Assembly (NCBI RefSeq): GCF_013423785.1
Contig: NZ_CP058952.1
Location: forward strand, 2,631,665 to 2,695,664
From: Chitinibacter fontanus
GTDB lineage: Bacteria; Pseudomonadota; Gammaproteobacteria; Burkholderiales; Chitinibacteraceae
DNA length: 64,000 nt
Reading direction: 5' to 3'
Shown: in pieces, positions 1-64,000 of the stretch
How the letters are laid out: every line of letters starts with the position of its first letter
How positions within the stretch are numbered: position 1 is the first letter of the stretch
Notes under the pieces: generated by a model
The model's input: the letters and a program-made list of their open reading frames with translations, nothing else
The model's database searches: none
What the model was told of the DNA's origin: nothing
Made by a program: the position numbers and the translations under genes

Positions 1-1416
1 AGCACAAATGCGCTCCAACGATTGAGTCACATGCTGGCTGAGCAGTACGCCTTGTTCTACCTGTGGCAGCGCACCTTCCATCACATTGACGATACTGAGT
101 GTGTCATTTTGCACTGCGGTCAGCATCTGTTCGATATCGACGGTGGCGTGCGAAGTGCGCTCAGCCAGCTTGCGCACTTCATCGGCCACCACTGCAAAGC
201 CGCGGCCTTGCTCGCCCGCGCGGGCCGCTTCAATCGCCGCGTTGAGCGCCAATAGATTAGTTTGTCCTGCAATATCTTTGATCACAGCGGCAATGCCGGA
301 AATCTCGCGTGCTTTGCTATCGAGTTGGCGAATTTGCACCGTGGCATCCGATACGGTGCTGGCAATTTGCTGCATGGTGGTGCTGGCATCAGTAACTTGT
401 ACGACACCGGCGCTAGCCAGCTCGCTGGCCTGCTGCGAGGTTTGCCGTGTAATCTGCGAGCTATCCGAAATATGGTTGATGCTCACTGTTAGCTCTTCCA
501 TCGCCGCCGCCATCGAGGTGGTGGCATCGGCTTGGCGCTGGGCGGCTTGTGAGATTTCTTTGCTGGAGCCGGCAATCTGGCTGGCTTGAGTCCCCAAGTT
601 TTCAGCGTCGGCGCGAATCTGGCGAATGATTTGGCGCAGTCCTTGCGTCATTTCTCCTAGGTTGGCCAGCATGCTGCCGGGGGCGGCCTGCCCCACATCG
701 GCTTGCAGGTCGCCATCGGCGATGCGGCGCATAATACAGATGGCATCCTGTGGCTCACCACCGAGCTGGCGCACAATGCTGAGCGTAATTTGCCAAGCCA
801 GCAAACTCAGTAATAGCGCCATTACCCCTAGTTGCAACAGTCCAAGCCAAAAATTGCGTTCAAATTCATGGTCGATGTCATCAATGTATACCCCTGAGCC
901 TAAAATCCAGTCCCAGCCTTCGATTAACTTGGCGTACGAGAGCTTGGGTTCCGGCGTGCTAGAGCCAGCTTTGGGGAAGTAATAATCGACAAATCCGCCG
1001 CCAGCGAGGGCGACTTTGCTCATTTCCCGAATAATATATTTGCCCTGAGTGTCTTGTTGATCACCTTTATATTGGCCTTCTATTTCAGGCTTGGTCGGTT
1101 GTAGTACGTAAACCTGCTTGGTGTTGAAGATGAAAAAATAGTCGCTTTTGTTGTAGCGGACATTGCGCAGCGCAGCCACGGCGGCTTGCTGGGCAACGCT
1201 ATCTGACATTTTGCCTTGCACACTTTGCGCGCGAAAATGCTGCACAATGGCTGCCGCGGTTTCGACCTGATTGCGAACTTGGGCTTTACGGCTGTCGAGC
1301 AAATTTTGGTGTTGGGTACTTAATTGCAGCTCACACAGGATTGCCATCCCGCCAAGGGCTATAAAGCTCAAAATTTGTAGACGTATTTTGATTTTTAAAC
1401 TCATCAACCACTGCAT
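1..1416 (-). CDS. Methyl-accepting chemotaxis protein, single-Cache sensor, 3' end cut by window
   Basis: This is a transmembrane chemoreceptor that passes ligand signals to CheA/CheW. The frame stays open from an ATG at 1416 to the window edge, giving 472 codons, so the C-terminus is missing. An N-terminal membrane segment is followed by a periplasmic Cache-type domain ([11 protein letters not shown], later [14 protein letters not shown]), a second membrane segment ([20 protein letters not shown]), a HAMP-like linker and the signalling domain. The highly conserved hairpin tip is clear ([18 protein letters not shown], then [18 protein letters not shown]). The Cache motifs resemble sCache_2 receptors, which often bind small organic acids, but the ligand is not predictable. 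The upstream 160 bases are AT-rich and begin the foreign-looking islet. Family assignment is secure. Confidence 0.93.
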
Positions 1417-1574
1417 GGTAAATCTCCCCGTACTTTAGTACGAAAATATAGTATCTAATCACAATAAATAATTAATTAAAGAATATATGGACAAGTGCGA
1501 TTTCAAATTTACCAAAGCCAGCAAGGTAAAGATTTACCTGTCTCATTAAATTAATCAAAAATAACTTGTATTTG

Positions 1575-2606
1575 TTAGTGATGATCAAAGGCACTAAAAA
1601 CAAATTTTTTTGAAGAAATTAAATCTTTTTCTTTTAAGTTGTTTAGATTTGCAGCAGATAAGATTCCTCCATCAACTGAAATCGTACTGAAAAACATGCT
1701 AGAGTCAATTAATTTTGATGTGTAGTTCAGTATTTCCCCAGCAGTTATGCCGCTTGATTTTAAGAAGTCATATGCTAATGGAGTTATTTTTTTTAAAACA
1801 ACAGACTCGAGTCCGGAGTTATTTCTGTACATCTTAATTATTTTTATCTCGGATCCAGGGTGGTCTGCCTCAATTAAAAAAATATCGTTAAATCGCATGT
1901 TGCTAAATAATATTCTTTCATTCAACGGATTTTCCTTGTTTCTAAGGTCAATTACTATGTCTTCATTCAGTAGTGATGAGGTTATATATTTCAAATCTGT
2001 GACATCTTTACTTACTGTTTGACAAAGTCCAAGATTTTGAATCCATAATGCATTCCTGCTTGTGTTGCATGTTGCTAATATGAAAATATCTAATTCTATC
2101 GAGTTTTTAATCAGCTGAATAAGGCAGTGTCCAATATAAGAGTCTCCACCTAAAATTAGAATGTTGTTCTGTTTCCTAAATTTGTTATTTATGATGTTTT
2201 TCATATACGACATAATTGTATATGCAGATATTATTGTTAAAGGAAGTGCTGCTGCTGATTTTGGCCCCATTTTCATTGGTAAATGACCCGCAAGTGAATG
2301 GTGAACTGCTTGTAGTTCGGAATAGCATCCGGGTCTATATATTGTCCCTGCATACCATACGAAATCCCCAACCTCAAATCGATCTGTTTTTGTCCCTTTT
2401 GATTCTACAACCCCCACTGCATCCCAACCCGGGCGCAAATAATTTCTGAAATTGTTCGTTTTCGAATGGTAAAGATCATTAAAGTCAATATTGTTGCTAG
2501 ATACGGCTACTATTCTAACAATCAACTCTTCATCTTTCTTTTCTGGTTTTTTTGTATCTATTTCTACAAGCTTTCTTTTTTCTGTGTCTAATATGATTGA
2601 CCGCAT
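1575..2606 (-). CDS. Zinc-type alcohol dehydrogenase / quinone oxidoreductase-like protein (MDR superfamily)
   Basis: A 343-residue medium-chain reductase-like protein. The N-terminal GroES-like half shows PGWDAVGVVESKG and FEVGDFVWYAG, typical of NADPH:quinone oxidoreductases. The nucleotide-binding half has LILGGDSYIGHCLIQLIK, a Rossmann dinucleotide motif in variant form. The zinc-ligand pattern of true alcohol dehydrogenases is not evident, so it is probably zinc-free. The substrate is unknown. It lies downstream of an AraC-type regulator on the same strand across a 305-base gap. The reading frame is markedly AT-rich, with Lys/Asn/Ile-heavy composition unlike the flanking chromosome, suggesting horizontal acquisition. 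The C-terminal half is more divergent than the N-terminal half, so activity is uncertain. Confidence 0.75.
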   Translation of the reverse strand: MRSIILDTEKRKLVEIDTKKPEKKDEELIVRIVAVSSNNIDFNDLYHSKTNNFRNYLRPGWDAVGVVESKGTKTDRFEVGDFVWYAGTIYRPGCYSELQAVHHSLAGHLPMKMGPKSAAALPLTIISAYTIMSYMKNIINNKFRKQNNILILGGDSYIGHCLIQLIKNSIELDIFILATCNTSRNALWIQNLGLCQTVSKDVTDLKYITSSLLNEDIVIDLRNKENPLNERILFSNMRFNDIFLIEADHPGSEIKIIKMYRNNSGLESVVLKKITPLAYDFLKSSGITAGEILNYTSKLIDSSMFFSTISVDGGILSAANLNNLKEKDLISSKKFVFSAFDHH

Positions 2607-2911
2607 TTTATTTTTTGGTCTTTGTGGTTATGTTGTTTTTTGAATAGGTTGTTATGTTGATTTTTTGACTTTAATATTTTTTACGTCTATGGCAATTTTC
2701 CTGATTGCGGAGTATGGATGGCGCAATAAAGCATGTAAGCTTATGTTTGGGTTTTTATCGATTTTCGTATGCATTTCGAATCGCATGTTAGACATATGTG
2801 ACGCTGACGATTTTTTGCATCAAATATTGATTTTGTTGAGTTTAATGAAACCCATTTTGCGCATTTGTAGCAAAATACATTATCTTCAGGTTTAGTCATT
2901 TTCTTTTTATA
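2607..2911. other. AT-rich intergenic region between AraC-type regulator and oxidoreductase
   Basis: These 305 bases separate two minus-strand genes and presumably carry the promoter of the oxidoreductase gene. The only open frame is a 76-codon plus-strand frame from a TTG (2665-2895). It lacks a ribosome binding site and I do not accept it as a gene. I see no convincing repeat or operator. Confidence 0.4.
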
Positions 2912-3706
2912 CTAGATAACAATCTGATATCCGTAATTATCGCCATGCTTGGCCTTTAAGGATCTTATATGGCAAAAAGGATTTTCCCCATAAAAATCGG
3001 TAAATTTCCTTGACATTAATTGAGTGTCATTGAACCCTGAGTGTATTGATGCATATTCAATTGATTTTCCATCTAGAAGGAACTTTATTACAAAGAACAA
3101 CCTAACCGAATCTAATATATGAGAAAAGATTGAGCCTTCGTTTGAAAGGTTTTTTATTAAGTTTGTTGTGGTGATTGAAAACTCATGCGATGCTGAGATT
3201 AACGAATGATCAGTAGTAGGATTCTTGGCTATTAGGTGCTTTATTCTCTGGTATAGTCTTATTGTGTTGTTGTGAAACAATCCCGAAAGTAGGCCGTTTC
3301 TATTTAATTCTGCGTAAAATGATTTTATTAAGAATAATTCTGTTGATGTTCCGAAGTTGATGCTGTTTTCTTTTATTTCGAAAATCAAATCGTAAAAATG
3401 CTTAACTTCAGACCTTGGTTTGTGCGTGAGATATTTTTCTAAGCAGCATTCTTTGCTTGTTGATTCTGGATTAATTGTGAAACTTATTGATCTGGCTTTG
3501 AATTCAGTGTTGTGGCAGTCGAATTCTATCCATAAATAGGTGTCGGCTTTTACAAACATCCATTCTCCATGGCTCATGTTTTTTGATGAACATAAATCAA
3601 AAACTCTTAATTTTCCTGATGTTAATTCTATTATGGTTGGTGAAGTAAATAAGACATAGTTTTTATTTTTAAAAATAGTGCCATCAATGTTATTAATGAA
3701 AATCAT
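2912..3706 (-). CDS. AraC-family transcriptional regulator, divergent
   Basis: A 264-residue protein. Its last ~100 residues fit the AraC/XylS two-helix-turn-helix DNA-binding domain: a first helix block around LIKNLSNEGSIFSHILDSVR, and a second with the hallmark order IEYASIHSGFNDTQLMSRKF followed by FYGENPFCHIRS. The last matches the family signature G(F/Y)-x5-F-x3-F(K)-x3-G-x2-P in degenerate form. The N-terminal part would be a sensor or dimerisation domain but is not recognisable. Very AT-rich codon use matches the neighbouring oxidoreductase, which is its likely target. Classification rests on pattern and domain layout only, so it is moderately secure. Confidence 0.6.
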   Translation of the reverse strand: MIFINNIDGTIFKNKNYVLFTSPTIIELTSGKLRVFDLCSSKNMSHGEWMFVKADTYLWIEFDCHNTEFKARSISFTINPESTSKECCLEKYLTHKPRSEVKHFYDLIFEIKENSINFGTSTELFLIKSFYAELNRNGLLSGLFHNNTIRLYQRIKHLIAKNPTTDHSLISASHEFSITTTNLIKNLSNEGSIFSHILDSVRLFFVIKFLLDGKSIEYASIHSGFNDTQLMSRKFTDFYGENPFCHIRSLKAKHGDNYGYQIVI

Positions 3707-4089
3707 GATTTATATGGATTCCATTTAATGGTTGCTTGATATTTTAAATTATAAAATTGATTTCTTAACTGGGTTATGATTTTCTGTTTTTGGTGAAGCT
3801 GTATTTGTCTAGCTTCTGGGTGTGGGAATGTTGTACATTTTTATTATATTTCGGCCTATATCTGGCTTTTTTACTGGTGGTAAACATTCTGTTTTCATTG
3901 ATGTTTGCTTTTCGTCTTTGGTGGATTTTTATTGCCCCGATTAGGTATTGTAAACTAGTATTTCTAGTTTTATTTTAAGCGTCATGAAATTATGTTTTAA
4001 TATATTTTTAATAATAAATTTTAAAGTTTTGTTTATTGCTGTTTTTTTTGATTAATATAAAAATATATGTATTTAGTAGGCTTTGTTGC
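3707..4089. other. AT-rich noncoding spacer between AraC-type regulator and IS element
   Basis: No convincing gene is present. A 62-codon plus-strand frame from a TTG (3790-3978) encodes a very hydrophobic, Trp/Phe-rich stretch but has no Shine-Dalgarno sequence, so I treat it as chance in AT-rich DNA. The last 11 bases (4079-4089, GGCTTTGTTGC) duplicate the outer tip of the adjacent IS terminal repeat. Confidence 0.4.
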
Positions 4090-4107
4090 GGCTTTGTTGC
4101 ACAAATC
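4090..4107 (+). repeat. Left terminal inverted repeat of the IS903-type element
   Basis: GGCTTTGTTGCACAAATC matches the reverse complement of 5108-5125 at 17 of 18 bases. The outer 11 bases occur a second time directly outside, at 4079-4089. Confidence 0.85.
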
Positions 4108-4138
4108 CGCGGCGTAGTGCCGCTGGTAGAATAGCTAC

Positions 4139-5071
4139 ATGAGCAAACCGGCGTCCAACAAGTACAAAACCACCAACTGGCCAAGCTATCACGCAGCTTT
4201 GAAATCGCGTGGCGCATTAATGATTTGGCTTGATCCAATGCTGAAATGGGCTGCTGAGCCCACTGGCAAGCGCGGACGAAACCCCACTTTTAGCGACGCT
4301 GCCATTCAATTCTGCCTCACCATCAAATGCCTGTTTGGCCTCGCATTGCGCCAAGCAACCGGCATGGTTGAAAGCCTACTTCGGCTCGCCAACTTAGATT
4401 GGAACGTTCCTGATTCGAGCACGATCTCTCGTCGATAAAAAACGCTGAAAGTCACGATTCCTGCCCGTCAAAGTCAGGGGGGACTGCATTTACTCGTCGA
4501 TAGCACAGGATCAAAATGCTCGGTAAAGGTGAATGAAAAACCAAGAAACATGGCGCTGAATATCGGCGTCAATGGCGCAAAGTTCACCTCGGCATTGATG
4601 CCGAAACCCTTGAAATTCATGTGATTGAAGTCACTGACAACAAGACAGGCGATGCGCCCATGTTGCCAGAACTGTATGAAGCAGATCCCCGAGTCTGAAG
4701 AGATAGCAGCGATTTACGGTGACGGCGCTTACGACAGCAAGGAATGCCACAACGCCATTGCAGCTCGCGGAGCGACTGCCATCATTCCCATGCAAAAGAA
4801 CGCACAATTCCGAAAGGAAAATACGGTGGGTGCGCGAGCTAGAAATGAGATTTTGCGAGCGACCAAACGCTTGGGTCGGAGGATATGGAAAAAGTGGTCG
4901 AGCTATCACTGGCGCAGCTTGGTGGAAACTAAAATGTGTTGCTTTAAACTATTGGGAGAGCGCGTGATGGCGCGGGACTTTGATTGTCAGGTTGCTGAGT
5001 TGCAAGTACGTGCAGCGATCCTAAACCGCTTTACGCAATTGGGCTCCCCGACGACGGTGCGTGCGGGATAA
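4139..5071 (+). pseudogene. IS903-type (IS5 family) DDE transposase, broken by two stops and two frameshifts
   Basis: The conceptual product is an IS5/IS903 transposase of about 305 residues. The first segment (4139-4438) contains the family's N-terminal YKTTNWPSYHAAL and GKRGRNPTFSDAAIQFCLT blocks. It ends at a TAA where the family has CAA (SRRQKTL becomes SRR-stop). The frame continues through the first catalytic block LLVDSTG. It then needs a shift near 4515 to recover HGAEYRRQWRKVHLGIDAETL, has a TGA in place of a Trp codon near 4535, and shifts again near 4675. The final segment holds GDGAYDSKECHNAI (second Asp) and SLVETKMCCFKLLGERVMARDF (catalytic Glu region). No active enzyme can be made without rescue from another copy. 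Confidence 0.9.
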
Positions 5072-5107
5072 ATCTGTCTGGGGTTTGGGGTAGTTCATCC
5101 TCAAACT

Positions 5108-5125
5108 GATTTGTCCAACAAAGCC
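5108..5125 (-). repeat. Right terminal inverted repeat of the IS903-type element
   Basis: Read on the minus strand it is GGCTTTGTTGGACAAATC, differing from the left repeat at one base. It ends 36 bases after the transposase stop codon. Confidence 0.85.
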
Positions 5126-5495
5126 CCGTTCATCACCAATTGATCCAATGCTAACTGTGTTTTCAGTGTCCGTTTAGTTAAGGATTACAGCCTCAAGATA
5201 CTCGCCTGTGGACTTCAGCTTCTCGGCCTAAGCAGAAGCCTGACATGTAGAAATTCAGACTTAATCCGAAAGTTTAGTGAATGCACAAGACTTTTCGCGT
5301 GCTTGCCATATGGTTGAATCAGCATCACGTATCTAGAATCTCGTTCGATGCTTAGACTGAAATTACTAAGGATAACGCCATAATTGAACAACTTCTTAAA
5401 AATACATAGTGCTTTTTTGTGCCCGCTATTATCTGATTAGCGAATTTGTAAGATAATTGACGCAATTGATTCATTTTAAGAAGCAGCTCAGTATC
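5126..5495. other. Noncoding region between IS element and apeB-like gene
   Basis: These 370 bases hold no supported gene. They should contain the promoter of the methyltransferase gene that begins at 5496. I see no clear sigma-70 promoter and no strong inverted repeat. A frame extending the methyltransferase upstream to a TTG at 5457 is possible but less likely than the ATG. Confidence 0.4.
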
Positions 5496-6560
5496 ATGAA
5501 TAAACGATTCGCCCCTGATTTGACCGCTTTTCAGGCAAGATACGAAGCGCAAAAAATTGCTTTCGGCCCTGTGGTCTTTCAGTGTGTACGAATTGCTTGG
5601 CAAAAAGGCTTGCTAGCCAGCCTAGCGCAAGGGGCGTTGAGTTGTGAGCAATTGATGGCGAAGCATCAAATGAGCGCTTATGCACTGAATGTATTACTTG
5701 AAAGTTGCTTATCTGCAGGGGTGGTCGCGTCAGTGAACGATTGCTGGCAGCTCGAAAAAACCGGCTATATGCTGGTCAATGATAAGCTCACGCAGGTTAA
5801 TTTTAATTATGTTCACGATGTATGCTGGCAAGGTTTGTTTGATTTAGAAAAATGCCTTGATGCCGAGCAACCCTTGGGTTTGGCGCATTTAGGGCCATGG
5901 CAAACTATTTATCAAGGTTTATCGGATTTACCGGAGCCAGCCAAAACATCATGGTTTGAATTTGACCATTATTATTCCGATTCAGCTTTTCCTGAAGCCT
6001 TGCCTAAAGTCTTTAAATCAGCGCCGCAGCGCTTGATGGATATTGGGGCAAATACTGGTAAATGGGCGAAACAGTGCTTGGATTTTAATCCAGACGTTGA
6101 GCTCACATTAGTTGATTTACCCATTCAGCTGAATGTTGCGCAGGCCAATTTATCGGCTGCAGGCTTATTAGGCCGCGTATCCTTAGCTCCGCGCGATTTA
6201 CTTTCGGCAGATCTGGCGTTTCCAAAAGGGCACGATGTCATCTGGATGAGCCAGTTTTTATCGTGTTTTTCGCTAGACAATATTGGCCGAATATTAAGCA
6301 AAGCCGCCGAAGCGCTGCCCACGGGCGGCAAGCTGTATATTCTGGATACGTTTTGGGATAGACAGCAATTTGATATTGCAGCCTATTGCCTGATCAATAC
6401 TTCGCCTTATTTCACCTGCATGGCCAGCGGGAACAGCAAAATTTATCGTGCTACTGAGTATATTGCCTGCGCAGAGCAAGCAGGTTTAGTGCTGGGCCAA
6501 AGTTGGGATGGTTTGGGAATTTCGCATACTTTGCTGCAATTTCACAAAACCGGCGCTTAA
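5496..6560 (+). CDS. apeB: SAM-dependent methyltransferase of the aryl polyene cluster (ApeB-like)
   Basis: A 354-residue class I methyltransferase of the O-methyltransferase type. The N-terminal winged-helix/dimerisation region (LASLAQGALSCEQLMAKHQM) precedes the SAM-binding motif LMDIGANTGKWAKQCLDFNPDVELTLVDLP, and then VIWMSQFLSCF. In known aryl polyene pathways a methyltransferase of this kind modifies the aryl head group (ring C- or O-methylation). Here it is transcribed toward the 3' end of the large minus-strand ape operon, with only a shared terminator between. ATG 5496 is preferred over an in-frame TTG at 5457; AAGAAG lies about 13 bases upstream, a poor ribosome site. The ApeB name rests on cluster context plus family. 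Confidence 0.8.
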   Translation: MNKRFAPDLTAFQARYEAQKIAFGPVVFQCVRIAWQKGLLASLAQGALSCEQLMAKHQMSAYALNVLLESCLSAGVVASVNDCWQLEKTGYMLVNDKLTQVNFNYVHDVCWQGLFDLEKCLDAEQPLGLAHLGPWQTIYQGLSDLPEPAKTSWFEFDHYYSDSAFPEALPKVFKSAPQRLMDIGANTGKWAKQCLDFNPDVELTLVDLPIQLNVAQANLSAAGLLGRVSLAPRDLLSADLAFPKGHDVIWMSQFLSCFSLDNIGRILSKAAEALPTGGKLYILDTFWDRQQFDIAAYCLINTSPYFTCMASGNSKIYRATEYIACAEQAGLVLGQSWDGLGISHTLLQFHKTGA

Positions 6561-6580
6561 AACATAAAGCGCCAGTTTTT
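6546..6580. terminator. Bidirectional terminator between apeB-like gene and apeR
   Basis: The arms AAAACCGGCGCTT (6546-6558) and AAGCGCCAGTTTT (6567-6579) pair with a single G-T type mismatch. The hairpin begins inside the last codons of the methyltransferase and is followed by a T run on the plus strand. Its A-run mirrors this for the convergent ape operon. Confidence 0.7.
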
Positions 6581-6589
6581 GAGGCTTGC

Positions 6590-7828
6590 CTAGGCCGCGG
6601 TTTGTGCCCAGCGCTGGAAAATCAGCGAAGTATTGATGCCGCCAAAGGCGAAATTATTGCTCATCACATACTCGCATTGCATTTCACGCCCAGCTAATGG
6701 CAGATAATCCAATGCGCCACAAGCTGGGTCGAGCGAGTCGAGATTCACATTGCCCGCAAACCAGCCGCCATTGAGCATTTCAATGCTCATCCACGCTTCT
6801 AGCGCGCCACAAGCGCCGAGCGTATGACCAAAATAGCCTTTGAGTGAGCTCACAGGCATTTTGGCGCCAAACACGCGATGTGTTGCCTGACTCTCAGCAA
6901 TATCGCCTTGATCGGTTGCTGTGCCGTGCGCGTTGACGTAGCCAATGTCACTTGCGCTTAAATCGGCGTTGTCGAGCGCAAGGCGCATCGCGATTTCCAT
7001 CGTTGCACTTTCTGGGCGGGTCACGTGTGCGCCGTCCGAATTGCAGGCAAATCCGACGATCTCGGCATAAATATGCGCGCCGCGCGCTTGGGCGTGTTCG
7101 AGTTCTTCCAAAATCAGCGTGCCAGCGCCTTCGCCGATCACTAAACCGTCACGGTCTTTATCGAATGGGCGCGGCGTGGTGTGCGGCGTATCGTTCTTGG
7201 TGCTGGTCGCATACAGCGTATCAAACACCATCGCTTCGGTCGGGCACAATTCTTCTGCACCGCCTGCCACCATCAGTTTTTGCTGGCCATATTTAATGGC
7301 TTCATACGCGTAGCCAATACCTTGGCTGCCTGAGGTGCACGCGCTCGAAGTCGGAATAACGCGGCCTTTCAAACCAAAATAAACGCCGATATTCACCGCT
7401 GCCGTGTGGCTCATCATACGCAAATACGAATTGGCATTCAGGCCATTCACGTCTTTTTCAATCAGCGAATAGCCAAACGCCTGAATCGCCTCGGTACTGC
7501 CGGTCGACGAGCCATACGCGACGCCCATTCGCCCATCCTGAATTTGTGGATTATTCAGTAAGCCCGCATCTGCTAGCGCGCATTCGGTGGCGTACACGGC
7601 CATCTGCGCAACGCGGCCCATCGAGCGCGTGTGCTTGCGAGTGTAGTGCGCGGGCAGCGCAAAATCAGGTACGGGGCCAGCCAAATGCGTATTGAGGTCG
7701 CGATACTGCGCCCACTCGTCAATACGGCGAATGCCAGTTTGGCCCGCACGCATGGCATTCGCAATCGTAGCCCAATCCGAACCCAAAGAAGTAATGCCGG
7801 CCATTCCGGTGACAACAACACGTTTCAT
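6590..7828 (-). CDS. apeR: Aryl polyene beta-ketoacyl-ACP synthase (ApeR)
   Basis: A 412-residue FabF-type ketosynthase. The active-site Cys is C164 in SSACTSGSQG. The two catalytic histidines are H301 (NAHGTATDQGD) and H335 (GYFGHTLGACGALEA), with the conserved Lys at 330, so a complete condensing enzyme is predicted. In aryl polyene pathways ApeR is a second ketosynthase, thought to support initiation or early elongation beside the ApeO/ApeC pair. It is the last gene of the minus-strand operon. Unlike its upstream neighbours it is separated from apeQ by 93 bases, and no strong ribosome site is visible before its ATG. Confidence 0.92.
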   Translation of the reverse strand: MKRVVVTGMAGITSLGSDWATIANAMRAGQTGIRRIDEWAQYRDLNTHLAGPVPDFALPAHYTRKHTRSMGRVAQMAVYATECALADAGLLNNPQIQDGRMGVAYGSSTGSTEAIQAFGYSLIEKDVNGLNANSYLRMMSHTAAVNIGVYFGLKGRVIPTSSACTSGSQGIGYAYEAIKYGQQKLMVAGGAEELCPTEAMVFDTLYATSTKNDTPHTTPRPFDKDRDGLVIGEGAGTLILEELEHAQARGAHIYAEIVGFACNSDGAHVTRPESATMEIAMRLALDNADLSASDIGYVNAHGTATDQGDIAESQATHRVFGAKMPVSSLKGYFGHTLGACGALEAWMSIEMLNGGWFAGNVNLDSLDPACGALDYLPLAGREMQCEYVMSNNFAFGGINTSLIFQRWAQTAA

Positions 7829-7921
7829 ATTTGCTTAATGTGGCTTTGTTTTATGCAGGGTATTTTACCTGAGCGCGAGGGGTCATTACCGCGCGATGAT
7901 CAATCAGAGCTGTTCGCGGCT

Positions 7922-8650
7922 TTAACACAGCCCGCCGTTCACCGAAATCACTTGTCGTGTCGTATACGCCGCGCCTTCACTCATCAAGTAGCTCACTGCG
8001 GCGGCCACTTCCTCGGGGCGGCCCATGCGAGCCATTGGAATCATTTTTTTGATTTCTTCCAGCGCGGGTAAATCGTCGACCATTTCGGTTTCAATCAGAC
8101 CCGGCGCGACGCAATTGACGGTGATTTTGCGGCTGGCCAATTCAAGCGCTAGCGCTTTGCACGCGCCGATCAAGCCAGCTTTGGCGGCGCTGTAATTGAC
8201 TTGCCCACGGTTGCCAATCAGGCCCGAGACCGACGCAATCGCGACGATGCGACCGGCTTTGCGGCGGCGGATCATCGGCATCGAGAGCGGATGAACGACA
8301 TTATAAAATCCATCCAAATTTGTCCCGAGCACCAAATCCCAATCGTCGTCAGACATGGCTGGAAAAGCCGTGTCGCGCGTAATGCCGGCGTTGATCACCA
8401 CGCCATACGGTGCGCCGTGTGCTTCAATATCCGCTTCGATCGCCGCGCGGGTTTGCGCGCGATCACTAACGTCAAAGCAAATCAGCCGCGCTTGCCGTCC
8501 CAGCTCGGTGATTTCAGCTTGCAGCTGGCGCACGCTCGCCTCATTGCTGCGATAGTGCAAAATCAAATCAAAACCGTCTTGCGCCAGTTTGCGCGCCATC
8601 GCTTGGCCTAGGCCACCGCTCGCGCCAGTAATTAAAATTGTGTCGTTCAT
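7922..8650 (-). CDS. apeQ: 3-ketoacyl-ACP reductase (ApeQ, FabG-type)
   Basis: A 242-residue short-chain dehydrogenase/reductase. It has the NADPH-binding TGASGGLG (residues 8-15), N111 and the catalytic Ser/Tyr153/Lys157 set in VNYSAAKAG. It would reduce the beta-keto group after each condensation during polyene assembly on the ACPs. The ATG overlaps the apeP stop codon (ATGA), indicating translational coupling. The C-terminal QVISVNGGLC is typical of FabG-like proteins. Assignment is secure for family and strong for pathway because of the flanking ketosynthases and dehydratase. Confidence 0.93.
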   Translation of the reverse strand: MNDTILITGASGGLGQAMARKLAQDGFDLILHYRSNEASVRQLQAEITELGRQARLICFDVSDRAQTRAAIEADIEAHGAPYGVVINAGITRDTAFPAMSDDDWDLVLGTNLDGFYNVVHPLSMPMIRRRKAGRIVAIASVSGLIGNRGQVNYSAAKAGLIGACKALALELASRKITVNCVAPGLIETEMVDDLPALEEIKKMIPMARMGRPEEVAAAVSYLMSEGAAYTTRQVISVNGGLC

Positions 8651-9111
8651 GCTGCTAAAAATCCCTCTGGGTTAGGCGGCTGAAAGCCGTTGATGCGGGC
8701 GCTGAGTACGATCTCGCTGCCGTCGCTGTGTCGCCCCGTGACCGTTGTTTCAAACACACCCATGCCGTTGTCGCCTTGAATCACTTCGCTGCACTTGACG
8801 GTTAAGTGCGTGCCTGGTTTAAAGCTGGCGACATTGCTCTCAAAAGCGCGGGTGCCGAGTAAAAAGCCGATTTTGGGCGCTTCGCCACGCACGTGCGCGC
8901 GGCAACCACTGAGCGCTGCGACCGCTTGCGCCATGTATTCAATCGCCACATACGCAGGCACGTCGCCGTTGAGCGCCGCATCGTTAAAAAAATGATCACA
9001 CGGTACGGTTAAGGCCGCAGTGAGGTTTTGTTCGTCAAATTCGATGATTTCATCGAGTAAAATCATCGGCGCGGCGTGCGGTAAAACTTCGGCGGGAGTG
9101 TAGCGGCTCAT
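8647..9111 (-). CDS. apeP: Hotdog-fold 3-hydroxyacyl-ACP dehydratase (ApeP)
   Basis: A 154-residue hotdog-fold protein with LPHAAPMILLDEI at the N-terminus and AYVAIEYMAQAVAALSG in the central helix, like ApeP/FabZ-related dehydratases. It would remove water from the 3-hydroxyacyl intermediate to create the conjugated double bonds. In characterised aryl polyene systems ApeP works together with a second hotdog protein, ApeI. Here the ApeI-like domain is fused to the acyl-activating enzyme encoded at 17460-19139. Start and stop overlap those of apeO and apeQ by four bases. Confidence 0.9.
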   Translation of the reverse strand: MSRYTPAEVLPHAAPMILLDEIIEFDEQNLTAALTVPCDHFFNDAALNGDVPAYVAIEYMAQAVAALSGCRAHVRGEAPKIGFLLGTRAFESNVASFKPGTHLTVKCSEVIQGDNGMGVFETTVTGRHSDGSEIVLSARINGFQPPNPEGFLAA

Positions 9112-10292
9112 GGTTCAACTCCTTGGAAAATCAGGCTGACATTATTGCCGCCAAACGCAAAAGAATTACTCATCGCAGTCTTGAGCGGGTAGCTTTGCCC
9201 AGCCTGCGGCCAATGCAGAGCGGGCAAACTCGTATCAAAGTCACCATCGCCGATTTGCGGCGGCAAATGCTGCATTGGATTGAATTGCTTTTGCAGTAAT
9301 AAATAACAAAAAGCCGCTTCAAGTGCGCCAGCAGCACCTAGGGTATGTCCGGTTAGCGCTTTGCTAGAGCTGCTTGGCGGCAAATACGCTCCAAATGTAT
9401 CTACAACGGCTTGGCTTTCCATCGCGTCGTTCAGCGGTGTGGCGGTGCCGTGTAAATTTAAGTACGAAATCTGCGCGGGGCTTAGTTGCGCATCGACTAA
9501 AGCCGCTTGCATCGCAGCACTGGCACCGCGGCCTTGCGGGTGCGGGGCGGAAATATGATGCGCGTCGCAGCTCGCGCCGTAGCCAGCGAGGCGTACTGGG
9601 CCGATGTTGTGACTCATGATGAACAGCGCGGCCGCCTCGCCGATATTGATGCCGTCCCGCGCTGCGCGAAACGGATTGCACGGCGCAGCACTGACCGATT
9701 CGAGCGCGGCAAAACCATTCAAGGTCAATCGGCACAAGCTATCTACGCCGCCGCATAGCACGACGTCGACCAAGTTCATTTTCAATAAGCGCCGCGCGGT
9801 GATCAGTGCACGTGCGCTGCTCGAACACGCGGTCGAAATCGTATAAGCCGGGCCTTTGATCTGATAAAGCTCGGCCAAAAATCGCGCCGGATCGCCCATT
9901 TCATGACGCTGGTAGCTGTAGTTGGGCTGAGTGGGCAAACCTTGTTCGAGCTGCGCCAGCGCGCTCTCGCTTTCGGCAATCCCCGACGTACTGGTTCCCA
10001 ATACAATCGCCACGCGCGCTGCGCCGTATTGCGCTAGCGCGGCCTGTATCGGCGCGTCGATTTGCAAGGCTGCAGCGTACAGCTGTTGATTGTTTCGGCT
10101 GTGATAGTGCGCCAGTGCGGGCGGCAGCTGCGGCAGTTCGCCCTTGGCTTGGCCGACCCACGTTGGGCGTTCAATCAGCGCTGCGTCGGCGGGTGTCAGT
10201 CCGCGCTGGCCCGACAGTAGGGCCGTGATGTTGCCGTCAAGACCGATACCCAAGGGGGATATCAGCCCCAGATGATTTAAATAGGCGCTCAC
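9108..10292 (-). CDS. apeO: Aryl polyene elongating ketosynthase (ApeO)
   Basis: A 394-residue ketosynthase with active-site C156 (TISTACSSSAR), H281 (NLHGTATPLND), K311 and H316 (KALTGHTLGAAGALEA). In type II aryl polyene synthases this protein pairs with a chain-length factor that has lost the Cys (ApeC; here 20968-21657) to extend the polyene. The start codon overlaps the preceding lipoprotein gene by four bases (ATGA). The protein is slightly shorter than FabF. Position between the lipoprotein and the ApeP-type dehydratase matches the published ape gene order as I remember it. Confidence 0.92.
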   Translation of the reverse strand: MSAYLNHLGLISPLGIGLDGNITALLSGQRGLTPADAALIERPTWVGQAKGELPQLPPALAHYHSRNNQQLYAAALQIDAPIQAALAQYGAARVAIVLGTSTSGIAESESALAQLEQGLPTQPNYSYQRHEMGDPARFLAELYQIKGPAYTISTACSSSARALITARRLLKMNLVDVVLCGGVDSLCRLTLNGFAALESVSAAPCNPFRAARDGINIGEAAALFIMSHNIGPVRLAGYGASCDAHHISAPHPQGRGASAAMQAALVDAQLSPAQISYLNLHGTATPLNDAMESQAVVDTFGAYLPPSSSSKALTGHTLGAAGALEAAFCYLLLQKQFNPMQHLPPQIGDGDFDTSLPALHWPQAGQSYPLKTAMSNSFAFGGNNVSLIFQGVEP

Positions 10293-10804
10293 TCGGGCAA
10301 TACCTCGATGCTTAGCTGGTACTCAGGGCGGATGAGCGTGATTTTACCGTCTTCGCGCACGATCTGCGCCTGCCTTTGCTGGCGAAACCACCATTCTTCG
10401 CCACCGTTTTGCTCAATACGTCGCCAATCGGCGCCGAGTTGGGCGTTTGCGCGCGCATGCGTCATCTCAAAATCGCGCCACACTGCCGCCAAGGGCATTT
10501 GCGCTGGCCACAGTGGGCCGGGCTCGGTGATGAGCTGATTGCCTTGGCGGGTAATGCTAAACAGCCTTTGCCCGGTGGGGGTGATTGCAACCACGCGCAA
10601 AGTCTCGCCATCGCTTTCAACCCGCGCCGTAAACGCCACGACGTGCTCGCCAGCCGTTAGGGTGAGCAATTCACTTTGCGCCAAGGGGCCAAAAGCGCTG
10701 ACTTCAAGCATTGGTGCCTGCTGCACGAAAGGTGTGAAACTGGTGCATGCGAATAAAAGCGAGCACAGTAGGATGAGCAATAAGCTGCGTAAATGATGGA
10801 TCAT
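10289..10804 (-). CDS. apeN: Outer-membrane lipoprotein, DUF3261 family (ApeN)
   Basis: A 171-residue protein with a lipoprotein signal peptide (hydrophobic core LLLILLCSLLFA followed by Cys, about residue 20). The mature part resembles the DUF3261 lipoproteins found in aryl polyene and flexirubin-type clusters. It probably helps deliver the finished polyene lipid to, or anchor it in, the outer membrane with the RND exporter and the LolA-like protein. The ATG overlaps the exporter stop codon (ATGA). The molecular role is not established. Confidence 0.82.
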   Translation of the reverse strand: MIHHLRSLLLILLCSLLFACTSFTPFVQQAPMLEVSAFGPLAQSELLTLTAGEHVVAFTARVESDGETLRVVAITPTGQRLFSITRQGNQLITEPGPLWPAQMPLAAVWRDFEMTHARANAQLGADWRRIEQNGGEEWWFRQQRQAQIVREDGKITLIRPEYQLSIEVLPE

Positions 10805-13167
10805 ATTGTTTGCTGGTGCTGTGTGCTTAATGATTGGACGCGGGCTAAGGGGGCGAAAATAAAAGCAAGGCTAATGCCAAATAACACCATCAAGCCAAAC
10901 GATTGCGCGGCGGGAAGGCTGGACATCGCTAGGAGCCCAAATGACAGCAGTGTCGTACTCGAATCGAGCATGACGCCCAGCATCGCGCAGTGACTTTCTT
11001 CTCCCGATTCGCGAAAGAAAATCGCGTAATCAATACCCAGTGCCAGTACGATCAGCAAAGCAAAGGCTGAAAAGAGATTCAGTGCTATACCCATTAGGCC
11101 AAACAGCGCCAGCGCGCCGAGCGAGGCTAAAACCGACGGCACAATAATCAGCGTTGCGCCGCGCCAGCCGTGGCGTGGCACCATCAGCATGAGCATTGCC
11201 AGTAAAGATGCCGCAGTGAGCGCGAGCGCCAGATTACGGTAACGTGCCATTAAATCGGATAAATCATCGACCCGATCGACAAAGCGCACGCCGTCGACGC
11301 GAATCTGCGCCAAAGCGTTTTTGTCTTTAATGTTCGACAGCAACACCAGCGAGGCGTAGCCACGCTCGGTTTTACCCAGCCACAGCAGCGCATCGCCACG
11401 GCCTAAATCACGTTCTAACCAGCTTTGCACATCAATCGTTTTTGCCGCCGCCAAAGCCGCGCGATCGGCGTTGATCGCCGTTTCGCTCAAGCCCAACTCG
11501 CGTAGCCACGCGCTGTATTGCGGCGCAGCGAGCGCGTGTTGCAGGGTGGCGATATTGCGAGTTTGCGTCGCCATATCAGGCAATTGTTGCGAGATCGCGC
11601 GCACCGAGCTGACTTTTTGTTGCGCTAAAAGCGGATTAAGCTGCGCAAGGAGCGCGTTTTCACGCTGTAAAACCTGTTCGGCATCGCGTCCTTCGACGAG
11701 GAAAAATTGATTTTCGGGCGCGTGCGGAAACAGCGCTTTAATGCGTTGCTCCATCTGGCCCAACTCAGGATCAACAGTATAAAAACTATGCAAATCGTCG
11801 TTGGCGCGCAGCTGGCTTAAGCCGTATAGCGCTGGAATCAGCAGCAGAACTAGATATTTTTTGCTGGGTATTTGTGCGTAGAGCTTAATAATCGATTCGG
11901 TTAAGCGCATACCCTTGGTGTTGGGCTGGTAGTGTTTGAGTAAAACCGGAAACGCCATCACTACGGTGAGGTAGGCGGCGATCAAGCCGGTCGATGAAAA
12001 AACCGCGATTTCGCGCAAGCCCGGAAACGGTGCAATCGCCAAGGCCAAGTAACCCGTCACGCTGGTTGCAACGCCATAAAACAGCGCTGGACGGAGTTGC
12101 TGCACGGCATGAGCGATCGACCAGTTGCGATCCGCCCCCAAGCTATCGGCAAAGCAATGCGTGCCATAATCAATCGCGACGCCAATGAGGCTCGCGCCAA
12201 ACACCAAGGTGAGCACATGAATGCTGCCAAACACAGAGCTCGTGGCCAAAATCGCAACGCCAGTGGCGACCAGCAGGGGAATCAGGCAAAACAAGATTGC
12301 GCTGACGCGGCGAAACGCCAGCCACATCAAGAGCACCGCGCCAAGCCACGAGCCTATCCCGATGCGGTTGATTTCTGCTTTGGCGGTTTTGCTCGCAAGA
12401 TCGGTATGCAGCGCCACGCCGGCGGCCAGCGCATCGACGCCGGGGGTGTGTTTGGCAAAGCTCAGTGCGGCCTTGATCGCACGTGCGGTTGGGGCAGGGC
12501 CAGATTGGGCGTTGTTGCCTTCATCATTGCCGCCATCGTTCCCACTATCATCGAAGGCTTTGGTTTTGCTTTTGGCTTCGATCAGCGCCCAGACTTTGTT
12601 TTCGCCGTGTAGTAACACCACGCCGCTGCTGGGGTCAAAATCAATGCCCTCGGCGAGCCGACGGCTGATTAAATCGCCGGCCAAAAATAGCGGGTCTTGG
12701 CTTAATAGGGCTGCGCGCAAGCTGCCCAGCGGGCCATACAGTTGCGCGGCTTGATCTTGCAAAAACTGCTCAAGCTCGCCGTGTTTGAGTAGCGCTATCG
12801 TTTCAGGCTTGGCCAGCGCGTAACGCAAGGCCTTGGCGCTTGCAAAAGCATCGCCGCGCGGCTGGCGCAGCGTCACGCGGCTAAACGCGCCAGATTGCAG
12901 CAGTTGCGCAGCGGCTTGATCGGCAGCGGCAATCGCCGCAGGCGCGGTGCTGGCACCGATCAGTAGCACATGGCGCTCGCCAATTTGCTGCTCAAGCTGT
13001 CGCACCGCACGTTGCGCGACCGGATCGCTTTCGCCGCTTGGCAACAGCGCCATCAAATTGGTTTGTACTGGCAAACCACGTAGGAATAAGTTGGCGAGCA
13101 AAATACTCATGATAAGTATTGCCACGCACCATATTCTAAATAAGGCTTTTTGCGATATACCTAACAT
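10801..13167 (-). CDS. apeM: RND/MMPL-type exporter of aryl polyene lipid (ApeM)
   Basis: A 788-residue inner-membrane protein with two repeated halves. Each has a large periplasmic loop followed by a bundle of membrane helices: the first from about GIGSWLGAVLLMWLAFRR, the second from LALALTAASLLAMLMLMV. This is the hydrophobe/MMPL layout of lipid transporters in the RND superfamily. It should move the polyene lipid across or out of the inner membrane. The first loop has an unusual Asp/Asn/Gly-rich linker (about residues 205-220, GNDGGNDEGNN). The gene starts one base inside the preceding stop codon (TAATG). Confidence 0.9.
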   Translation of the reverse strand: MLGISQKALFRIWCVAILIMSILLANLFLRGLPVQTNLMALLPSGESDPVAQRAVRQLEQQIGERHVLLIGASTAPAAIAAADQAAAQLLQSGAFSRVTLRQPRGDAFASAKALRYALAKPETIALLKHGELEQFLQDQAAQLYGPLGSLRAALLSQDPLFLAGDLISRRLAEGIDFDPSSGVVLLHGENKVWALIEAKSKTKAFDDSGNDGGNDEGNNAQSGPAPTARAIKAALSFAKHTPGVDALAAGVALHTDLASKTAKAEINRIGIGSWLGAVLLMWLAFRRVSAILFCLIPLLVATGVAILATSSVFGSIHVLTLVFGASLIGVAIDYGTHCFADSLGADRNWSIAHAVQQLRPALFYGVATSVTGYLALAIAPFPGLREIAVFSSTGLIAAYLTVVMAFPVLLKHYQPNTKGMRLTESIIKLYAQIPSKKYLVLLLIPALYGLSQLRANDDLHSFYTVDPELGQMEQRIKALFPHAPENQFFLVEGRDAEQVLQRENALLAQLNPLLAQQKVSSVRAISQQLPDMATQTRNIATLQHALAAPQYSAWLRELGLSETAINADRAALAAAKTIDVQSWLERDLGRGDALLWLGKTERGYASLVLLSNIKDKNALAQIRVDGVRFVDRVDDLSDLMARYRNLALALTAASLLAMLMLMVPRHGWRGATLIIVPSVLASLGALALFGLMGIALNLFSAFALLIVLALGIDYAIFFRESGEESHCAMLGVMLDSSTTLLSFGLLAMSSLPAAQSFGLMVLFGISLAFIFAPLARVQSLSTQHQQTI

Positions 13168-13802
13168 TATTGCAGTATAAATTTACGTTCTTCGTCGGCG
13201 CTGAGCGTGCCGGCGGGGGTGACATTGCTGAAGGTGTAGTGCGTGCTATCGCCATTTTTTTCGGCGATATCGAGCTGCTTGAGCGTCGCTGCACCGCTGA
13301 GCGTCAGGCTGTTGGCAAAGCTGGCAAATAGGCCGCCTTTGGGCGTGAGTTCGAGTTGCCAGTTTTTCCCGTCAACTTTGCCGCTAATCGTAAAATCGCG
13401 CTCGAGCACCGCCCAATCATTGCCGACCAAAGCCATAAAAATCCGCGACACTGCGCCATAGCCGGGCTGGGTTTTTGCGTCGACACGGGCGATGGTTTTA
13501 CCTTTGACGCGTTGAATCAGTGTCTCGCTGGTAATCACCGCGTCGGATGCGTAGGGTTTGGCAATTTGCCACAGCAGACCTTTGTCTTTGAGGTAGACAA
13601 ATTCACCGCTTGAAATGAGTGGTTTGTTTAAATTGGCGATGCGTTTTTCTTGGCGAAATTCACCGCGTTGCGCGTCTTTAAGCGTCACCCGCGCTTTAAC
13701 GTCGTCGAGCAGCGCGGCCTTGGCGCTGCTGGTGAGCAGCAGCGTGATGAGCAGTCCAATACGGACGAGGGAAAACACTTTATTCGTTGACAGTCGATTC
13801 AT
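13167..13802 (-). CDS. apeL: LolA-like periplasmic carrier of the aryl polyene cluster (ApeL)
   Basis: A 211-residue exported protein with an N-terminal signal peptide (IGLLITLLLTSSAKA) and a LolA-like body (GEFRQEKRIANLNKPLISSG, then GLLWQIAKPYASDAVITSE). Proteins of this family carry lipids across the periplasm. In aryl polyene clusters it is thought to chaperone the polyene lipid between the exporter and the outer membrane. Translationally coupled on both sides: ATGA with the thioesterase gene and TAATG with the exporter gene. Confidence 0.88.
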   Translation of the reverse strand: MNRLSTNKVFSLVRIGLLITLLLTSSAKAALLDDVKARVTLKDAQRGEFRQEKRIANLNKPLISSGEFVYLKDKGLLWQIAKPYASDAVITSETLIQRVKGKTIARVDAKTQPGYGAVSRIFMALVGNDWAVLERDFTISGKVDGKNWQLELTPKGGLFASFANSLTLSGAATLKQLDIAEKNGDSTHYTFSNVTPAGTLSADEERKFILQ

Positions 13803-14215
13803 GGTTGTAGCCCCAGTTTTTCAAACAGCACTGCGGGCGAGACGTAGCACATTTCGCGTGTTTGCATATTGACCGCCACTTGTACGGTGTGGCCCTTGGT
13901 GAGTAAATCACCGCTCGCAACGTCGTGAATGCGGTAGCTGATTTTTAAGCGGTTTTCCCACTCGACGATGCTGGCGCTCACGCGCAATTTTTGCCCGTAA
14001 GTAGCAGGGCGCGAATAGCGAATATTCAAGTCAATTACCGGCCACGCATAGCCTGACGCGCGCATGCCCGGGTAATCATAATCAAAGCGCTGCAAAAGCG
14101 CGCAGCGCGCCAGCTCGAAATATTTCACATAATGCCCGTGCCAGACGACTTCCATCAGGTCGATATCGTGAAAGGCTGGCGTGACTTCAATGCTGTGCGT
14201 GAGGTTTGCGCTCAT
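13799..14215 (-). CDS. apeK: 4-hydroxybenzoyl-CoA-type thioesterase (ApeK)
   Basis: A 138-residue single hotdog-domain thioesterase. The 4HBT signature is clear: FHDIDLMEVVWHGHYVKYFE, with the catalytic Asp/Glu region near residues 16-20, then VIDLNIRYSRPATYGQKL. It could release or edit acyl-ACP intermediates, or hydrolyse stalled aryl thioesters. ATGA overlaps link it to the upstream lyase and downstream LolA-like gene. Confidence 0.88.
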   Translation of the reverse strand: MSANLTHSIEVTPAFHDIDLMEVVWHGHYVKYFELARCALLQRFDYDYPGMRASGYAWPVIDLNIRYSRPATYGQKLRVSASIVEWENRLKISYRIHDVASGDLLTKGHTVQVAVNMQTREMCYVSPAVLFEKLGLQP

Positions 14216-15765
14216 GCTTTGCCACCAGGCACGCTGAAGTTTTGCGCTTGAATCGCCGCGATCGTCGCGCGTAAATCGGTGTCGAGCGCGCGATCTTCCA
14301 ATAAATGCGCTGAAATTGCGCGCACTTCTGTGATGAGCGCACCAACGCCGCTGGATAATTGCGACGCTTTGAGTTCGCCCTGCGCCATTCTGAGCTCAAC
14401 GCCTTGCACTGCAGCGAGCGCATGCGCGGCGACGACTTGCTCGGTCAGTTGCAATACGCGCAGCGCGTCGCGTGCGGCAATCGTGCCCATGCTGACTTTG
14501 TCTTGGTTGTGGCATTCGGTCGAGCGGCTAAATACACTGGCTGGCATCGTCAGTTTCAGCGCTTCGGCGGCCCACGACGACGCACCGATTTGCACCGCTT
14601 TAAAGCCGTGGTTGATCGCGCGACGTTCGCCGCTGGCGCCGGATAAATTACTCGGCAAACCGTGGTTGTAGCGAGTATCGACCATCAGCGCGAGCTGGCG
14701 GTCCATCAGGTCGGCCAGATTGGCGACGCAGTTTTTCAGGCTGTCCATCGCAAACGCGATATGCCCGCCGTAGAAATGCCCGCCGTGCAGCACGTGTTCG
14801 CCTTCGCCGTCGATGATCGGATTATCGTTCGCGCTATTGAGCTCGTTTTCGATGAATGATCGCAGCATCGGTAGCGCGTCGGCGAGCACACCGATCACGT
14901 GCGGCGCGCAGCGGATCGAGTAGCGATCTTGCAGGCGCAAGCCTTCACGCGGCGCTTCGCCTGCGAGTAAATCATCGTGTATCCACGCCGCTACTTCATT
15001 TTGCCCCGGATGCGGTTTAACCGAGAACAGCTTGGCGTCAAAGTGATAGCTATTGCCGTCGGTTGCCAATGAGGCCAGTGCAGTAAGGCGCGCGCACAGT
15101 TTAACGAGGTATTCAGCGCGACTGTACGCAATGCACGCCAAACCCGTCATTACCGCGGTGCCGTTCATCAAGGCCAAGCCTTCTTTCGGCGCGAGCGTCA
15201 GCGGCGCGATATTGAGAGCGGCAAAAGCATCACTCGTGGGGTATGGTGTGCCATCCTTGTAAATTTGGCGCTCACCGGCCAATACGGCGGCCACGTATGA
15301 AAGTGGCGTTAAATCGCCACTCGCGCCGACCGAGCCTTCTTCGGGAATCACTGGCACTAAATTCTGGTTGATTAAGGTTGCCAGTTGTTCGAGCAAAACC
15401 CAGCGCACGCCCGAATAGCCTTGCGCCAGTGAGAGCAGCCGCGCAGCTAAAATGGCGCGGCCAGTGTAGGCGTCGAAAAACGCGCCCAGACCGCAACCGT
15501 GATAGGTGTAGAGGTGCTTGGGCAGTTCAGCGACCAAGTTTTGCGGAATACCAACGGTGCACGAATCGCCGTAGCCCGTGGTCACGCCATAAATTTCGCC
15601 ATGCTCGGCGAGCAGATTGTCTAAAAACTGGCTGCCGGCATGAACGCGGCGGCGAAACGCGGGGTCGGCAGAGAGTTGCGCGCCGCTGCCGTTGGCAATC
15701 GCGAGGATGTCTTCGATGCTCAGGCGCTGCGCGCCAAATTCTATCGGTGTGGCGATCTTATTCAT
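14212..15765 (-). CDS. Aromatic amino acid ammonia-lyase (HAL/PAL/TAL family) of the aryl polyene cluster
   Basis: A 517-residue lyase that builds its own MIO cofactor: the Ala-Ser-Gly triad is at 148-150 in GSVGASGDLTPLS, and the catalytic Tyr is Y59 in YGVTTGYGD. It would convert Phe, Tyr or His to cinnamate, coumarate or urocanate. In this operon the product is most plausibly the aryl starter for the polyene, activated by the ApeH-type ligase. At the pair that distinguishes His- from Tyr/Phe-lyases (Ser-His in HAL, His-Leu or Phe-Leu in TAL/PAL) I align Tyr88-His89, matching none of these exactly. ATG 15765 is chosen because it overlaps the preceding stop by eight bases. It is not a hut-operon gene by context. 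Confidence 0.88.
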   Translation of the reverse strand: MNKIATPIEFGAQRLSIEDILAIANGSGAQLSADPAFRRRVHAGSQFLDNLLAEHGEIYGVTTGYGDSCTVGIPQNLVAELPKHLYTYHGCGLGAFFDAYTGRAILAARLLSLAQGYSGVRWVLLEQLATLINQNLVPVIPEEGSVGASGDLTPLSYVAAVLAGERQIYKDGTPYPTSDAFAALNIAPLTLAPKEGLALMNGTAVMTGLACIAYSRAEYLVKLCARLTALASLATDGNSYHFDAKLFSVKPHPGQNEVAAWIHDDLLAGEAPREGLRLQDRYSIRCAPHVIGVLADALPMLRSFIENELNSANDNPIIDGEGEHVLHGGHFYGGHIAFAMDSLKNCVANLADLMDRQLALMVDTRYNHGLPSNLSGASGERRAINHGFKAVQIGASSWAAEALKLTMPASVFSRSTECHNQDKVSMGTIAARDALRVLQLTEQVVAAHALAAVQGVELRMAQGELKASQLSSGVGALITEVRAISAHLLEDRALDTDLRATIAAIQAQNFSVPGGKA

Positions 15766-16720
15766 GCTCGCTCCAGAAAGGGTAAAAGTTAAACCACTGC
15801 AACGGGGCAAGCTGGCAATAATGGGTGAGTCGATCGGCGTAGCGTTGCGCAGATTGATTTAACCACGCCTCGCGCTGCTGGCGCGGGACGATTTCAGGCT
15901 CGCTTAAAGTTTCAAAATACAGGTGCAGACCGTCGCTTTGTTTGAGGCACACGGCCAGCACCAGCGGGCATTGCATCATCAGCGCGAGCAAGTGCGGCCC
16001 CAGAGGTAAGCGCGCTGGCTGGCCGAGAAAATTAACGTCTAGCGTGCGAGCGGTCGCGGTCGTATTTGTGCTGTGAACTGGAACGCGATCGGCGGCAATA
16101 ACCAGCCATTCGCCACGTTCGACGCGCTCAGAAAGTTCGGCGGCCAGTGCTGCGTTAATGTCTTCAACCTGAATTAGCCGAATTGTTCGCGTTTGCGCGC
16201 GCGCGGCCAAAATTCGGTTAAATTGCTCGGCGTGTTGGGTGTGTACCAGTATGTTTAAACGCAGGCTTTCATTGGCTTTTGACAGCGCCTGCATCGCTTC
16301 GGTATTGCCCAAATGCGCGGTGAGCATAATGCCGCCTTGGCCTTGAGTCAGCCGTTCGAGCATCATTTCGCGGCCAAGGCAATGGACTTGAGCGTGATCG
16401 ATGTCGTTCGACCATGCATGAAATTTGTCGAGTATGGTGTCGGCAAAGCTTAAAAAATGCCGCCAGCTTAGCCAGTAAGTTGCTCGCAGATGAAGTTGTG
16501 GCGCGAACTGCGCTAGCTTCTGTAGGTATTGCTGCGAGGCTTGCCGCGCAAGTCGGCCAAAAATAAAAAACCACGCCAGCACCGGGTATAAAATCAGCGC
16601 AAACAAGGGGCGACCGCCGAGTGCATAGGCGTGCAGCATCAATTTCATGCCCCAATACGCGATTTGGCCGCCGCGTTCTTTTTGCACACTCCACGCTGTG
16701 CTTGGCTGGCTTGGATTCAT
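15758..16720 (-). CDS. LpxL/HtrB-type lipid acyltransferase of the aryl polyene cluster (ApeJ acyltransferase part)
   Basis: A 320-residue inner-membrane acyltransferase with one N-terminal membrane segment (FALILYPVLAWFFIFGRLA). Its H-x4-E catalytic motif is HLGNTE in ILTAHLGNTEAMQ, as in lipid A late acyltransferases. It likely adds an acyl chain to the lipid anchor of the polyene. The ATG overlaps the stop of the glycosyltransferase gene (ATGA). As I recall, the E. coli ApeJ protein joins a glycosyltransferase and an acyltransferase in one chain; here they are separate, coupled genes. Confidence 0.85.
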   Translation of the reverse strand: MNPSQPSTAWSVQKERGGQIAYWGMKLMLHAYALGGRPLFALILYPVLAWFFIFGRLARQASQQYLQKLAQFAPQLHLRATYWLSWRHFLSFADTILDKFHAWSNDIDHAQVHCLGREMMLERLTQGQGGIMLTAHLGNTEAMQALSKANESLRLNILVHTQHAEQFNRILAARAQTRTIRLIQVEDINAALAAELSERVERGEWLVIAADRVPVHSTNTTATARTLDVNFLGQPARLPLGPHLLALMMQCPLVLAVCLKQSDGLHLYFETLSEPEIVPRQQREAWLNQSAQRYADRLTHYCQLAPLQWFNFYPFWSEHE

Positions 16721-17463
16721 CGCTGAAACCACCGTGCGATCAGGCGTGGGCTGCGCCAGAGCATGCCGAAAAACAATTTGGCATGCATGCGGGAAATCAA
16801 CACATTGTCGCGCCAGACGGCGAAATGCGATACGCCATCGAGCGGGTATTGTACCGGGGTCGGCAATTGAAGAATCCGCATGCCCGACCAATACAGCCGC
16901 ACCATCACTTCAACGTCAAAATCCATACGGCTGCCAAGCTTTTCGCGCTCAAGCAGCGCACACGTTGCCGCCAGCGGATAGACGCGAAAGCCGCACATCG
17001 AGTCTTTAATTGCGAACGATAGCGTGTTAATCCACACCCAGATATGCGTGGCGTAGCGCCCATACAGCCGACCTTTGGGTACCGACTCGTCGTAAACCGG
17101 CTGACCGGCAATCAGCGTAGCAGGCTGAGTTTGTGCTGCGCGAATAAATTGCGGTAGATCTGGGGTATGGTGTTGACCGTCAGCATCAATCTGAGTTGCG
17201 TGGCTATACCCTAATGATTTTGCCCAGAATAAACCGGCGCTGACTGCGCCGCCTTTGCCTTGATTGACCGCCAAGCGTTTTAGGCTGACCCAGTCGGCGT
17301 GTTGCTGGGCTAATTGTTCAAGCACGCTTTGACACGCGGCGTGGCTACCGTCGTCGATCAGCAAGCAGGGTAGTTTAAATTCACGCAGCGATTCGAGCAC
17401 CGCTCCAATCGCGTGCTCGTGGTTGTAAACCGGAATGACGATGCAAGGCTTGAATTGACTCAT
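16717..17463 (-). CDS. Family 2 glycosyltransferase of the aryl polyene cluster (ApeJ glycosyltransferase part)
   Basis: A 248-residue GT-A glycosyltransferase. It has the nucleotide-binding start CIVIPVYNHEHAIGAVLESL, then LLIDDGS and the metal-binding DADGQHH, and ends with a basic amphipathic segment. It resembles dolichol-phosphate-mannose synthase-like enzymes. In the pathway it probably glycosylates the lipid anchor to which the polyene is attached. Four-base overlaps couple it to the ligase/dehydratase upstream and the acyltransferase downstream. Confidence 0.87.
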   Translation of the reverse strand: MSQFKPCIVIPVYNHEHAIGAVLESLREFKLPCLLIDDGSHAACQSVLEQLAQQHADWVSLKRLAVNQGKGGAVSAGLFWAKSLGYSHATQIDADGQHHTPDLPQFIRAAQTQPATLIAGQPVYDESVPKGRLYGRYATHIWVWINTLSFAIKDSMCGFRVYPLAATCALLEREKLGSRMDFDVEVMVRLYWSGMRILQLPTPVQYPLDGVSHFAVWRDNVLISRMHAKLFFGMLWRSPRLIARWFQR

Positions 17464-19139
17464 GCGGCAAACACCAAACGTCCCGACGAGTGCGCGCCTT
17501 GGCTTGAGGTATACGCAAAGCTCAGGCGCTGCCGCGTTTCATCCCAATCCAGTTGCAAACTTAATTCAGCGCCCGGCTGGATAATTTGTTGGAATTTGAT
17601 CACGTCCATGCGCTGAAATTGGCCCGTAATCGCAAAATACTGGCGCGCCAATTGCGCCGCCCAGTGAATTTGCGTTACGCCCGGCAAAATCGGCGTGCCC
17701 GGGAAATGGCCAGCAAAATAGGCAATGTCGGCTTTAACGTGCAGCTGCAATTGGCATTGTGCGCCGTTGACTTGCTCGGCGACGATTTGCGGTAGCAGCA
17801 CCGCGGGCATAAATAGCGCGCTGAGTGCGGCCTGCGTGGTTTTGCCTTGCGCATTCATCGGTAAGGCTGCAACAAAACGCCAGCGGCGCGGCAACGCCAA
17901 GGTTTCAATTTGCCCGGTGAGCTGTTTTTTCAATAGTTTGATGAACGCGGTTTTACCCAGTTGAGCAAGGAGGGCGTTGCCTGCCAGATTAAGCACTAAC
18001 ACCGCATTCAAACTCTGGCGACCTTGCTCATTGGCGGCAAATACCGCAGCATCGTCCACCTCGGGTAAATGGGCTAAGGCTTGCTCGACGCCAACCAAGG
18101 CGATGCGTTTTTCTTCGATTTTCACAATCCGGTCGAGCCGCCCCAGCAGGGTAAAGCTGCCGTCGCTGGCTAAATTGGCCGCGTCGTCCATCGTATGCCA
18201 TTGCGTATCGGGTAAATGCGCCGAGCAAATTTCCAGCGCGCCGTCCTGATTGACGCGCAAAGCGACGTCGGGCAAGGCTTGCCAAGCAGCCGATTGAGCG
18301 CCTTGCGTGCGCCATGCCACGCCGCCGGTTTCGGATGAACCAAATATTTCCTGAATCGGTAGCGCGCTGCGCTGGCTGATTTCACGCGCCACTTCAGCGC
18401 CGAGTACGCCTGCAGATGAAAATAGGGCCGCTAAATGTGGTGCAACTTCATGCCAAGCAAGGTGTTCGCCCATGCGCTTGTAGTGTGCTGGGCTAGCGAC
18501 CCAACTCACTTTGGCGTGCGCTAGGCTGAGCGCAAATAAATGCTCGGGGAAAAACGCCGTCTCGGCGGCAAACACCCGCCCGACTGCAATCGGCCACAAC
18601 ACGCGAAACAGCAGACCATACAAATGCTGCTGGCTCACCGTGCTTAAAATCACCGAATCAGCGACTTGCGCGCCGAATAGACTTTCCAGTGCTTGCACTT
18701 CAGCAAGCAATTGCGCATAGCTTTTGCGGATTGCTTTGGGCTCACCGCTTGAACCTGAGGTGTAAATATATAACTGGCACGCCGTGCTATTGATTTCTTG
18801 CAGCAGGTATTGATGCCCAGCGGGCGCGGCAACAATCAGATCACTGATGTTCAGGCCAAAGTCTTCGTCGTCCGACAGGCGCAGCGTACACGGCGTAGCG
18901 TGCACGCGAGTTTCATCGCCCGGTAAGTGCACGATTTTGCCGGTTTGCCAGGCTGCAAACAGCGCGACAGCAAACCAGTATGCGTCGCGACAAAACAGGC
19001 AGATGGCGTTTTCGTCGTGCGCGGCCAAAGTGTGCGCCAAAGCGGCCACTTGCGCGGCAAACTCGGTGCTGGAAATAAGCCGATCTTGTTGAAATGCAAA
19101 ATCGTAAGCAGGGGTATTGCTATCTAGCCATTTATTCAT
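17460..19139 (-). CDS. Acyl-activating enzyme fused to hotdog dehydratase (ApeH-ApeI fusion)
   Basis: A 559-residue two-domain protein. Residues ~1-440 form an ANL-family adenylating enzyme with the P-loop YIYTSGSSGEPKAIRKS and EIFGSSETGGVAWR; it would activate the aryl starter acid and load it on ACP. Residues ~450-559 form a FabA/FabZ-like hotdog domain with HFPGTPILPGVTQIHWA, like ApeI dehydratases. In E. coli these are separate proteins (as I recall), so this is a natural fusion of starter loading and dehydration. ATG 19139 is chosen for its four-base overlap with the membrane-protein stop; an open frame further upstream is not used. Confidence 0.9.
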   Translation of the reverse strand: MNKWLDSNTPAYDFAFQQDRLISSTEFAAQVAALAHTLAAHDENAICLFCRDAYWFAVALFAAWQTGKIVHLPGDETRVHATPCTLRLSDDEDFGLNISDLIVAAPAGHQYLLQEINSTACQLYIYTSGSSGEPKAIRKSYAQLLAEVQALESLFGAQVADSVILSTVSQQHLYGLLFRVLWPIAVGRVFAAETAFFPEHLFALSLAHAKVSWVASPAHYKRMGEHLAWHEVAPHLAALFSSAGVLGAEVAREISQRSALPIQEIFGSSETGGVAWRTQGAQSAAWQALPDVALRVNQDGALEICSAHLPDTQWHTMDDAANLASDGSFTLLGRLDRIVKIEEKRIALVGVEQALAHLPEVDDAAVFAANEQGRQSLNAVLVLNLAGNALLAQLGKTAFIKLLKKQLTGQIETLALPRRWRFVAALPMNAQGKTTQAALSALFMPAVLLPQIVAEQVNGAQCQLQLHVKADIAYFAGHFPGTPILPGVTQIHWAAQLARQYFAITGQFQRMDVIKFQQIIQPGAELSLQLDWDETRQRLSFAYTSSQGAHSSGRLVFAA

Positions 19140-19684
19140 ATTTGCTTCTTGCGAATACGCTGCCGTAGTATCCATTCGCCAGCCATCAGTAAACCCATCA
19201 AGACATAGGCAATCAGGCCATTGTATAAAGTCCAATCTTCCCAACTGGCATACAGCGCCGTCCACAGCGCGATACTGCCGTTGACGATGAAAAATCCGCA
19301 CCACACTTGCGTGACTCGCCGCGTGTAAACGACTCCACTGTCAGGTAAGTCGGGCTCGGTCAGGCGCGCTAAGCGTTCTATCAGGCTTTGCCCGCGCCAT
19401 AGGCTGCTGGCAAAAACGCCGAGCATCGCCAAATTAATTAGCACCGGATAATAGCGCAGCAAGTCGGCCTGTTTTTGGATGTACAGTATGCCTGCCAACG
19501 CAAGAATAATAGCGACTTGCAGCGCTATACCTGGCTGGCGATAAGCGCTCAGACCACGCATAATTGCCAACATTAGCAGCAGCGCGGCAAAGGCATCGGT
19601 GCTTGCATGTCCGAGTGAAAAATACACCAGCGCAGGGTAGGCCAGCGCCAAGAGCGCCCCGATCAGCGCCAGTGCCGCTTTCAT
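19136..19684 (-). CDS. apeG: Aryl polyene cluster inner-membrane protein (ApeG)
   Basis: A 182-residue hydrophobic protein with about six membrane helices: two near the N-terminus (AALALIGALLALAYPALVYF), further ones through residues 35-90, and a C-terminal pair ending in a basic RQRIRKKQI tail. Homologues of this COG4648-like type sit between the ACP and ligase genes in ape clusters. The function is unknown. The start codon directly abuts the apeF stop codon, and its own stop overlaps the next start (ATGA). Confidence 0.8.
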   Translation of the reverse strand: MKAALALIGALLALAYPALVYFSLGHASTDAFAALLLMLAIMRGLSAYRQPGIALQVAIILALAGILYIQKQADLLRYYPVLINLAMLGVFASSLWRGQSLIERLARLTEPDLPDSGVVYTRRVTQVWCGFFIVNGSIALWTALYASWEDWTLYNGLIAYVLMGLLMAGEWILRQRIRKKQI

Positions 19685-19930
19685 TTAGGCTTGCTGTAAT
19701 TTGTAAACTGCGTCGACGACGTCTTGCACCGTGCGCACTTGTTTAAAGTCTTCAGGGCTGATTTTTTTGCCGACTAAAGATTTTAATTCGGCCGCCATAT
19801 CAACGGCATCGATGCTGTCGATTTCTAGATCGGTGTAGAGCTGCGCGTCGGGGGTGATGCGGGCTGGGTCGATTTCAAATAGCTCGGCAATAATGCGGAC
19901 TACTTCACTGTGAATCGCCGTTTTATCCAT
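19685..19930 (-). CDS. apeF: Acyl carrier protein (ApeF)
   Basis: An 81-residue acidic ACP. The phosphopantetheine attachment Ser is S39 in the motif DLEIDSIDAVDM. It would carry starter and growing polyene chains. It lies 20 bases after the first ACP gene, with a purine-rich ribosome site (AGAGAGAAAC) just before the ATG, and directly abuts the membrane-protein gene. Confidence 0.92.
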   Translation of the reverse strand: MDKTAIHSEVVRIIAELFEIDPARITPDAQLYTDLEIDSIDAVDMAAELKSLVGKKISPEDFKQVRTVQDVVDAVYKLQQA

Positions 19931-19950
19931 GTTTCTCTCTCTATTATTTT

Positions 19951-20211
19951 TTATTGGCGCTGCGCGCTGACAAATTCAGCCAAACTGCGAATTGATGCGA
20001 AATGCTGGCGATTTTCGGCCGAATCGCTTTGCAATTTAATGCCGTAGCGTTTTTGTAGGCCAACGCCTAATTCAAGCGCATCGATAGAATCAAGGCCTAA
20101 GCCTTCATTAAATAAGGGGCTTTCGGTATCAATATCGTCGACCGTAATGTCTTCAAGATTCAGCGTCTCAATAACAAATAATTTAATTTCGTTGATCAGC
20201 GTGTTGTCCAC
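19951..20211 (-). CDS. apeE: Acyl carrier protein (ApeE)
   Basis: An 86-residue ACP with attachment Ser S42 in GLGLDSIDALEL. Two distinct ACPs are usual in aryl polyene synthases, one suggested for starter handling and one for elongation. The two here differ in the sequence around the Ser, consistent with separate roles. The start lies 29 bases inside the end of the acyltransferase gene. Confidence 0.92.
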   Translation of the reverse strand: MDNTLINEIKLFVIETLNLEDITVDDIDTESPLFNEGLGLDSIDALELGVGLQKRYGIKLQSDSAENRQHFASIRSLAEFVSAQRQ

Positions 20212-20971
20212 GGTTTAATTCCTGAGTGTAAAGTGCGGTGAGGTCGCTATTAAGGCGGCGAGCGGCAATGGGGTCGCTATGGGCTTGGCGATAATGACTT
20301 AAATCGATATCGTCGAGGACCTTTAATGTCATGACGAATCGGCGCGGCGGAATTTTGTACCACTTCTCGTTCTTGGTCAAAGTCGTTGGGCTAACGGTGA
20401 TGAGCACTGGCGTTAATACCCGCGCGCCTTTGATCGCGATCGTCGCTGCGCCACGGTGAAATTGCAGGCTTTGCCCGGGCGTGGTGCGTGTGCCTTCGGG
20501 AAAAATAATCAGGCAATCGCCGTTTTGCAGTGCGTTCACCCCGTCGAGCACCATTTGCTCGCTGCTGTGATTCGGGATAAATCCTGCCGCCGTCACTGGG
20601 CCGACCATGCACGGGTTGCGCCACAGGCTGCCTTTGACGACGCAGTTAGGCTCATTGATGTGCGCCATCATAAACACGACATCAAGCAATGAAGGATGGT
20701 TGGCAATCACCAGCTGGCCGGGCCGGCCGAGCAAATGCTGGCCTTCGATCTGCCATTGCATAATCCCCAAAAAGCGCATCCAGCATAAAAATTGGTAAAA
20801 AACCCAATGAATGATTTTCCTAGCTTGCTGTTGGCGGCGCGTAATCGGCGTTGCCATATTCATCAACGGGAAAAATAAACCCAATAAAGAGCCACCAATA
20901 CCAAAGCTGCTAAATGCAATTGCTGTACCCACTAGGCGTCGAACCCAGTTCAGTTTCAGTTGCCAAGTCAT
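20183..20971 (-). CDS. apeD: 1-acylglycerol-3-phosphate-type acyltransferase (ApeD)
   Basis: A 262-residue PlsC-type acyltransferase with H-x4-D as NHPSLLDVVF and the substrate motif FPEGTRTTP. One hydrophobic segment near the N-terminus (AIAFSSFGIGGSLLGLFFPL) anchors it to the inner membrane. It likely forms part of the lipid anchor for the polyene. ATG 20971 overlaps the stop of the upstream gene (ATGA). An ATG six codons earlier (20989) is less likely. Confidence 0.88.
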   Translation of the reverse strand: MTWQLKLNWVRRLVGTAIAFSSFGIGGSLLGLFFPLMNMATPITRRQQQARKIIHWVFYQFLCWMRFLGIMQWQIEGQHLLGRPGQLVIANHPSLLDVVFMMAHINEPNCVVKGSLWRNPCMVGPVTAAGFIPNHSSEQMVLDGVNALQNGDCLIIFPEGTRTTPGQSLQFHRGAATIAIKGARVLTPVLITVSPTTLTKNEKWYKIPPRRFVMTLKVLDDIDLSHYRQAHSDPIAARRLNSDLTALYTQELNRGQHADQRN

Positions 20972-21657
20972 AATTTGGTCCATTCCCAATCACAATCATT
21001 TCCAGTCGTGATTAATTGGGACTGGCTAGATTGCCACCAGCTGAAAAAATCATGTCTTGGGTTGGAGGGATGGTCGCTAGATTTTGCGATTGCACTTAAC
21101 TGCAGATTGGCTGTACCCGTATCAATCATGCAGGAAAGGGCAAAGCGTTGTTTTGTTTCCAAATCATCAGGGCTCAATACCTCAGGGACTGCTTCGTCTG
21201 AGTACATCAGCAAGACCTGAGGCTCTGGAGCGTCACAGAGCATGCCAGCAACCTCAACGAAGGCCAATGGCAATGTGTCTAGGCCGGCGCTGATTGCGCT
21301 ACACTCATCTTTCTGTTGTGCCAGAATACTCCAAAGTCCTTGCGCTGCATTGTGCACCGAATGACTAAACATTGCGGGAGATATGAGCTCACCATGCGCC
21401 AAGGTTTTGAGCATCTCTACAGTTTGTTGTATTTCCCCATGTCTCGAGGCAAATATGCATCGTATTGGTGTATTTTCAGGATTGATTTGATGAGCCAACT
21501 CTAGGTTAATACGCGCTAGAGCAGATAAACGGCGGCGTTGCAATGCAGGGATAAAATCAAGGCGCGGGGTAGTATCGTTATCGTTGTGCCAATGCCTAGT
21601 GCGCGAAATATTGAGTTGGATTGACCAAAGTGCTGTGCGCATTGCGGGTAAAGCCAT
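20968..21657 (-). CDS. apeC: Beta-ketoacyl synthase chain-length factor (ApeC)
   Basis: A 229-residue ketosynthase-like protein lacking the catalytic Cys: the region equivalent to the active site reads SAISAGLDTLP. FSHSVHNAAQGLWSI is typical of the short chain-length factors in aryl polyene clusters. It should pair with ApeO and set polyene length. It is the first gene of the minus-strand operon. The first ATG is used; an internal ATG five codons in (21642) is an alternative. No strong ribosome site or clear sigma-70 promoter is visible in the 130 AT-rich bases upstream, which are shared with the divergent secreted-protein gene. Confidence 0.85.
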   Translation of the reverse strand: MALPAMRTALWSIQLNISRTRHWHNDNDTTPRLDFIPALQRRRLSALARINLELAHQINPENTPIRCIFASRHGEIQQTVEMLKTLAHGELISPAMFSHSVHNAAQGLWSILAQQKDECSAISAGLDTLPLAFVEVAGMLCDAPEPQVLLMYSDEAVPEVLSPDDLETKQRFALSCMIDTGTANLQLSAIAKSSDHPSNPRHDFFSWWQSSQSQLITTGNDCDWEWTKL

Positions 21658-21789
21658 CTGTGCAGTGTGAAAAATACATAAATTTATAGCTAGACAATTA
21701 TGGCATGAATTGAATTTGTATGCATGTAGTGTTCCAAGTTAGTATTAAGTTTGTTCTTTTTAATCGTTAGATGAATGGAGTTTGTATTG

Positions 21790-22197
21790 ATGAAAAAAGT
21801 GATTGTACTGATTTTAGCGCTAATGTTTAGTCTGCAAGTTCAAGCGAGACAAATGCCAATGGAACAACCCCCGCGCGTAATTTTTACTGAAAAAATGGGT
21901 TCAGGCATGAGTGCTGAGCAAATCAAATCGAATATTGTGTCAGCGGGTAATCGATTCGGTTGGATGGTGATAGGGAGTGAAGAAGGGAAGGTTACACTTC
22001 AATACAATAAGGGCAATGGTAAACATGTGGTTACTATTGCGGTTGTGTATGACATGAAAGGCTATCAAATTAATTATGTCGATAGCATTAATATGAATTA
22101 TGAAGTGGAAAACGGCGTTCCAAATATTCATCCTAATTACAATCGCTGGGTTTTTAATTTAAATAAAGAAATCAATAATTCAATGTACTCAAAATAA
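21790..22197 (+). CDS. Small secreted protein of unknown function
   Basis: A 135-residue protein with a clear signal peptide (KKVIVLILALMFSLQVQA, cleavage after QARQ or QA). The mature part is a small alpha/beta-looking domain with GNRFGWMVIGSEEGKVTLQY and YDMKGYQINYVDSINMNY. I recall similar uncharacterised periplasmic proteins in Beta- and Gammaproteobacteria but no function. ATG 21790 is preferred over an ATG five codons upstream because GGAG lies nine bases before it. It is divergent from the ape operon and more AT-rich than its neighbours. A link to pigment export is possible but not supported. Confidence 0.75.
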   Translation: MKKVIVLILALMFSLQVQARQMPMEQPPRVIFTEKMGSGMSAEQIKSNIVSAGNRFGWMVIGSEEGKVTLQYNKGNGKHVVTIAVVYDMKGYQINYVDSINMNYEVENGVPNIHPNYNRWVFNLNKEINNSMYSK

Positions 22198-22282
22198 TTC
22201 TGTGATGACATTGAATCGCCCCTAATTTCGTAGCCGGTTTAGTCTGCTTTGGCCGAGGTGCCGATGTCGAGTGCAAGGTCTG

Positions 22283-22313
22283 AATGGCCGCAACACATCA
22301 GGTTGCGGCCATT
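22283..22313. terminator. Strong hairpin after XRE-regulator gene
   Basis: AATGGCCGCAAC (22283-22294) and GTTGCGGCCATT (22302-22313) form a perfect 12-base stem with a 7-base loop, four bases past the regulator stop codon. No clear T run follows on either strand, so it may stabilise a transcript end rather than act as a classical terminator. Confidence 0.5.
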
Positions 22314-22316
22314 GTA

Positions 22317-22625
22317 TTAGGCTATGCTTTTCGGTTTTCTTGGCTTGCTAGCCCTCTGTCTCGGCTTAGCTTCTCGCGTAAGCATCAGGGGATCAATAGT
22401 TGCTACGGGCGCGATAGTATCGAACCATTTTTCGCGGCCGAGTGTTCGTAGCACGACAACCAGTGTGTGTAGCGACGAGCCGTTGCCACATTCCAAATTT
22501 CGCAAAGCTCGGACGCTAATCCCAGATCGGTCTGCAACGGTCTTTTGGTCTAGGTTCCGGCTAATTCTGAGCCTTTTGATTTTCTCTCCAAGCTCGGCTT
22601 CGATTTCATACGAGGTCAATTGCAT
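22317..22625 (-). CDS. XRE-family (HipB-like) transcriptional regulator without a toxin partner
   Basis: A 102-residue helix-turn-helix protein. The Cro/C1 domain spans residues ~10-65 (EKIKRLRISRNLDQKTVADRS, SVRALRNLECGNGSS), followed by a basic tail RQRASKPRKPKSIA. This form resembles HipB antitoxins that precede HipA kinases. No hipA-like gene follows: a hairpin and then the chromosome come next. It may be an orphan repressor of the island or a remnant of a toxin-antitoxin pair. A perfect palindrome 40 bases upstream (22665-22686) is a candidate autoregulatory site. Confidence 0.82.
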   Translation of the reverse strand: MQLTSYEIEAELGEKIKRLRISRNLDQKTVADRSGISVRALRNLECGNGSSLHTLVVVLRTLGREKWFDTIAPVATIDPLMLTREAKPRQRASKPRKPKSIA

Positions 22626-22951
22626 TTGAGCTGATCCTTGGTTGGCTGCGCCAAAGGCTTGCGTAGCCCATTTAAATTAATGGGCTGTATTGTGCCTCTT
22701 AAGCTTGAATTGTTACATAAAAGGCAGAAATGTGCTGTTTGTTGCAGTGCGTTCTTTTGGGTTTTCGGGTTTTTGTCACGTTGCTTCAGCGTCGGTAACG
22801 CCAAAATCATGTTGTTGATGTCTGCGTAAGAGTATTATTTTAGCTTTTAGCGGCATTATTATGCCTTTAATGACAATTTTTCGCTTTAATCGGCATAAAA
22901 ATGCTCATTGTTGCTCGTGTATTGTACTAGAGGCTAACAATCGATATTTTT
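22626..22951. promoter_or_regulatory. Regulatory region with inverted repeats upstream of the XRE gene
   Basis: This gene-free stretch holds three dyads. AGCCCATT (22665-22672) and AATGGGCT (22679-22686) form a perfect 8-base palindrome just upstream of the XRE start. Further out, GGCAT-N4-ATGCC (22852-22865) and GGCAT-N4-ATGCT (22892-22905) are spaced exactly 40 bases apart, about four helical turns, as expected for two operator sites bound by one repressor. No promoter hexamers are assigned with confidence. Confidence 0.5.
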
Positions 22952-24129
22952 GGGTTGCCATGTGCAACCCAAACAGCCCCCTTCATAGAAGGGGGCCGAG
23001 TGAGTGATTGCCTCTGCGTTAATTGGCATGCCGTATGGCCTTTGTGTTAAGCATGCCCCTCGTTTCTGCCCTAAATCATGTTCCTTTTTGATGGCTGACA
23101 CAGTCAGCGCAATTGAGTATTTCGCTCGATTAAAGCGTCTGGAGGATTTCAGTCGCCAAACTGATTTCCCCATGCGATGTGCGCGCCAACGCACATCGCC
23201 ATTCCACCGTTCATTGCATCATCTTTGCGTCTTGTCGTCTTCACAGCTCTTCCTGACTTTCGATCAGGCATCATGGCCGAAAAGACCCGCTCATACTCTT
23301 TCGGGATTGGCGGAGTCGTTACTTCCGTTCCGAATTGGTGCCACCCAATTCGGACCTCCAAGAGCATTTCGCACCACTTAGTTCACATCTTACGTTCATG
23401 CAGGAACGCTACTGGCTCACATTACGGCAATAACAAAGGGCTGAAACCTCGTTTCAGGGAACCGAACCGGGAAAAGCGTCTCCCTTACTCCTTAAGTTAT
23501 TGTTGCTCCGTGATGCTTCCACCAATTTGCAGGCACTGTTGGCCCTATATAGCTTCTGCACTTTCCATCTTGGACCCATACGGCCCGTTTACAGGGTTAA
23601 GCTCTCAGTCCAGCTTGCAGCTTCCATGTCGCTACTCATGGTCACTGACACGCTCGGCCGATGCGTCCAAGACACTTGTCTTGTCGCACCGAGGCATACC
23701 TCACGATATGCGGTAACGCAGCCCTCCTGGATGGCACAACTTCCGCGATTTTCTCGCGGCTAATTGGGTGAGACTCGCACTCACTTTTCATATGAACAGG
23801 AATATCAGGGCATTTGCTCCCTGAGTCCGTTTCGTGTTCGCACCGGCACGCCGAGTGTTGCTCGGCTATTCACGAGATAAAGCAATGGGGTTACTCCGAA
23901 TCGATGATTCGGGATTAGTCCATTGCCTCCCTCTTGCACGCAGCAAGCTCCATTACGAGCACTACGCGCTACAAGACTCTCTGCTGGCAAGCAGATTCCA
24001 GCACGGCTGGAGATGACTGACGATGGGCGTTGGCGCGCCCCTCGTCGAACAGTGTTCGATGATGTTGGCGCATCCTTCGCTACAGATTCCTTTTGGTTTG
24101 TCCACGCTCGGTATAGCGCCGCATTGCGG
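22952..24129 (-). ncRNA. Candidate giant structured noncoding RNA (GOLLD/ROOL-like size and setting)
   Basis: No acceptable gene lies in these ~1.2 kb on either strand, yet the sequence is filled with hairpins. Examples (plus coordinates): 23882-23926 (arms GCAATGG and CCATTGC enclosing CCGAATC and GATTCGG), 23850-23866, 23743-23759, 23668-23683, 23441-23457, 23330-23353 (9-base stem), 23174-23199 (10-base stem), 23094-23108, 22976-22996 (9-base stem) and 22952-22970. Two 5'-region hairpins (24061-24074, 24025-24040) carry the loop CGCCAA on the minus strand; two 3'-region hairpins (23174-23199, 23149-23164) carry the complementary TTGGCG. I favour the minus strand because its loops and joints are purine-rich with GNRA-like caps, for example CGAAAG at 23257-23263. 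One GTAA-capped stem (about 23709-23720) favours the plus strand. The ends are set by the outermost hairpins and are approximate. Known giant RNAs of this type sit in phage-like elements near tRNAs. Confidence 0.62.
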
Positions 24130-24259
24130 ATCGTTGCGTGGAAATTTGATTTTTTGCTTCTAAATTCCCAGTTCATTTATTCACAGAGCCCCTTTCTAAT
24201 CGCATGCACCTCCATTGGGTTTAGCGCTATACAAAGAATCTAATTCTGTGTGTAGCGCC
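24130..24259. promoter_or_regulatory. Divergent spacer between candidate ncRNA and island gene
   Basis: About 130 AT-rich bases separate the inferred 5' end of the minus-strand RNA from a plus-strand gene starting at 24260. Both promoters should lie here. I could not pick reliable -10/-35 boxes. Confidence 0.35.
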
Positions 24260-24967
24260 ATGCTTGCCGCTTTCAATATCAAAATCCCAAAAAACCTGAC
24301 CGCAGCAATGCAGCTGCTGCAGTTGTATATGCAATCTGGCCATTACTACTGGATAAGTGGGGTTGTCGCACGGCCAAAATTGCATCGTCTGGTTGTCAAA
24401 TTGAATGCATTTCGGATTGCGCGAGATGCGCCAGGGCGAGCCTATGACAAAGCAAAAGGTTTAGCGTCTACGCACCTTGTCGTGTGCGAACTGAGTCATG
24501 GTGAGCTGCTCTGGGTACTTGTGGGTACAGCAGGGAAAGGTGGTTTAATCGACCCTGAGCAGATAGACATCGGTACGATTTACGATTCGCGTCTGGCCGG
24601 CCAGCATTTGCGTTTCAAGCACTATGAGTTGCTGCATACAGAAAAACGCATCAAGCAAGTTCGCGACACGACATGGACGTGGCGAATTGCACCGCAGCGC
24701 TACAAAGAGCACGAAGCATTTATCGTCCAGCTTATCCGACAGCGTGATAGAGATGGTCTGAATACAGAATTGGTGGCCCTGGCTGCCATGCCACAATTTA
24801 GTGGGGTGCGCGGGCAGGTACTCAAGTTGTTCGCTGAAACTAAAAAACTGGGTCTGAAATTTAGATTGGGAGAACTCGCCGTTCCGACATTGCCTTATAT
24901 GACTCGCATGAGTATTTATACTGAGCCAGCTAGGACACTGGACACTCTCTGTGAAACTGTTTTATGA
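24260..24967 (+). CDS. Conserved-looking mobile-element protein of unknown function
   Basis: A 235-residue protein without signal peptide or membrane segments. The N-terminal half has SGHYYWISGVVARPKLHRLV and RAYDKAKGLASTHLVV. The middle has an HGELLWVLVGTAG strand region and TTWTWRIAPQRYKEHEAFI. I recall proteins with this HYYW...L...TWTW layout in integrative elements and plasmids of Proteobacteria, always uncharacterised; that is memory, not a search. ATG 24260 is the first ATG. A TTG at 24215 and a GTG just upstream are alternatives, and no good Shine-Dalgarno is seen for any. It is divergent from the candidate ncRNA and is followed by a strong hairpin at 24988-25018. Confidence 0.7.
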   Translation: MLAAFNIKIPKNLTAAMQLLQLYMQSGHYYWISGVVARPKLHRLVVKLNAFRIARDAPGRAYDKAKGLASTHLVVCELSHGELLWVLVGTAGKGGLIDPEQIDIGTIYDSRLAGQHLRFKHYELLHTEKRIKQVRDTTWTWRIAPQRYKEHEAFIVQLIRQRDRDGLNTELVALAAMPQFSGVRGQVLKLFAETKKLGLKFRLGELAVPTLPYMTRMSIYTEPARTLDTLCETVL

Positions 24968-24987
24968 ATTGCTCAAGCGCATATCAA

Positions 24988-25018
24988 GCAAAGGCATGTA
25001 CTCGCCATGCCTTTGCTC
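24988..25018. repeat. Hairpin repeat, copy 1
   Basis: AGCAAAGGCATG (24988-24999) and CATGCCTTTGCT (25007-25018) form a perfect 12-base stem with a 7-base loop. The same two arms occur again at 25687-25719 with a 9-base loop. Located 20 bases after the stop codon of the 24260-24967 gene and 10 bases from the end of the convergent gene, it could serve as a terminator for both. Confidence 0.75.
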
Positions 25019-25027
25019 CGAAATGGC

Positions 25028-25360
25028 TTATTCGTAAGTAATGTGAACGAGGGGGCGAGTTAAGTTCGCGCAAAAATAGCGATATTGACTAAACCAGCCA
25101 CGGTGGCGGTATTGATAAGGGACATACGCATCGTCAATCGCTAAGTTGTGCTGCGTGTACTCAGCGTGCTGATGTCGCCAGTAGCTTAGTCGTACTCGAA
25201 AGCCATTCCACTGCAGATTGATTGACTGGTACTGGGCGCCTATTTGCTTGGCTTGTAGAAAAAAAGCTTGAGTCTGCATTTCAATTGACGGCAGTCGCTT
25301 GATGCTTCTTGCCAGTTCTGGGGATAAACACGGTAAATGTTGAAGTAATGTGCTGGACAT
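25028..25360 (-). CDS. Hypothetical island protein
   Basis: A 110-residue protein that is basic and very rich in aromatic residues and His/Gln (SYWRHQHAEYTQHNL, YVPYQYRHRGWFSQYRYF), with no signal peptide or recognised domain. ATG 25360 is used. The frame stays open upstream for 54 more codons without a convincing start, through a region with a G-run and an inverted repeat that looks like untranslated leader. It converges on the 24260-24967 gene. Compact size and position beside an AlpA-type regulator suggest a mobile-element function, but none can be named. Confidence 0.5.
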   Translation of the reverse strand: MSSTLLQHLPCLSPELARSIKRLPSIEMQTQAFFLQAKQIGAQYQSINLQWNGFRVRLSYWRHQHAEYTQHNLAIDDAYVPYQYRHRGWFSQYRYFCANLTRPLVHITYE

Positions 25361-25747
25361 ATTGCGGTGACCTATATCAGATAAAAAATCCCGAAACCCT
25401 CTTCTCACGGAGGGGGGGGCGGGACTATACGGGGTGAGAATACCGGGATATAGGAACCGGCCAGCACATGGCTGCCCGCATAGCCCGCCCATAGGCGTAG
25501 CAATGCTCGCACCGCACCGCAAAACGTCATCAAAACGAATTGCAGCGCTGGTGCGCCTAAATCTCCCGAGTTCTCACGCTCGACCACTGAATTGGCAGTG
25601 GCGGGCAGACTATAAGCGAAAGCAATTAAGATTGGCAATCATCCGGCTAGCTTCGGTATGTGACATCGACTTGCTCCTGAGGGATTAGCAAAGGCATGCT
25701 CCTCGTTCATGCCTTTGCTGTTGATGAAGCGACGCGTGAGAATTGAA
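25361..25747. other. Gene-poor leader region with nested inverted repeat
   Basis: Upstream of the 25028-25360 gene lies a nested dyad: ATCCCG (25388-25393) with CGGGAT (25444-25449), enclosing TTCTCAC (25402-25408) with GTGAGAA (25434-25440). An eight-G run sits in the central loop. The second copy of the AGCAAAGGCATG hairpin is at 25687-25719. Small overlapping frames here (for example 25405-25638, TTG start) lack ribosome sites. The layout resembles a structured leader or small regulatory RNA region, but no family is recognised. Confidence 0.4.
25687..25719. repeat. Hairpin repeat, copy 2
   Basis: The arms AGCAAAGGCATG (25687-25698) and CATGCCTTTGCT (25708-25719) are identical to those at 24988-25018; only the loop differs. 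It lies 28 bases past the stop of the minus-strand alpA gene and could terminate it. The loop side GCATGCTCCTCGTT also resembles 23051-23064 near the 3' end of the candidate ncRNA (13 of 14 bases). Confidence 0.72.
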
Positions 25748-25948
25748 TTATTTCAGCATGCCCGAATGAGTATTCAATGATGAGAGAAGAGACTCGATGT
25801 CACTACGCCGCCACGCGGCGATGCGCAGGCCGAGTTTAACTTGAGCCGGAAAACGGCCAGTTTTGATGCCCGCATACCAAGTTGCCCGCGAGACGGGAAT
25901 GATGGCCAGAACTTCTGGCAGGCGTAACAGTGAATCTGTGGTGTTCAT
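25748..25948 (-). CDS. alpA: AlpA-family helix-turn-helix regulator
   Basis: A 66-residue MerR-like winged helix-turn-helix protein. SLLRLPEVLAIIPVSRATWYAG, then GRFPAQVKLGLRIAAWRRSDIE, is the AlpA signature of P4-like prophage and integrative-element regulators, which often activate excisionase or integrase genes. ATG 25948 has GGAAAC upstream. An upstream in-frame extension of seven codons is possible but less likely. Immediately upstream is a 7-base inverted repeat (25959-25986). No integrase gene is found nearby, so its target in this island is unknown. Confidence 0.85.
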   Translation of the reverse strand: MNTTDSLLRLPEVLAIIPVSRATWYAGIKTGRFPAQVKLGLRIAAWRRSDIESLLSSLNTHSGMLK

Positions 25949-26270
25949 TACTTGTTTCCATGACCCCAAAGGATGATCCGGTCATGTGCCCTCTGTTTTG
26001 CATGTATTCCTCGGCCGACGATTGGGTTGCTCGCAGGTATCCGGTTGCGTCAAACGACGCGTGAAAAAGTATAGGAGGGTGGGGCGGGCGTGATGACGGC
26101 TTTGTGTGCCCTTCAATCAAAATATTTTTTGATGCGAAAAAAATAAAAATGGGTGGGGTCGATGGATGAAGAACATGTGCGGCGGGGTGAGGCACTGCGA
26201 GACAAACTGTGTACGAACCTGTGTACAGCAAAAAGTTTGGCTTGAATGATGAGGTTGGGGGTGGAAATGA
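25949..26270. promoter_or_regulatory. Upstream region of alpA; otherwise empty spacer to tRNA-Leu
   Basis: CATGACC (25959-25965) and GGTCATG (25980-25986) form an inverted repeat 11 bases upstream of the alpA start, a good place for an operator. The remaining ~280 bases up to the tRNA terminator show no gene and no repeat of the tRNA 3' end that would mark an attachment site. Confidence 0.4.
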
Positions 26271-26307
26271 AAAAACCCGTTAAACTCTTGAAGTTTAACG
26301 GGTTTTT
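26271..26307 (-). terminator. Terminator of tRNA-Leu
   Basis: The arms AAAAACCCGTTAAAC (26271-26285) and GTTTAACGGGTTTTT (26293-26307) are a perfect 15-base match around a 7-base loop. Read on the minus strand, the stem is followed by a T run. It lies 6 bases after the tRNA. Confidence 0.88.
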
Positions 26308-26313
26308 GGCATA

Positions 26314-26397
26314 TGGTGCCCAGGGTCGGACTCGAACCGACACACCTTGCGGCGGGGGATTTTGAGTCCCCTGCGTCTACCATTTCGCCACCTGGGC
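26314..26397 (-). tRNA. leuX-like: tRNA-Leu (anticodon CAA)
   Basis: Read on the minus strand, the acceptor stem GCCCAGG pairs with CCTGGGC and is followed by A and an encoded CCA. The D-arm has GGCGAAATGGTAGACGC. The anticodon loop CTCAAAA gives anticodon CAA between GGGGA and TCCCC stems. A long variable arm (CCGCCGCAAGGTG) marks it as class II, and GGTTCGAGTCC forms the T-arm. tRNA-Leu genes are common integration sites, and an accessory island lies directly on the 3' side. Confidence 0.97.
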
Positions 26398-26468
26398 AGG
26401 TGCTGTGTAGAGCACGCATATTAGAGATGTAGTCGCGGTTTGGCAAGTGTTTTCTGCGATATTTTTCG

Positions 26469-27332
26469 CTATTCGGCTTTTTTAAGCGCCAGTGCGCGCT
26501 CGTAGAGTGCATTGCGTGGGGCGCCAGAGATCGCTTGTGCTAGCGCAACCGCTTGTTTTAGCGGTAATTCCGCAACTAATGGTGTCAATAGGCTGTCATA
26601 GCTGCTGCCTTCGGCTTTTTCAGCTGGCGCGGCGGCATTAACCACGATCACTGCTTCGCCGCGTTGTTGATTGCTATCATTGGCGATCCACTGCGCCAAT
26701 TCGGCCAGTGGTGCACGGCGAATGGTTTCAAAGGTTTTGGTCAACTCGCGCGCTAATACTGCCTCACGCTCGTCGCCAAACACCGCGGCCATGTCGGCCA
26801 CACATTCAGCGATACGGTGCGGGGCTTCATAGAATACGGTGAGGTAAGGTAATTGGCTTAATTTGGCTAATTCATCGCGACGCTGCTTGCTTTTGGGCGG
26901 CAAAAAGCCATAAAACAAGCTATGTGCGCAGCTAAACCCGCTGGCTGATAGGGCGCTGGTTAATGCTGAGGCGCCAGGAACTGGGATCACCTGAAAACCA
27001 GCGGCGTGTACTGCGGCGGCCAATACTGCGCCGGGGTCTGAAACAGCGGGAGTGCCAGCGTCTGACACCTGTGCTACGGTGTCGCCCGCGGCTAAACGAG
27101 CAATAATTTTTTCCGCCATGGCGCGTTCATTGTGTTCGCGCACGGAAATCATTGGAGTGCTAATGCCAAAGTGCTTGAGCAATTGCCCAGTAACCCGTGT
27201 GTCTTCGGCTGCGATCACATCTGCTTGGCTTAGAACGGCCAGCGCGCGCTCGGTAATATCACCGAGATTACCGATTGGCGTGGCAACCACATATAATGCA
27301 GACTTGCTGACAGGAATATCAGGCTTATGCAC
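26469..27332 (-). CDS. rsmI: 16S rRNA (cytidine(1402)-2'-O)-methyltransferase
   Basis: A 287-residue tetrapyrrole-methylase-fold enzyme that 2'-O-methylates C1402 in the decoding centre using SAM. Signature blocks: LYVVATPIGNLGDITERAL, ADVIAAEDTR, VSDAGTPAVSDPG and PVPGASALTSALSASG. The start is a GTG at 27332, supported by AAGGAG nine bases upstream on the minus strand. It diverges from the lpoA-like gene, and the two reading frames share six bases at their 5' ends, the usual rsmI/lpoA arrangement. Confidence 0.95.
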   Translation of the reverse strand: MHKPDIPVSKSALYVVATPIGNLGDITERALAVLSQADVIAAEDTRVTGQLLKHFGISTPMISVREHNERAMAEKIIARLAAGDTVAQVSDAGTPAVSDPGAVLAAAVHAAGFQVIPVPGASALTSALSASGFSCAHSLFYGFLPPKSKQRRDELAKLSQLPYLTVFYEAPHRIAECVADMAAVFGDEREAVLARELTKTFETIRRAPLAELAQWIANDSNQQRGEAVIVVNAAAPAEKAEGSSYDSLLTPLVAELPLKQAVALAQAISGAPRNALYERALALKKAE

Positions 27333-28469
27333 GTGAAAAATCTCCTTGGCTGGCGAGTAACCCCTCGCAGCACTGCTACTTTGGCAAAATGGGCACTGAA
27401 CAAATCGATCAGTGCAGCCCAGATGATGGGGCTAAGCACTCTACTATACGGGGCGCTGGCCTGCTCGGCCACTCTTGCACAGGCAGAGGAGACGCAAAGT
27501 CCGGAACCAAAAGGTTATATTGCCTTGCTTTTGCCGGGCAACGCCAAGGCATTTAAGCCTGCGGTTGATAATATTCGCACCGGTGTGCTGGCTGCAGAGC
27601 GTGTGCATGGCGATGCAGATATTCCTTTGGTGCGGGTTTTTGATACGACGGATAAAGAAGAAGATATTCAGGCTCAGTATAAAAAAGCCGTAGCAGGTGG
27701 TGCGTCAGCCGTGATCGGGCCATTGACCAAGTCGGCGTTAAATTATCTGGCCGATAGCACCGAATTAACTGTGCCGGTGTTGGCGCTGAACGGCTTTGAT
27801 CAAACCACTTTGGCGCAAAGTAAGCTTTATAGTTTTGGCTTAGGTATTGAAGGTGATGCAATTGCTGCCGCACAACTGATGAAGCTGGAGGGCGTGCAAC
27901 AGCCAATTGTGCTACAAACTGCGGATTCAACTGGCCAGCGTTTAACTCCTAGTTTTGTCGCGAGCTGGCGTGCACTAACAGGGGCTGAGCCTGTGATTGT
28001 TACCATCGCGAATCCCAAACGTGATGCGCCTGCGCTGAAAGCACAGCTTGCTGAGGCTGTAACTGACGCCATATTTCTGGCCATGGATGCCAAAGCAGCC
28101 CGGATTATTCGACCATTCTTAGGAAATGAACGCGCGGTCTATGCGACCAGTCAGGTCAACCCTGGCCGCTTGCCGACCACAATGCTGGTTGATTTGACCG
28201 GCATTAAATATTTAGACATGCCATGGCTGGCTAATCCCAACCAAGAAGGTTACGAGCTTTATAACCGTACTCGATCCACTTCCAACGATTTAGAACGATT
28301 ATTTGCGCTGGGGGTTGATGCTTGGCAAATCGCCGCCATCTTAGCCAAAGGGGGTACTGTGGAACGGCTGGAAGGTTTAACCGGTACTCTCAGCCTTGGC
28401 CCTGATAATGTTGTGGCTCGTGAAATGACAGTGCGCACCATGGGCCGCACGGAAACACCTCGTGAATGA
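27327..28469 (+). CDS. lpoA: LppC/LpoA-type penicillin-binding protein activator
   Basis: A 380-residue exported protein with the periplasmic-binding-protein fold of LpoA's C-terminal domain (IALLLPGNAKAFKPAVDNIR, then AVIGPLTKSALNYLA and VPVLALNG). LpoA activates PBP1A in peptidoglycan synthesis at the outer membrane. It is much shorter than E. coli LpoA and lacks the N-terminal TPR domain, as in other Betaproteobacteria. The signal region is SAAQMMGLSTLLYGALACSATLAQA; the Cys there does not sit in a standard lipobox. ATG 27327 gives a long basic N-region; ATG 27423 would give an ordinary signal peptide and may be the true start. Confidence 0.82.
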   Translation: MHVKNLLGWRVTPRSTATLAKWALNKSISAAQMMGLSTLLYGALACSATLAQAEETQSPEPKGYIALLLPGNAKAFKPAVDNIRTGVLAAERVHGDADIPLVRVFDTTDKEEDIQAQYKKAVAGGASAVIGPLTKSALNYLADSTELTVPVLALNGFDQTTLAQSKLYSFGLGIEGDAIAAAQLMKLEGVQQPIVLQTADSTGQRLTPSFVASWRALTGAEPVIVTIANPKRDAPALKAQLAEAVTDAIFLAMDAKAARIIRPFLGNERAVYATSQVNPGRLPTTMLVDLTGIKYLDMPWLANPNQEGYELYNRTRSTSNDLERLFALGVDAWQIAAILAKGGTVERLEGLTGTLSLGPDNVVAREMTVRTMGRTETPRE

Positions 28470-28797
28470 TAAAGGCGCTGACGCCGAACAACGTGCTGCG
28501 CAGTATTTATTGCAGCACGGCTTACGTATTGTGGCCAAAAACTGGGCTTGCAAACACGGTGAGATTGATTTGATCGCGCAAGATGGTGCGACCTTGGTTT
28601 TTGTTGAGGTTCGGCTACGACATTCGAATCGGTTTGGCGGCGCGGCCGCCAGCATCACCCCAGCCAAGCAGGCCAAACTTTGGGCGAGTGCCCAGCTGTA
28701 TTTACAAGGCATCAAATCACCACCTGCGTGCCGATTTGATGCGATTTGTTTTGATGGCCAGACTATCAGTTGGCTAAAAAACTGCATCAGTGCCTAG
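28462..28797 (+). CDS. yraN: UPF0102 family protein YraN (endonuclease-like fold)
   Basis: A 111-residue protein with the family blocks AEQRAAQYLLQHGLRIVAKNW and HGEIDLIAQDGATLVFVEVRLR. The D-x-E-x-R-like arrangement is that of the restriction-endonuclease-like fold. Cellular role is unresolved. A GTG start at 28462 overlaps the lpoA stop by eight bases. No later ATG keeps the conserved N-terminus, so the GTG is probably real. Confidence 0.88.
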   Translation: MNDKGADAEQRAAQYLLQHGLRIVAKNWACKHGEIDLIAQDGATLVFVEVRLRHSNRFGGAAASITPAKQAKLWASAQLYLQGIKSPPACRFDAICFDGQTISWLKNCISA

Positions 28798-28817
28798 CCG
28801 TGCAGGCTGGGAGTTGA

Positions 28818-29437
<620 letters not shown>

Positions 29438-29438
<1 letters not shown>

Positions 29439-30022
29439 TGAAGCGTTTACTTAGTACCGCTTTACTGGCCGCCAGCTTGGGTTTGTCCGCTTGCGTGCCA
29501 CTGGTTGTGGTTGGCGGCGTGGCAGTGGGAGCTTGGTTTGGATCGGATCCGCGCCCCACGGCGAGTATCAAAAAAGATACCGAGTTGGGGGCCAATATTG
29601 ACGCCAAAATTCGCGATGAATGGCACGAGAAAGTGCATGTATCGGTCAATACCTTCAATGGCCAAGTGCTGTTAACCGGTGAAGTTCCAGATGCGGCAAG
29701 TAAGGCAAAGGCTGAGCAGTTTGCTCGCTCGTTTGCCGATACCAAACGGGTATACAACGATTTGTATGTTGGTGCGCTATCTACCACGGGCGAGCGTTTT
29801 AATGACGCGCAACTCACCACACGGGTAAAGAGTGCCTTGCTCGCTTCTGGTGGTGATCTGGCTGCGGTGCATATTCAAGTGATTACTGACCGCACCGTTG
29901 TATATCTATTGGGAATGAGCCCACCGGCTCTGGCCGATAAAGCGGCCAATATTGCCGCTTCGGTCTCTGGGGTAAGCCGGGTTGTGAAGCTGGTGCAGCC
30001 TTTGCAGGCGCTACCGCAATAA
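29438..30022 (+). CDS. dolP: Outer-membrane lipoprotein with two BON domains (DolP/YraP)
   Basis: A 194-residue lipoprotein with the lipobox LSAC in LLAASLGLSACVPLVVVGG. Two BON domains follow (about residues 47-115, DAKIRDEWHEKVHVSVNTFNG; and 120-190, TRVKSALLASGGDLAAVHI). DolP maintains outer-membrane integrity and supports BAM. ATG 29438 overlaps the diaA stop by one base; a TTG one codon earlier is not needed. It is the last gene of the operon, followed by a strong terminator. Confidence 0.9.
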
Positions 30023-30059
30023 AATAAAACGCCACAAGCACATTGTGGCGTTTTATTTT
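30021..30059. terminator. Bidirectional terminator after dolP
   Basis: AAAATAAAACGCCACAA (30021-30037) and TTGTGGCGTTTTATTTT (30043-30059) form a perfect 17-base stem with a 5-base loop and A/T-rich feet on both sides, suiting both dolP and the convergent tesA. Confidence 0.88.
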
Positions 30060-30060
30060 A

Positions 30061-30109
30061 GGGTATATCAATAACGACCATTTCTGCATTGGTCTAAAAA
30101 GATATACCC
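30061..30109. repeat. GGTATA...TATACC palindromic element, copy at dolP-tesA
   Basis: The outer arms GGGTATATC (30061-30069) and GATATACCC (30101-30109) enclose a second stem, GACCA (30076-30080) with TGGTC (30090-30094). Elements with the same end motifs and similar length occur at 46803-46854 and 47924-47970. Confidence 0.6.
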
Positions 30110-30115
30110 ATTGAA

Positions 30116-30718
30116 TTATGGTTTGAATTGCTGCTGGATGTATTTCAGCAGCAGTGCTTGGGCTGAGGCAGTTGGATGTAGCTGATCCGCTTGGAAATAT
30201 CGATCCTGATCGATGATCGGTGCCAGCAGGAATGGACTTAAGCTGAGCTGGTATTGTTTGGCCAGTGCGGGATACACCGCAGCAAATTGCTGGGTATAGC
30301 TCGCGCCATAATTAGGCGGCATCTGCATTCCTATCAAATGTACTTTGGCGCCACTTTTTTGTGCCTGACTAATCATCGTGGCCAGATTGTTTTTGATCCC
30401 CGCTACTGGCAGGCCGCGCAAGCCGTCATTAGCGCCCAAGGCTAAAATGACCCATTGCGGTTGATGTTGTTTGAGGCTGGCGGGGAACCTTGTTAGCCCT
30501 CCGGCTGTCGTCTCACCTGAGACGCTGGCATTGACGACACGAAACTTTTTACCCTGCCGCGCCAGCTCTTTTTCCAGTAATTTGGGCCATGCCTGTTCGG
30601 CCGCAATACCATAGCCGGCCGACAGGCTGTCGCCAAACACCAAAATAACCGGCTCGGCCGCTTGCACCGCGTGCATAGCCAAGGCGCTACCGATACTGAT
30701 AAGGATACGTTTGAACAT
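30116..30718 (-). CDS. tesA: Periplasmic arylesterase / thioesterase I (SGNH hydrolase)
   Basis: A 200-residue GDSL-type hydrolase. A signal peptide (RILISIGSALAMHAVQA) precedes VFGDSLSAGYGI (nucleophile Ser), the block III ALGANDGLRG (Asn) and the catalytic DQLHPTA. It cleaves acyl thioesters and esters in the periplasm and has lysophospholipase activity in E. coli. ATG 30718 has AGGAG 11 bases upstream. Its start codon overlaps that of the divergent ybbA in the tetranucleotide CATG. The frame stays open far upstream, antisense to ybbA, but that extension is not coding. Confidence 0.92.
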   Translation of the reverse strand: MFKRILISIGSALAMHAVQAAEPVILVFGDSLSAGYGIAAEQAWPKLLEKELARQGKKFRVVNASVSGETTAGGLTRFPASLKQHQPQWVILALGANDGLRGLPVAGIKNNLATMISQAQKSGAKVHLIGMQMPPNYGASYTQQFAAVYPALAKQYQLSLSPFLLAPIIDQDRYFQADQLHPTASAQALLLKYIQQQFKP

Positions 30719-31439
30719 GTCCGATCTAACTCCTGGCTTGATTGAGGTGCGTAATGTCCACAAGCACATTGCCACCGACGCACAAGCACTTACAATTTTG
30801 CATGATATTGATTTCAGTGTACCAGCTGGCGCCAGTTTAGCGATTGTTGGTCGCTCGGGCTCGGGCAAATCGAGCTTGCTGGCGCTGCTGGCGGGACTGG
30901 ATTTGCCAAGCCAAGGCGAAATTAGGCTGCAAGGCCAGGCGCTGCAAGCGTTGGACGAGGATGGGCGAGCCAAAGTTCGCGGCGAGTTGGCGGGCTTTGT
31001 GTTTCAGTCGTTTCAATTGCTACCCGAACTCAATGCGCTGGAAAACGTGATGCTGCCATTAGAGCTCGCAGGCGCGCCTGATGCCGAGCAGCGAGCGCAA
31101 TATTGGCTGGAGCGAGTAGGTCTGTCGCATCGGCTTGATCACTTACCGCGCCAACTCTCTGGTGGCGAGCAGCAGCGCGTGGCGCTCGCGCGGGCGTTTG
31201 CACCCAAACCGGCGGTGCTATTTGCCGATGAGCCCACTGGTAGCCTCGATAGCGCCACCGGCGCGGTGGTGGCCGATTTGTTATTCGATCTAAATCGCGA
31301 AATGGGTACCACGCTGGTGCTGGTGACGCACGACGAAACGCTGGCTGCACGTTGCTCGCATCGCTTGCGGCTGCAAGCTGGGCAGATCACCGAATGGCTG
31401 GCGCCTGAAGAACGCGAGCAACTCGCAACGGCGGTGTGA
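30717..31439 (+). CDS. ybbA: ABC transporter ATP-binding protein (YbbA, MacB/LolD-like)
   Basis: A 240-residue ATPase with Walker A GRSGSGKSS, the Q-loop VFQSFQLLPEL, signature LSGGEQQRVALARA, Walker B AVLFADEP and the switch His in VLVTHDE. It partners the FtsX-like permease encoded immediately downstream (one-base overlap). YbbA/YbbP systems are mechanotransmission-type transporters without a clear substrate; the tesA link suggests lipid or envelope handling. AAGGA lies 11 bases upstream of ATG 30717. Confidence 0.93.
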   Translation: MSDLTPGLIEVRNVHKHIATDAQALTILHDIDFSVPAGASLAIVGRSGSGKSSLLALLAGLDLPSQGEIRLQGQALQALDEDGRAKVRGELAGFVFQSFQLLPELNALENVMLPLELAGAPDAEQRAQYWLERVGLSHRLDHLPRQLSGGEQQRVALARAFAPKPAVLFADEPTGSLDSATGAVVADLLFDLNREMGTTLVLVTHDETLAARCSHRLRLQAGQITEWLAPEEREQLATAV

Positions 31440-33916
31440 TGATGAGCAAGCTTGCGATGCATTGGGCACCATTGCGCCTCCACTGGCGCTTATTCAGTCG
31501 CAGCATGGCGGCGGGTGAATACAAAACGCTGCTGCTGGCCTTGGTGATTGCGATTGCCTCGTTGACCGCAGTGGGTATGCTCACCGAGCGTGTGCAGCGC
31601 TTGCTGCTCGGGCAGGCCAATCAATTGCAGGCCGCCGATGCCGTGCTGGTGTCTGATCACGCTATTGCCCCCACTGCGGCGCAACTGGCGCAGCAATTCG
31701 GCTTGCAAACCGCGACGACGACTACTTTTCCATCGATGGTGAGCTTTGGCGAGCAGACGAGTCTGGCTTCGGTGAAAGCCGCCAGCGCCAGCTATCCCTT
31801 GCGCGGCAAACTGGCTCTGCTGCCGCCCGCACAAAATGCAACGCTGCGCAGTGGCGATGCGCTGATCGATGCCCGCTTGCAAGCCATGCTGGGCGTCAAG
31901 CTTGGGCAGACGATACAAGTGGGCCAGCTCAATCTGACCGTACGCGGCATTATTGAGCGCGAGCCCGATGCGGCGTTTGATTTTTCCAGTCTGCAAGCGC
32001 GGCTGTTGATGAGTGACAGCGATTTGGCCGCCAGTGGTTTGCTCGGCTTTGGTAGCCGCGTTAAATACCGGCTGATGGTGGCCGGTGACGAAGCCAAGGT
32101 CGCGCAGTGGCAGGCGAGCATGAAACCCAAGCTGGGGCGCGGCGAGAGCCTTGAAAATGTGCGCGAATCCCGCCCCGAGCTTAAGCAGGCGATTGATCGC
32201 GCCGAGCGGTTTTTACGTTTAGCCGCTCTATTGGCTGGCGTGCTGGCTGCCGTCGCAATTGTGTTGGCCGCGCGACGTTTTGCGCTGCGGCATTTTGACA
32301 CGGTGGCCTTGCTGCGCACGCTGGGGGCGAGTCAGCGCAAAGTGCGGGCGATTTTGCTTAGCCAGTTGTTATTGCTGGCTGGTTTTGCCGCTGCATTGGG
32401 CGGTGCACTGGCGTGGTTGGCGCAAACGCTGCTGGTGTGGCTGATTGCGGCGCAATTGCCGGCACCCCTGCCCGCCGCCACATTGTGGCCGTGGGCTTGG
32501 GCGAGTTTGCTGGGCTTGGTCTTGTTGCTCGGCTCAGCTGGGCCAGTGCTGCTCAGTTTGGTCAAAACCCCGCCGCTGCGGGTATTACGCCGCGATATGA
32601 GCGTGAACGTCCAATGGGTTTGGCAGTATGGCATTACCCTCGTCGCCATGGCGGGTATATTGTTGCAGGTAGCTCAGGATATTAAGTTAGCGGCAATAGT
32701 TGGTGGGGGTATTTTGCTGGCGCTGGTCTTGGTCGCCGCTTTGTCGTATGGAGTGTTGCAGGTGTTGCAACGTTACCTCAAACGCGGCAGCCCCAAAATT
32801 GCTTTGCGCCAAATGCTGCGCCAACCCGGCTTGCTGCTGGCACAACTGGTGGCGCTGACCTTGGGGCTGTGTGGTTTGTGGCTATTGACCGTGGTGCAAA
32901 ACGATTTACTGACCGCGTGGCGCGCGCAAGTACCCGCCAATGCTCCTAATCATTTTGCAGTGAATATTCAGCCAGAGCAGCAGGCGCAATTTAGCCAGCT
33001 GTTTGTTGCTGCTGGATTGCCGCAGCCCAAAGTGCAGCCGATGATTCGTGGCCGCTGGGTGCTGCATAATCAGCTGCCGGTCAAGCCCGATAGCTACTCC
33101 GAGCCACGTGCGCGGCGGCTGTCTGAGCGCGAGTTTAATCTATCGTGGGGTGAAGACGAGCGCGCTGATAATCAGCGCGTACAAGGCCCGCCCTTAGATC
33201 AAAATCGGCCTGGCTGGTCGGTGGAAGCTGAGCTGGCCGAGCAGCTGGGCATTAAAATCGGCGATGTGCTGACGTTTGAGATTGCCGGAGTGCCCCTTAG
33301 CGCGCCGGTGGTCAATTTACGCAAGGTGAATTGGGGCTCGTTTCGCGCTAATTTCTTTGTGATTGGCTCTGAAGTGATGATGCGCGAGCAGCCTAGCAGT
33401 GCGATCAGTAGTTTTCATTTGCCCAAAACACAAGCGCAGCTGATTCCCAATTTGGTTCACGCGCTACCCAATGTGACGGTGATTGATGTGGGGCAGGTGT
33501 TGGCGCAGGTCGAATCGGTGATTAGCCTAGCTTCAGCGGCGTTGCGGCTGGTGTTTGTGATGTGTGTGCTGGCCGGTTTGACGGTGTTGCTGGCGGCGCT
33601 CGATACGAATGAAGCTGAGAGACGGCGCGAGGCAGCTTTGCTGCGCGCCTTGGGTGCGGGCGCGCGCCGGATTGCGCAAATCTGGTGGCTAGAGAGCTTG
33701 TTCCTCGGCGCAGTCGCTGGGCTGATGGCGGGCTTGGTGGCGGCGCTGGGCGCTTGGTATGTGGCCTACAGCGTGTTTAATTTGCCGTGGCTGATAAATT
33801 GGGCGCTGCCGCTGTATTCGGCTGTAGCAGGCATGCTACTAACGGCGCTGACGGTAGGGCGGCGTTTAATGGTGTTGGCACGGACCACGCCACTGTTAAT
33901 GTTGCAAGCCGATTAA
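31439..33916 (+). CDS. ybbP: FtsX-like ABC transporter permease (YbbP)
   Basis: An 825-residue permease with ten predicted membrane segments arranged as two FtsX blocks. Helix 1 at residues ~25-45 (LLLALVIAIASLTAVGML) precedes a large periplasmic domain, a middle helix group (LLAGVLAAVAIVLAARRFALR, then TLGASQRKVRAILLSQLL), a second periplasmic domain and a C-terminal group with LLRALGAGARRIAQIWWLE. The coupling-helix motifs (LRTLGA, LRALGA) are those of MacB/LolC-type transporters. ATG 31439 overlaps the ybbA stop (TGATG). Confidence 0.92.
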   Translation: MMSKLAMHWAPLRLHWRLFSRSMAAGEYKTLLLALVIAIASLTAVGMLTERVQRLLLGQANQLQAADAVLVSDHAIAPTAAQLAQQFGLQTATTTTFPSMVSFGEQTSLASVKAASASYPLRGKLALLPPAQNATLRSGDALIDARLQAMLGVKLGQTIQVGQLNLTVRGIIEREPDAAFDFSSLQARLLMSDSDLAASGLLGFGSRVKYRLMVAGDEAKVAQWQASMKPKLGRGESLENVRESRPELKQAIDRAERFLRLAALLAGVLAAVAIVLAARRFALRHFDTVALLRTLGASQRKVRAILLSQLLLLAGFAAALGGALAWLAQTLLVWLIAAQLPAPLPAATLWPWAWASLLGLVLLLGSAGPVLLSLVKTPPLRVLRRDMSVNVQWVWQYGITLVAMAGILLQVAQDIKLAAIVGGGILLALVLVAALSYGVLQVLQRYLKRGSPKIALRQMLRQPGLLLAQLVALTLGLCGLWLLTVVQNDLLTAWRAQVPANAPNHFAVNIQPEQQAQFSQLFVAAGLPQPKVQPMIRGRWVLHNQLPVKPDSYSEPRARRLSEREFNLSWGEDERADNQRVQGPPLDQNRPGWSVEAELAEQLGIKIGDVLTFEIAGVPLSAPVVNLRKVNWGSFRANFFVIGSEVMMREQPSSAISSFHLPKTQAQLIPNLVHALPNVTVIDVGQVLAQVESVISLASAALRLVFVMCVLAGLTVLLAALDTNEAERRREAALLRALGAGARRIAQIWWLESLFLGAVAGLMAGLVAALGAWYVAYSVFNLPWLINWALPLYSAVAGMLLTALTVGRRLMVLARTTPLLMLQAD

Positions 33917-34075
33917 TTGGGCTGCATCGAAAAAGCGATGAACTGTTGCGCTGCCAACACGAAAATGGTGCGTGGCACTAATTACCGCAATTATTTGTGC
34001 GAGATTTGTGCCAGCGCAAAACATCTATGGCCTGCTAGGCGCATCCTCAGCGCTAATATTGATGTGAGGTGAGCC

Positions 34076-34996
34076 ATGTTTATTCTTGAGCAAGGGCAGG
34101 TAGAGCGCTTGTGCCAGTCTTATCTGGGCGGAAACGCGACTTCCGTAGAAAAAATTACCGGCTTTCAGGCGGATGTGTATTTGGTGCAAGTAGGTCGTTT
34201 GCGCGCAGTGCTCAAATGCTATCGCCAGCCTCATCAAGCGCAGCGTGAAGCGCAGGCGCTCAATCAATTGCGTCAATACGTGCATGGTTTGGCGCTGCCT
34301 GAAGTCATTGCGGTGCATCAGCCGGGGCAACCGGGCGAAGCGCTAATCCTGACCTACATTCACGGCGCGCCCGCTAGTCATGAGCTAGAGTCGCCAATTG
34401 AGGTCGATCGCTTTGCCGATGATTTTGTCGACTGGCTGCGTGGCCTGCATGCGATTAGTTGCGAAAAAGGTTTTCAGGATGAGGCCGGGCAGTGGTATAG
34501 CCAGTTTGCCGAAGCTTATCAGGCCGATCTGCACGCCCGTGTGGCGTGGCTCAATGGCGCTGCAGCGGCGCAATGGATCAGCAAACCGCTGCGCGAAGAT
34601 TTGATCGAATTGGCCGGTAAATTTAACCAGTTGCCGCTGTCAAATCGTCAGACCAGCAGCATTATCCATGGTGATGCGCATGCGGCCAATTTCTTGGTTG
34701 ATCCTGATTCGCACCGACTGTGCGGCGTGATTGATCCGGGCATGGTGCGCTTTAGCCACTGCGAGCTTGATCTGGTGCAGCTCGATACCGTACGGCCAGA
34801 TTTAAAACTGCTGGGTAATTACCTGAATAAATCGGATTTCGATGCGGGTATACGCCTGCGGCTCTCATTCTTTGAGGTGTTCAGCGATATACGTCAGATC
34901 GCTCAAACGGGTGTGTGTGACGAATCAACCTTGCTACGCAAAATCAGCAAGGTACAGCGCCTACTGGATGCGGCGGCGCTGGCTAGCGCGGTTTAA
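34076..34996 (+). CDS. Aminoglycoside phosphotransferase-family kinase-like protein
   Basis: A 306-residue protein of the APH/choline-kinase fold. The catalytic loop reads IIHGDAHAANFLVD and the metal-binding motif is GVIDPG (DPG instead of the usual D-x-D/DFG type, within family variation). The N-terminal lobe has AVLKCYRQPHQAQREAQALNQL with the ATP-binding Lys. It probably phosphorylates a small metabolite; antibiotic resistance is not implied. GAGGTGAG lies just before the ATG. It stands alone, 160 bases after ybbP, with its own terminator. Confidence 0.82.
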   Translation: MFILEQGQVERLCQSYLGGNATSVEKITGFQADVYLVQVGRLRAVLKCYRQPHQAQREAQALNQLRQYVHGLALPEVIAVHQPGQPGEALILTYIHGAPASHELESPIEVDRFADDFVDWLRGLHAISCEKGFQDEAGQWYSQFAEAYQADLHARVAWLNGAAAAQWISKPLREDLIELAGKFNQLPLSNRQTSSIIHGDAHAANFLVDPDSHRLCGVIDPGMVRFSHCELDLVQLDTVRPDLKLLGNYLNKSDFDAGIRLRLSFFEVFSDIRQIAQTGVCDESTLLRKISKVQRLLDAAALASAV

Positions 34997-35017
34997 GATT
35001 TAATCTGCAAAATATTC

Positions 35018-35054
35018 AAAGCCCTGATTGCGGTAAGTAATCAGGGCTTTTTCT
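35018..35054. terminator. Terminator after kinase-like gene
   Basis: AAAGCCCTGATT (35018-35029) and AATCAGGGCTTT (35039-35050) pair perfectly around a 9-base loop and are followed by TTTT on the plus strand. The A-rich left foot also suits the convergent copper operon. Confidence 0.87.
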
Positions 35055-35067
35055 ATGGTCAAATTGC

Positions 35068-35529
35068 TTAATGGTGAGATGCGTGCTCACTGCTTGAGCT
35101 GGCGGGATGATGGCTGTGTTGATCCATTTTGATCACGCCCTCAAAGCTCGACATCTGGGCAACTTCTTTGGATGTCATGGCTTTTTCAGCCACGTTTAAA
35201 TCTGTCAGCAGGCGTTTAGCATGATTTGCCGGCACCCCAGCCTGCAATAGCAAGTGAGTTGTGATTTCGCCCGCACATAGTTGTGCTTGCCAGCCGTGGC
35301 TAGATTTCTGCAATATGGCACGACCACCGCGCCCGCCTTGTTGCCAGCCAGCAATCGCATATTGTTCAACAATCACGACAGGTTTGACTGCAAGAGGGTT
35401 GTCGGCTTTATCCCAAGTTGCTTTCAGGCTATGGATGATGTCTGAAGTATCATCAGCCAGTGCCATATTGGCGCTAAATAATGTAGCGACGAATAATGCG
35501 GCACCTAAGTATTTTCGAGTAATGCGCAT
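35068..35529 (-). CDS. Copper uptake system-associated periplasmic protein
   Basis: A 153-residue exported protein with signal peptide (LGAALFVATLFSANMALA) and a His-rich tail (DQHSHHPASSSSEHASHH) suited to metal binding. The body (VVIVEQYAIAGWQQGGRGGRAIL, LCAGEITTHLLLQAGVP) matches the group that accompanies PCuAC chaperones. It lies 21 bases after the PCuAC gene with AGGAAA upstream of the ATG. It probably takes part in copper delivery to cytochrome oxidase or in periplasmic copper handling; the mechanism is unknown. Confidence 0.75.
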   Translation of the reverse strand: MRITRKYLGAALFVATLFSANMALADDTSDIIHSLKATWDKADNPLAVKPVVIVEQYAIAGWQQGGRGGRAILQKSSHGWQAQLCAGEITTHLLLQAGVPANHAKRLLTDLNVAEKAMTSKEVAQMSSFEGVIKMDQHSHHPASSSSEHASHH

Positions 35530-35550
35530 GCCAGTATTTCCTGTGAACTA

Positions 35551-36018
35551 TTAGTGAGCCGCGTGTGCAGTTGAGGAGGCTTGATAGGTCATCGCCTCGA
35601 TCTTGACCTGCACGGTGACCACGCCCGCTTTAGCAAACGTCAGCGTCAGTGGAAATTTTTCGCCTTCTTTCAGCGGCTGCTTTAAGCCCATTAACATAAT
35701 GTGATACGTGCCGGGAGCAAGCTTGGTCTCGCTGCCTGCGGCGAGCGGCAATGCGCTGATCTGGCGCATTTTCATTACCCCATCGACCATTTTCATTTCA
35801 TGGATTTCAACTTTGTTGGCGATCTCGCCGCTGACTTGAACCAATTGATCATCGCTGGCGCTGTTGATCACCATAAAAGCCCCTGCATTGCTTGCGCCAC
35901 TGGCGCTAGCGCGCGCCCAAGGGTGTTTAATTTGTAGTTCTCCAACGGTGTATTCGTGAGCGAAAGACAGCACTGACAGGCACAGCAGCGCTGCGCTGAT
36001 AAAGCATTTTTTAAGCAT
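35551..36018 (-). CDS. PCu(A)C periplasmic copper chaperone
   Basis: A 155-residue secreted cupredoxin-like protein. The signal peptide ends near VLSFA. The family copper site H-x-M ... H-x-M is visible as VEIHEMKMVDGVMKMR and TYHIMLMGL. PCuAC delivers Cu(I) to the CuA/CuB centres of cytochrome c oxidase, usually with a Sco protein, which is not encoded in this window. It is the middle gene of a three-gene copper operon. The C-terminus carries extra His residues. Confidence 0.92.
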   Translation of the reverse strand: MLKKCFISAALLCLSVLSFAHEYTVGELQIKHPWARASASGASNAGAFMVINSASDDQLVQVSGEIANKVEIHEMKMVDGVMKMRQISALPLAAGSETKLAPGTYHIMLMGLKQPLKEGEKFPLTLTFAKAGVVTVQVKIEAMTYQASSTAHAAH

Positions 36019-36068
36019 AGGTATTGACCAATAAATAGAATATAGAGGGTATAGCGATAGGACTGTTT

Positions 36069-36446
36069 CTATTCAATAGGTGGGGCGTGACTCTGGGGGT
36101 GGGTATAGGAGGCGGTCGGTATAAAAAAACCTTCATTTCGCACCAGTCGGAACGAGCTGGCGTGCTCTCGAGCAGAAGGTAAAACCGACGGCGCAACGGG
36201 GGGCGCCAGATGTTGAATTGCACTGCTGACACAAATAGGACACGGTAGCATGCCGGTATCGGCGGTCTGTGTTGGCGCACTGGTGGCTTGCTTGCCCGCA
36301 GCGACACTACACAGCACGAGGCCATCGAGTCCTGATTGACTACTTTGCATTTGCGCCGCATGCGCAAACGGCAATAGCCAATGCATGCATAGCGCCACGA
36401 GGGCGATGCAGACTAGGCTAACAGTTTGGAAGCGGCGTAATTGCAT
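36069..36446 (-). CDS. DUF2946 family protein, copper-operon associated
   Basis: A 125-residue protein with an N-terminal hydrophobic signal or anchor (VCIALVALCMHWLLPFAHA) and a Cys motif MLPCPICVSSA typical of DUF2946. Such proteins occur before PCuAC or TonB-dependent receptor genes in copper loci and may bind metal. It is the first gene of the operon, 50 bases before PCuAC. The sequence downstream of the Cys motif is not conserved-looking. Confidence 0.78.
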   Translation of the reverse strand: MQLRRFQTVSLVCIALVALCMHWLLPFAHAAQMQSSQSGLDGLVLCSVAAGKQATSAPTQTADTGMLPCPICVSSAIQHLAPPVAPSVLPSAREHASSFRLVRNEGFFIPTASYTHPQSHAPPIE

Positions 36447-36532
36447 GATGAATCAGTCGAAAATTTCGCAGAGTTTACTGCAGAAGCTAGGTGTTGTGAA
36501 ATAGCTGTCGTTCACAAACGGCGGATTAAAGC

Positions 36533-38353
36533 TTAAAGCCCAAGGTAATTCTCGTTCAATACCCGCAAAAAGGCGTCGCCGTATTTTTCTAGCTTGCGAT
36601 CACCCACGCCGCTGATGCGCGAGAGTTCGTAATGATCGAGTGGGCGCAGGCGCACCATTTCTTTGAGTGTCGCGTCGCCAAAAACATGGTAGGCCGGCGC
36701 TTCGATTTCGTCGGCGAGCTGTTTACGCAGTTTGCGCAAGGCTTGCCACAGCGCCTGATCGGCCTCGCTGCTAAATTCGCTGCCTTTATCGCCGCGATAG
36801 CTGAATTTTTCGGTGCGGGCGCGCAGATAAAGGGGCACTTCGCCTTTCAGATAGGGACGCGCCGTATCGGTCAGCTGCAGCCCGCCATGCCCTTCGGGCG
36901 CGAGCTGCAATGCGCCTTTGGCAAGCAATTGGCGAAACACCGCACGCCAGCTGGCTTCGTCGATGTCTTTGCCAATGCCAAAGGTGCTGATTTTATCATG
37001 CAGGTATTCTTTAACTTTGGGGCTGACTTTGCCACGCAGTACGTCGACCAAATGCCCAACACCAAAACGATTGCCGGTGCGATAGACGCACGACAGCGCT
37101 TTTTGCGCGGCTTGGCTCATTTCGACCAATTGCGGCGGATTGAGGCAATTATCGCAATTGCCACACGGAATGGTCTGCTCGCCAAAATAGCCCAGCAACA
37201 CGGTGCGGCGGCATTCGGTGGCTTCTACGAGGCCGAGCATCGCATCGAGCTTGCGGCGTTCTACATGTTTTTGCTCCTCAGGGCTGCCGCCTTGCTCGAT
37301 CATTTCGGCCAGTAGCATTACGTCGTTCAGGCCGTAAGCGAGCCAGGTATTCGCGGGTAGCCCGTCGCGCCCGGCGCGGCCGGTTTCCTGATAGTAGTTT
37401 TCGATGCTTTTGGGTAAATCCAGATGCGCGACAAAACGTACGTCGGGCTTATTGATCCCCATCCCGAAAGCAATGGTTGCTACCATCACCACGCCTTCTT
37501 CACGCAGAAATATTTGCTGGTGTTTGGCGCGGGTACTGGCATCGAGCCCTGCATGATAGGGCAGCGCTTTGATTTCCTTGGTGCGCAACCAAGCGGCGGT
37601 GTCTTCGACTTTTTTACGTGACAAACAGTAAACGATGCCCGAATCGCCTTCATGCTCGCGGCGCAAAAAGGTGAGCAGTTGATCGCGGGCGGTTTTTTTC
37701 TCGACGATGGTATAGCGCAGGTTTGGGCGATCAAAGCTGGCGACAAATTCCTGCGCGTTTTCCAGTCGCAAGCGCTGCTTCATTTCGGCACGCGTCGCGT
37801 GATCGGCTGTGGCGGTCAGTGCAATGCGGGGCACTGCGGGGAAATCATCCGCCAGCACCGAGAGTGCCAGATATTCTGGCCTGAAATCATGCCCCCATTG
37901 CGAGACGCAATGTGCTTCGTCAATTGCAAACAACGAAATATGCGCTTGGCGCAGCAGGGCTTGAAAACGGCTCGTCATTAAGCGCTCGGGCGCGACGTAC
38001 AGTAGTTTGAGTTTGCCGTTCAGCAAGCGCTGTTCCACATCCCGTGCAGCATCGGCGTCGAGGGTCGAATTCAAAAATGCAGCCGCTACGCCAATTTCCA
38101 GCAAGGCCTCGACTTGATCTTGCATTAAGGCAATGAGTGGGGAAACCACAATCGCGCAGCCATCACGTACTAGGGCCGGAATTTGATAACACAGCGATTT
38201 GCCGCCGCCGGTTGGCATTAAGACCAGCGCATCTTGCCCTGCGCACAGCGCATTAACGATTTGTTCCTGCATACCACGAAATGCACGATAGCCAAAAACG
38301 TGCTCAAGGTAATGCAAGGCAGAATGGGGGTGGGATGCAGAAGGATTAGACAT
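36533..38353 (-). CDS. recQ: ATP-dependent DNA helicase RecQ
   Basis: A 606-residue 3'-5' helicase. Motif 0/[18 protein letters not shown] and [15 protein letters not shown]. Motif II with the aromatic-rich loop: [17 protein letters not shown]. Zn-binding Cys cluster: [11 protein letters not shown] and IPCGNCDNC. Then a winged helix and a C-terminal HRDC domain ([14 protein letters not shown] to [13 protein letters not shown]). It unwinds DNA in RecF-pathway recombination and fork repair. ATG 38353 is preferred to a TTG nine codons upstream. Length matches E. coli RecQ. Confidence 0.96.
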
Positions 38354-38481
38354 AAGCAGCGGTATTGTACGCCGCTTCAACTCAAGCGTCGCGTCTGGGC
38401 GTAAAGTGCTGCTTGGTATTTCAGAAAATTAAGGGGTATTTGTTTGGGCGCTAATTTTAATGAGCTCTAGTCGCTAATACC

Positions 38482-38637
38482 CTATAGGTGCTTGTCTTGA
38501 TGATCCATGATTGCCGATTGTGTCGTGAGCGGATGCAGGCGTTCATCGAGTAGCGATTTCTTTTTGCCAAAACGTGACCACGGGATAAATGGTAAACAGG
38601 CCAACACGATCAGGGTAATGATCAGAAATTCCAGCAT
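38482..38637 (-). CDS. Putative small single-span membrane protein
   Basis: A 51-codon frame in the otherwise empty 476 bases between prmB and recQ. It starts MLEFLIITLIVLACLPFIPW, then has a basic SRFGKKK and a polar tail ending DHQDKHL. The hydrophobic helix followed at once by positive charges is typical of small bitopic proteins. AAGAG lies eight bases before the ATG. Frame composition looks like coding DNA, but homologues were not checked. Confidence 0.45.
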   Translation of the reverse strand: MLEFLIITLIVLACLPFIPWSRFGKKKSLLDERLHPLTTQSAIMDHQDKHL

Positions 38638-38797
38638 GTAATGCTCTTGGCGTGAATTTAAGTTGGCGTCAGTATAAATTCAGCTTTGGTCTTGTGCAAT
38701 GCAGGTGGAGTTAAAAATTGGTTAAAACATACAGAATAAGAAAGAAATTGTTTGTTGGGCTGATTAACGGTCTACGGGGTTTCCCTAGGTAGAATAA

Positions 38798-38818
38798 GGT
38801 GTGGCCGTAGGCCACACC
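38798..38818 (-). terminator. Terminator of prmB
   Basis: GGTGTGGCC (38798-38806) and GGCCACACC (38810-38818) form a perfect 9-base stem with a 3-base loop. On the minus strand it is followed by TTATTCT. It lies 12 bases after the prmB stop codon. Confidence 0.75.
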
Positions 38819-38829
38819 CAGCTTAATGC

Positions 38830-39738
38830 TTACAAGCCAGCCTCAACCAGCATTTCACGAGTGAGCAAGAACACAAAACCATCTCCTGATTCTGTCGGCA
38901 ACCATACAAATGGCAAGGTTGGGAATTGCTCTTCCAGCACATCGCGGTTATGACCAATTTCAACTACCAACACCCCGTGTGGGTTCAGATGTGCGCTTGC
39001 TTGAGCCAAGATTTGACGCGTGATATCAAGCCCATCTTCACCGCTACCCAGCGCCATTACTGGTTCGTGCAGGTACTCCGGTGGCAATTCTTCAACACTA
39101 TGGGCATCAACATACGGTGGATTAGAAATAATCAAATCGTATTTCATATCCTGCACTGCTTCGAATAGATCCGAGTCGAGCAGGTCGATGCGATCGCCTA
39201 GGCTGTAGTCGAGCACATTGATTTCGGCCACATCCAGTGCATCAGGTGACAAATCCACCGCGTCAATTGCAGCATCCGGGAACGCATGTGCCATCAAAAT
39301 GGCCAAGCAGCCTGAGCCGGTGCATAGATCAAGTGCATTGTGAATCAGCTCAGGGTGCTCAATCCAAGGGTCTAAGCCATCGTTGAATAAGATTTCTGCG
39401 ATGAATGAGCGTGGCACAATCACGCGCTCGTCCACATAGAATTTGAAATCGCCCAGATATGCTTCTTTGGTAAGGTAAGAGGCCGGTTTGCGGGTAACTA
39501 CCCGCTCTTGCAATACATTGAGTACTAGCTCAACTTCTTCTGGCAATAAGCGGGCATCGAACACCGGCTCCAGTCGGTCGATTGGTAGTTTCAGCGTGGC
39601 CAAGATTAGATACGCTGCTTCATCCCATGCTTCACTGGTGCCGTGGCCATAAAACAGCTCGGCGGCATTGAATCGGCTGACGGCAAAACGGTGCAGGTCG
39701 CGCACTGTGGTCAGATATTCGCGGGCGGTTTCGTACAT
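38830..39738 (-). CDS. prmB: 50S ribosomal protein L3 N(5)-glutamine methyltransferase
   Basis: A 302-residue SAM-dependent enzyme of the HemK/PrmB group. It has the glutamine-binding catalytic motif ISNPPYVD and the SAM motif ALDLCTGSGCLAILMAHAFPD, and the N-terminal helical domain includes FYGHGTSEAWDEAAYLI, typical of PrmB rather than PrmC. It methylates Gln in ribosomal protein L3 and assists 50S assembly. It is a single gene with its own terminator. Confidence 0.94.
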   Translation of the reverse strand: MYETAREYLTTVRDLHRFAVSRFNAAELFYGHGTSEAWDEAAYLILATLKLPIDRLEPVFDARLLPEEVELVLNVLQERVVTRKPASYLTKEAYLGDFKFYVDERVIVPRSFIAEILFNDGLDPWIEHPELIHNALDLCTGSGCLAILMAHAFPDAAIDAVDLSPDALDVAEINVLDYSLGDRIDLLDSDLFEAVQDMKYDLIISNPPYVDAHSVEELPPEYLHEPVMALGSGEDGLDITRQILAQASAHLNPHGVLVVEIGHNRDVLEEQFPTLPFVWLPTESGDGFVFLLTREMLVEAGL

Positions 39739-40061
39739 GGGAATTCTCCGTTCAGAGTGTTAGGTCGCCAGTTTACGCAAAATTGCACAGACTGTGCGCA
39801 GATGTTAGCGCGAAGCGGTTTTCTGTCATGACTCATCACTACGGGTGAGGGGTGTGGCCGCACTCCATAACGAGCGAGTAGTAGCTTGTCAGAGTGAGCT
39901 GCTCGAGCTCGCAATGCCTTGATTCACCTCAATATCTCCCAAATATGGGAAAAACCAAGGTTTCTCCGACCGTATGGGTAAATTCAACCTCCATGGCGGT
40001 ATCCAGCGCGGCGTGCTTGGTGTAAAGTGCCGCTTTAGTTGAAATTGCACATTGGAGTGGT
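39739..40061. promoter_or_regulatory. Divergent promoter region of prmB and the DEAD-box helicase gene
   Basis: These 323 bases contain no gene. Small dyads are present: GCACAG-A-CTGTGC (39786-39798) near the prmB side and TCCCA-AATA-TGGGA (39937-39950) on the helicase side. The latter could be a feature of a long helicase leader, common for cold-responsive DEAD-box genes. No promoter boxes are assigned. Confidence 0.4.
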
Positions 40062-41495
40062 ATGGGTATGACGTTTGCAACGCTTGGCCTTGCGCCTGAA
40101 GTTCAAAAGGCAGTTGCCGAGCAGGGCTATGAAACCCCGACCGCGATCCAGTCACAAGCTATTCCGGTTATCCTCACCGGACAAGATGTATTAGGTGCAG
40201 CACAAACCGGTACCGGCAAAACCGCTGCGTTTACTTTGCCGATTCTGACCAAAATTATCCGCCACGCTAGCACGAGCGTATCGCCAGCGCGCCACCCGAT
40301 TCGCGTGCTGATTTTGGCGCCAACGCGTGAACTAGTCGATCAGGTCTACGATAATGTGGCAACGTATAGTAAATACACTGGCCTGCGTAGCCATGTGGTG
40401 TACGGTGGCGTCGATATCAAGGCGCAAATTCCAGCTTTGCGTAATGGCGTAGAAGTACTAGTCGCCACACCTGGCCGCTTGCTCGATCATATTCAGCAAA
40501 AAAATATCAATTTATCGCAAGTTGAGATTTTGGTGCTCGACGAAGCCGATCGCATGCTTGATATGGGCTTTATTCTCGACATCCGCGAAATTTTCAAACT
40601 GTGTACCAATCGCAAACAAACGCTGCTGTTCTCGGCCACGTTTGCACCGGAAATCGTCAAGCTCAGCAATGAGTTTATGAATAACCCGGTCAAAATCGAA
40701 GTCGCCCGCCAGAATTCGGCCAATGAATCCGTCAAACAAGAGCTGCATCCGGTGGAAACCGGCCGCAAACGTGCCTTGCTAGCCCATTTGATTCGCGTGC
40801 ACGATATGAGCCAAGTGATCGTGTTTTGCCGCACCAAAATTGGCGCCGAGCAAGTGTCACGCGATTTAAAACGCGCTGGCTTTAATTGCGAGGCGATTCA
40901 TGGTGATCGCGATCAAAAAGCCCGTACCGAGGCACTCAATAAATTCAAAGCGGGTGAAACCAAAGTCTTGGTCGCTACCGATGTGGCGGCGCGTGGTCTG
41001 GATGTGACCGATTTGCCATTTGTGGTGAATTTCGAGTTGCCAACCAATCCTGAAGACTACGTGCATCGCATTGGCCGTACTGGGCGTGCTGGCGCTACAG
41101 GCATTGCGATTTCACTGGTCGCTCCTGAAGAAGACAAAGCCTACAACGGTATCAAAGCTTTGCTTAAGCGCGACCTGCCCTTGATTCCGGTGCCAGGTTT
41201 CTCGCCAGGTACGATCCAGATTATTGACGAGCGCGAATCGACGCGCGAGCGTATTGGTTCAGATCGTGGTGAGCGCGGTACTAGCCGCAATGGCCGTGGT
41301 GAGCGCGATCGTTTTGGCAAACGCGACGCAGGCGTTCGTGAAAGCGCGCCAACGGGTGATCGTATGCCATCGCGTGCTGCCCGCGATGCAATGGATATCC
41401 CTGCGTTTCCTAGTGATCTACCGAAACTACCAAAACGCGCTCCGCAAATTGCCGCGTTATTCTTGCCTAAGCGCGCGCCGCTCACTCAAGAGTAA
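40062..41495 (+). CDS. rhlE: DEAD-box ATP-dependent RNA helicase, RhlE type
   Basis: A 477-residue helicase with every core motif: Q motif (FATLGLAPEVQKAVAEQGYETPTAIQ, giving F and Q), I AQTGTGKT, Ia PTRELV, Ib TPGRLLD, II DEAD, III SAT, V VATDVAARGLD and VI HRIGRTGRAG. The C-terminal ~100 residues are Arg/Gly-rich (GERGTSRNGRGERDRFGKR), an RNA-binding tail of the RhlE/CsdA kind. It remodels RNA in ribosome assembly or decay. ATG 40062 has GGAG six bases upstream. A terminator follows directly. Confidence 0.92.
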   Translation: MGMTFATLGLAPEVQKAVAEQGYETPTAIQSQAIPVILTGQDVLGAAQTGTGKTAAFTLPILTKIIRHASTSVSPARHPIRVLILAPTRELVDQVYDNVATYSKYTGLRSHVVYGGVDIKAQIPALRNGVEVLVATPGRLLDHIQQKNINLSQVEILVLDEADRMLDMGFILDIREIFKLCTNRKQTLLFSATFAPEIVKLSNEFMNNPVKIEVARQNSANESVKQELHPVETGRKRALLAHLIRVHDMSQVIVFCRTKIGAEQVSRDLKRAGFNCEAIHGDRDQKARTEALNKFKAGETKVLVATDVAARGLDVTDLPFVVNFELPTNPEDYVHRIGRTGRAGATGIAISLVAPEEDKAYNGIKALLKRDLPLIPVPGFSPGTIQIIDERESTRERIGSDRGERGTSRNGRGERDRFGKRDAGVRESAPTGDRMPSRAARDAMDIPAFPSDLPKLPKRAPQIAALFLPKRAPLTQE

Positions 41496-41500
41496 ACAAT

Positions 41501-41526
41501 AAAAAAGGGCCGTAAGGCCCTTTTTT
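41501..41526. terminator. Bidirectional terminator after rhlE
   Basis: AAAAAAGGGCC (41501-41511), loop GTAA, GGCCCTTTTTT (41516-41526): a perfect stem with A and T runs, serving rhlE and the convergent MipA-type gene. Confidence 0.9.
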
Positions 41527-41558
41527 AATGCCTAAACAACCGGCGTTTCCCGCGCAAG

Positions 41559-42371
41559 CTACCAGAGATAGCCCAGACCAAGACCCGCATAGAACTCGCC
41601 ATTGTGTTGTACCAGCGGGCTGTTTTTAATCCCGCTAGCGTAAAACTCGTAATTGACTGCGGCCATGCCGATCCAGTCTTTATTAAAGCGATAGCTGGCG
41701 ATTAATGCCGCCATTGGCGAGACCGTAGTGCCGGTATTCCATGCCGGCCGAGTGGCGGTCGCTTCGCTACTGGATACGCCGCCGAAATAGTAATTAGCCA
41801 TATTTTCACTACGCACCATCACACCAGCGCCCGGCATGATCAGCCAATTGTCTTTGACGATGGGAAAGTCGGCCCAAAACAAGGCTTCCTGTCCCTTGCT
41901 GGTGCCTGTGAGATCGCTGGATGCGCGTACTGTGATTAGCGCGTAAGGTGTGACTAGATTGGCACCAACTCCGCCTTCAAGTTGCCATTTGCGTTTTTGC
42001 ATGCCTACGAATGCGGGCGTTTCAGTAGGATCAAGGTTGCCAAAACGAACCCGGCCATATAAATACGCCGCCAGATCGCCTTCTTTGTAAACGTAATAGC
42101 GTGCGCGATCCCCCAAATACATCAGGCGATCACCAAAATATATTCCACCTGGAATGACGTAATGCGAATTGTCTTGCGCTGCGTAGCGGGCTTTGCCACC
42201 CAGCACTACGCCGCCAAGCACCAGCCCTTTAGGCACCGGGCTGGTGGGGGAGCCATTCGAGAGTGAATCCAGAGCGCCAAAATCAATTTCTGCCTTGGTA
42301 GGTATTGCCGTCAATGCTGCGGTTAGCATGGAGGCTATAGCAATACCCTTGGGTGTATTGATACGGCTCAT
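41559..42371 (-). CDS. MipA/OmpV-family outer-membrane protein
   Basis: A 270-residue protein with a signal peptide (IAIASMLTAALTAIPTKA) and a beta-barrel body with alternating aromatic strands, ending in the outer-membrane signature aromatic residue (LGLGYLW). Blocks such as GGVVLGGKARYAAQDNSHYV and LYGRVRFGNLD fit MipA/OmpV scaffolds and channel-like proteins. In E. coli MipA links MltA and PBP1B; OmpV-type relatives have other roles, so the function here is open. ATG 42371 is chosen because it starts a good signal peptide; the longer frame does not. Confidence 0.8.
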   Translation of the reverse strand: MSRINTPKGIAIASMLTAALTAIPTKAEIDFGALDSLSNGSPTSPVPKGLVLGGVVLGGKARYAAQDNSHYVIPGGIYFGDRLMYLGDRARYYVYKEGDLAAYLYGRVRFGNLDPTETPAFVGMQKRKWQLEGGVGANLVTPYALITVRASSDLTGTSKGQEALFWADFPIVKDNWLIMPGAGVMVRSENMANYYFGGVSSSEATATRPAWNTGTTVSPMAALIASYRFNKDWIGMAAVNYEFYASGIKNSPLVQHNGEFYAGLGLGYLW

Positions 42372-42476
42372 TCTGTGTATCCCTGTGCTTGGATTGATGT
42401 CTTGATTGTAACAAATGGCGCTAGCGGCACAGCGGGCGGTTGCCACAGCGCGCCGCTAAAGAGACAGCCGAAGGCG

Positions 42477-42791
42477 TTATTCTGCTGCGATCAAGCGCAC
42501 AGCCAGTGGGGGCGCGCCATTGGCGATTGGAAATAGCCGATCAATATTGGGGTGATTGCCAGGGTTTTTTTCAGCATCCAGCGTGTGTTCGGCGTAGATG
42601 CGCAAACCTTTTTGCGCTGCGATATCGCTGATAGCGCCAAATTCTTGATACAGCGCGTGATACACGCGCACGCTACCCGCTTGTCCTGGCTTGTTGTCAA
42701 TCCGCGCAACAATTTCATCGCCGTTGAGTAATTCGATGGCGCTTAAATGTTCAACAGTCGGCAGTGTGGCGAGTTGTTCGGCAAAATTCAT
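42477..42791 (-). CDS. DUF2322 family protein
   Basis: A 104-residue soluble protein (ELLNGDEIVARIDNKPGQAGS, then YHALYQEFGAISDIAAQKGL and EHTLDAEKNPGNHPNIDRL) matching the DUF2322 family of short proteobacterial proteins. Function unknown. It is a lone gene, divergent from the EF-hand protein gene, with AAGGTGTC before the ATG. Confidence 0.78.
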   Translation of the reverse strand: MNFAEQLATLPTVEHLSAIELLNGDEIVARIDNKPGQAGSVRVYHALYQEFGAISDIAAQKGLRIYAEHTLDAEKNPGNHPNIDRLFPIANGAPPLAVRLIAAE

Positions 42792-42871
42792 GGTGACACC
42801 TTGTCAACGAGTGGAATGGGTCAGGCGTTATAGCATACAAGCGCGCTGTGCGCTCAATCGGAGAAAAAATC

Positions 42872-43156
42872 ATGATTCGTGCATTCAAAGTGTTGTGTAT
42901 GACGGCTGCTTTGACCGCAGCTTCGTTGGCGATGGCCGAGCCTGGCCAAGGCCCCGGTCATGAAGGAATGCCTAAAGGTGATGTGAGCAAGGCAGACTTT
43001 CTAAAGCATATGGAAACGCGCTTTGACAAAATGGATACCAATAAAGATGGTGTTTTGTCAGAAGCCGAACGCAAGGCTGCACATGAGCAAATGCGCGCTA
43101 AACGTGAAGAGTTTCGTAAAGATCGAATGGGCCGTAAAGCCAGCGGTGTGAACTAA
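42872..43156 (+). CDS. Small secreted EF-hand protein
   Basis: A 94-residue exported protein. The signal peptide (VLCMTAALTAASLAMA) is followed by a Gly/Pro-rich linker and one canonical EF-hand loop DTNKDGVLSEAE, which has Asp, Asn, Asp and Glu at the calcium-ligand positions. A basic helical tail (AKREEFRKDRMGRK) follows. It probably binds calcium in the periplasm; the target is unknown. ATG 42872 has GGAG seven bases upstream; an ATG eight codons earlier lacks this. Confidence 0.82.
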   Translation: MIRAFKVLCMTAALTAASLAMAEPGQGPGHEGMPKGDVSKADFLKHMETRFDKMDTNKDGVLSEAERKAAHEQMRAKREEFRKDRMGRKASGVN

Positions 43157-43166
43157 GCGAGCATCG

Positions 43167-43202
43167 GCAATAAAAAAGCGGCGCAAGCCGCTTTTTTATT
43201 GC
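43167..43202. terminator. Bidirectional terminator after EF-hand gene
   Basis: GCAATAAAAAAGCGGC (43167-43182), loop GCAA, then GCCGCTTTTTTATTGC (43187-43202): a perfect 16-base stem containing A6/T6 tracts. Confidence 0.9.
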
Positions 43203-43233
43203 TACCAAACAGCGGCGTATTCCGATTATCGGA

Positions 43234-44181
43234 TTAGGCGCGAGCCACATCTCCCCAAATTTGGTCTAGTGGTAACTGGCCCGCGATAATGCGGCTGTCG
43301 AGCAGATTGATGACCGAGCAATCAAATTCGGCGCTGTTGCGCAGTACCGGTTTTGGCAGGAGTTGGTCGTTCTCATTAAAAAGTGATAGTACCAGCGGCG
43401 TACTGTCGAGTTTGCCGCGCTGCACGACTACCGCGGTTTCACCATTAATTAAATGTACGACACTGCCGGGGGGGTAGAGTCCCAGGGTGGAAATAAACAG
43501 CTGCGCCAATTTTTGATCTAAGCTGCCCGCATCACTATTGAGCGCACTAAACATCGCGGCATCGGCCAGTTGGCGCCGACGGTAGCCTCGGTTGGACAGC
43601 ATGGCGCAATAGCGGTCGGCCAGACTCAAAAGCCGCGCTTCAAATAAAATCTCGCTGCCTTTCAGCTTGCGTGGGTAGCCGCTACCATCAGGCGCTTCGT
43701 GGTGTTGTTCAACACAATCGAGCCAGTGAATATCAGACACGCCCAGCATGCGCAGTTGATCGCGACCAATTTGTGGGTGAGCTTGCATTTGTGCGCGTTG
43801 TTCGTTGCTTAACGGGCCTTCCTGCGCCGCCAAAAGGCTTTCTAGCGCATGCATGCCGATATTCATGGTTAATGCGGCGGCAATCACCGAGGCGCGCTGG
43901 ATTGTGTTTTGCCCTAGATTGATCAGGCTTAATTCGGCCACGATGGCCACATCCACCGCATGGCGAATCGGATACGGCGTTTCGATTTCAAGCAAAATGG
44001 TACCCAAAGCCACTTCGGCCGACTGCTGGCAGGCTAGCTGAATCATCTGAACCATTGCATTCACTGAGGCAGGGAAGTTTTCCGCAGCCAGCGGGTCGCG
44101 CAATAATTGCTCCAGATCCAGCCGTGCTTGCCGAATCAGTTGCAAAGAAGATGGAGATGAAGTGGACATAGTTGAGTGCAT
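43234..44181 (-). CDS. Degenerate HD-GYP domain protein
   Basis: A 315-residue protein with an HD-GYP-like core. Later parts of the signature are present: AHPQIGRDQLRML, VEQHHEAPDGSGYP and ARLLSLADRYCAMLSNRGYR. The catalytic His-Asp doublet position reads AALTMNIGMHAL, with Asn in place of Asp, and the DG-type flank is missing. Cyclic-di-GMP phosphodiesterase activity is therefore doubtful, and it may act as a sensor or scaffold. The C-terminal ~80 residues (VVHLINGETAVVVQRG) form a small beta domain common after HD-GYP modules. The start could be ATG 44181 or 44169; neither has a good ribosome site. Confidence 0.78.
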   Translation of the reverse strand: MHSTMSTSSPSSLQLIRQARLDLEQLLRDPLAAENFPASVNAMVQMIQLACQQSAEVALGTILLEIETPYPIRHAVDVAIVAELSLINLGQNTIQRASVIAAALTMNIGMHALESLLAAQEGPLSNEQRAQMQAHPQIGRDQLRMLGVSDIHWLDCVEQHHEAPDGSGYPRKLKGSEILFEARLLSLADRYCAMLSNRGYRRRQLADAAMFSALNSDAGSLDQKLAQLFISTLGLYPPGSVVHLINGETAVVVQRGKLDSTPLVLSLFNENDQLLPKPVLRNSAEFDCSVINLLDSRIIAGQLPLDQIWGDVARA

Positions 44182-44214
44182 GCAATCAGATTGGCTATAT
44201 TAGCCCATAACATG

Positions 44215-44246
44215 TAAAAACAGCGTGAGTATGTACCCACGCTGTT
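44215..44246 (-). terminator. Terminator of the isc operon
   Basis: AACAGCGTG (44219-44227) and CACGCTGTT (44238-44246) form a perfect 9-base stem with a 10-base loop. On the minus strand it is followed by TTTTT before AC, 36 bases after the iscX stop codon. Confidence 0.8.
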
Positions 44247-44282
44247 ACAAAATATGCCATTTCGATGCAGAACGGAATACAG

Positions 44283-44477
44283 TTATTCCGCTTCATCCAT
44301 CCAAGTCATTTGAATCGCTTCCAAGATTTTCTCGCCACAATGCTTGGGATCATCGTCAAAACCTTCGAGCGCCAATACCCAGTCGCGCAAATCGGTAAAG
44401 CGAATCGTCTTTGGATCAACGTCGGGATATTTATCGGCTAATTCAATCGCGATATCGCGGGTGTCGGTCCATTTCAT
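44283..44477 (-). CDS. iscX: Fe-S cluster assembly protein IscX (YfhJ)
   Basis: A 64-residue acidic protein ([21 protein letters not shown], then [17 protein letters not shown]) of full family length. IscX binds IscS and iron and modulates cluster assembly. It is the last gene of the ISC operon, with AGGAG upstream and a terminator downstream. Confidence 0.95.
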
Positions 44478-44543
44478 CTTTATACTCCTGCTATGTATTG
44501 CTTGATGAGCAAGTGGAGCTATGTTCTAGCTGGTTATACCCGA

Positions 44544-44882
44544 TTAATGATGTTCACGAGCGTGATTGATGGTGTATTTTGGTAGCTCAACCACCAAATC
44601 GGTATCGGCCACTTCGGCCTGACACGACAGGCGCGAGCAGGCTTCTAGGCCCCACGCTTTATCAAGCTGGTCTTCTTCGAGCTCGTCGGCTTCATTCAGA
44701 CTATTAAAACCTTCGCGTACCAGCACATGACAAGTGGTACAGGCGCACGATTTTTCGCAGGCGTGTTCGATTTCGATGTCATTGGCCAGCAGCGCATCAC
44801 AGATGGTAGTGCCCGGTTCGACTTCGAGCACGGCGCCATCGGGGCAGAGCGAAGCATGCGGCAGAATAATAATTTGGGTCAT
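44544..44882 (-). CDS. fdx: ISC-system [2Fe-2S] ferredoxin
   Basis: A 112-residue adrenodoxin-type ferredoxin. Cluster ligands are in CEKSCACTTCHVLV plus a downstream Cys in ACSRLSCQAEV. It donates electrons for Fe-S cluster assembly on IscU. It lies between hscA and iscX, with a purine-rich AAGAGA ribosome site. Confidence 0.96.
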   Translation of the reverse strand: MTQIIILPHASLCPDGAVLEVEPGTTICDALLANDIEIEHACEKSCACTTCHVLVREGFNSLNEADELEEDQLDKAWGLEACSRLSCQAEVADTDLVVELPKYTINHAREHH

Positions 44883-44907
44883 GGCTAATCTCTTTTATCA
44901 ATCGCGC

Positions 44908-46764
44908 TTAAATATCGGAAATCTTGTGGCCAGCCAGGCCGCGTTTTACGGCCGCATCCATCCGGCGGCTGGCAAACTCGCCGGTGGCGGCATTGAGCTG
45001 TTCGGTGGCGGCAATAATGGCATCGGCTTGCGCTGCGGCACTTGCCGCTTGCACGGCCGCAATCGCGGCATCAATACTGGCGCGCTCGCCGGCGTTAATC
45101 AGATCGCCATCGGTATCGAGTGCGACCAATACCGCAGTGACAATACTTTCAGCTTCAACGCGGGCCTCAGCAAGTTTGCGTGCCTGTACGTCGATTTGCG
45201 CATGCGTCATTGATTCGGTCAGCATGCGGCTGATTTCGTCGTCTGATAGGCCATACGATGGCTTCACCGCAATGCTCGATTCAATCCCCGTCGATTGCTC
45301 GCGCGCTGAAACCGATAGCAGGCCATCGGCATCCACTTGGAAAGTCACGCGAATCCGCGCCGCGCCAGCGACCATAGGCGGAATACCGCGCAACTCAAAA
45401 CGCGCCAAGCTGCGACAATCGCTGACCAATTCACGCTCGCCTTGCAGCACATGAATCGCCATTGCGGTTTGGCCGTCTTTAAACGTTGTAAATTCTTGCG
45501 CGCGTGCGGTTGGGATCGTGCTATTGCGCGGAATGACTTTTTCGACCAAGCCACCCATGGTTTCGAGGCCGAGCGAGAGCGGAATCACATCCAGTAATAG
45601 CCATTCATCGTCGCCCTTATTGCCGGCCAACACATTGGCCTGAATCGCAGCGCCAATCGCGACGACTTTATCGGGGTCGAGGTTGGTCAGTGGCTCTTGG
45701 CCAAATAATTCGCGTACGGCTTTGCGCACGTGGGGCATGCGCGTTGCGCCGCCGACGAGCACGACGCCTTTCACGTCTTCGATCGCCAATTTGGCATCGC
45801 GCAGCGCTTTTTTGACTGGCAACAGCGTTTTGCTGATTTGGTGCGCGGTCATTTTGTGGAATTGCTCGGCGGTCAATTCCAAATCGATCACCGCGCCATC
45901 GGACAGCACAGCGGTGATGCGCGTAGTGTCACGGTCGGTGAGCGACTCTTTCGCTTCACGCGCACGCGTCAGTAACAGGCGCTGATCGTTGGCATTCGGG
46001 CCATGAATATCGGCTTGCTCCAAAATCCAGCAGTAAATACGGTGGTCGAAATCGTCGCCGCCCAGTTGCGAATCGCCGGAAGTCGCACGTACTTCAAACA
46101 CGCCGCGCGTTAGCTCCAGAATCGACACATCAAACGTGCCGCCGCCCAAGTCGTAAATCACATATGTGCCTTCGGCTGCGTTATCGAGGCCATACGCAAT
46201 CGCAGCCGCGGTCGGCTCGTTCAATAGGCGCAAGACGTTCAAACCTGCGAGTTTGGCCGCGTCTTTGGTCGCTTGGCGCTGTGCGTCGTCGAAGTAGGCG
46301 GGTACGGTAATCACTGCGCCAACTAGCTCGCCGCCAAGGCTTTCTTCTGCACGCGTTTTGAGGGTTTTTAAAATTTCGCTGGAGACTTCAACCGGGCTTT
46401 TCACGCCTGCACGCGTCACCAGTTTGAGCATGCCCGGCTCGTCAACAAAGCGATACGGCGTCGCCAAATCGGCGATGTCATTAATGCCGCGCCCCATAAA
46501 GCGTTTGACCGACACCAAGGTATTGCTTGGGTCTTCGTTTTGCTTTGCTTGCGCGGCGTGGCCAATGAGTAATTGCTCATCCTTGCCGTAATGCACCACC
46601 GACGGTAACAGTGTGCGGCCATCGTGATCAGGCAGGCAGACTGCGCTACCGCTTTTGACGGTAGCCACCAAGGAGTTGGTCGTACCCAAATCGATACCGA
46701 CCGCGAGGCGGTGTTGGTGAGGGGCCGCTGACAGGCCGGGTTCGGCAATTTGCAACAAAGCCAT
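44908..46764 (-). CDS. hscA: Fe-S assembly chaperone HscA (Hsp70 family)
   Basis: A 618-residue specialised DnaK-type chaperone. It has ATPase motifs [25 protein letters not shown] and [14 protein letters not shown], and the substrate-binding domain begins near [14 protein letters not shown]. HscA with HscB binds the LPPVK motif of IscU and drives cluster transfer. AGGA precedes the ATG. The 195-base gap to hscB contains two inverted repeats, unusual inside a compact isc operon. Confidence 0.96.
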
Positions 46765-46802
46765 TGGCTTAAATCCTAAAAATCTAATCGATTAAATGTT
46801 TT

Positions 46803-46854
46803 AAGGTATATGCCTGAAGCGCTTTGGGGGAAAGAGATTCAGGGATATACCCTT
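46803..46854. repeat. GGTATA...TATACC palindromic element, hscB-hscA spacer
   Basis: AAGGTATATGCCTGAA (46803-46818) pairs imperfectly with TTCAGGGATATACCCTT (46838-46854). The GGTATAT and ATATACCC ends match the element at 30061-30109. It lies in the leader of hscA within the operon and could act as an RNA processing or attenuation structure. Confidence 0.6.
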
Positions 46855-46868
46855 ATTGCTTAGAAAAT

Positions 46869-46893
46869 GTAGCAAGGTTTACCAGCTTGCTAC
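46869..46893. repeat. Hairpin in hscB-hscA spacer
   Basis: GTAGCAAG (46869-46876) and CTTGCTAC (46886-46893) form a perfect 8-base stem with a 9-base loop. No T run follows, so it is more likely a processing or stabilising structure than a terminator. Confidence 0.5.
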
Positions 46894-46959
46894 AAATACA
46901 ACAGTTTAGTCGTGGGCATGCCGCATTGCGGCTAACCCACCCCATATCCGCATGGGTTT

Positions 46960-47490
46960 TTAATACAAAACGGCCTCAATTGCATCGCCAATTTCTTGGT
47001 CGAGCTTTTCCATAAAGCGTAATTTTCGCACGCTCATTGCCGCATTCGCAAAGTCTTGCTGCGCGTCGATTTGCGTGGCGAGTTTGTCTTCTAAAGCTTG
47101 CATCTCTGCGCGCATTTCACGCGCCAGGTTTTCGAGCGCATCGACGTTTTTGCTTGCTTTTGCATCGCCAATGCTTTCACGCCATTCCATTTGCGCCATC
47201 AGAAAATCCATCGGCATCGACGTATTGGTTTCTTCTTGCGTATCTACGCCTGCCAATTGCAGTAAATAGCGCGCCCGTGGCAGCGCCGATTTCAGGGTTT
47301 GATACGCTTCGTTAATGTGCGTGGCGGCCTGTAGGCTCGCGCGGCGCTCGGCATCAGACGCGGTGGCAAATTTGTCTGGATGATACAAGGCGACTAGCTC
47401 GCGATAGCGGGCGTCGAGCTGTTTGGCATCAACCGCAAATTGGCTAGGCAAACTGAACAAGGTGAAATGCGATTGGCTAAAGTCGATCAT
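46960..47490 (-). CDS. hscB: Fe-S assembly co-chaperone HscB
   Basis: A 176-residue J-domain protein. The J domain (residues ~1-75) has the HPDKF loop in ELVALYHPDKFATASDAERR, and the C-terminal three-helix domain binds IscU (MDFLMAQMEWRESIGDAK). It stimulates HscA ATPase and delivers IscU. It sits between iscA and hscA as in other Proteobacteria. Confidence 0.95.
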   Translation of the reverse strand: MIDFSQSHFTLFSLPSQFAVDAKQLDARYRELVALYHPDKFATASDAERRASLQAATHINEAYQTLKSALPRARYLLQLAGVDTQEETNTSMPMDFLMAQMEWRESIGDAKASKNVDALENLAREMRAEMQALEDKLATQIDAQQDFANAAMSVRKLRFMEKLDQEIGDAIEAVLY

Positions 47491-47539
47491 GAGTGGCCGC
47501 AGGAGGTGAAAATCAAATTAGAAAGGCTAGCCAAGGTGG

Positions 47540-47557
47540 GCGGCAAGTACTTGCCGC
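47540..47557. repeat. Perfect palindrome in iscA-hscB spacer
   Basis: GCGGCAAGTACTTGCCGC is an 18-base perfect palindrome in the 94-base gap between iscA and hscB. It can form a hairpin in the mRNA or bind a dimeric protein. Confidence 0.6.
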
Positions 47558-47584
47558 GACCACATGGGCGCCATCAGGCCACAA

Positions 47585-47908
47585 TTAAACGCCAAAGCTC
47601 TCGCCACAACCACATTCGTTTTTCACGTTCGGGTTGTTGAATTTAAAGCCTTCGTTGAGGCCTTCTTTGGTGTAATCCAGCTCGGTGCCATCCAGATACG
47701 CCAGCGATTTGGCGTCGGTATAAATTTTGGTACCAAAGCTTTCAAACACCAGATCGTCTGCGTTTTCCACATCGACAAACTCGAGCTTATATGCCATGCC
47801 GGAACAGCCTGAGGTTTTAACCGCCAGACGAATACCAAGGCCTTTGCCGCGTTTTTTGATGAAATTAGCAACGTGATTGGCTGCCGCTTCACTTAATGTC
47901 AGTGCCAT
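47585..47908 (-). CDS. iscA: Fe-S cluster assembly protein IscA
   Basis: A 107-residue A-type carrier with the three conserved cysteines ([13 protein letters not shown] and ECGCGESF). It carries iron or Fe-S clusters to targets. ATG 47908 is chosen: GGAG lies just upstream and overlaps an earlier in-frame ATG (47920), which would place the ribosome site inside the gene. Confidence 0.96.
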
Positions 47909-47923
47909 TGCTTGCTCCATTGG

Positions 47924-47970
47924 GGTATATTGCTACAGCCATTCTTGCGTATCGGCTGCGGCGCTATACC
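47924..47970. repeat. GGTATA...TATACC palindromic element, iscU-iscA spacer
   Basis: GGTATATTGC near 47924 pairs imperfectly with GCGCTATACC ending 47970, with inner AGCC/GGCT arms. It fills the spacer between iscU and iscA. The ends match those of the elements at 30061-30109 and 46803-46854. Confidence 0.5.
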
Positions 47971-47977
47971 TAGGGAA

Positions 47978-48361
47978 TTATTTGCCGTGCTTTTGCTTGT
48001 AGTCTTCAACCGCTGCTTTGATCGCGTCTTCAGCCAAGATCGAGCAGTGGATTTTTACCGGTGGCAAAGCTAATTCTTCAGCGATTTGGGTATTTTTGAT
48101 CGCCAAAGCTTCGTCCAATGATTTGCCTTTGACCCACTCAGTCACCAGTGAAGATGACGCAATTGCCGAGCCGCAGCCGTAGGTTTTAAATTTGGCGTCG
48201 GTAATCAAGCCGTCTTCGCCGACCTTGATCTGCAATTTCATCACGTCACCACAGGCTGGCGCGCCGACCATGCCGGTACCAACGGTGTCATCACCTTTAT
48301 CAAACGCACCAACGTTGCGTGGGTTTTCGTAGTGGTCGAGTACTTGTTCGCTATATGCCAT
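47978..48361 (-). CDS. iscU: Fe-S cluster scaffold IscU
   Basis: A 127-residue scaffold with ligands GAPACGDVMK, YGCGSAIASSS and the chaperone-binding LPPVKIHCSILAEDA. It assembles clusters with sulfur from IscS. AAGAGG lies upstream of the ATG. A 284-base spacer full of palindromes separates it from iscS. Confidence 0.97.
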   Translation of the reverse strand: MAYSEQVLDHYENPRNVGAFDKGDDTVGTGMVGAPACGDVMKLQIKVGEDGLITDAKFKTYGCGSAIASSSLVTEWVKGKSLDEALAIKNTQIAEELALPPVKIHCSILAEDAIKAAVEDYKQKHGK

Positions 48362-48383
48362 TTCGTGTGCCTCTTAGCTAAAT

Positions 48384-48466
48384 CAAAAGTTCCCCAGCTG
48401 CGTTACTTCGGCTTGCCGTACTCGATGTACTGTCTGCGCCTGAAGTGCCTTGCTGGAAAACTTTTG
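48384..48466. repeat. Long hyphenated palindrome in iscS-iscU spacer
   Basis: The outer arms CAAAAGTTCCCCAGC (48384-48398) and GCTGGAAAACTTTTG (48452-48466) match at 13 of 15 positions. Inside, ACTTCGGC pairs with GCCTGAAGT with a bulge, and GTAC-TCGAT-GTAC forms the tip. The architecture is that of a REP- or MITE-like cruciform element. Confidence 0.65.
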
Positions 48467-48492
48467 AATATTTAAATTCTTTCCAGAATCAA

Positions 48493-48640
48493 ACCACCTT
48501 TAGGGGTGGATCGTTTTTTTCTTGGCAAAAGTCCATGCAAATTGGCGTGGATCGTTATGCCAGACAAGGCGCGGAGCCGCGCCGTTTACTGCTGTAAACA
48601 AGCGGTTTCGCAACGCCGTATGGCGTCACGAGCCGCAGTC
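48493..48640. repeat. Second palindrome-rich block in iscS-iscU spacer
   Basis: Three consecutive hairpins: CCACC with GGTGG (48493-48508), GGCGCGG with CCGCGCC (48568-48583, 2-base loop) and GTTTAC with GTAAAC (48584-48599, loop TGCT). The last two abut exactly. This looks like a second short interspersed palindromic unit placed just after iscS. Confidence 0.55.
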
Positions 48641-48645
48641 AATTT

Positions 48646-49860
48646 TTAGTGGGCAGCCCATTCGATGGTCGAAATATCAATGCCCTCTTTGTACATATCC
48701 CACAACGGCGACAGTGCACGCAGCTTGTCGATCTTGCCTTTGATGAGTTCAATCGCGTAATCGATTTCCGCTTCAGTGGTAAAGCGGCCAATCGTGAAAC
48801 GGATCGAGCTGTGCGCCAATTCGTCAGAGCGGCCCAAGGCGCGCAACACGTACGATGGCTCAAGCGACGCTGAGGTACATGCTGAACCTGATGACACCGC
48901 CAAGTCTTTGAGCGCCATAATTAGCGATTCGCCTTCAACGTAATTGAAGCTGACGTTCAGATTGTGCGGAACGCGTTTGTCCATATCGCCGTTCAAATGT
49001 ACTTCTTCGATTTCTTTCAAGCCATTCCACAAACGATCACGCAGCGCGCCGATGCGTTTGTTTTCTTCGACCATATCTTCCCGTGCAATCTTGAACGCTT
49101 CGCCCAGACCGACGATTTGGTGCGTCGCCAAAGTACCTGAGCGGAAACCACGCTCATGACCACCGCCGTGCATTTGTGCTTCCAGACGGATACGCGGTTT
49201 GCGGCGCACGTACAAAGCGCCAATGCCTTTCGGGCCGTAGGTTTTGTGCGCTGAGAAGCTCATCAAGTCGACTTTCAGGTTCGCCAAATCAATGGCGATT
49301 TTGCCGGTCGCTTGTGCGCTATCAACGTGGAACACGATGCCACGTTCGCGGCAGATTTCGCCAATCGTTGCGATGTCTTGAATTACGCCGATTTCGTTAT
49401 TTACTGACATTACAGAGATCAAAATCGTGTCTGGGCGAATTGCCGCTTTCAGTGCTTCCAGATCAAGTAGGCCGTTTTCTTGCACGTCCATGTACGTCGC
49501 TTCAAAACCTTCGCGTTCCAGTTCACGCACCGTGTCGAGCGTGGCTTTGTGCTCGGTTTTTACCGTGATGATGTGCTTGCCTTTAGTTTGGTAAAAGTGC
49601 GCCGCGCCTTTAAGTGCCAGGTTGATTGACTCAGTTGCACCTGAAGTGAAGACGATTTCTTTTGGATCACAGTTAACCAGCTTGGCCACTTCCTCACGCG
49701 CTTCTTCGACTGCCGCTTCCGACTCCCAGCCAAATGGGTGAGAACGGCTAGCAGGATTGCCGAACATTTCGGTCAGGTAAGGAATCATCTTGGCTGCAAC
49801 GCGTGGATCAACTGGTGTCGTTGCTGAGTAGTCAAGATAGATTGGTTTTTGCTGAGTCAT
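48646..49860 (-). CDS. iscS: Cysteine desulfurase IscS
   Basis: A 404-residue PLP enzyme that takes sulfur from cysteine for Fe-S clusters and tRNA thiolation. The PLP Lys is in [12 protein letters not shown]. The mobile catalytic Cys is in [15 protein letters not shown] (about residue 328). N-terminal [14 protein letters not shown] and [10 protein letters not shown] are typical. GGAG lies nine bases before the ATG, 53 bases after iscR. Full-length and intact. Confidence 0.97.
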
Positions 49861-49913
49861 GAGACGTTGCTCCGGAAACGATAGGCAAATACAAAAATGG
49901 CTTGCCGATAAAA

Positions 49914-50390
49914 TTAATGGGCGTTTAGTAATGAAGGACGCTGATCTTTCACAATGCTCAGCGTGTCGGCGCAGCGCTTGATTTTTTCCTGCTGCTTCTC
50001 GATCAGGCTGCCCAGCGTCACTTCAGATAAAAAGCCATGGATGGTGGCATTGAGGTCGGTCCATAGGTCGTGGGTCATACAGCGTGACTCATCACGACAG
50101 TTTTCGCGGCCGCCACATTGCGTTGCGTCGATGGGCTCATCCACTGCTTGGATAATTTCGGCTACGGTGATTTCACAGGCGGCACGCGCCAAGCAATAAC
50201 CGCCTCCCGGGCCACGTACACTTTCTACGAGTTCGCGGCGACGCAGCTTACCAAACAGCTGTTCGAGGTAGGAGAGCGAAATATGCTGACGCTCGCTAAT
50301 GCCCGCCAGCGTGACAGGGCCATTGGCTTGGCGTAGCGCCAAATCCAGCATCGCAGTCACGGCGAAGCGGCCTTTTGTGGTCAAGCGCAT
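49914..50390 (-). CDS. iscR: Rrf2-family Fe-S regulator IscR
   Basis: A 158-residue Rrf2 regulator with the N-terminal winged helix ([20 protein letters not shown]) and the [2Fe-2S] ligands C92, C98 and C104 plus H107 in [16 protein letters not shown]. Cluster-bound IscR represses its own operon through type 1 sites, and two such sites overlap the promoter directly upstream. It is the first gene of the isc operon. Confidence 0.97.
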
Positions 50391-50421
50391 GGTGCATCCT
50401 TGTTGAAAAGCATAGGGCGAA

Positions 50422-50450
50422 TCGTAAAATAACCTAGTGTTTTAGTCAAG
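50422..50450 (-). promoter_or_regulatory. iscR promoter (sigma-70 type)
   Basis: On the minus strand, -35 TTGACT (50445-50450) and -10 TACGAT (50422-50427) are separated by 17 bases. The -35 box lies inside the IscR site at 50430-50453. Confidence 0.65.
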
Positions 50451-50453
50451 TAA
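50430..50453 (-). promoter_or_regulatory. IscR type 1 site overlapping the iscR promoter
   Basis: Minus strand: TACTTGACTAAAACACTAGG followed by TTAT. It fits the known IscR type 1 pattern (ATA-S-YY-GACT-N5-AGTC-type dyad) with a weaker second half. Its position over the -35 to spacer region fits repression. Confidence 0.55.
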
Positions 50454-50454
50454 A

Positions 50455-50479
50455 AACCCGACTAGTTCAGTCAACTATT
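50455..50479 (-). promoter_or_regulatory. IscR type 1 site upstream of the iscR promoter
   Basis: Minus strand: ATAGTTGACTGAACTAGTCG followed by GGTTT. This closely matches the E. coli-type consensus with GACT and AGTC half-sites. It is the stronger of the two sites, which lie almost end to end. Confidence 0.72.
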
Positions 50480-50499
50480 TGCGAGGGGCTTTTTGCTGC

Positions 50500-51252
50500 T
50501 TAATCGACAATTTTATTGAGGTAAGTCGGATCAAACTTATCGGCCGTTGCGCGCTCTTCGGCGCAATCAACGCCGAGGGCTTCCAGACGAGCGAGCACCA
50601 TTTCGAGGCGTTTGTCGGTGGTGACTGAATGATCAAGCAGACCGTGAATGGCTTTGACCATCGGATCATTCATATCCGCCCCAACGCCATAGGCAGAAAA
50701 GCCCAGCTGCTCGGCTTTTTCTTCGCGTGCTTGTTCAATTTGCGCCGCCAAAACCCGTGCGGGGATGCCGATCGCTGTCGCGCCTTCGGGTACGTCTTTG
50801 ACGACCACCGCGTTGGAGCCGACTTTTGCCCCGTCATGTAGCGTGATCGGGCCGAGAATCTTGGCGCCAGCGCCGATGATGACGCCTTTGCCCAGCGTTG
50901 GGTGGCGTTTGCCGTGGTTCCATGATGTACCGCCGAGCGTCACGCCATGATACAGCGTGCAATCATCGCCAATTTCAGCAGTTTCACCAATCACAATGCC
51001 CATGCCGTGATCGATAAAGACCCGGCGACCAATGGTTGCGCCTGGGTGAATTTCAATACCGGTGAGAAAGCGGGAGATGTGCGAGACCATGCGGGCTAGC
51101 AATTTGAAATCACGTAGCCATAGGCCGTGCGCCAGCATGTGCAGCGTTAAGGCATGAAAACCGGGGTAACAGGTTACAACTTCCAGTGTCGAGCGGGCGG
51201 CGGGATCGCGGTCAAAAACCACGCGGATATTTTCACGCAAACGGGCTAGCAT
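50500..51252 (-). CDS. cysE: Serine O-acetyltransferase
   Basis: A 250-residue left-handed beta-helix enzyme that acetylates serine with acetyl-CoA in the first step of cysteine synthesis. The hexapeptide region includes [33 protein letters not shown], with the catalytic His and Asp in FIDHG, and [19 protein letters not shown]. The C-terminus ends in Ile-Val-Asp, close to the Ile-ending tail that binds CysK. It lies upstream of iscR on the same strand; linking cysteine supply to IscS is sensible. ATG 51252 is preferred to a TTG two codons earlier. Confidence 0.94.
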
Positions 51253-51409
51253 GATCAAACTTCGTTCTGGCTGGAAAGACTGAGTATTTTACTCGGTTTC
51301 TGTTCCACCCGAAAGTCGTGTGCAGATTTGGTGTTAACTTGCTTGGGTATGTAGTTGTAGGCTTCTACTGGAAAAGGTTATGCGTTGATACATCGGGTGG
51401 GTAATGCAA

Positions 51410-51432
51410 AAGGCAGTACTGGGTACTGCCTT
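51410..51432 (-). terminator. Terminator of the alpha-glucosidase gene
   Basis: AAGGCAGTAC (51410-51419) and GTACTGCCTT (51423-51432) form a perfect 10-base stem with a 3-base loop. On the minus strand it is followed by TTTGCATT. Confidence 0.7.
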
Positions 51433-51498
51433 CCGATGACTAGTAGGTAGAAGATGTGATGCCGTTGCTTGCAATAACTTTACTTCGATCAAACGCAA

Positions 51499-53130
51499 TT
51501 AGCTTTGTCCAAAGTAGCCGCCCCACGGTTGCAGCACAATTTGTTTTTTATTCACCGCGCCGCCCATTAGGCCGTGGCCATCCATTGCGGTGATTTTGTC
51601 CCAGTGTTTGGGCAGATCTATCGTTTGTGCTTGATCGCTCAAGTTAAAGGCAATTAAAACCTTGTCGCCATCAAAGCTGCGGGTAAACAGCAGTACGGGC
51701 TCTGCTGCGGGTAAAAACTCAATGTCACCTTTGATCAAGATTTCTTGTTTACGGCGCCAGGCCAGAAAGCGACGGGTGAAGTTCAGGATCGAGTCGCGCG
51801 GTTTTTCTTGCGTATCGGCGCTGGCTAAGACATGTTCGGCCGGTATGGGTAGCCACGGCGTCGCGCTGCTAAAGCCTGCGTGTGGCTTACCCGCTTCCCA
51901 TGGCATTGGGGTGCGGCAGCCATCGCGGCCTTTGAACTCGGGCCAGAATGCTTTGCCGTACGGGTCTTGCAGTAATTCATATGGAATCTCGGCTTCGCTC
52001 AAACCTAGCTCATCGCCCTGATACATGCAGAATGAGCCGCGCAAGCTGCCTTGAAGCACCACCATTAGCTTGGCAAATTGTGGCCCGCCTTGGTTTTTCC
52101 CCCAGCGGGTGGCCACGCGTGGGACATCGTGGTTGCCGATCGACCAGCACATCCAGCCCGGTTTGGCGAGCTGGGCGAATTTGTCTTCCATGGTTTGCAC
52201 TTGCTTGCGAATGTGCGCCGCGGTGAAGGTTTCGGTGAGCAAATCAAAGCTATAGGCTTGGTGAAATTTATCGCCGCCCTCGGTGTATTCGGCCATCCGG
52301 CTGGGTGAATCATCGTCCCCAATTTCACCGACGCTGGCTGCGTCATATTTATCTAATAATTTGCGTAGTTTTTTTAGAAATTTAATATTTTCGGGCTGCG
52401 ATTTGTCATACAGATGCTGCTGCATGCCATACGGATTGGTGGCAGCCACGCTGCTGGTATCGGCGACCAAGGCTGCGGGATTGTTACGCAATTGCTGATC
52501 GTGAAAATGGAAAATGCACGCGTCAAAGCGGAAGCCATCCACGCCGCGTTTCAACCAGAATTCCACCTCGCCCAAGATGGCTTTTTGTACCGCTTTATTG
52601 TGGAAGTTCAGATCCGGCTGGCTAGTCAGGAAATTATGCAAATAATACTGGCAGCGGCGGCTGTCCCATTGCCATGCGCTGCCGCCAAATACCGATAGCC
52701 AATTATTCGGTGGTGTGCCATCGGGTTTGGGGTCGGCCCAGACGTACCAATCTGCTTTGGCATTGTCGCGCGAGCTGCGGCTTTCTTTAAACCACGCATG
52801 TTGGTCTGAAGTATGCGATAGCACTTGATCAATGATGATTTTTAGCTTGGCTTTGTGCGCGGCTTTGAGCAGTACATCAAAGTCGTCCAGCGTGCCAAAT
52901 AAAGGGTCAACGTCGCGATAGTCGCTGACGTCATAGCCAAAATCAGCCATCGGTGACTTGAAGAAAGGGGAAATCCACACTGCGTCGATATTGAGCGCTG
53001 CAAGGTAGGGGATCTTGCTGATGATACCCGGCAAGTCGCCAACCCCATCACCATTACTATCTTGGAAACTACGGGGGTATACCTGATAGATCACCGCGCC
53101 GCGCCACCAGTTGGGGTTTTTCTTCGCCAT
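51499..53130 (-). CDS. GH13 alpha-glucosidase (oligo-1,6-glucosidase-like)
   Basis: A 543-residue cytoplasmic glycoside hydrolase, family 13. The catalytic Asp is in GVDGFRFDACIFHFHD, the acid/base Glu in AASVGEIGDDD and the third Asp in WSIGNHDVPRVATR. N-terminal WWRGAVIYQVYPRSFQDSNGDGVGDLPGI, with its calcium-type DSNGDGVGD loop, is typical of alpha-glucosidases and trehalose-6-phosphate hydrolase relatives. It probably cleaves short maltose- or isomaltose-type oligosaccharides. It is divergent from the glycogen operon, with about 170 bases shared as promoter region. Confidence 0.9.
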   Translation of the reverse strand: MAKKNPNWWRGAVIYQVYPRSFQDSNGDGVGDLPGIISKIPYLAALNIDAVWISPFFKSPMADFGYDVSDYRDVDPLFGTLDDFDVLLKAAHKAKLKIIIDQVLSHTSDQHAWFKESRSSRDNAKADWYVWADPKPDGTPPNNWLSVFGGSAWQWDSRRCQYYLHNFLTSQPDLNFHNKAVQKAILGEVEFWLKRGVDGFRFDACIFHFHDQQLRNNPAALVADTSSVAATNPYGMQQHLYDKSQPENIKFLKKLRKLLDKYDAASVGEIGDDDSPSRMAEYTEGGDKFHQAYSFDLLTETFTAAHIRKQVQTMEDKFAQLAKPGWMCWSIGNHDVPRVATRWGKNQGGPQFAKLMVVLQGSLRGSFCMYQGDELGLSEAEIPYELLQDPYGKAFWPEFKGRDGCRTPMPWEAGKPHAGFSSATPWLPIPAEHVLASADTQEKPRDSILNFTRRFLAWRRKQEILIKGDIEFLPAAEPVLLFTRSFDGDKVLIAFNLSDQAQTIDLPKHWDKITAMDGHGLMGGAVNKKQIVLQPWGGYFGQS

Positions 53131-53302
53131 CTTCAGGTTTCCTCACTGAATGTGTGTCAATTTACAAATTGCTTGGGGTTTTTCCGTACATAGCTTGCGT
53201 CAATGTAAGCCATGCGAATAAGATTCTTGTGCACTGCAAGCTAATTAGCTTTGACTATAAATAATAATTGCGCAAGAAAACAAATCCCACAACGAGGCTT
53301 GA

Positions 53303-55492
53303 ATGATTCCTCTCGATTCCGCACAAATCGCCGCAGTCTGTGCAGGACAACACGCAGATCCATTTTCATTTTTAGGCATGCACCAGCATGAGGGCCAATT
53401 GCAAGTAAGGGCATGGTTGCCCGCTGCCAGTGAATGCAGCTTGCTGGAAGTGAAAACTGGCAAGGTGCTGGCGCAATTGGAGCGTATTGATGAGCGCGGT
53501 TTTTTTGCCGTGGTGGTGCCGCGCCGTAAAAACCATTTTGCTTATCGCCTGCGGGTGACTTGGCATGGTGAAACGGTCGATATCGAAGACCCTTACCGTT
53601 TCCCGCCAGTTCTTGGCGATATGGATTTGTGGCTACTTGGCGAAGGCAATCAGCTGCGACCGTACGAGCGCCTCGGTACCCATTTTCGCACCATTGATGG
53701 TGTAGAAGGCGTGGCGTTTGCGGTGTGGGCACCGAATGCGCGCCGTGTTTCGGTGGTGGGTGATTTCAATTACTGGGATGGCCGCCGCCATGTCATGCGT
53801 TTGCGCCGTGAATGTGGCGTTTGGGAAATTTTCCTGCCGAATGTACACGAAGGGCAGGGCTATAAATACGAAATTATTGATCAGCATGGTGCCTTGCAAC
53901 TGAAGGCCGACCCGTATGGCTTTTCGGCTGAAATGCGGCCCGCCACCGCATCGCGCGTCGCGCGTTTGCCCGCTTGGGTTGAGGGCACGCAAACACGTAA
54001 AGACGCGAATGCACTCAATGCGCCAGTTTCGATTTATGAAGTACATCTGGCTTCTTGGCGCCGTCGCCCCGAAGAGGGGAATCGCTGGTTGAGCTACCGC
54101 GAGCTGGCGGTGGAGCTGATCGATTATGTGAAATACATGGGCTTTACCCATATCGAATTGCTGCCAGTGAATGAGCATCCATTTGATGGATCATGGGGGT
54201 ATCAGCCGCTAGGCCTTTATGCGCCTACGTCCCGATTTGGTACCCCTGATGATTTTCGCCATTTGGTGCAAACTGCGCACGAGAATGGCATTGGTGTGAT
54301 TCTCGATTGGGTGCCGGGGCACTTTCCAACGGATACGCATGGTTTGGCGCAATTTGATGGCTCTCACCTGTATGAGCACAGTGATCCGCGCGAAGGGTTC
54401 CATCAGGATTGGAACACGTTAATTTACAACTTCGGCCGTAATGAAGTGCGCAATTATCTGATCGGCAATGCGCTGTACTGGATCGAGCGCTACGGCATTG
54501 ATGGCCTGCGTGTCGATGCGGTGGCTTCGATGTTGTATCGCGATTATTCACGCAAAGACGGTGAGTGGATTCCGAATCAGTTTGGTGGCCGTGAAAATCT
54601 CGAAGCCATCGATTTTATGCGCCGGATGAATGAGGTCGTCGGCGTTGAGCGGCCGGAAGCGATCACGCTGGCTGAGGAATCCACGGCTTTTCCATCGGTG
54701 TCGCGTCCGCCAGCAATGGGCGGGCTGGGTTTCCATTACAAATGGAATATGGGCTGGATGAACGACACGCTGCGCTATATGCAGCAAGACCCGGTGCATC
54801 GCAAATACCATCACCACCATATGACTTTTGGCTTGGTGTATGCATTTAGCGAGAATTTTGTACTGCCGATTTCGCACGATGAAGTGGTGCACGGCAAAGG
54901 CTCAATGTTGGCGAAAATGCCGGGCGATTGCTGGCAGCAATTTGCTAATTTGCGCGCTTATTACGCCTATATGTGGGCGCATCCGGGCAAAAAATTGTTG
55001 TTCATGGGCTGCGAATTTGCGCAGGGGCGTGAATGGAATCACGACACCAGCCTTGATTGGCATCTGGTCGATGATCCTGAAAATGGCTGGCACCGCGGCG
55101 TGCAGCATTTGGTGCGCGATTTGAACCGCGTGTATCGCGATTCGCCTGCGCTATATCAGATCGATTTTGATCATCGTGGTTTTGAATGGATTAGCCATGA
55201 TGACGCCGATAATTCGATTTTCAGCTTTATCCGCAAGGGTGAAGCCGAAGATGAATTTATTATCGTCGTGAGTAATTTCACGCCGGTGCCGCGTCATGGC
55301 TATCGTTTGGGCGTACCGCGCGCTGGGGTTTACACCGAAGTATTGAATTCGGACTCGGAATACTACGGCGGCAGCAATACCGGCAATCTCAAATTGGCAA
55401 GCGAGGGTATTGCTGCCCATGCCAGAGCTGATTCGGTCTGCATGACGATACCCCCATTAGCTGCCGTGTATCTGCGCTGGAGCGCCGAGTGA
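53303..55492 (+). CDS. glgB: 1,4-alpha-glucan branching enzyme
   Basis: A 729-residue GH13 enzyme that makes alpha-1,6 branches in glycogen. An N-terminal carbohydrate-binding pair ([42 protein letters not shown]) precedes the catalytic barrel. Nucleophile D405 is in [18 protein letters not shown], acid/base E458 in LAEESTA and the third Asp in [13 protein letters not shown]. Length equals E. coli GlgB. It is the first gene of glgB-glgX-pgm-glgC-glgA-glgP. The ribosome site is weak (ACGAGG). Confidence 0.97.
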
Positions 55493-57522
55493 TGATTGCG
55501 GCGGGAACCCCCTATCCGTTGGGTGCAACCTTTGATGGTGATGGCGTTAACTTTGCATTGTTTAGTGAAAACGCCCGCCAGGTTGAGCTTTGTCTGTTTG
55601 ATGCTAGCGGCCAGACCGAAACGGCGCGCTTGAGTTTGCCTGAATGTACGCATGGCGTGTGGCATGGCTATTTAGCCGATGTGCAGCCCGGGCAGGTGTA
55701 TGGTTATCGGGTGTATGGCGATTACGCACCCGAGCGCGGGCAGCGCTTTAACCCGCATAAAGTCTTGCTTGATCCCTACGCCAAAGCTGTGCTGGGGCGC
55801 TATGTGAGTGATGATGCTCATTTGGGGTATGATCCGCTGAATGTTGGCCAGATTAGTCTGCAAGATAATACCCGTCTGGCACAAAAATCCATCGTGGTGT
55901 TAGAGCCATTTGATTGGGGTGCCGATGCCGCGCCGAAAACACCGTGGGCGCAGACGGTGATTTATGAAGCGCATGTGCGCGGCCTGACGCAATTGCACCC
56001 CGATATCCCCGAAGACATACGCGGCAGCTACGCCGCCGTGGTGCATCCGGTGATGCTGGCGCATTATCAAAAGCTTGGGATTTCTACGATTGAATTGCTC
56101 CCCGTGCATCTGCACGCCGACGAGCCGCGCTTGCAAAAATTGGGTTTAGAAAACTACTGGGGCTACAACACGCTGAGCTTTTTCGCTCCTGAGCCCACTT
56201 ACTGGTCGGGGCGCGCTGGTACAACGCCGCTATCGGAATTTCGCGCCATGGTTAAAGCGCTGCATGCAGCCGGGATCGAAGTGATTCTGGATGTGGTGTT
56301 TAACCATACGGCCGAAACCGACGAGTTTGGCCCGACCTTATCGTGGCGCGGTATTGATAATGCCACTTACTATGTGCTCAATGCTCAGCAGCAATACGAG
56401 AACTGGACGGGTTGCGGCAATGTTTTCAATATCAGCCATCCGCGCGTATTGCAGCTGGTGATGGACAGCCTCCGCTACTGGGTGAATGAATGTCATGTTG
56501 ATGGTTTTCGTTTTGATCTAGCGCCGATTTTGGGGCGACTAGATGGGCGCTATACCCACTTTGCACCGTTCTTTTCTGCTTTGGCGCAAGACCCGCTGCT
56601 ATCCCAAGTCAAACTCATCGCCGAGCCATGGGATATCGGCACTGGCGGCTATCAGTTGGGGCATTTTCCTGCCGGCTGGGTGGAGTGGAATGACCAGTAT
56701 CGCGATGTGATGCGCAAGTTTTGGTTGCATGATGGTGTGACACGTGCGCTGTTTGCGCGGCGCTTTGCGGCATCCAGCGATCGCTTTCAAGCGGGGCGTC
56801 GCCGCCCTGAGGCCAGTCTTAATTTCATCACCGCGCACGATGGTTTTAATCTGCGTGATCTGGTGTCGTACAACCACAAACACAATCACGCCAATAAAGA
56901 GCACAACCGCGATGGCCATGGGCATAACCTGAGCTGGAATTGCGGCTTGGAAGGCCCGTCGACCGACGAGGGTATTAACCTGCTGCGCCTGCGCGCTAGC
57001 AAAGCGTTATTGGCAACTTTATTGCTAAGCCAAGGCACGCCGATGTTGCTGGCGGGGGATGAATTGGCGCATAGCCAGCAAGGCAATAACAACGCCTACT
57101 GCCAGAATAACCCGATTACTTGGCTCGATTGGAGCCACGATCACGCTGAACTTTGCAACTACATTGCCGAGCTGATTGCGATCCGGCGTGAATGCCGCGC
57201 GCTCATGCAAAATGAGTGGTGGAGTAGCCAACCCGATGCAGCAGGCATCACTGATGTGATTTGGCTCAACCCATCCGCCAGCCCGATGCAGCCGCACGAT
57301 TGGGAAGATCATGGTGGTCGCGCAATGATGGTGTGGTTATCCAAGCAGTTTTTAGTGCTGATGAATGCGTCGGCGCATCAGGTGCATTTTCATTTACCCG
57401 TGCTAGAGCAAGGCACATGGAATATGCGGCTCGCCAGCACGGGAGATACACAATCCGATTTTTCAGGCCGCGATTGTCGCGTTGCGGCACGCAGTATTAC
57501 GATTTTAGAACTACAGCCATAA
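55489..57522 (+). CDS. glgX: Glycogen debranching enzyme GlgX
   Basis: A 677-residue GH13 isoamylase-type enzyme that removes the short branches left by phosphorylase. Catalytic motifs: [28 protein letters not shown] and [17 protein letters not shown]. The N-terminal CBM48 domain is [27 protein letters not shown]. The ATG overlaps the glgB stop by four bases (GTGATG context), indicating coupled translation. Confidence 0.96.
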
Positions 57523-57538
57523 CACAATTTGAGGTTAA

Positions 57539-59173
<1,635 letters not shown>

Positions 59174-59246
59174 TTCTAACTATTTACAACAAGACTAATT
59201 AGCAGTGCGCAAAGCCGACCACGGCTAGAAAATCAGGAGAGGAATC

Positions 59247-60524
59247 ATGGAAGTTCAATTAATCGATAAAGCCACCTTGGCCCGCCAATTACCTAACCGT
59301 GCAGTGGCTTTAGTACTGGCAGGTGGACGTGGCTCGCGTTTGAAAGCATTGACCGATCATCGAGCCAAGCCCGGCGTGTATTTTGGCGGTAAATTTCGGA
59401 TTATCGATTTTGCGCTCTCTAATTGTATTAACTCGGGTATTCGCCGCATTGGCGTGATTACGCAGTACAAATCACATTCGCTGATGCGCCACTTGCAACG
59501 TGGCTGGTCGTTTTTGCGCAATGAAATGAACGAGTTTGTCGATGTGCTACCGGCACAGCAGCGTGTTGATGAAGAGCACTGGTATCGCGGAACGGCTGAT
59601 GCGATTTACCAAAACTTGGATATTTTGCGTACTTACCGCTCTGATTACGTCGTGGTGCTGGCGGGTGATCATATCTACAAGATGGATTACTCGCGGATGC
59701 TGGTCGATCACGTATTGCTCGGCGCCGAAGTCACCGTGGCATGCATCGAAGTGCCACGCAAAGAGGCCAGTGCATTTGGTGTGATGGCAATTAGCGAAGA
59801 TCGTAAGATTTCGGCTTTCGTTGAAAAACCTGCCGATCCCCCTGCAATGCCGGGTAAAGACGATGTGTCTTTGGCTTCGATGGGCATTTATATTTTCAAC
59901 ACGGCGTATCTTGAGCGCCTGCTGGAAGAAGACATCAAGCTTGAAGGTTCATCACACGATTTTGGTAAAGATTTGATTCCTAAAGCCGTGTCGGAAGGCA
60001 AAGCCTTTGCCCACCCATTTGGTTTGTCGTGCGTGCTCGAAGATCAAAACGCGCAACCTTATTGGCGTGATGTCGGTACGGTTGATGCGTACTGGGAAGC
60101 CAATCTTGATTTAGCCTCAGTCACGCCTGAGCTGGATGTTTATGATGAAGCTTGGCCGATCTGGACGCTGCAAGAGCAATTACCACCGGCTAAGTTTGTG
60201 CAAGACCGCAATGGCAGCCATGGCATGACGCTCAATTCTCTAGTGTCGGGTGGTTGTATTGTATCGGGCTCGCTGGTGATCAACTCGGTGCTATTTTCAC
60301 AAGTGCGCGTGCATTCATTCTGCACGATTGATTCAGCCGTGATCTTGCCGCAGGTGACGATTGGCCGCGGCTCGCGCCTGCGTCGTTGTGTGATTGATCG
60401 TGGCTGCGAGATTCCGGAAAACCTGATTGTCGGTGAAAACGCCGAAGACGACGCCCGTCGCTTTTACCGCTCGGAAGGCGGCGTGACCTTGATTACTAAG
60501 GATATGTTAGCCAAGTTGAAATAA
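59247..60524 (+). CDS. glgC: Glucose-1-phosphate adenylyltransferase
   Basis: A 425-residue enzyme that forms ADP-glucose from ATP and glucose-1-phosphate, the committed step of glycogen synthesis. The N-terminal pyrophosphorylase site [20 protein letters not shown] is followed by [19 protein letters not shown]. Substrate-binding VEKPADPP and a C-terminal left-handed beta-helix ([18 protein letters not shown]) follow. AGGAGAGG precedes the ATG. Allosteric control is expected from the family. Confidence 0.97.
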
Positions 60525-60606
60525 TCGTCCGCTGCCATCAGCGGGTCATCTGGTGACTGAATAATCCACATCAGATCAACGTTGATGCGAGAAAAAGGAA
60601 GTGCCA

Positions 60607-62040
60607 ATGCAGATTTTACATGTATGCGCCGAGATGTTTCCGCTGCTCAAAACCGGCGGGTTGGCGGATGTCAGCGGGGCTTTGCCACAGGCTTTGGGGC
60701 AACAAGGCGCAGATGTTCGAGTGCTATTGCCTGGTTTTCCGGCGATTTTTGCTGGTTTGCAAATCAGTGGTGAGGTGGCCACGTTCAATAGCTTTGCTGG
60801 ACAGATCAAAGTGTTGTTTGGGCAAACGGCGCAAGGGGTGGGCGTGTATGTGATTGATGCGCCGCATCTGTATGCGCGAGGCGGTAATCCGTATCAGGAT
60901 GGCAATAACCATCCTTATGCTGATAACCATGTGCGTTTTGCGGTGTTAGGCTGGGTGGCGGCGCGCTTGGCCGAAGGGGCTGATCCATTCTGGCGCCCCA
61001 GCGTCGTGCATGCGCACGATTGGCACGCAGGCTTAGCGCCAGCCTATATTGCCGCGGCAGGGCATCCTGCCCGCACGGTGTTTACGATTCACAATCTGGC
61101 GTATCAGGGCGTGTTTTCGCCTTCTGACTTTGCTGCGCTCGATTTGCCAGCCCATTTCTTTAGCGTGAATGGCGTTGAATTTCATGGGCACTTGTCGTTT
61201 ATGAAGGCCGGCATTTATTTTGCTGATCGCGTGACGACGGTATCGCCTAGCTATGCGCATGAAATCACCGTCCATGAGCAAGGTTGCGGTTTGGATGGCT
61301 TGTTGCGTGATCGCGGTGAGGCACTGTCGGGCGTACTGAATGGAGTGGATGAGGCGATTTGGGATCCAGCTACCGATGCGCTGATCGCAGCTAATTACAC
61401 CGCAGATAAACCCGCTGGCAAAGCCAAGTGCAAAGCCGCGCTGCAGCAGAGCTTGGGCTTGCAAGAGAGCGCAGATGCGCCGCTGTTTGTGGTGGTGAGC
61501 CGGCTGACCGAGCAAAAAGGCCTGCATTTGGTGCTAGAGCGCTTGGCAGAAATTACCTCGCGTGGCGGGCAATTTGTATTGCTGGGCAGTGGCGATGCGC
61601 AAATGGAAGCCGCTTTCCGGGTGGCGGCGGCTGAAAATCCAGCGCAAATCGCCGTCAAAATTGGCTATGACGAAGTGTTTTCGCATCAGATTATGGCCGC
61701 AGCCGATGTGATTATGGTGCCGAGCCGATTTGAGCCTTGTGGTCTCACCCAGCTTTATGGCTTGAAATATGGGGCTCTGCCGTTGGTGCGGCGAGTTGGC
61801 GGGCTGGCCGATACGGTTATCGATTGTAGTTTGGAAAATTTGCAAGAGGGTATTGCGACTGGAGCTATATTTGATGGATTCTCCGGTGAAGAACTCACCC
61901 GGGGTATCCGTCGGATGTTTGCGCTATGGGCGCGACCGAAAGAATGGAAAGCGGTACGTAAAACCGCGATGAATTGCGACTTTGGCTGGCAAGCTGCAGC
62001 GCAGCAGTATATGCAGTTATATCGCGCATTGGGCGCTTAG
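60607..62040 (+). CDS. glgA: Glycogen synthase GlgA
   Basis: A 477-residue GT5 glycosyltransferase using ADP-glucose. The substrate-binding KTGGLADV has K15. HAHDWHAGLAPAYI and the C-terminal SRFEPCGLTQLYGLKYGALPLVRRVGGLADTV block are conserved. ATG 60607 is preferred to a GTG two codons earlier because AAGGAAG sits eight bases upstream. A short hairpin (60529-60544) lies in the glgC-glgA spacer. Confidence 0.97.
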   Translation: MQILHVCAEMFPLLKTGGLADVSGALPQALGQQGADVRVLLPGFPAIFAGLQISGEVATFNSFAGQIKVLFGQTAQGVGVYVIDAPHLYARGGNPYQDGNNHPYADNHVRFAVLGWVAARLAEGADPFWRPSVVHAHDWHAGLAPAYIAAAGHPARTVFTIHNLAYQGVFSPSDFAALDLPAHFFSVNGVEFHGHLSFMKAGIYFADRVTTVSPSYAHEITVHEQGCGLDGLLRDRGEALSGVLNGVDEAIWDPATDALIAANYTADKPAGKAKCKAALQQSLGLQESADAPLFVVVSRLTEQKGLHLVLERLAEITSRGGQFVLLGSGDAQMEAAFRVAAAENPAQIAVKIGYDEVFSHQIMAAADVIMVPSRFEPCGLTQLYGLKYGALPLVRRVGGLADTVIDCSLENLQEGIATGAIFDGFSGEELTRGIRRMFALWARPKEWKAVRKTAMNCDFGWQAAAQQYMQLYRALGA

Positions 62041-62259
62041 CGGCAACGGTTTCGAAGCACGATCATGGCTCAAACTCTGCGCGAAAATCCGCATGTACTG
62101 TGAATATATGCTGGTTTGCTGCGCACAGTTTGACTTGTATTCGTGTTTCTCGGTTGTTTCTGAGCTGCCGTGTTGGATTATCAAAGCTTAGATCTAGAAC
62201 AATAGGCGATTGCTGTGCGTAATCGCTTCAACAAGATTTAAAACCCTGGAGTGCATTCG

Positions 62260-64000
62260 ATGAGTATGCCGTTTCAATACGATGTAACCGATCACCACGA
62301 TGTACAGGCGATTAAAAAAGCCATCGCCAATAAACTGATGTATACGATTGGTAAAGATCCGATCGCCGCGCAGCCAAAAGACTGGCTGGATGCGACATTT
62401 CTAACCGTGCGTGATCAGATGGTCGAGCGCTGGATGCAAACCACCCGCGCGCAATACTCGCAAGATGTGAAGCGCGTGTACTACCTCTCGATGGAGTTTC
62501 TGATTGGCCGCGCTTTATCCAATGCCTTGCTGGCGCTGGATATGGAAAGCACAGTACGCGCTGCACTGGATGAAATGGGTATTGATTACGATGATCTGGT
62601 GCATATGGAGCCTGATGCCGCACTGGGTAATGGTGGCTTGGGTCGCTTGGCCGCATGTTTCCTCGACTCGATGGCAACGTTGGGTATTCCGGGGATGGGG
62701 TATGGGATTCGCTATCAATTTGGCATGTTCAAGCAACGCATTATCGAAGGTCGTCAGGTTGAAGTGCCGGATACTTGGTTGGGCTCGGTCAATATTCTCG
62801 ATTTTCCGCGTGATGAAGTATGCTACCGCGTGCGCTTTGGTGGCCGTTTAGAGCTCGATGGCAAGAAGACCCGCTGGATCGATACGCAAAATGATGTCTT
62901 GGCCGTGGCGCATGATGTGATTATCCCTGGCTTTGATACCACGGCGACTAATACGTTACGCTTGTGGACGGCACGCTCGACGCGGGAAATTAATCTTTCC
63001 AAATTTAACGAAGGCGATTATTTCTCGGCGGTGGCCGAGAAAAATATCTCGGAAAACGTTTCACGCGTTTTGTATCCGGACGACTCGACCTACAGCGGGA
63101 AAGAGCTGCGCTTGCGCCAAGAATATTTCTTTGTTGCCGCCAGCGTGCAAGACATCATCCACCGCTATCGCATGACCCACGATAATCTGGATCATCTGGC
63201 CGATAAAGTGGCGATTCATTTGAACGACACGCATCCGGTACTGGCGATCCCTGAACTAATGCGCGTGTTGCTCGACGAAGCGGGCTACGAATGGGATGAG
63301 GCTTGGGCGATTACCAGCAAGGTGTTTAGCTACACCAACCACACGCTGATGTCTGAGGCGCTGGAAACCTGGCCGGTCGATATGCTGGGGCATTTGCTAC
63401 CACGCCATTTGAAGATCATTTTCGATATCAATGATATGTTCCTCAAAGAAGTGGCGGCCAAATTTCCGGGTAATACTGATTTATTACGCTCGGTATCACT
63501 AATTGAAGAGCACGGTGATCGTAAAGTACGGATGGCGTACTTGGCGGTGGTGGCGAGCCATACAATTAATGGCGTGTCGGCGTTGCATTCTGATTTGATG
63601 GTCGAGTCGATTTTTGCCGATTTAGCCAAAATCTTCCCTGAGCGTTTTACTAATGTCACCAACGGCGTGACTCCACGCCGATGGTTGGCGCTGGCTAACC
63701 CACAATTGTCGAATCTGATTGATCGTGAAATCGGCCAGACTTGGCGTGTGCGTTTGAATGAATTGGCCGAGCTAAAATCACACATTGATTTTCCCAAATT
63801 CGTGCAAGATTTCCGCGAAGCCAAACACGCAAATAAAGAGCGTTTAGCCAAGTATGTTGCACGTAATTTAGGTGGCGTCATCAACCCAGACTCGCTGTTT
63901 GACGTGCAGGTGAAACGCATTCACGAATACAAACGCCAGCTGCTGAATGTGTTGCATGTGATTACGCGCTACAACCGCATTTTGCGTGACCCCGATGCCA
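62260..64000 (+). CDS. glgP: Glycogen/maltodextrin phosphorylase, 3' end cut by window
   Basis: 580 codons of a GT35 phosphorylase, which releases glucose-1-phosphate from alpha-1,4-glucan ends. N-terminal [19 protein letters not shown], then [20 protein letters not shown] and [15 protein letters not shown], are diagnostic. [11 protein letters not shown] and [14 protein letters not shown] fall before the edge; the PLP-binding Lys region lies beyond it. The Ser14-type regulatory extension of muscle enzymes is absent. ATG 62260 has CTGGAG eight bases upstream. It is the last visible gene of the glg operon, 219 bases after glgA. Confidence 0.97.

Follow-up and report, generated by a model that had tools for sequence, protein, structure and literature searches.

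Within the window, by which we mean the whole stretch of 64,000 nucleotides of Chitinibacter fontanus DNA analysed here, the minus strand holds hairpins with mutually complementary loops at the two ends of a candidate RNA, and the question raised by this locus is whether these loops pair and, if they do, in what kind of molecule and in whose service. The explanation towards which we lean on balance is that the locus represents an undescribed family of large non-coding RNAs of integrative elements and plasmids, with ends that kiss, which would form a ribonucleoprotein serving the element that carries it.

Extent and fold of the RNA

Sequence comparison predicts a large structured RNA of about 1.1 kb on the minus strand (22975-24105), its 5' end being placed by a conserved TATAC box and its 3' end by a terminator-like hairpin (22974-22998, minus strand) of 11 pairs, 8 of them G-C, for which the homologue G035 has a matching hairpin. 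Two models were drawn from this strand, R1 from the conserved core region (23710-23844) and R2 from the region conserved among close relatives (23239-23404), the latter being strong in only six close homologues and serving as a detector for the close clade only. Upstream, an intergenic region common to the RNA and a protein gene (24110-24232) has GCTATAC boxes in opposite orientations, one facing the RNA (24110-24119) and the other facing the protein gene (24224-24232). Similar boxes occur in the six-sequence alignment and it is possible that they are divergent promoters; a scan of the region with the sigma-70 consensus returned no site.

At the DNA level the RNA has homologues in G035 (78% identity), G373 (72%) and G198 (70%), and an 18-mer invariant in these three led to more of them in Vogesella urethralis, whose RNA sequence is identical to that of G373, in Chromobacterium alkanivorans and in a Zoogloea MAG. 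Two core regions, of 135 and 170 columns, were tested in six sequences: changes on both sides of the pair were found in 15 of 34 pairs in the first region (97.5% of cells paired) and in 21 of 44 pairs in the second (96.2%), and none of 500 shuffles was as good by these measures in either region; because the structures were themselves built from these alignments, the test is biased towards them. Two-sided changes affect 7 of the 10 pairs in the stem of an inner hairpin (23330-23353), which is helix 4 of A5. The core also has four pairs that remain G-U throughout the six sequences, from which the minus strand can be identified as the folded one. Evidence against a protein-coding gene comes from the gaps in the core alignment: 56 of the 59 runs have a length not divisible by three. 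The comparison shows the predicted RNA fold to be under selection. As regards the marks of a large ornate RNA, extensive covarying secondary structure was found in the two core regions across the six sequences, and loop-loop contacts were found as covariation of the loops, that is, as complementarity only.

Complementary loops at the two ends

The first-pass annotation had described four hairpins on the minus strand, two with the loop CGCCAA and two with the loop TTGGCG, and all of them are present and correct to the base: H1 (24061-24074, GATG-CGCCAA-CATC) and H2 (24025-24040, GGGCG-CGCCAA-CGCCC) in the 5' part, HA (23174-23199, with a 10-bp stem and the loop TTGGCG) and HB (23149-23164, TCAGT-TTGGCG-ACTGA) in the 3' part. 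A third complementary pair had been overlooked, in which TGCCA in the loop of a further 5' hairpin absent from that annotation, H3 (23981-23994, minus strand, CTGC-TTGCCA-GCAG), matches over 5 nt the TGGCA in the loop of the inner 3' hairpin (minus strand, CCGAATTGG-GTGGCA-CCAATTCGG). The two-plus-two loop complementarity is not due to chance. Dinucleotide-preserving shuffles of the 1,158-nt minus-strand stretch gave such a set of hexaloops in none of 2,000 cases and any complementary hexaloop pair in 4, and among 314 other stretches of the window the set was found in none and any pair in 8. Neither H1 nor H2 is formed in the minimum-energy fold computed for the window RNA from the single sequence, where a GCGCC part and a GGCGC part of the two hairpins pair with one another instead.

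Comparison with six close homologues separates the history of the loops from that of their stems. The loop is identical in all six for H1, H2 and HA, the 5' stem arms being 56%, 85% and 32% identical, and in HB the loop is 94% and the 5' stem arm 29% identical, with TTGGCA as the loop in L060; in these six relatives the diverged stems of the four hairpins nevertheless retain pairing at 4 or 5 of 5 positions. For G198 the two later 3' hairpins were used in the loop count (HA at +674), an earlier one at +638 having the loop TTGGTAG. Over the wider family, the loops of 5'-end hairpins containing NNYCA were set against the loops of hairpins in the 3' part containing TGRNN and any exact complement was scored, in a sample of 40 homologues from which the near-duplicates L010 and L081 had been dropped. 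Both kinds of loop were present in 38 of the 40, and 37 of these 38 had an exact 5-bp complement. When the sets of 3' loops were permuted among homologues, in a test that ignores relatedness, the mean was 24.9 and none of 20,000 permutations reached 37; with the commonest type (CGCCA/TGGCG) left out, the same test, again ignoring relatedness, gave 22 of 25, a value that none of 20,000 permutations reached, the permuted mean being 11.5. A stricter, 6-nt criterion found complements in 27 of 40 homologues and none in the other 13, compared with a shuffled mean of 2.15 and a maximum of 7 in 100 rounds, but it also counts complements outside the motif (for example in L059, L049 and G583a) and the 5-bp test is therefore the better one.

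The loops usually number one to three at the 5' end, with the core NNCCA, and two to four towards the 3' end, with the core UGGNN, and the N positions covary between lineages. The types that switch on both sides by lineage are CGCCA/TGGCG, TGCCA/TGGCA, CGTCA/TGACG, TACCA/TGGTA and AACCA/TGGTT. In full, the loops read CGTCAA/TTGACG in pMtBL, CTACCAA/TTGGTAG together with AACCA/TGGTT in Paraburkholderia, CTAACCA twice with GTGGTT twice in Gluconacetobacter, CTGCCAA/TTGGCA in Azotobacter (TGCCAA/TTGGCA being found also in Halomonas) and TTGCCAG/CTGGCA in L052. Not all homologues follow this scheme: the Thermus locus (L083) has no 3' loop of the set; a transposase gene is inserted on the 5' side in Pandoraea (L077), where there is no scorable 5' loop; in Paraphotobacterium the complement extends over just 4 nt; the inner loop of G035 is TTGGCC; and the E. 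coli RNA (L072) is without the outer 3' loops and pairs only via an inner GTGGCA loop. We also observed, in the Gluconacetobacter plasmid pGDIPal5I (L074), a 3-kb gap without listed genes that contains more hairpins with GTGGTT-like loops.

That the loops are kissing contacts had been proposed from the window alone, with covariation in homologues as the check and loops varying independently as the observation that would count against it. The covariation was found, the stems diverge while the loops stay fixed, loop changes occur on both sides, and the check for independent variation did not refute the pairing. Kissing contacts are well supported by the covariation in the scorable homologues, and the 5' and 3' hairpin loops very probably pair.

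Protein neighbour and mobile carriers

Divergent from the RNA lies a gene (24263-24967, plus strand) for what we call the partner protein, the open reading frame of which opens at 24215 and whose distant homologues align from about residue 21. The family is of about 200-250 aa; 22 of its members matched no family in Pfam, NCBIfam or PADLOC, and the window member matched none in PHROGs. R1 matches 38 of the 48 loci with the protein family (E up to 0.1), some of the 48 being near-duplicates (Azotobacter, E. coli and P. terrae), and in 37 of these 38, L054 being the exception, RNA and gene are divergent. Four further protein loci match the E. coli RNA by blastn (L046, L055, L073 and L079), one of them pMtBL (L073), in which both lie on the same strand. 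The sequences of L042 and L078 end before the position of the RNA, and at four protein loci no RNA was found (L008, L012, L080 and L038, this last with only about 1 kb of upstream sequence). Since there are protein loci without the RNA, and also some plasmids that carry the RNA and no detected protein, the two are not strictly coupled. We nonetheless consider it probable that the RNA works with the neighbouring protein.

When R1 was run with strict filters on 398 genomes of the phylum, only the genome of the window itself matched, and prevalence was for this reason estimated through the protein. It occurs in 18 of 200 relatives and in 8 of 369 genomes of the class, the genome of the window being counted each time. 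L008 (G024) is a natural RNA-less locus: its partner gene is 86% identical, but the similarity continues only into the beginning of the intergenic region and there is no RNA. In Novacetimonas hansenii C110 the partner protein is encoded on a 12-kb plasmid without detected RNA (L080), and an RNA match lies on a separate 6.3-kb plasmid without detected protein (L099).

The predicted fold of the protein yielded a lead and nothing firmer. Foldseek returned nothing (best E 0.61), and in VIA-align every row had Z < 8; 9 of the 50 rows shown aligned at least 149 residues, and these are Prp8 and retron reverse transcriptase chains, with Z of 3.8-5.2 on a model of mean pLDDT 73. The stretch of Prp8 that is matched we take to be its reverse transcriptase-like domain. 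Comparison of the partner profile with eight reverse transcriptases gave a probability of 0.7%, three column-shuffled controls giving 0.1%, which does not support a relationship. As for a group II intron, no intron model matched at E up to 5, and the 22 protein members are without a Pfam hit.

Relatives of the RNA were found in Proteobacteria, on both integrative elements and plasmids, and in Thermus, on one plasmid. Of the 11 loci whose neighbours were scanned (20 proteins), 7 have a tyrosine integrase or a large serine recombinase close to the RNA, namely L041, L047, L048, L049, L053, L090 and L091. The partner protein is found on plasmids of between 4 kb and 70 kb, of which 26 of 26 are labelled non-mobilizable, with no known relaxase, by the MOB-suite labels in PLSDB. 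Among the records similar in DNA to the E. coli RNA, 34 of 35 bear the same label, 14 of the 35 being Acinetobacter records that match only 5-6% of the query. In E. coli the RNA resides on plasmids of about 30 kb, 15 of 5,426 genomes covering at least 80% of the query, and a 0.7-kb part of it, of about 96% identity, recurs on plasmids of 2.9-3.1 kb (5 among the matches listed and 2 further records); the three 3-kb plasmids examined all carry RepL, and neither of the two 3-kb plasmids known from PLSDB was among the matches listed in the partner-protein search there. Strain FHI_NMBU_11 has both the 30-kb and the 3-kb kind.

The 31-kb E. coli plasmid pSCU-171-2 (L100) encodes VirB4, VirB8, VirB9, VirB10 and a T2SS/T4SS-family ATPase and is typed as non-mobilizable; no relaxase was found on it by a Pfam scan of 9 of its 40 CDS and by the RefSeq annotation of the rest. 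The gene that follows its partner-protein gene shows a similarity to TraD coupling proteins (E 8e-7) that falls far short of the curated cut-off; against the clearer coupling proteins of G. diazotrophicus and pBN5 its product aligns over 556-566 aa, with an identity of about 30%. Of 51 loci, 8 have a coupling-protein match in the fetched flank, and these represent six distinct plasmids when the three entries from E. coli are treated as one. In addition, the flank of L086 has VirB4 and VirB11. A role in conjugation was considered for the whole family and rejected, because most loci are without a coupling-protein match in their flanks and conjugation cannot then be the general explanation.

Several other observations were made around these elements. 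The window island has no tRNA-derived direct repeat as an attachment site. On its minus strand a C4 antisense RNA (25412-25495) lies upstream of an open reading frame of about 110 aa (25028-25360), together with a gene for an AlpA-like regulator (25748-25969) and a tRNA-Leu, and these are perhaps the remnants of a P4-like island; two further loci have a C4 close to the RNA, L047 and that of G035 (L007), where its a1b1 target is present too. In L049 a Cas3-like protein with HD and helicase domains is encoded directly after the partner gene (6448-9519), and small Azotobacter plasmids with the large RNA also have an sRNA of the RsmZ/PrrB family (L009, 3668-3811; L010, 1282-1425). Next to the island, the minus strand of the window (17460-21657) has open reading frames with features of acyl carrier proteins, acyltransferases and AMP ligases, perhaps an aryl polyene cluster.

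Placing these results into a functional model, we propose that the kissing of 5' and 3' loops would create addressed contacts by which the two ends of the RNA are joined, be it inside a single molecule or from one copy to another. We are less confident in proposing that the folded RNA may be the scaffold of a ribonucleoprotein formed with the neighbouring protein, which would help the carrying element to spread or to be maintained and would not act in a host pathway; that the RNA serves the mobile element is likely in our estimation. A more specific role suggests itself on plasmids of conjugation type with no recognised relaxase (the E. coli 30-kb type and those of Gluconacetobacter, Paraburkholderia and Pandoraea), in which RNA and protein adjoin the coupling protein. 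Relaxase and origin of transfer usually lie beside the coupling protein, and the kissing-loop RNA with its protein might be an RNA-based substitute for, or adapter to, DNA processing in plasmid transfer, an idea that we regard as improbable. If it were true, the tiny plasmids with only the RNA would be hitchhikers, as origin-only plasmids are.

Alternative readings and known large RNAs

That GC-rich loops should resemble one another by accident, in a coding or decaying region, might be argued from the short GC-rich core that they have in common, yet such an accident is scarcely credible in view of the shuffle and permutation tests, the lengths of the core gap runs (56 of 59) and the two-sided helix changes. 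The hairpins could alternatively act at the DNA level, as recognition sites formed in single-stranded DNA at the ends of an element, such as an origin of transfer or a transposon end, and the mobile setting and the inversion of the same loop motif at both ends would agree with this. However, on the other strand the four core pairs that are G-U in every one of the six sequences would turn into A-C mismatches, the core contains covarying helices throughout and a terminator-like hairpin stands at the 3' end, so that we judge a DNA-level role very unlikely. An RNA controlling plasmid replication or copy number is also unlikely: several carrier plasmids are only a few kb in size and ARRPOF is named for a plasmid replication region, but the RNA is found in integrative elements beside integrases, the carrier plasmids have differently named replication proteins (TrfA, RepL, RepA-type), and in pMtBL it occupies about 3050-3910, outside the OriR (1918-2759) of replicating vectors (PMC10033558), identical numbering being assumed.

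A further reading, which includes the self-assembly into chains or rings that the first-pass annotation had inferred, accepts the pairing and makes it intermolecular, the contacts linking separate copies to form a dimer, a ring or a cage as in ROOL, GOLLD, OLE or ARRPOF, and we take this as a serious possibility that falls somewhat short of probable. Mutually complementary loops are repeated at both ends of the RNA, as this arrangement would need, and the conserved kissing loops of ROOL and GOLLD, later proved intermolecular, had earlier been detected by covariation (PMC12286853). On the other side, sequence cannot tell pairing within a molecule from pairing between molecules, and the presence of several loop addresses in one RNA, such as AACCA and TACCA with TGGTT and TGGTA in Paraburkholderia, suits an internal fold equally well. 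The reading that we prefer, an element-borne RNA with kissing ends, is compatible with contacts of either type.

The first-pass annotation had also drawn a link to the RNAs of phages, which was not borne out, as no phage carrier was found and the carriers are plasmids and integrative elements. GOLLD and ROOL are carried by phages or prophages, often near tRNA islands; the window has a single tRNA about 2 kb from the RNA and no tRNA island. Neither the window RNA at the DNA level nor two proteins of the partner family matched any of 50,697 phage records, and searches of IMG/VR with patterns and a profile gave no confirmed member, these scans needing exact short matches. Two IMG/VR contigs with a 17-mer matched neither R1 nor R2, and the same holds for L061 and L062, two of the five pattern hits in genome contigs.

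GOLLD, ROOL, OLE and ARRPOF are all families in Rfam 15. The window region had no match in it at the gathering score and one meaningless hit in a lax scan (E = 1.6), and L007, 13 related loci and 12 more gave no hit to any of these four. Among the matches listed in searches of open-licence PMC papers there was no description of the window RNA family. Given that no Rfam model matches and that carriers and neighbours differ, we regard the predicted RNA as a family new among the large ornate RNAs, marked by its loop code and its protein neighbour. Large ornate RNAs comprise few classes, of unknown function, and what is known of their kissing contacts comes from a few recent cryo-EM studies. The window family adds to them a loop-pairing code that changes by lineage and a protein that recurs beside the RNA, and it occurs naturally on plasmids of E. 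coli down to 2.9 kb. Assembly, protein binding and effects on the carrier are thereby testable in laboratory strains of E. coli. The family may also bear on the spread of type IV secretion plasmids without a recognised relaxase.

OLE RNA is chromosomal, in extremophilic Gram-positive bacteria, and works with dedicated protein partners (OapA). It has in common with the window RNA that both are large and structured, whereas the window family is without an Rfam match and its protein neighbour without a Pfam family. In ICP1 an abundant transcript of about 800 nt from orf-less space is likened by its authors to GOLLD and ROOL (PMC7567579); unlike the window family, the ncRNAs of ICP1 and PLE belong to a Vibrio phage and its satellite, the sequence comparison with them consisting of the searches of phage collections. 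ARRPOF, described in PMC12641628 as a large structured plasmid RNA that forms a ring-like homodimer, is likewise a large structured RNA of plasmids, but it takes its name from a Fusobacterium plasmid replication region and the window family is mostly proteobacterial and also found in integrative elements. For ROOL and GOLLD, PMC12286853 gives covarying loop-loop contacts and an unknown function, and for ROOL no known protein partner; the lengths there are 659 nt for ROOL env-120 and more than 800 nt for many GOLLD RNAs, compared with about 1.1 kb for the window RNA. Unlike them the window family has no match in Rfam or in the phage records and usually lies beside a protein gene; like them, it would be a large ornate RNA that mobile DNA carries, rich in hairpins and with loop-loop contacts that covary.
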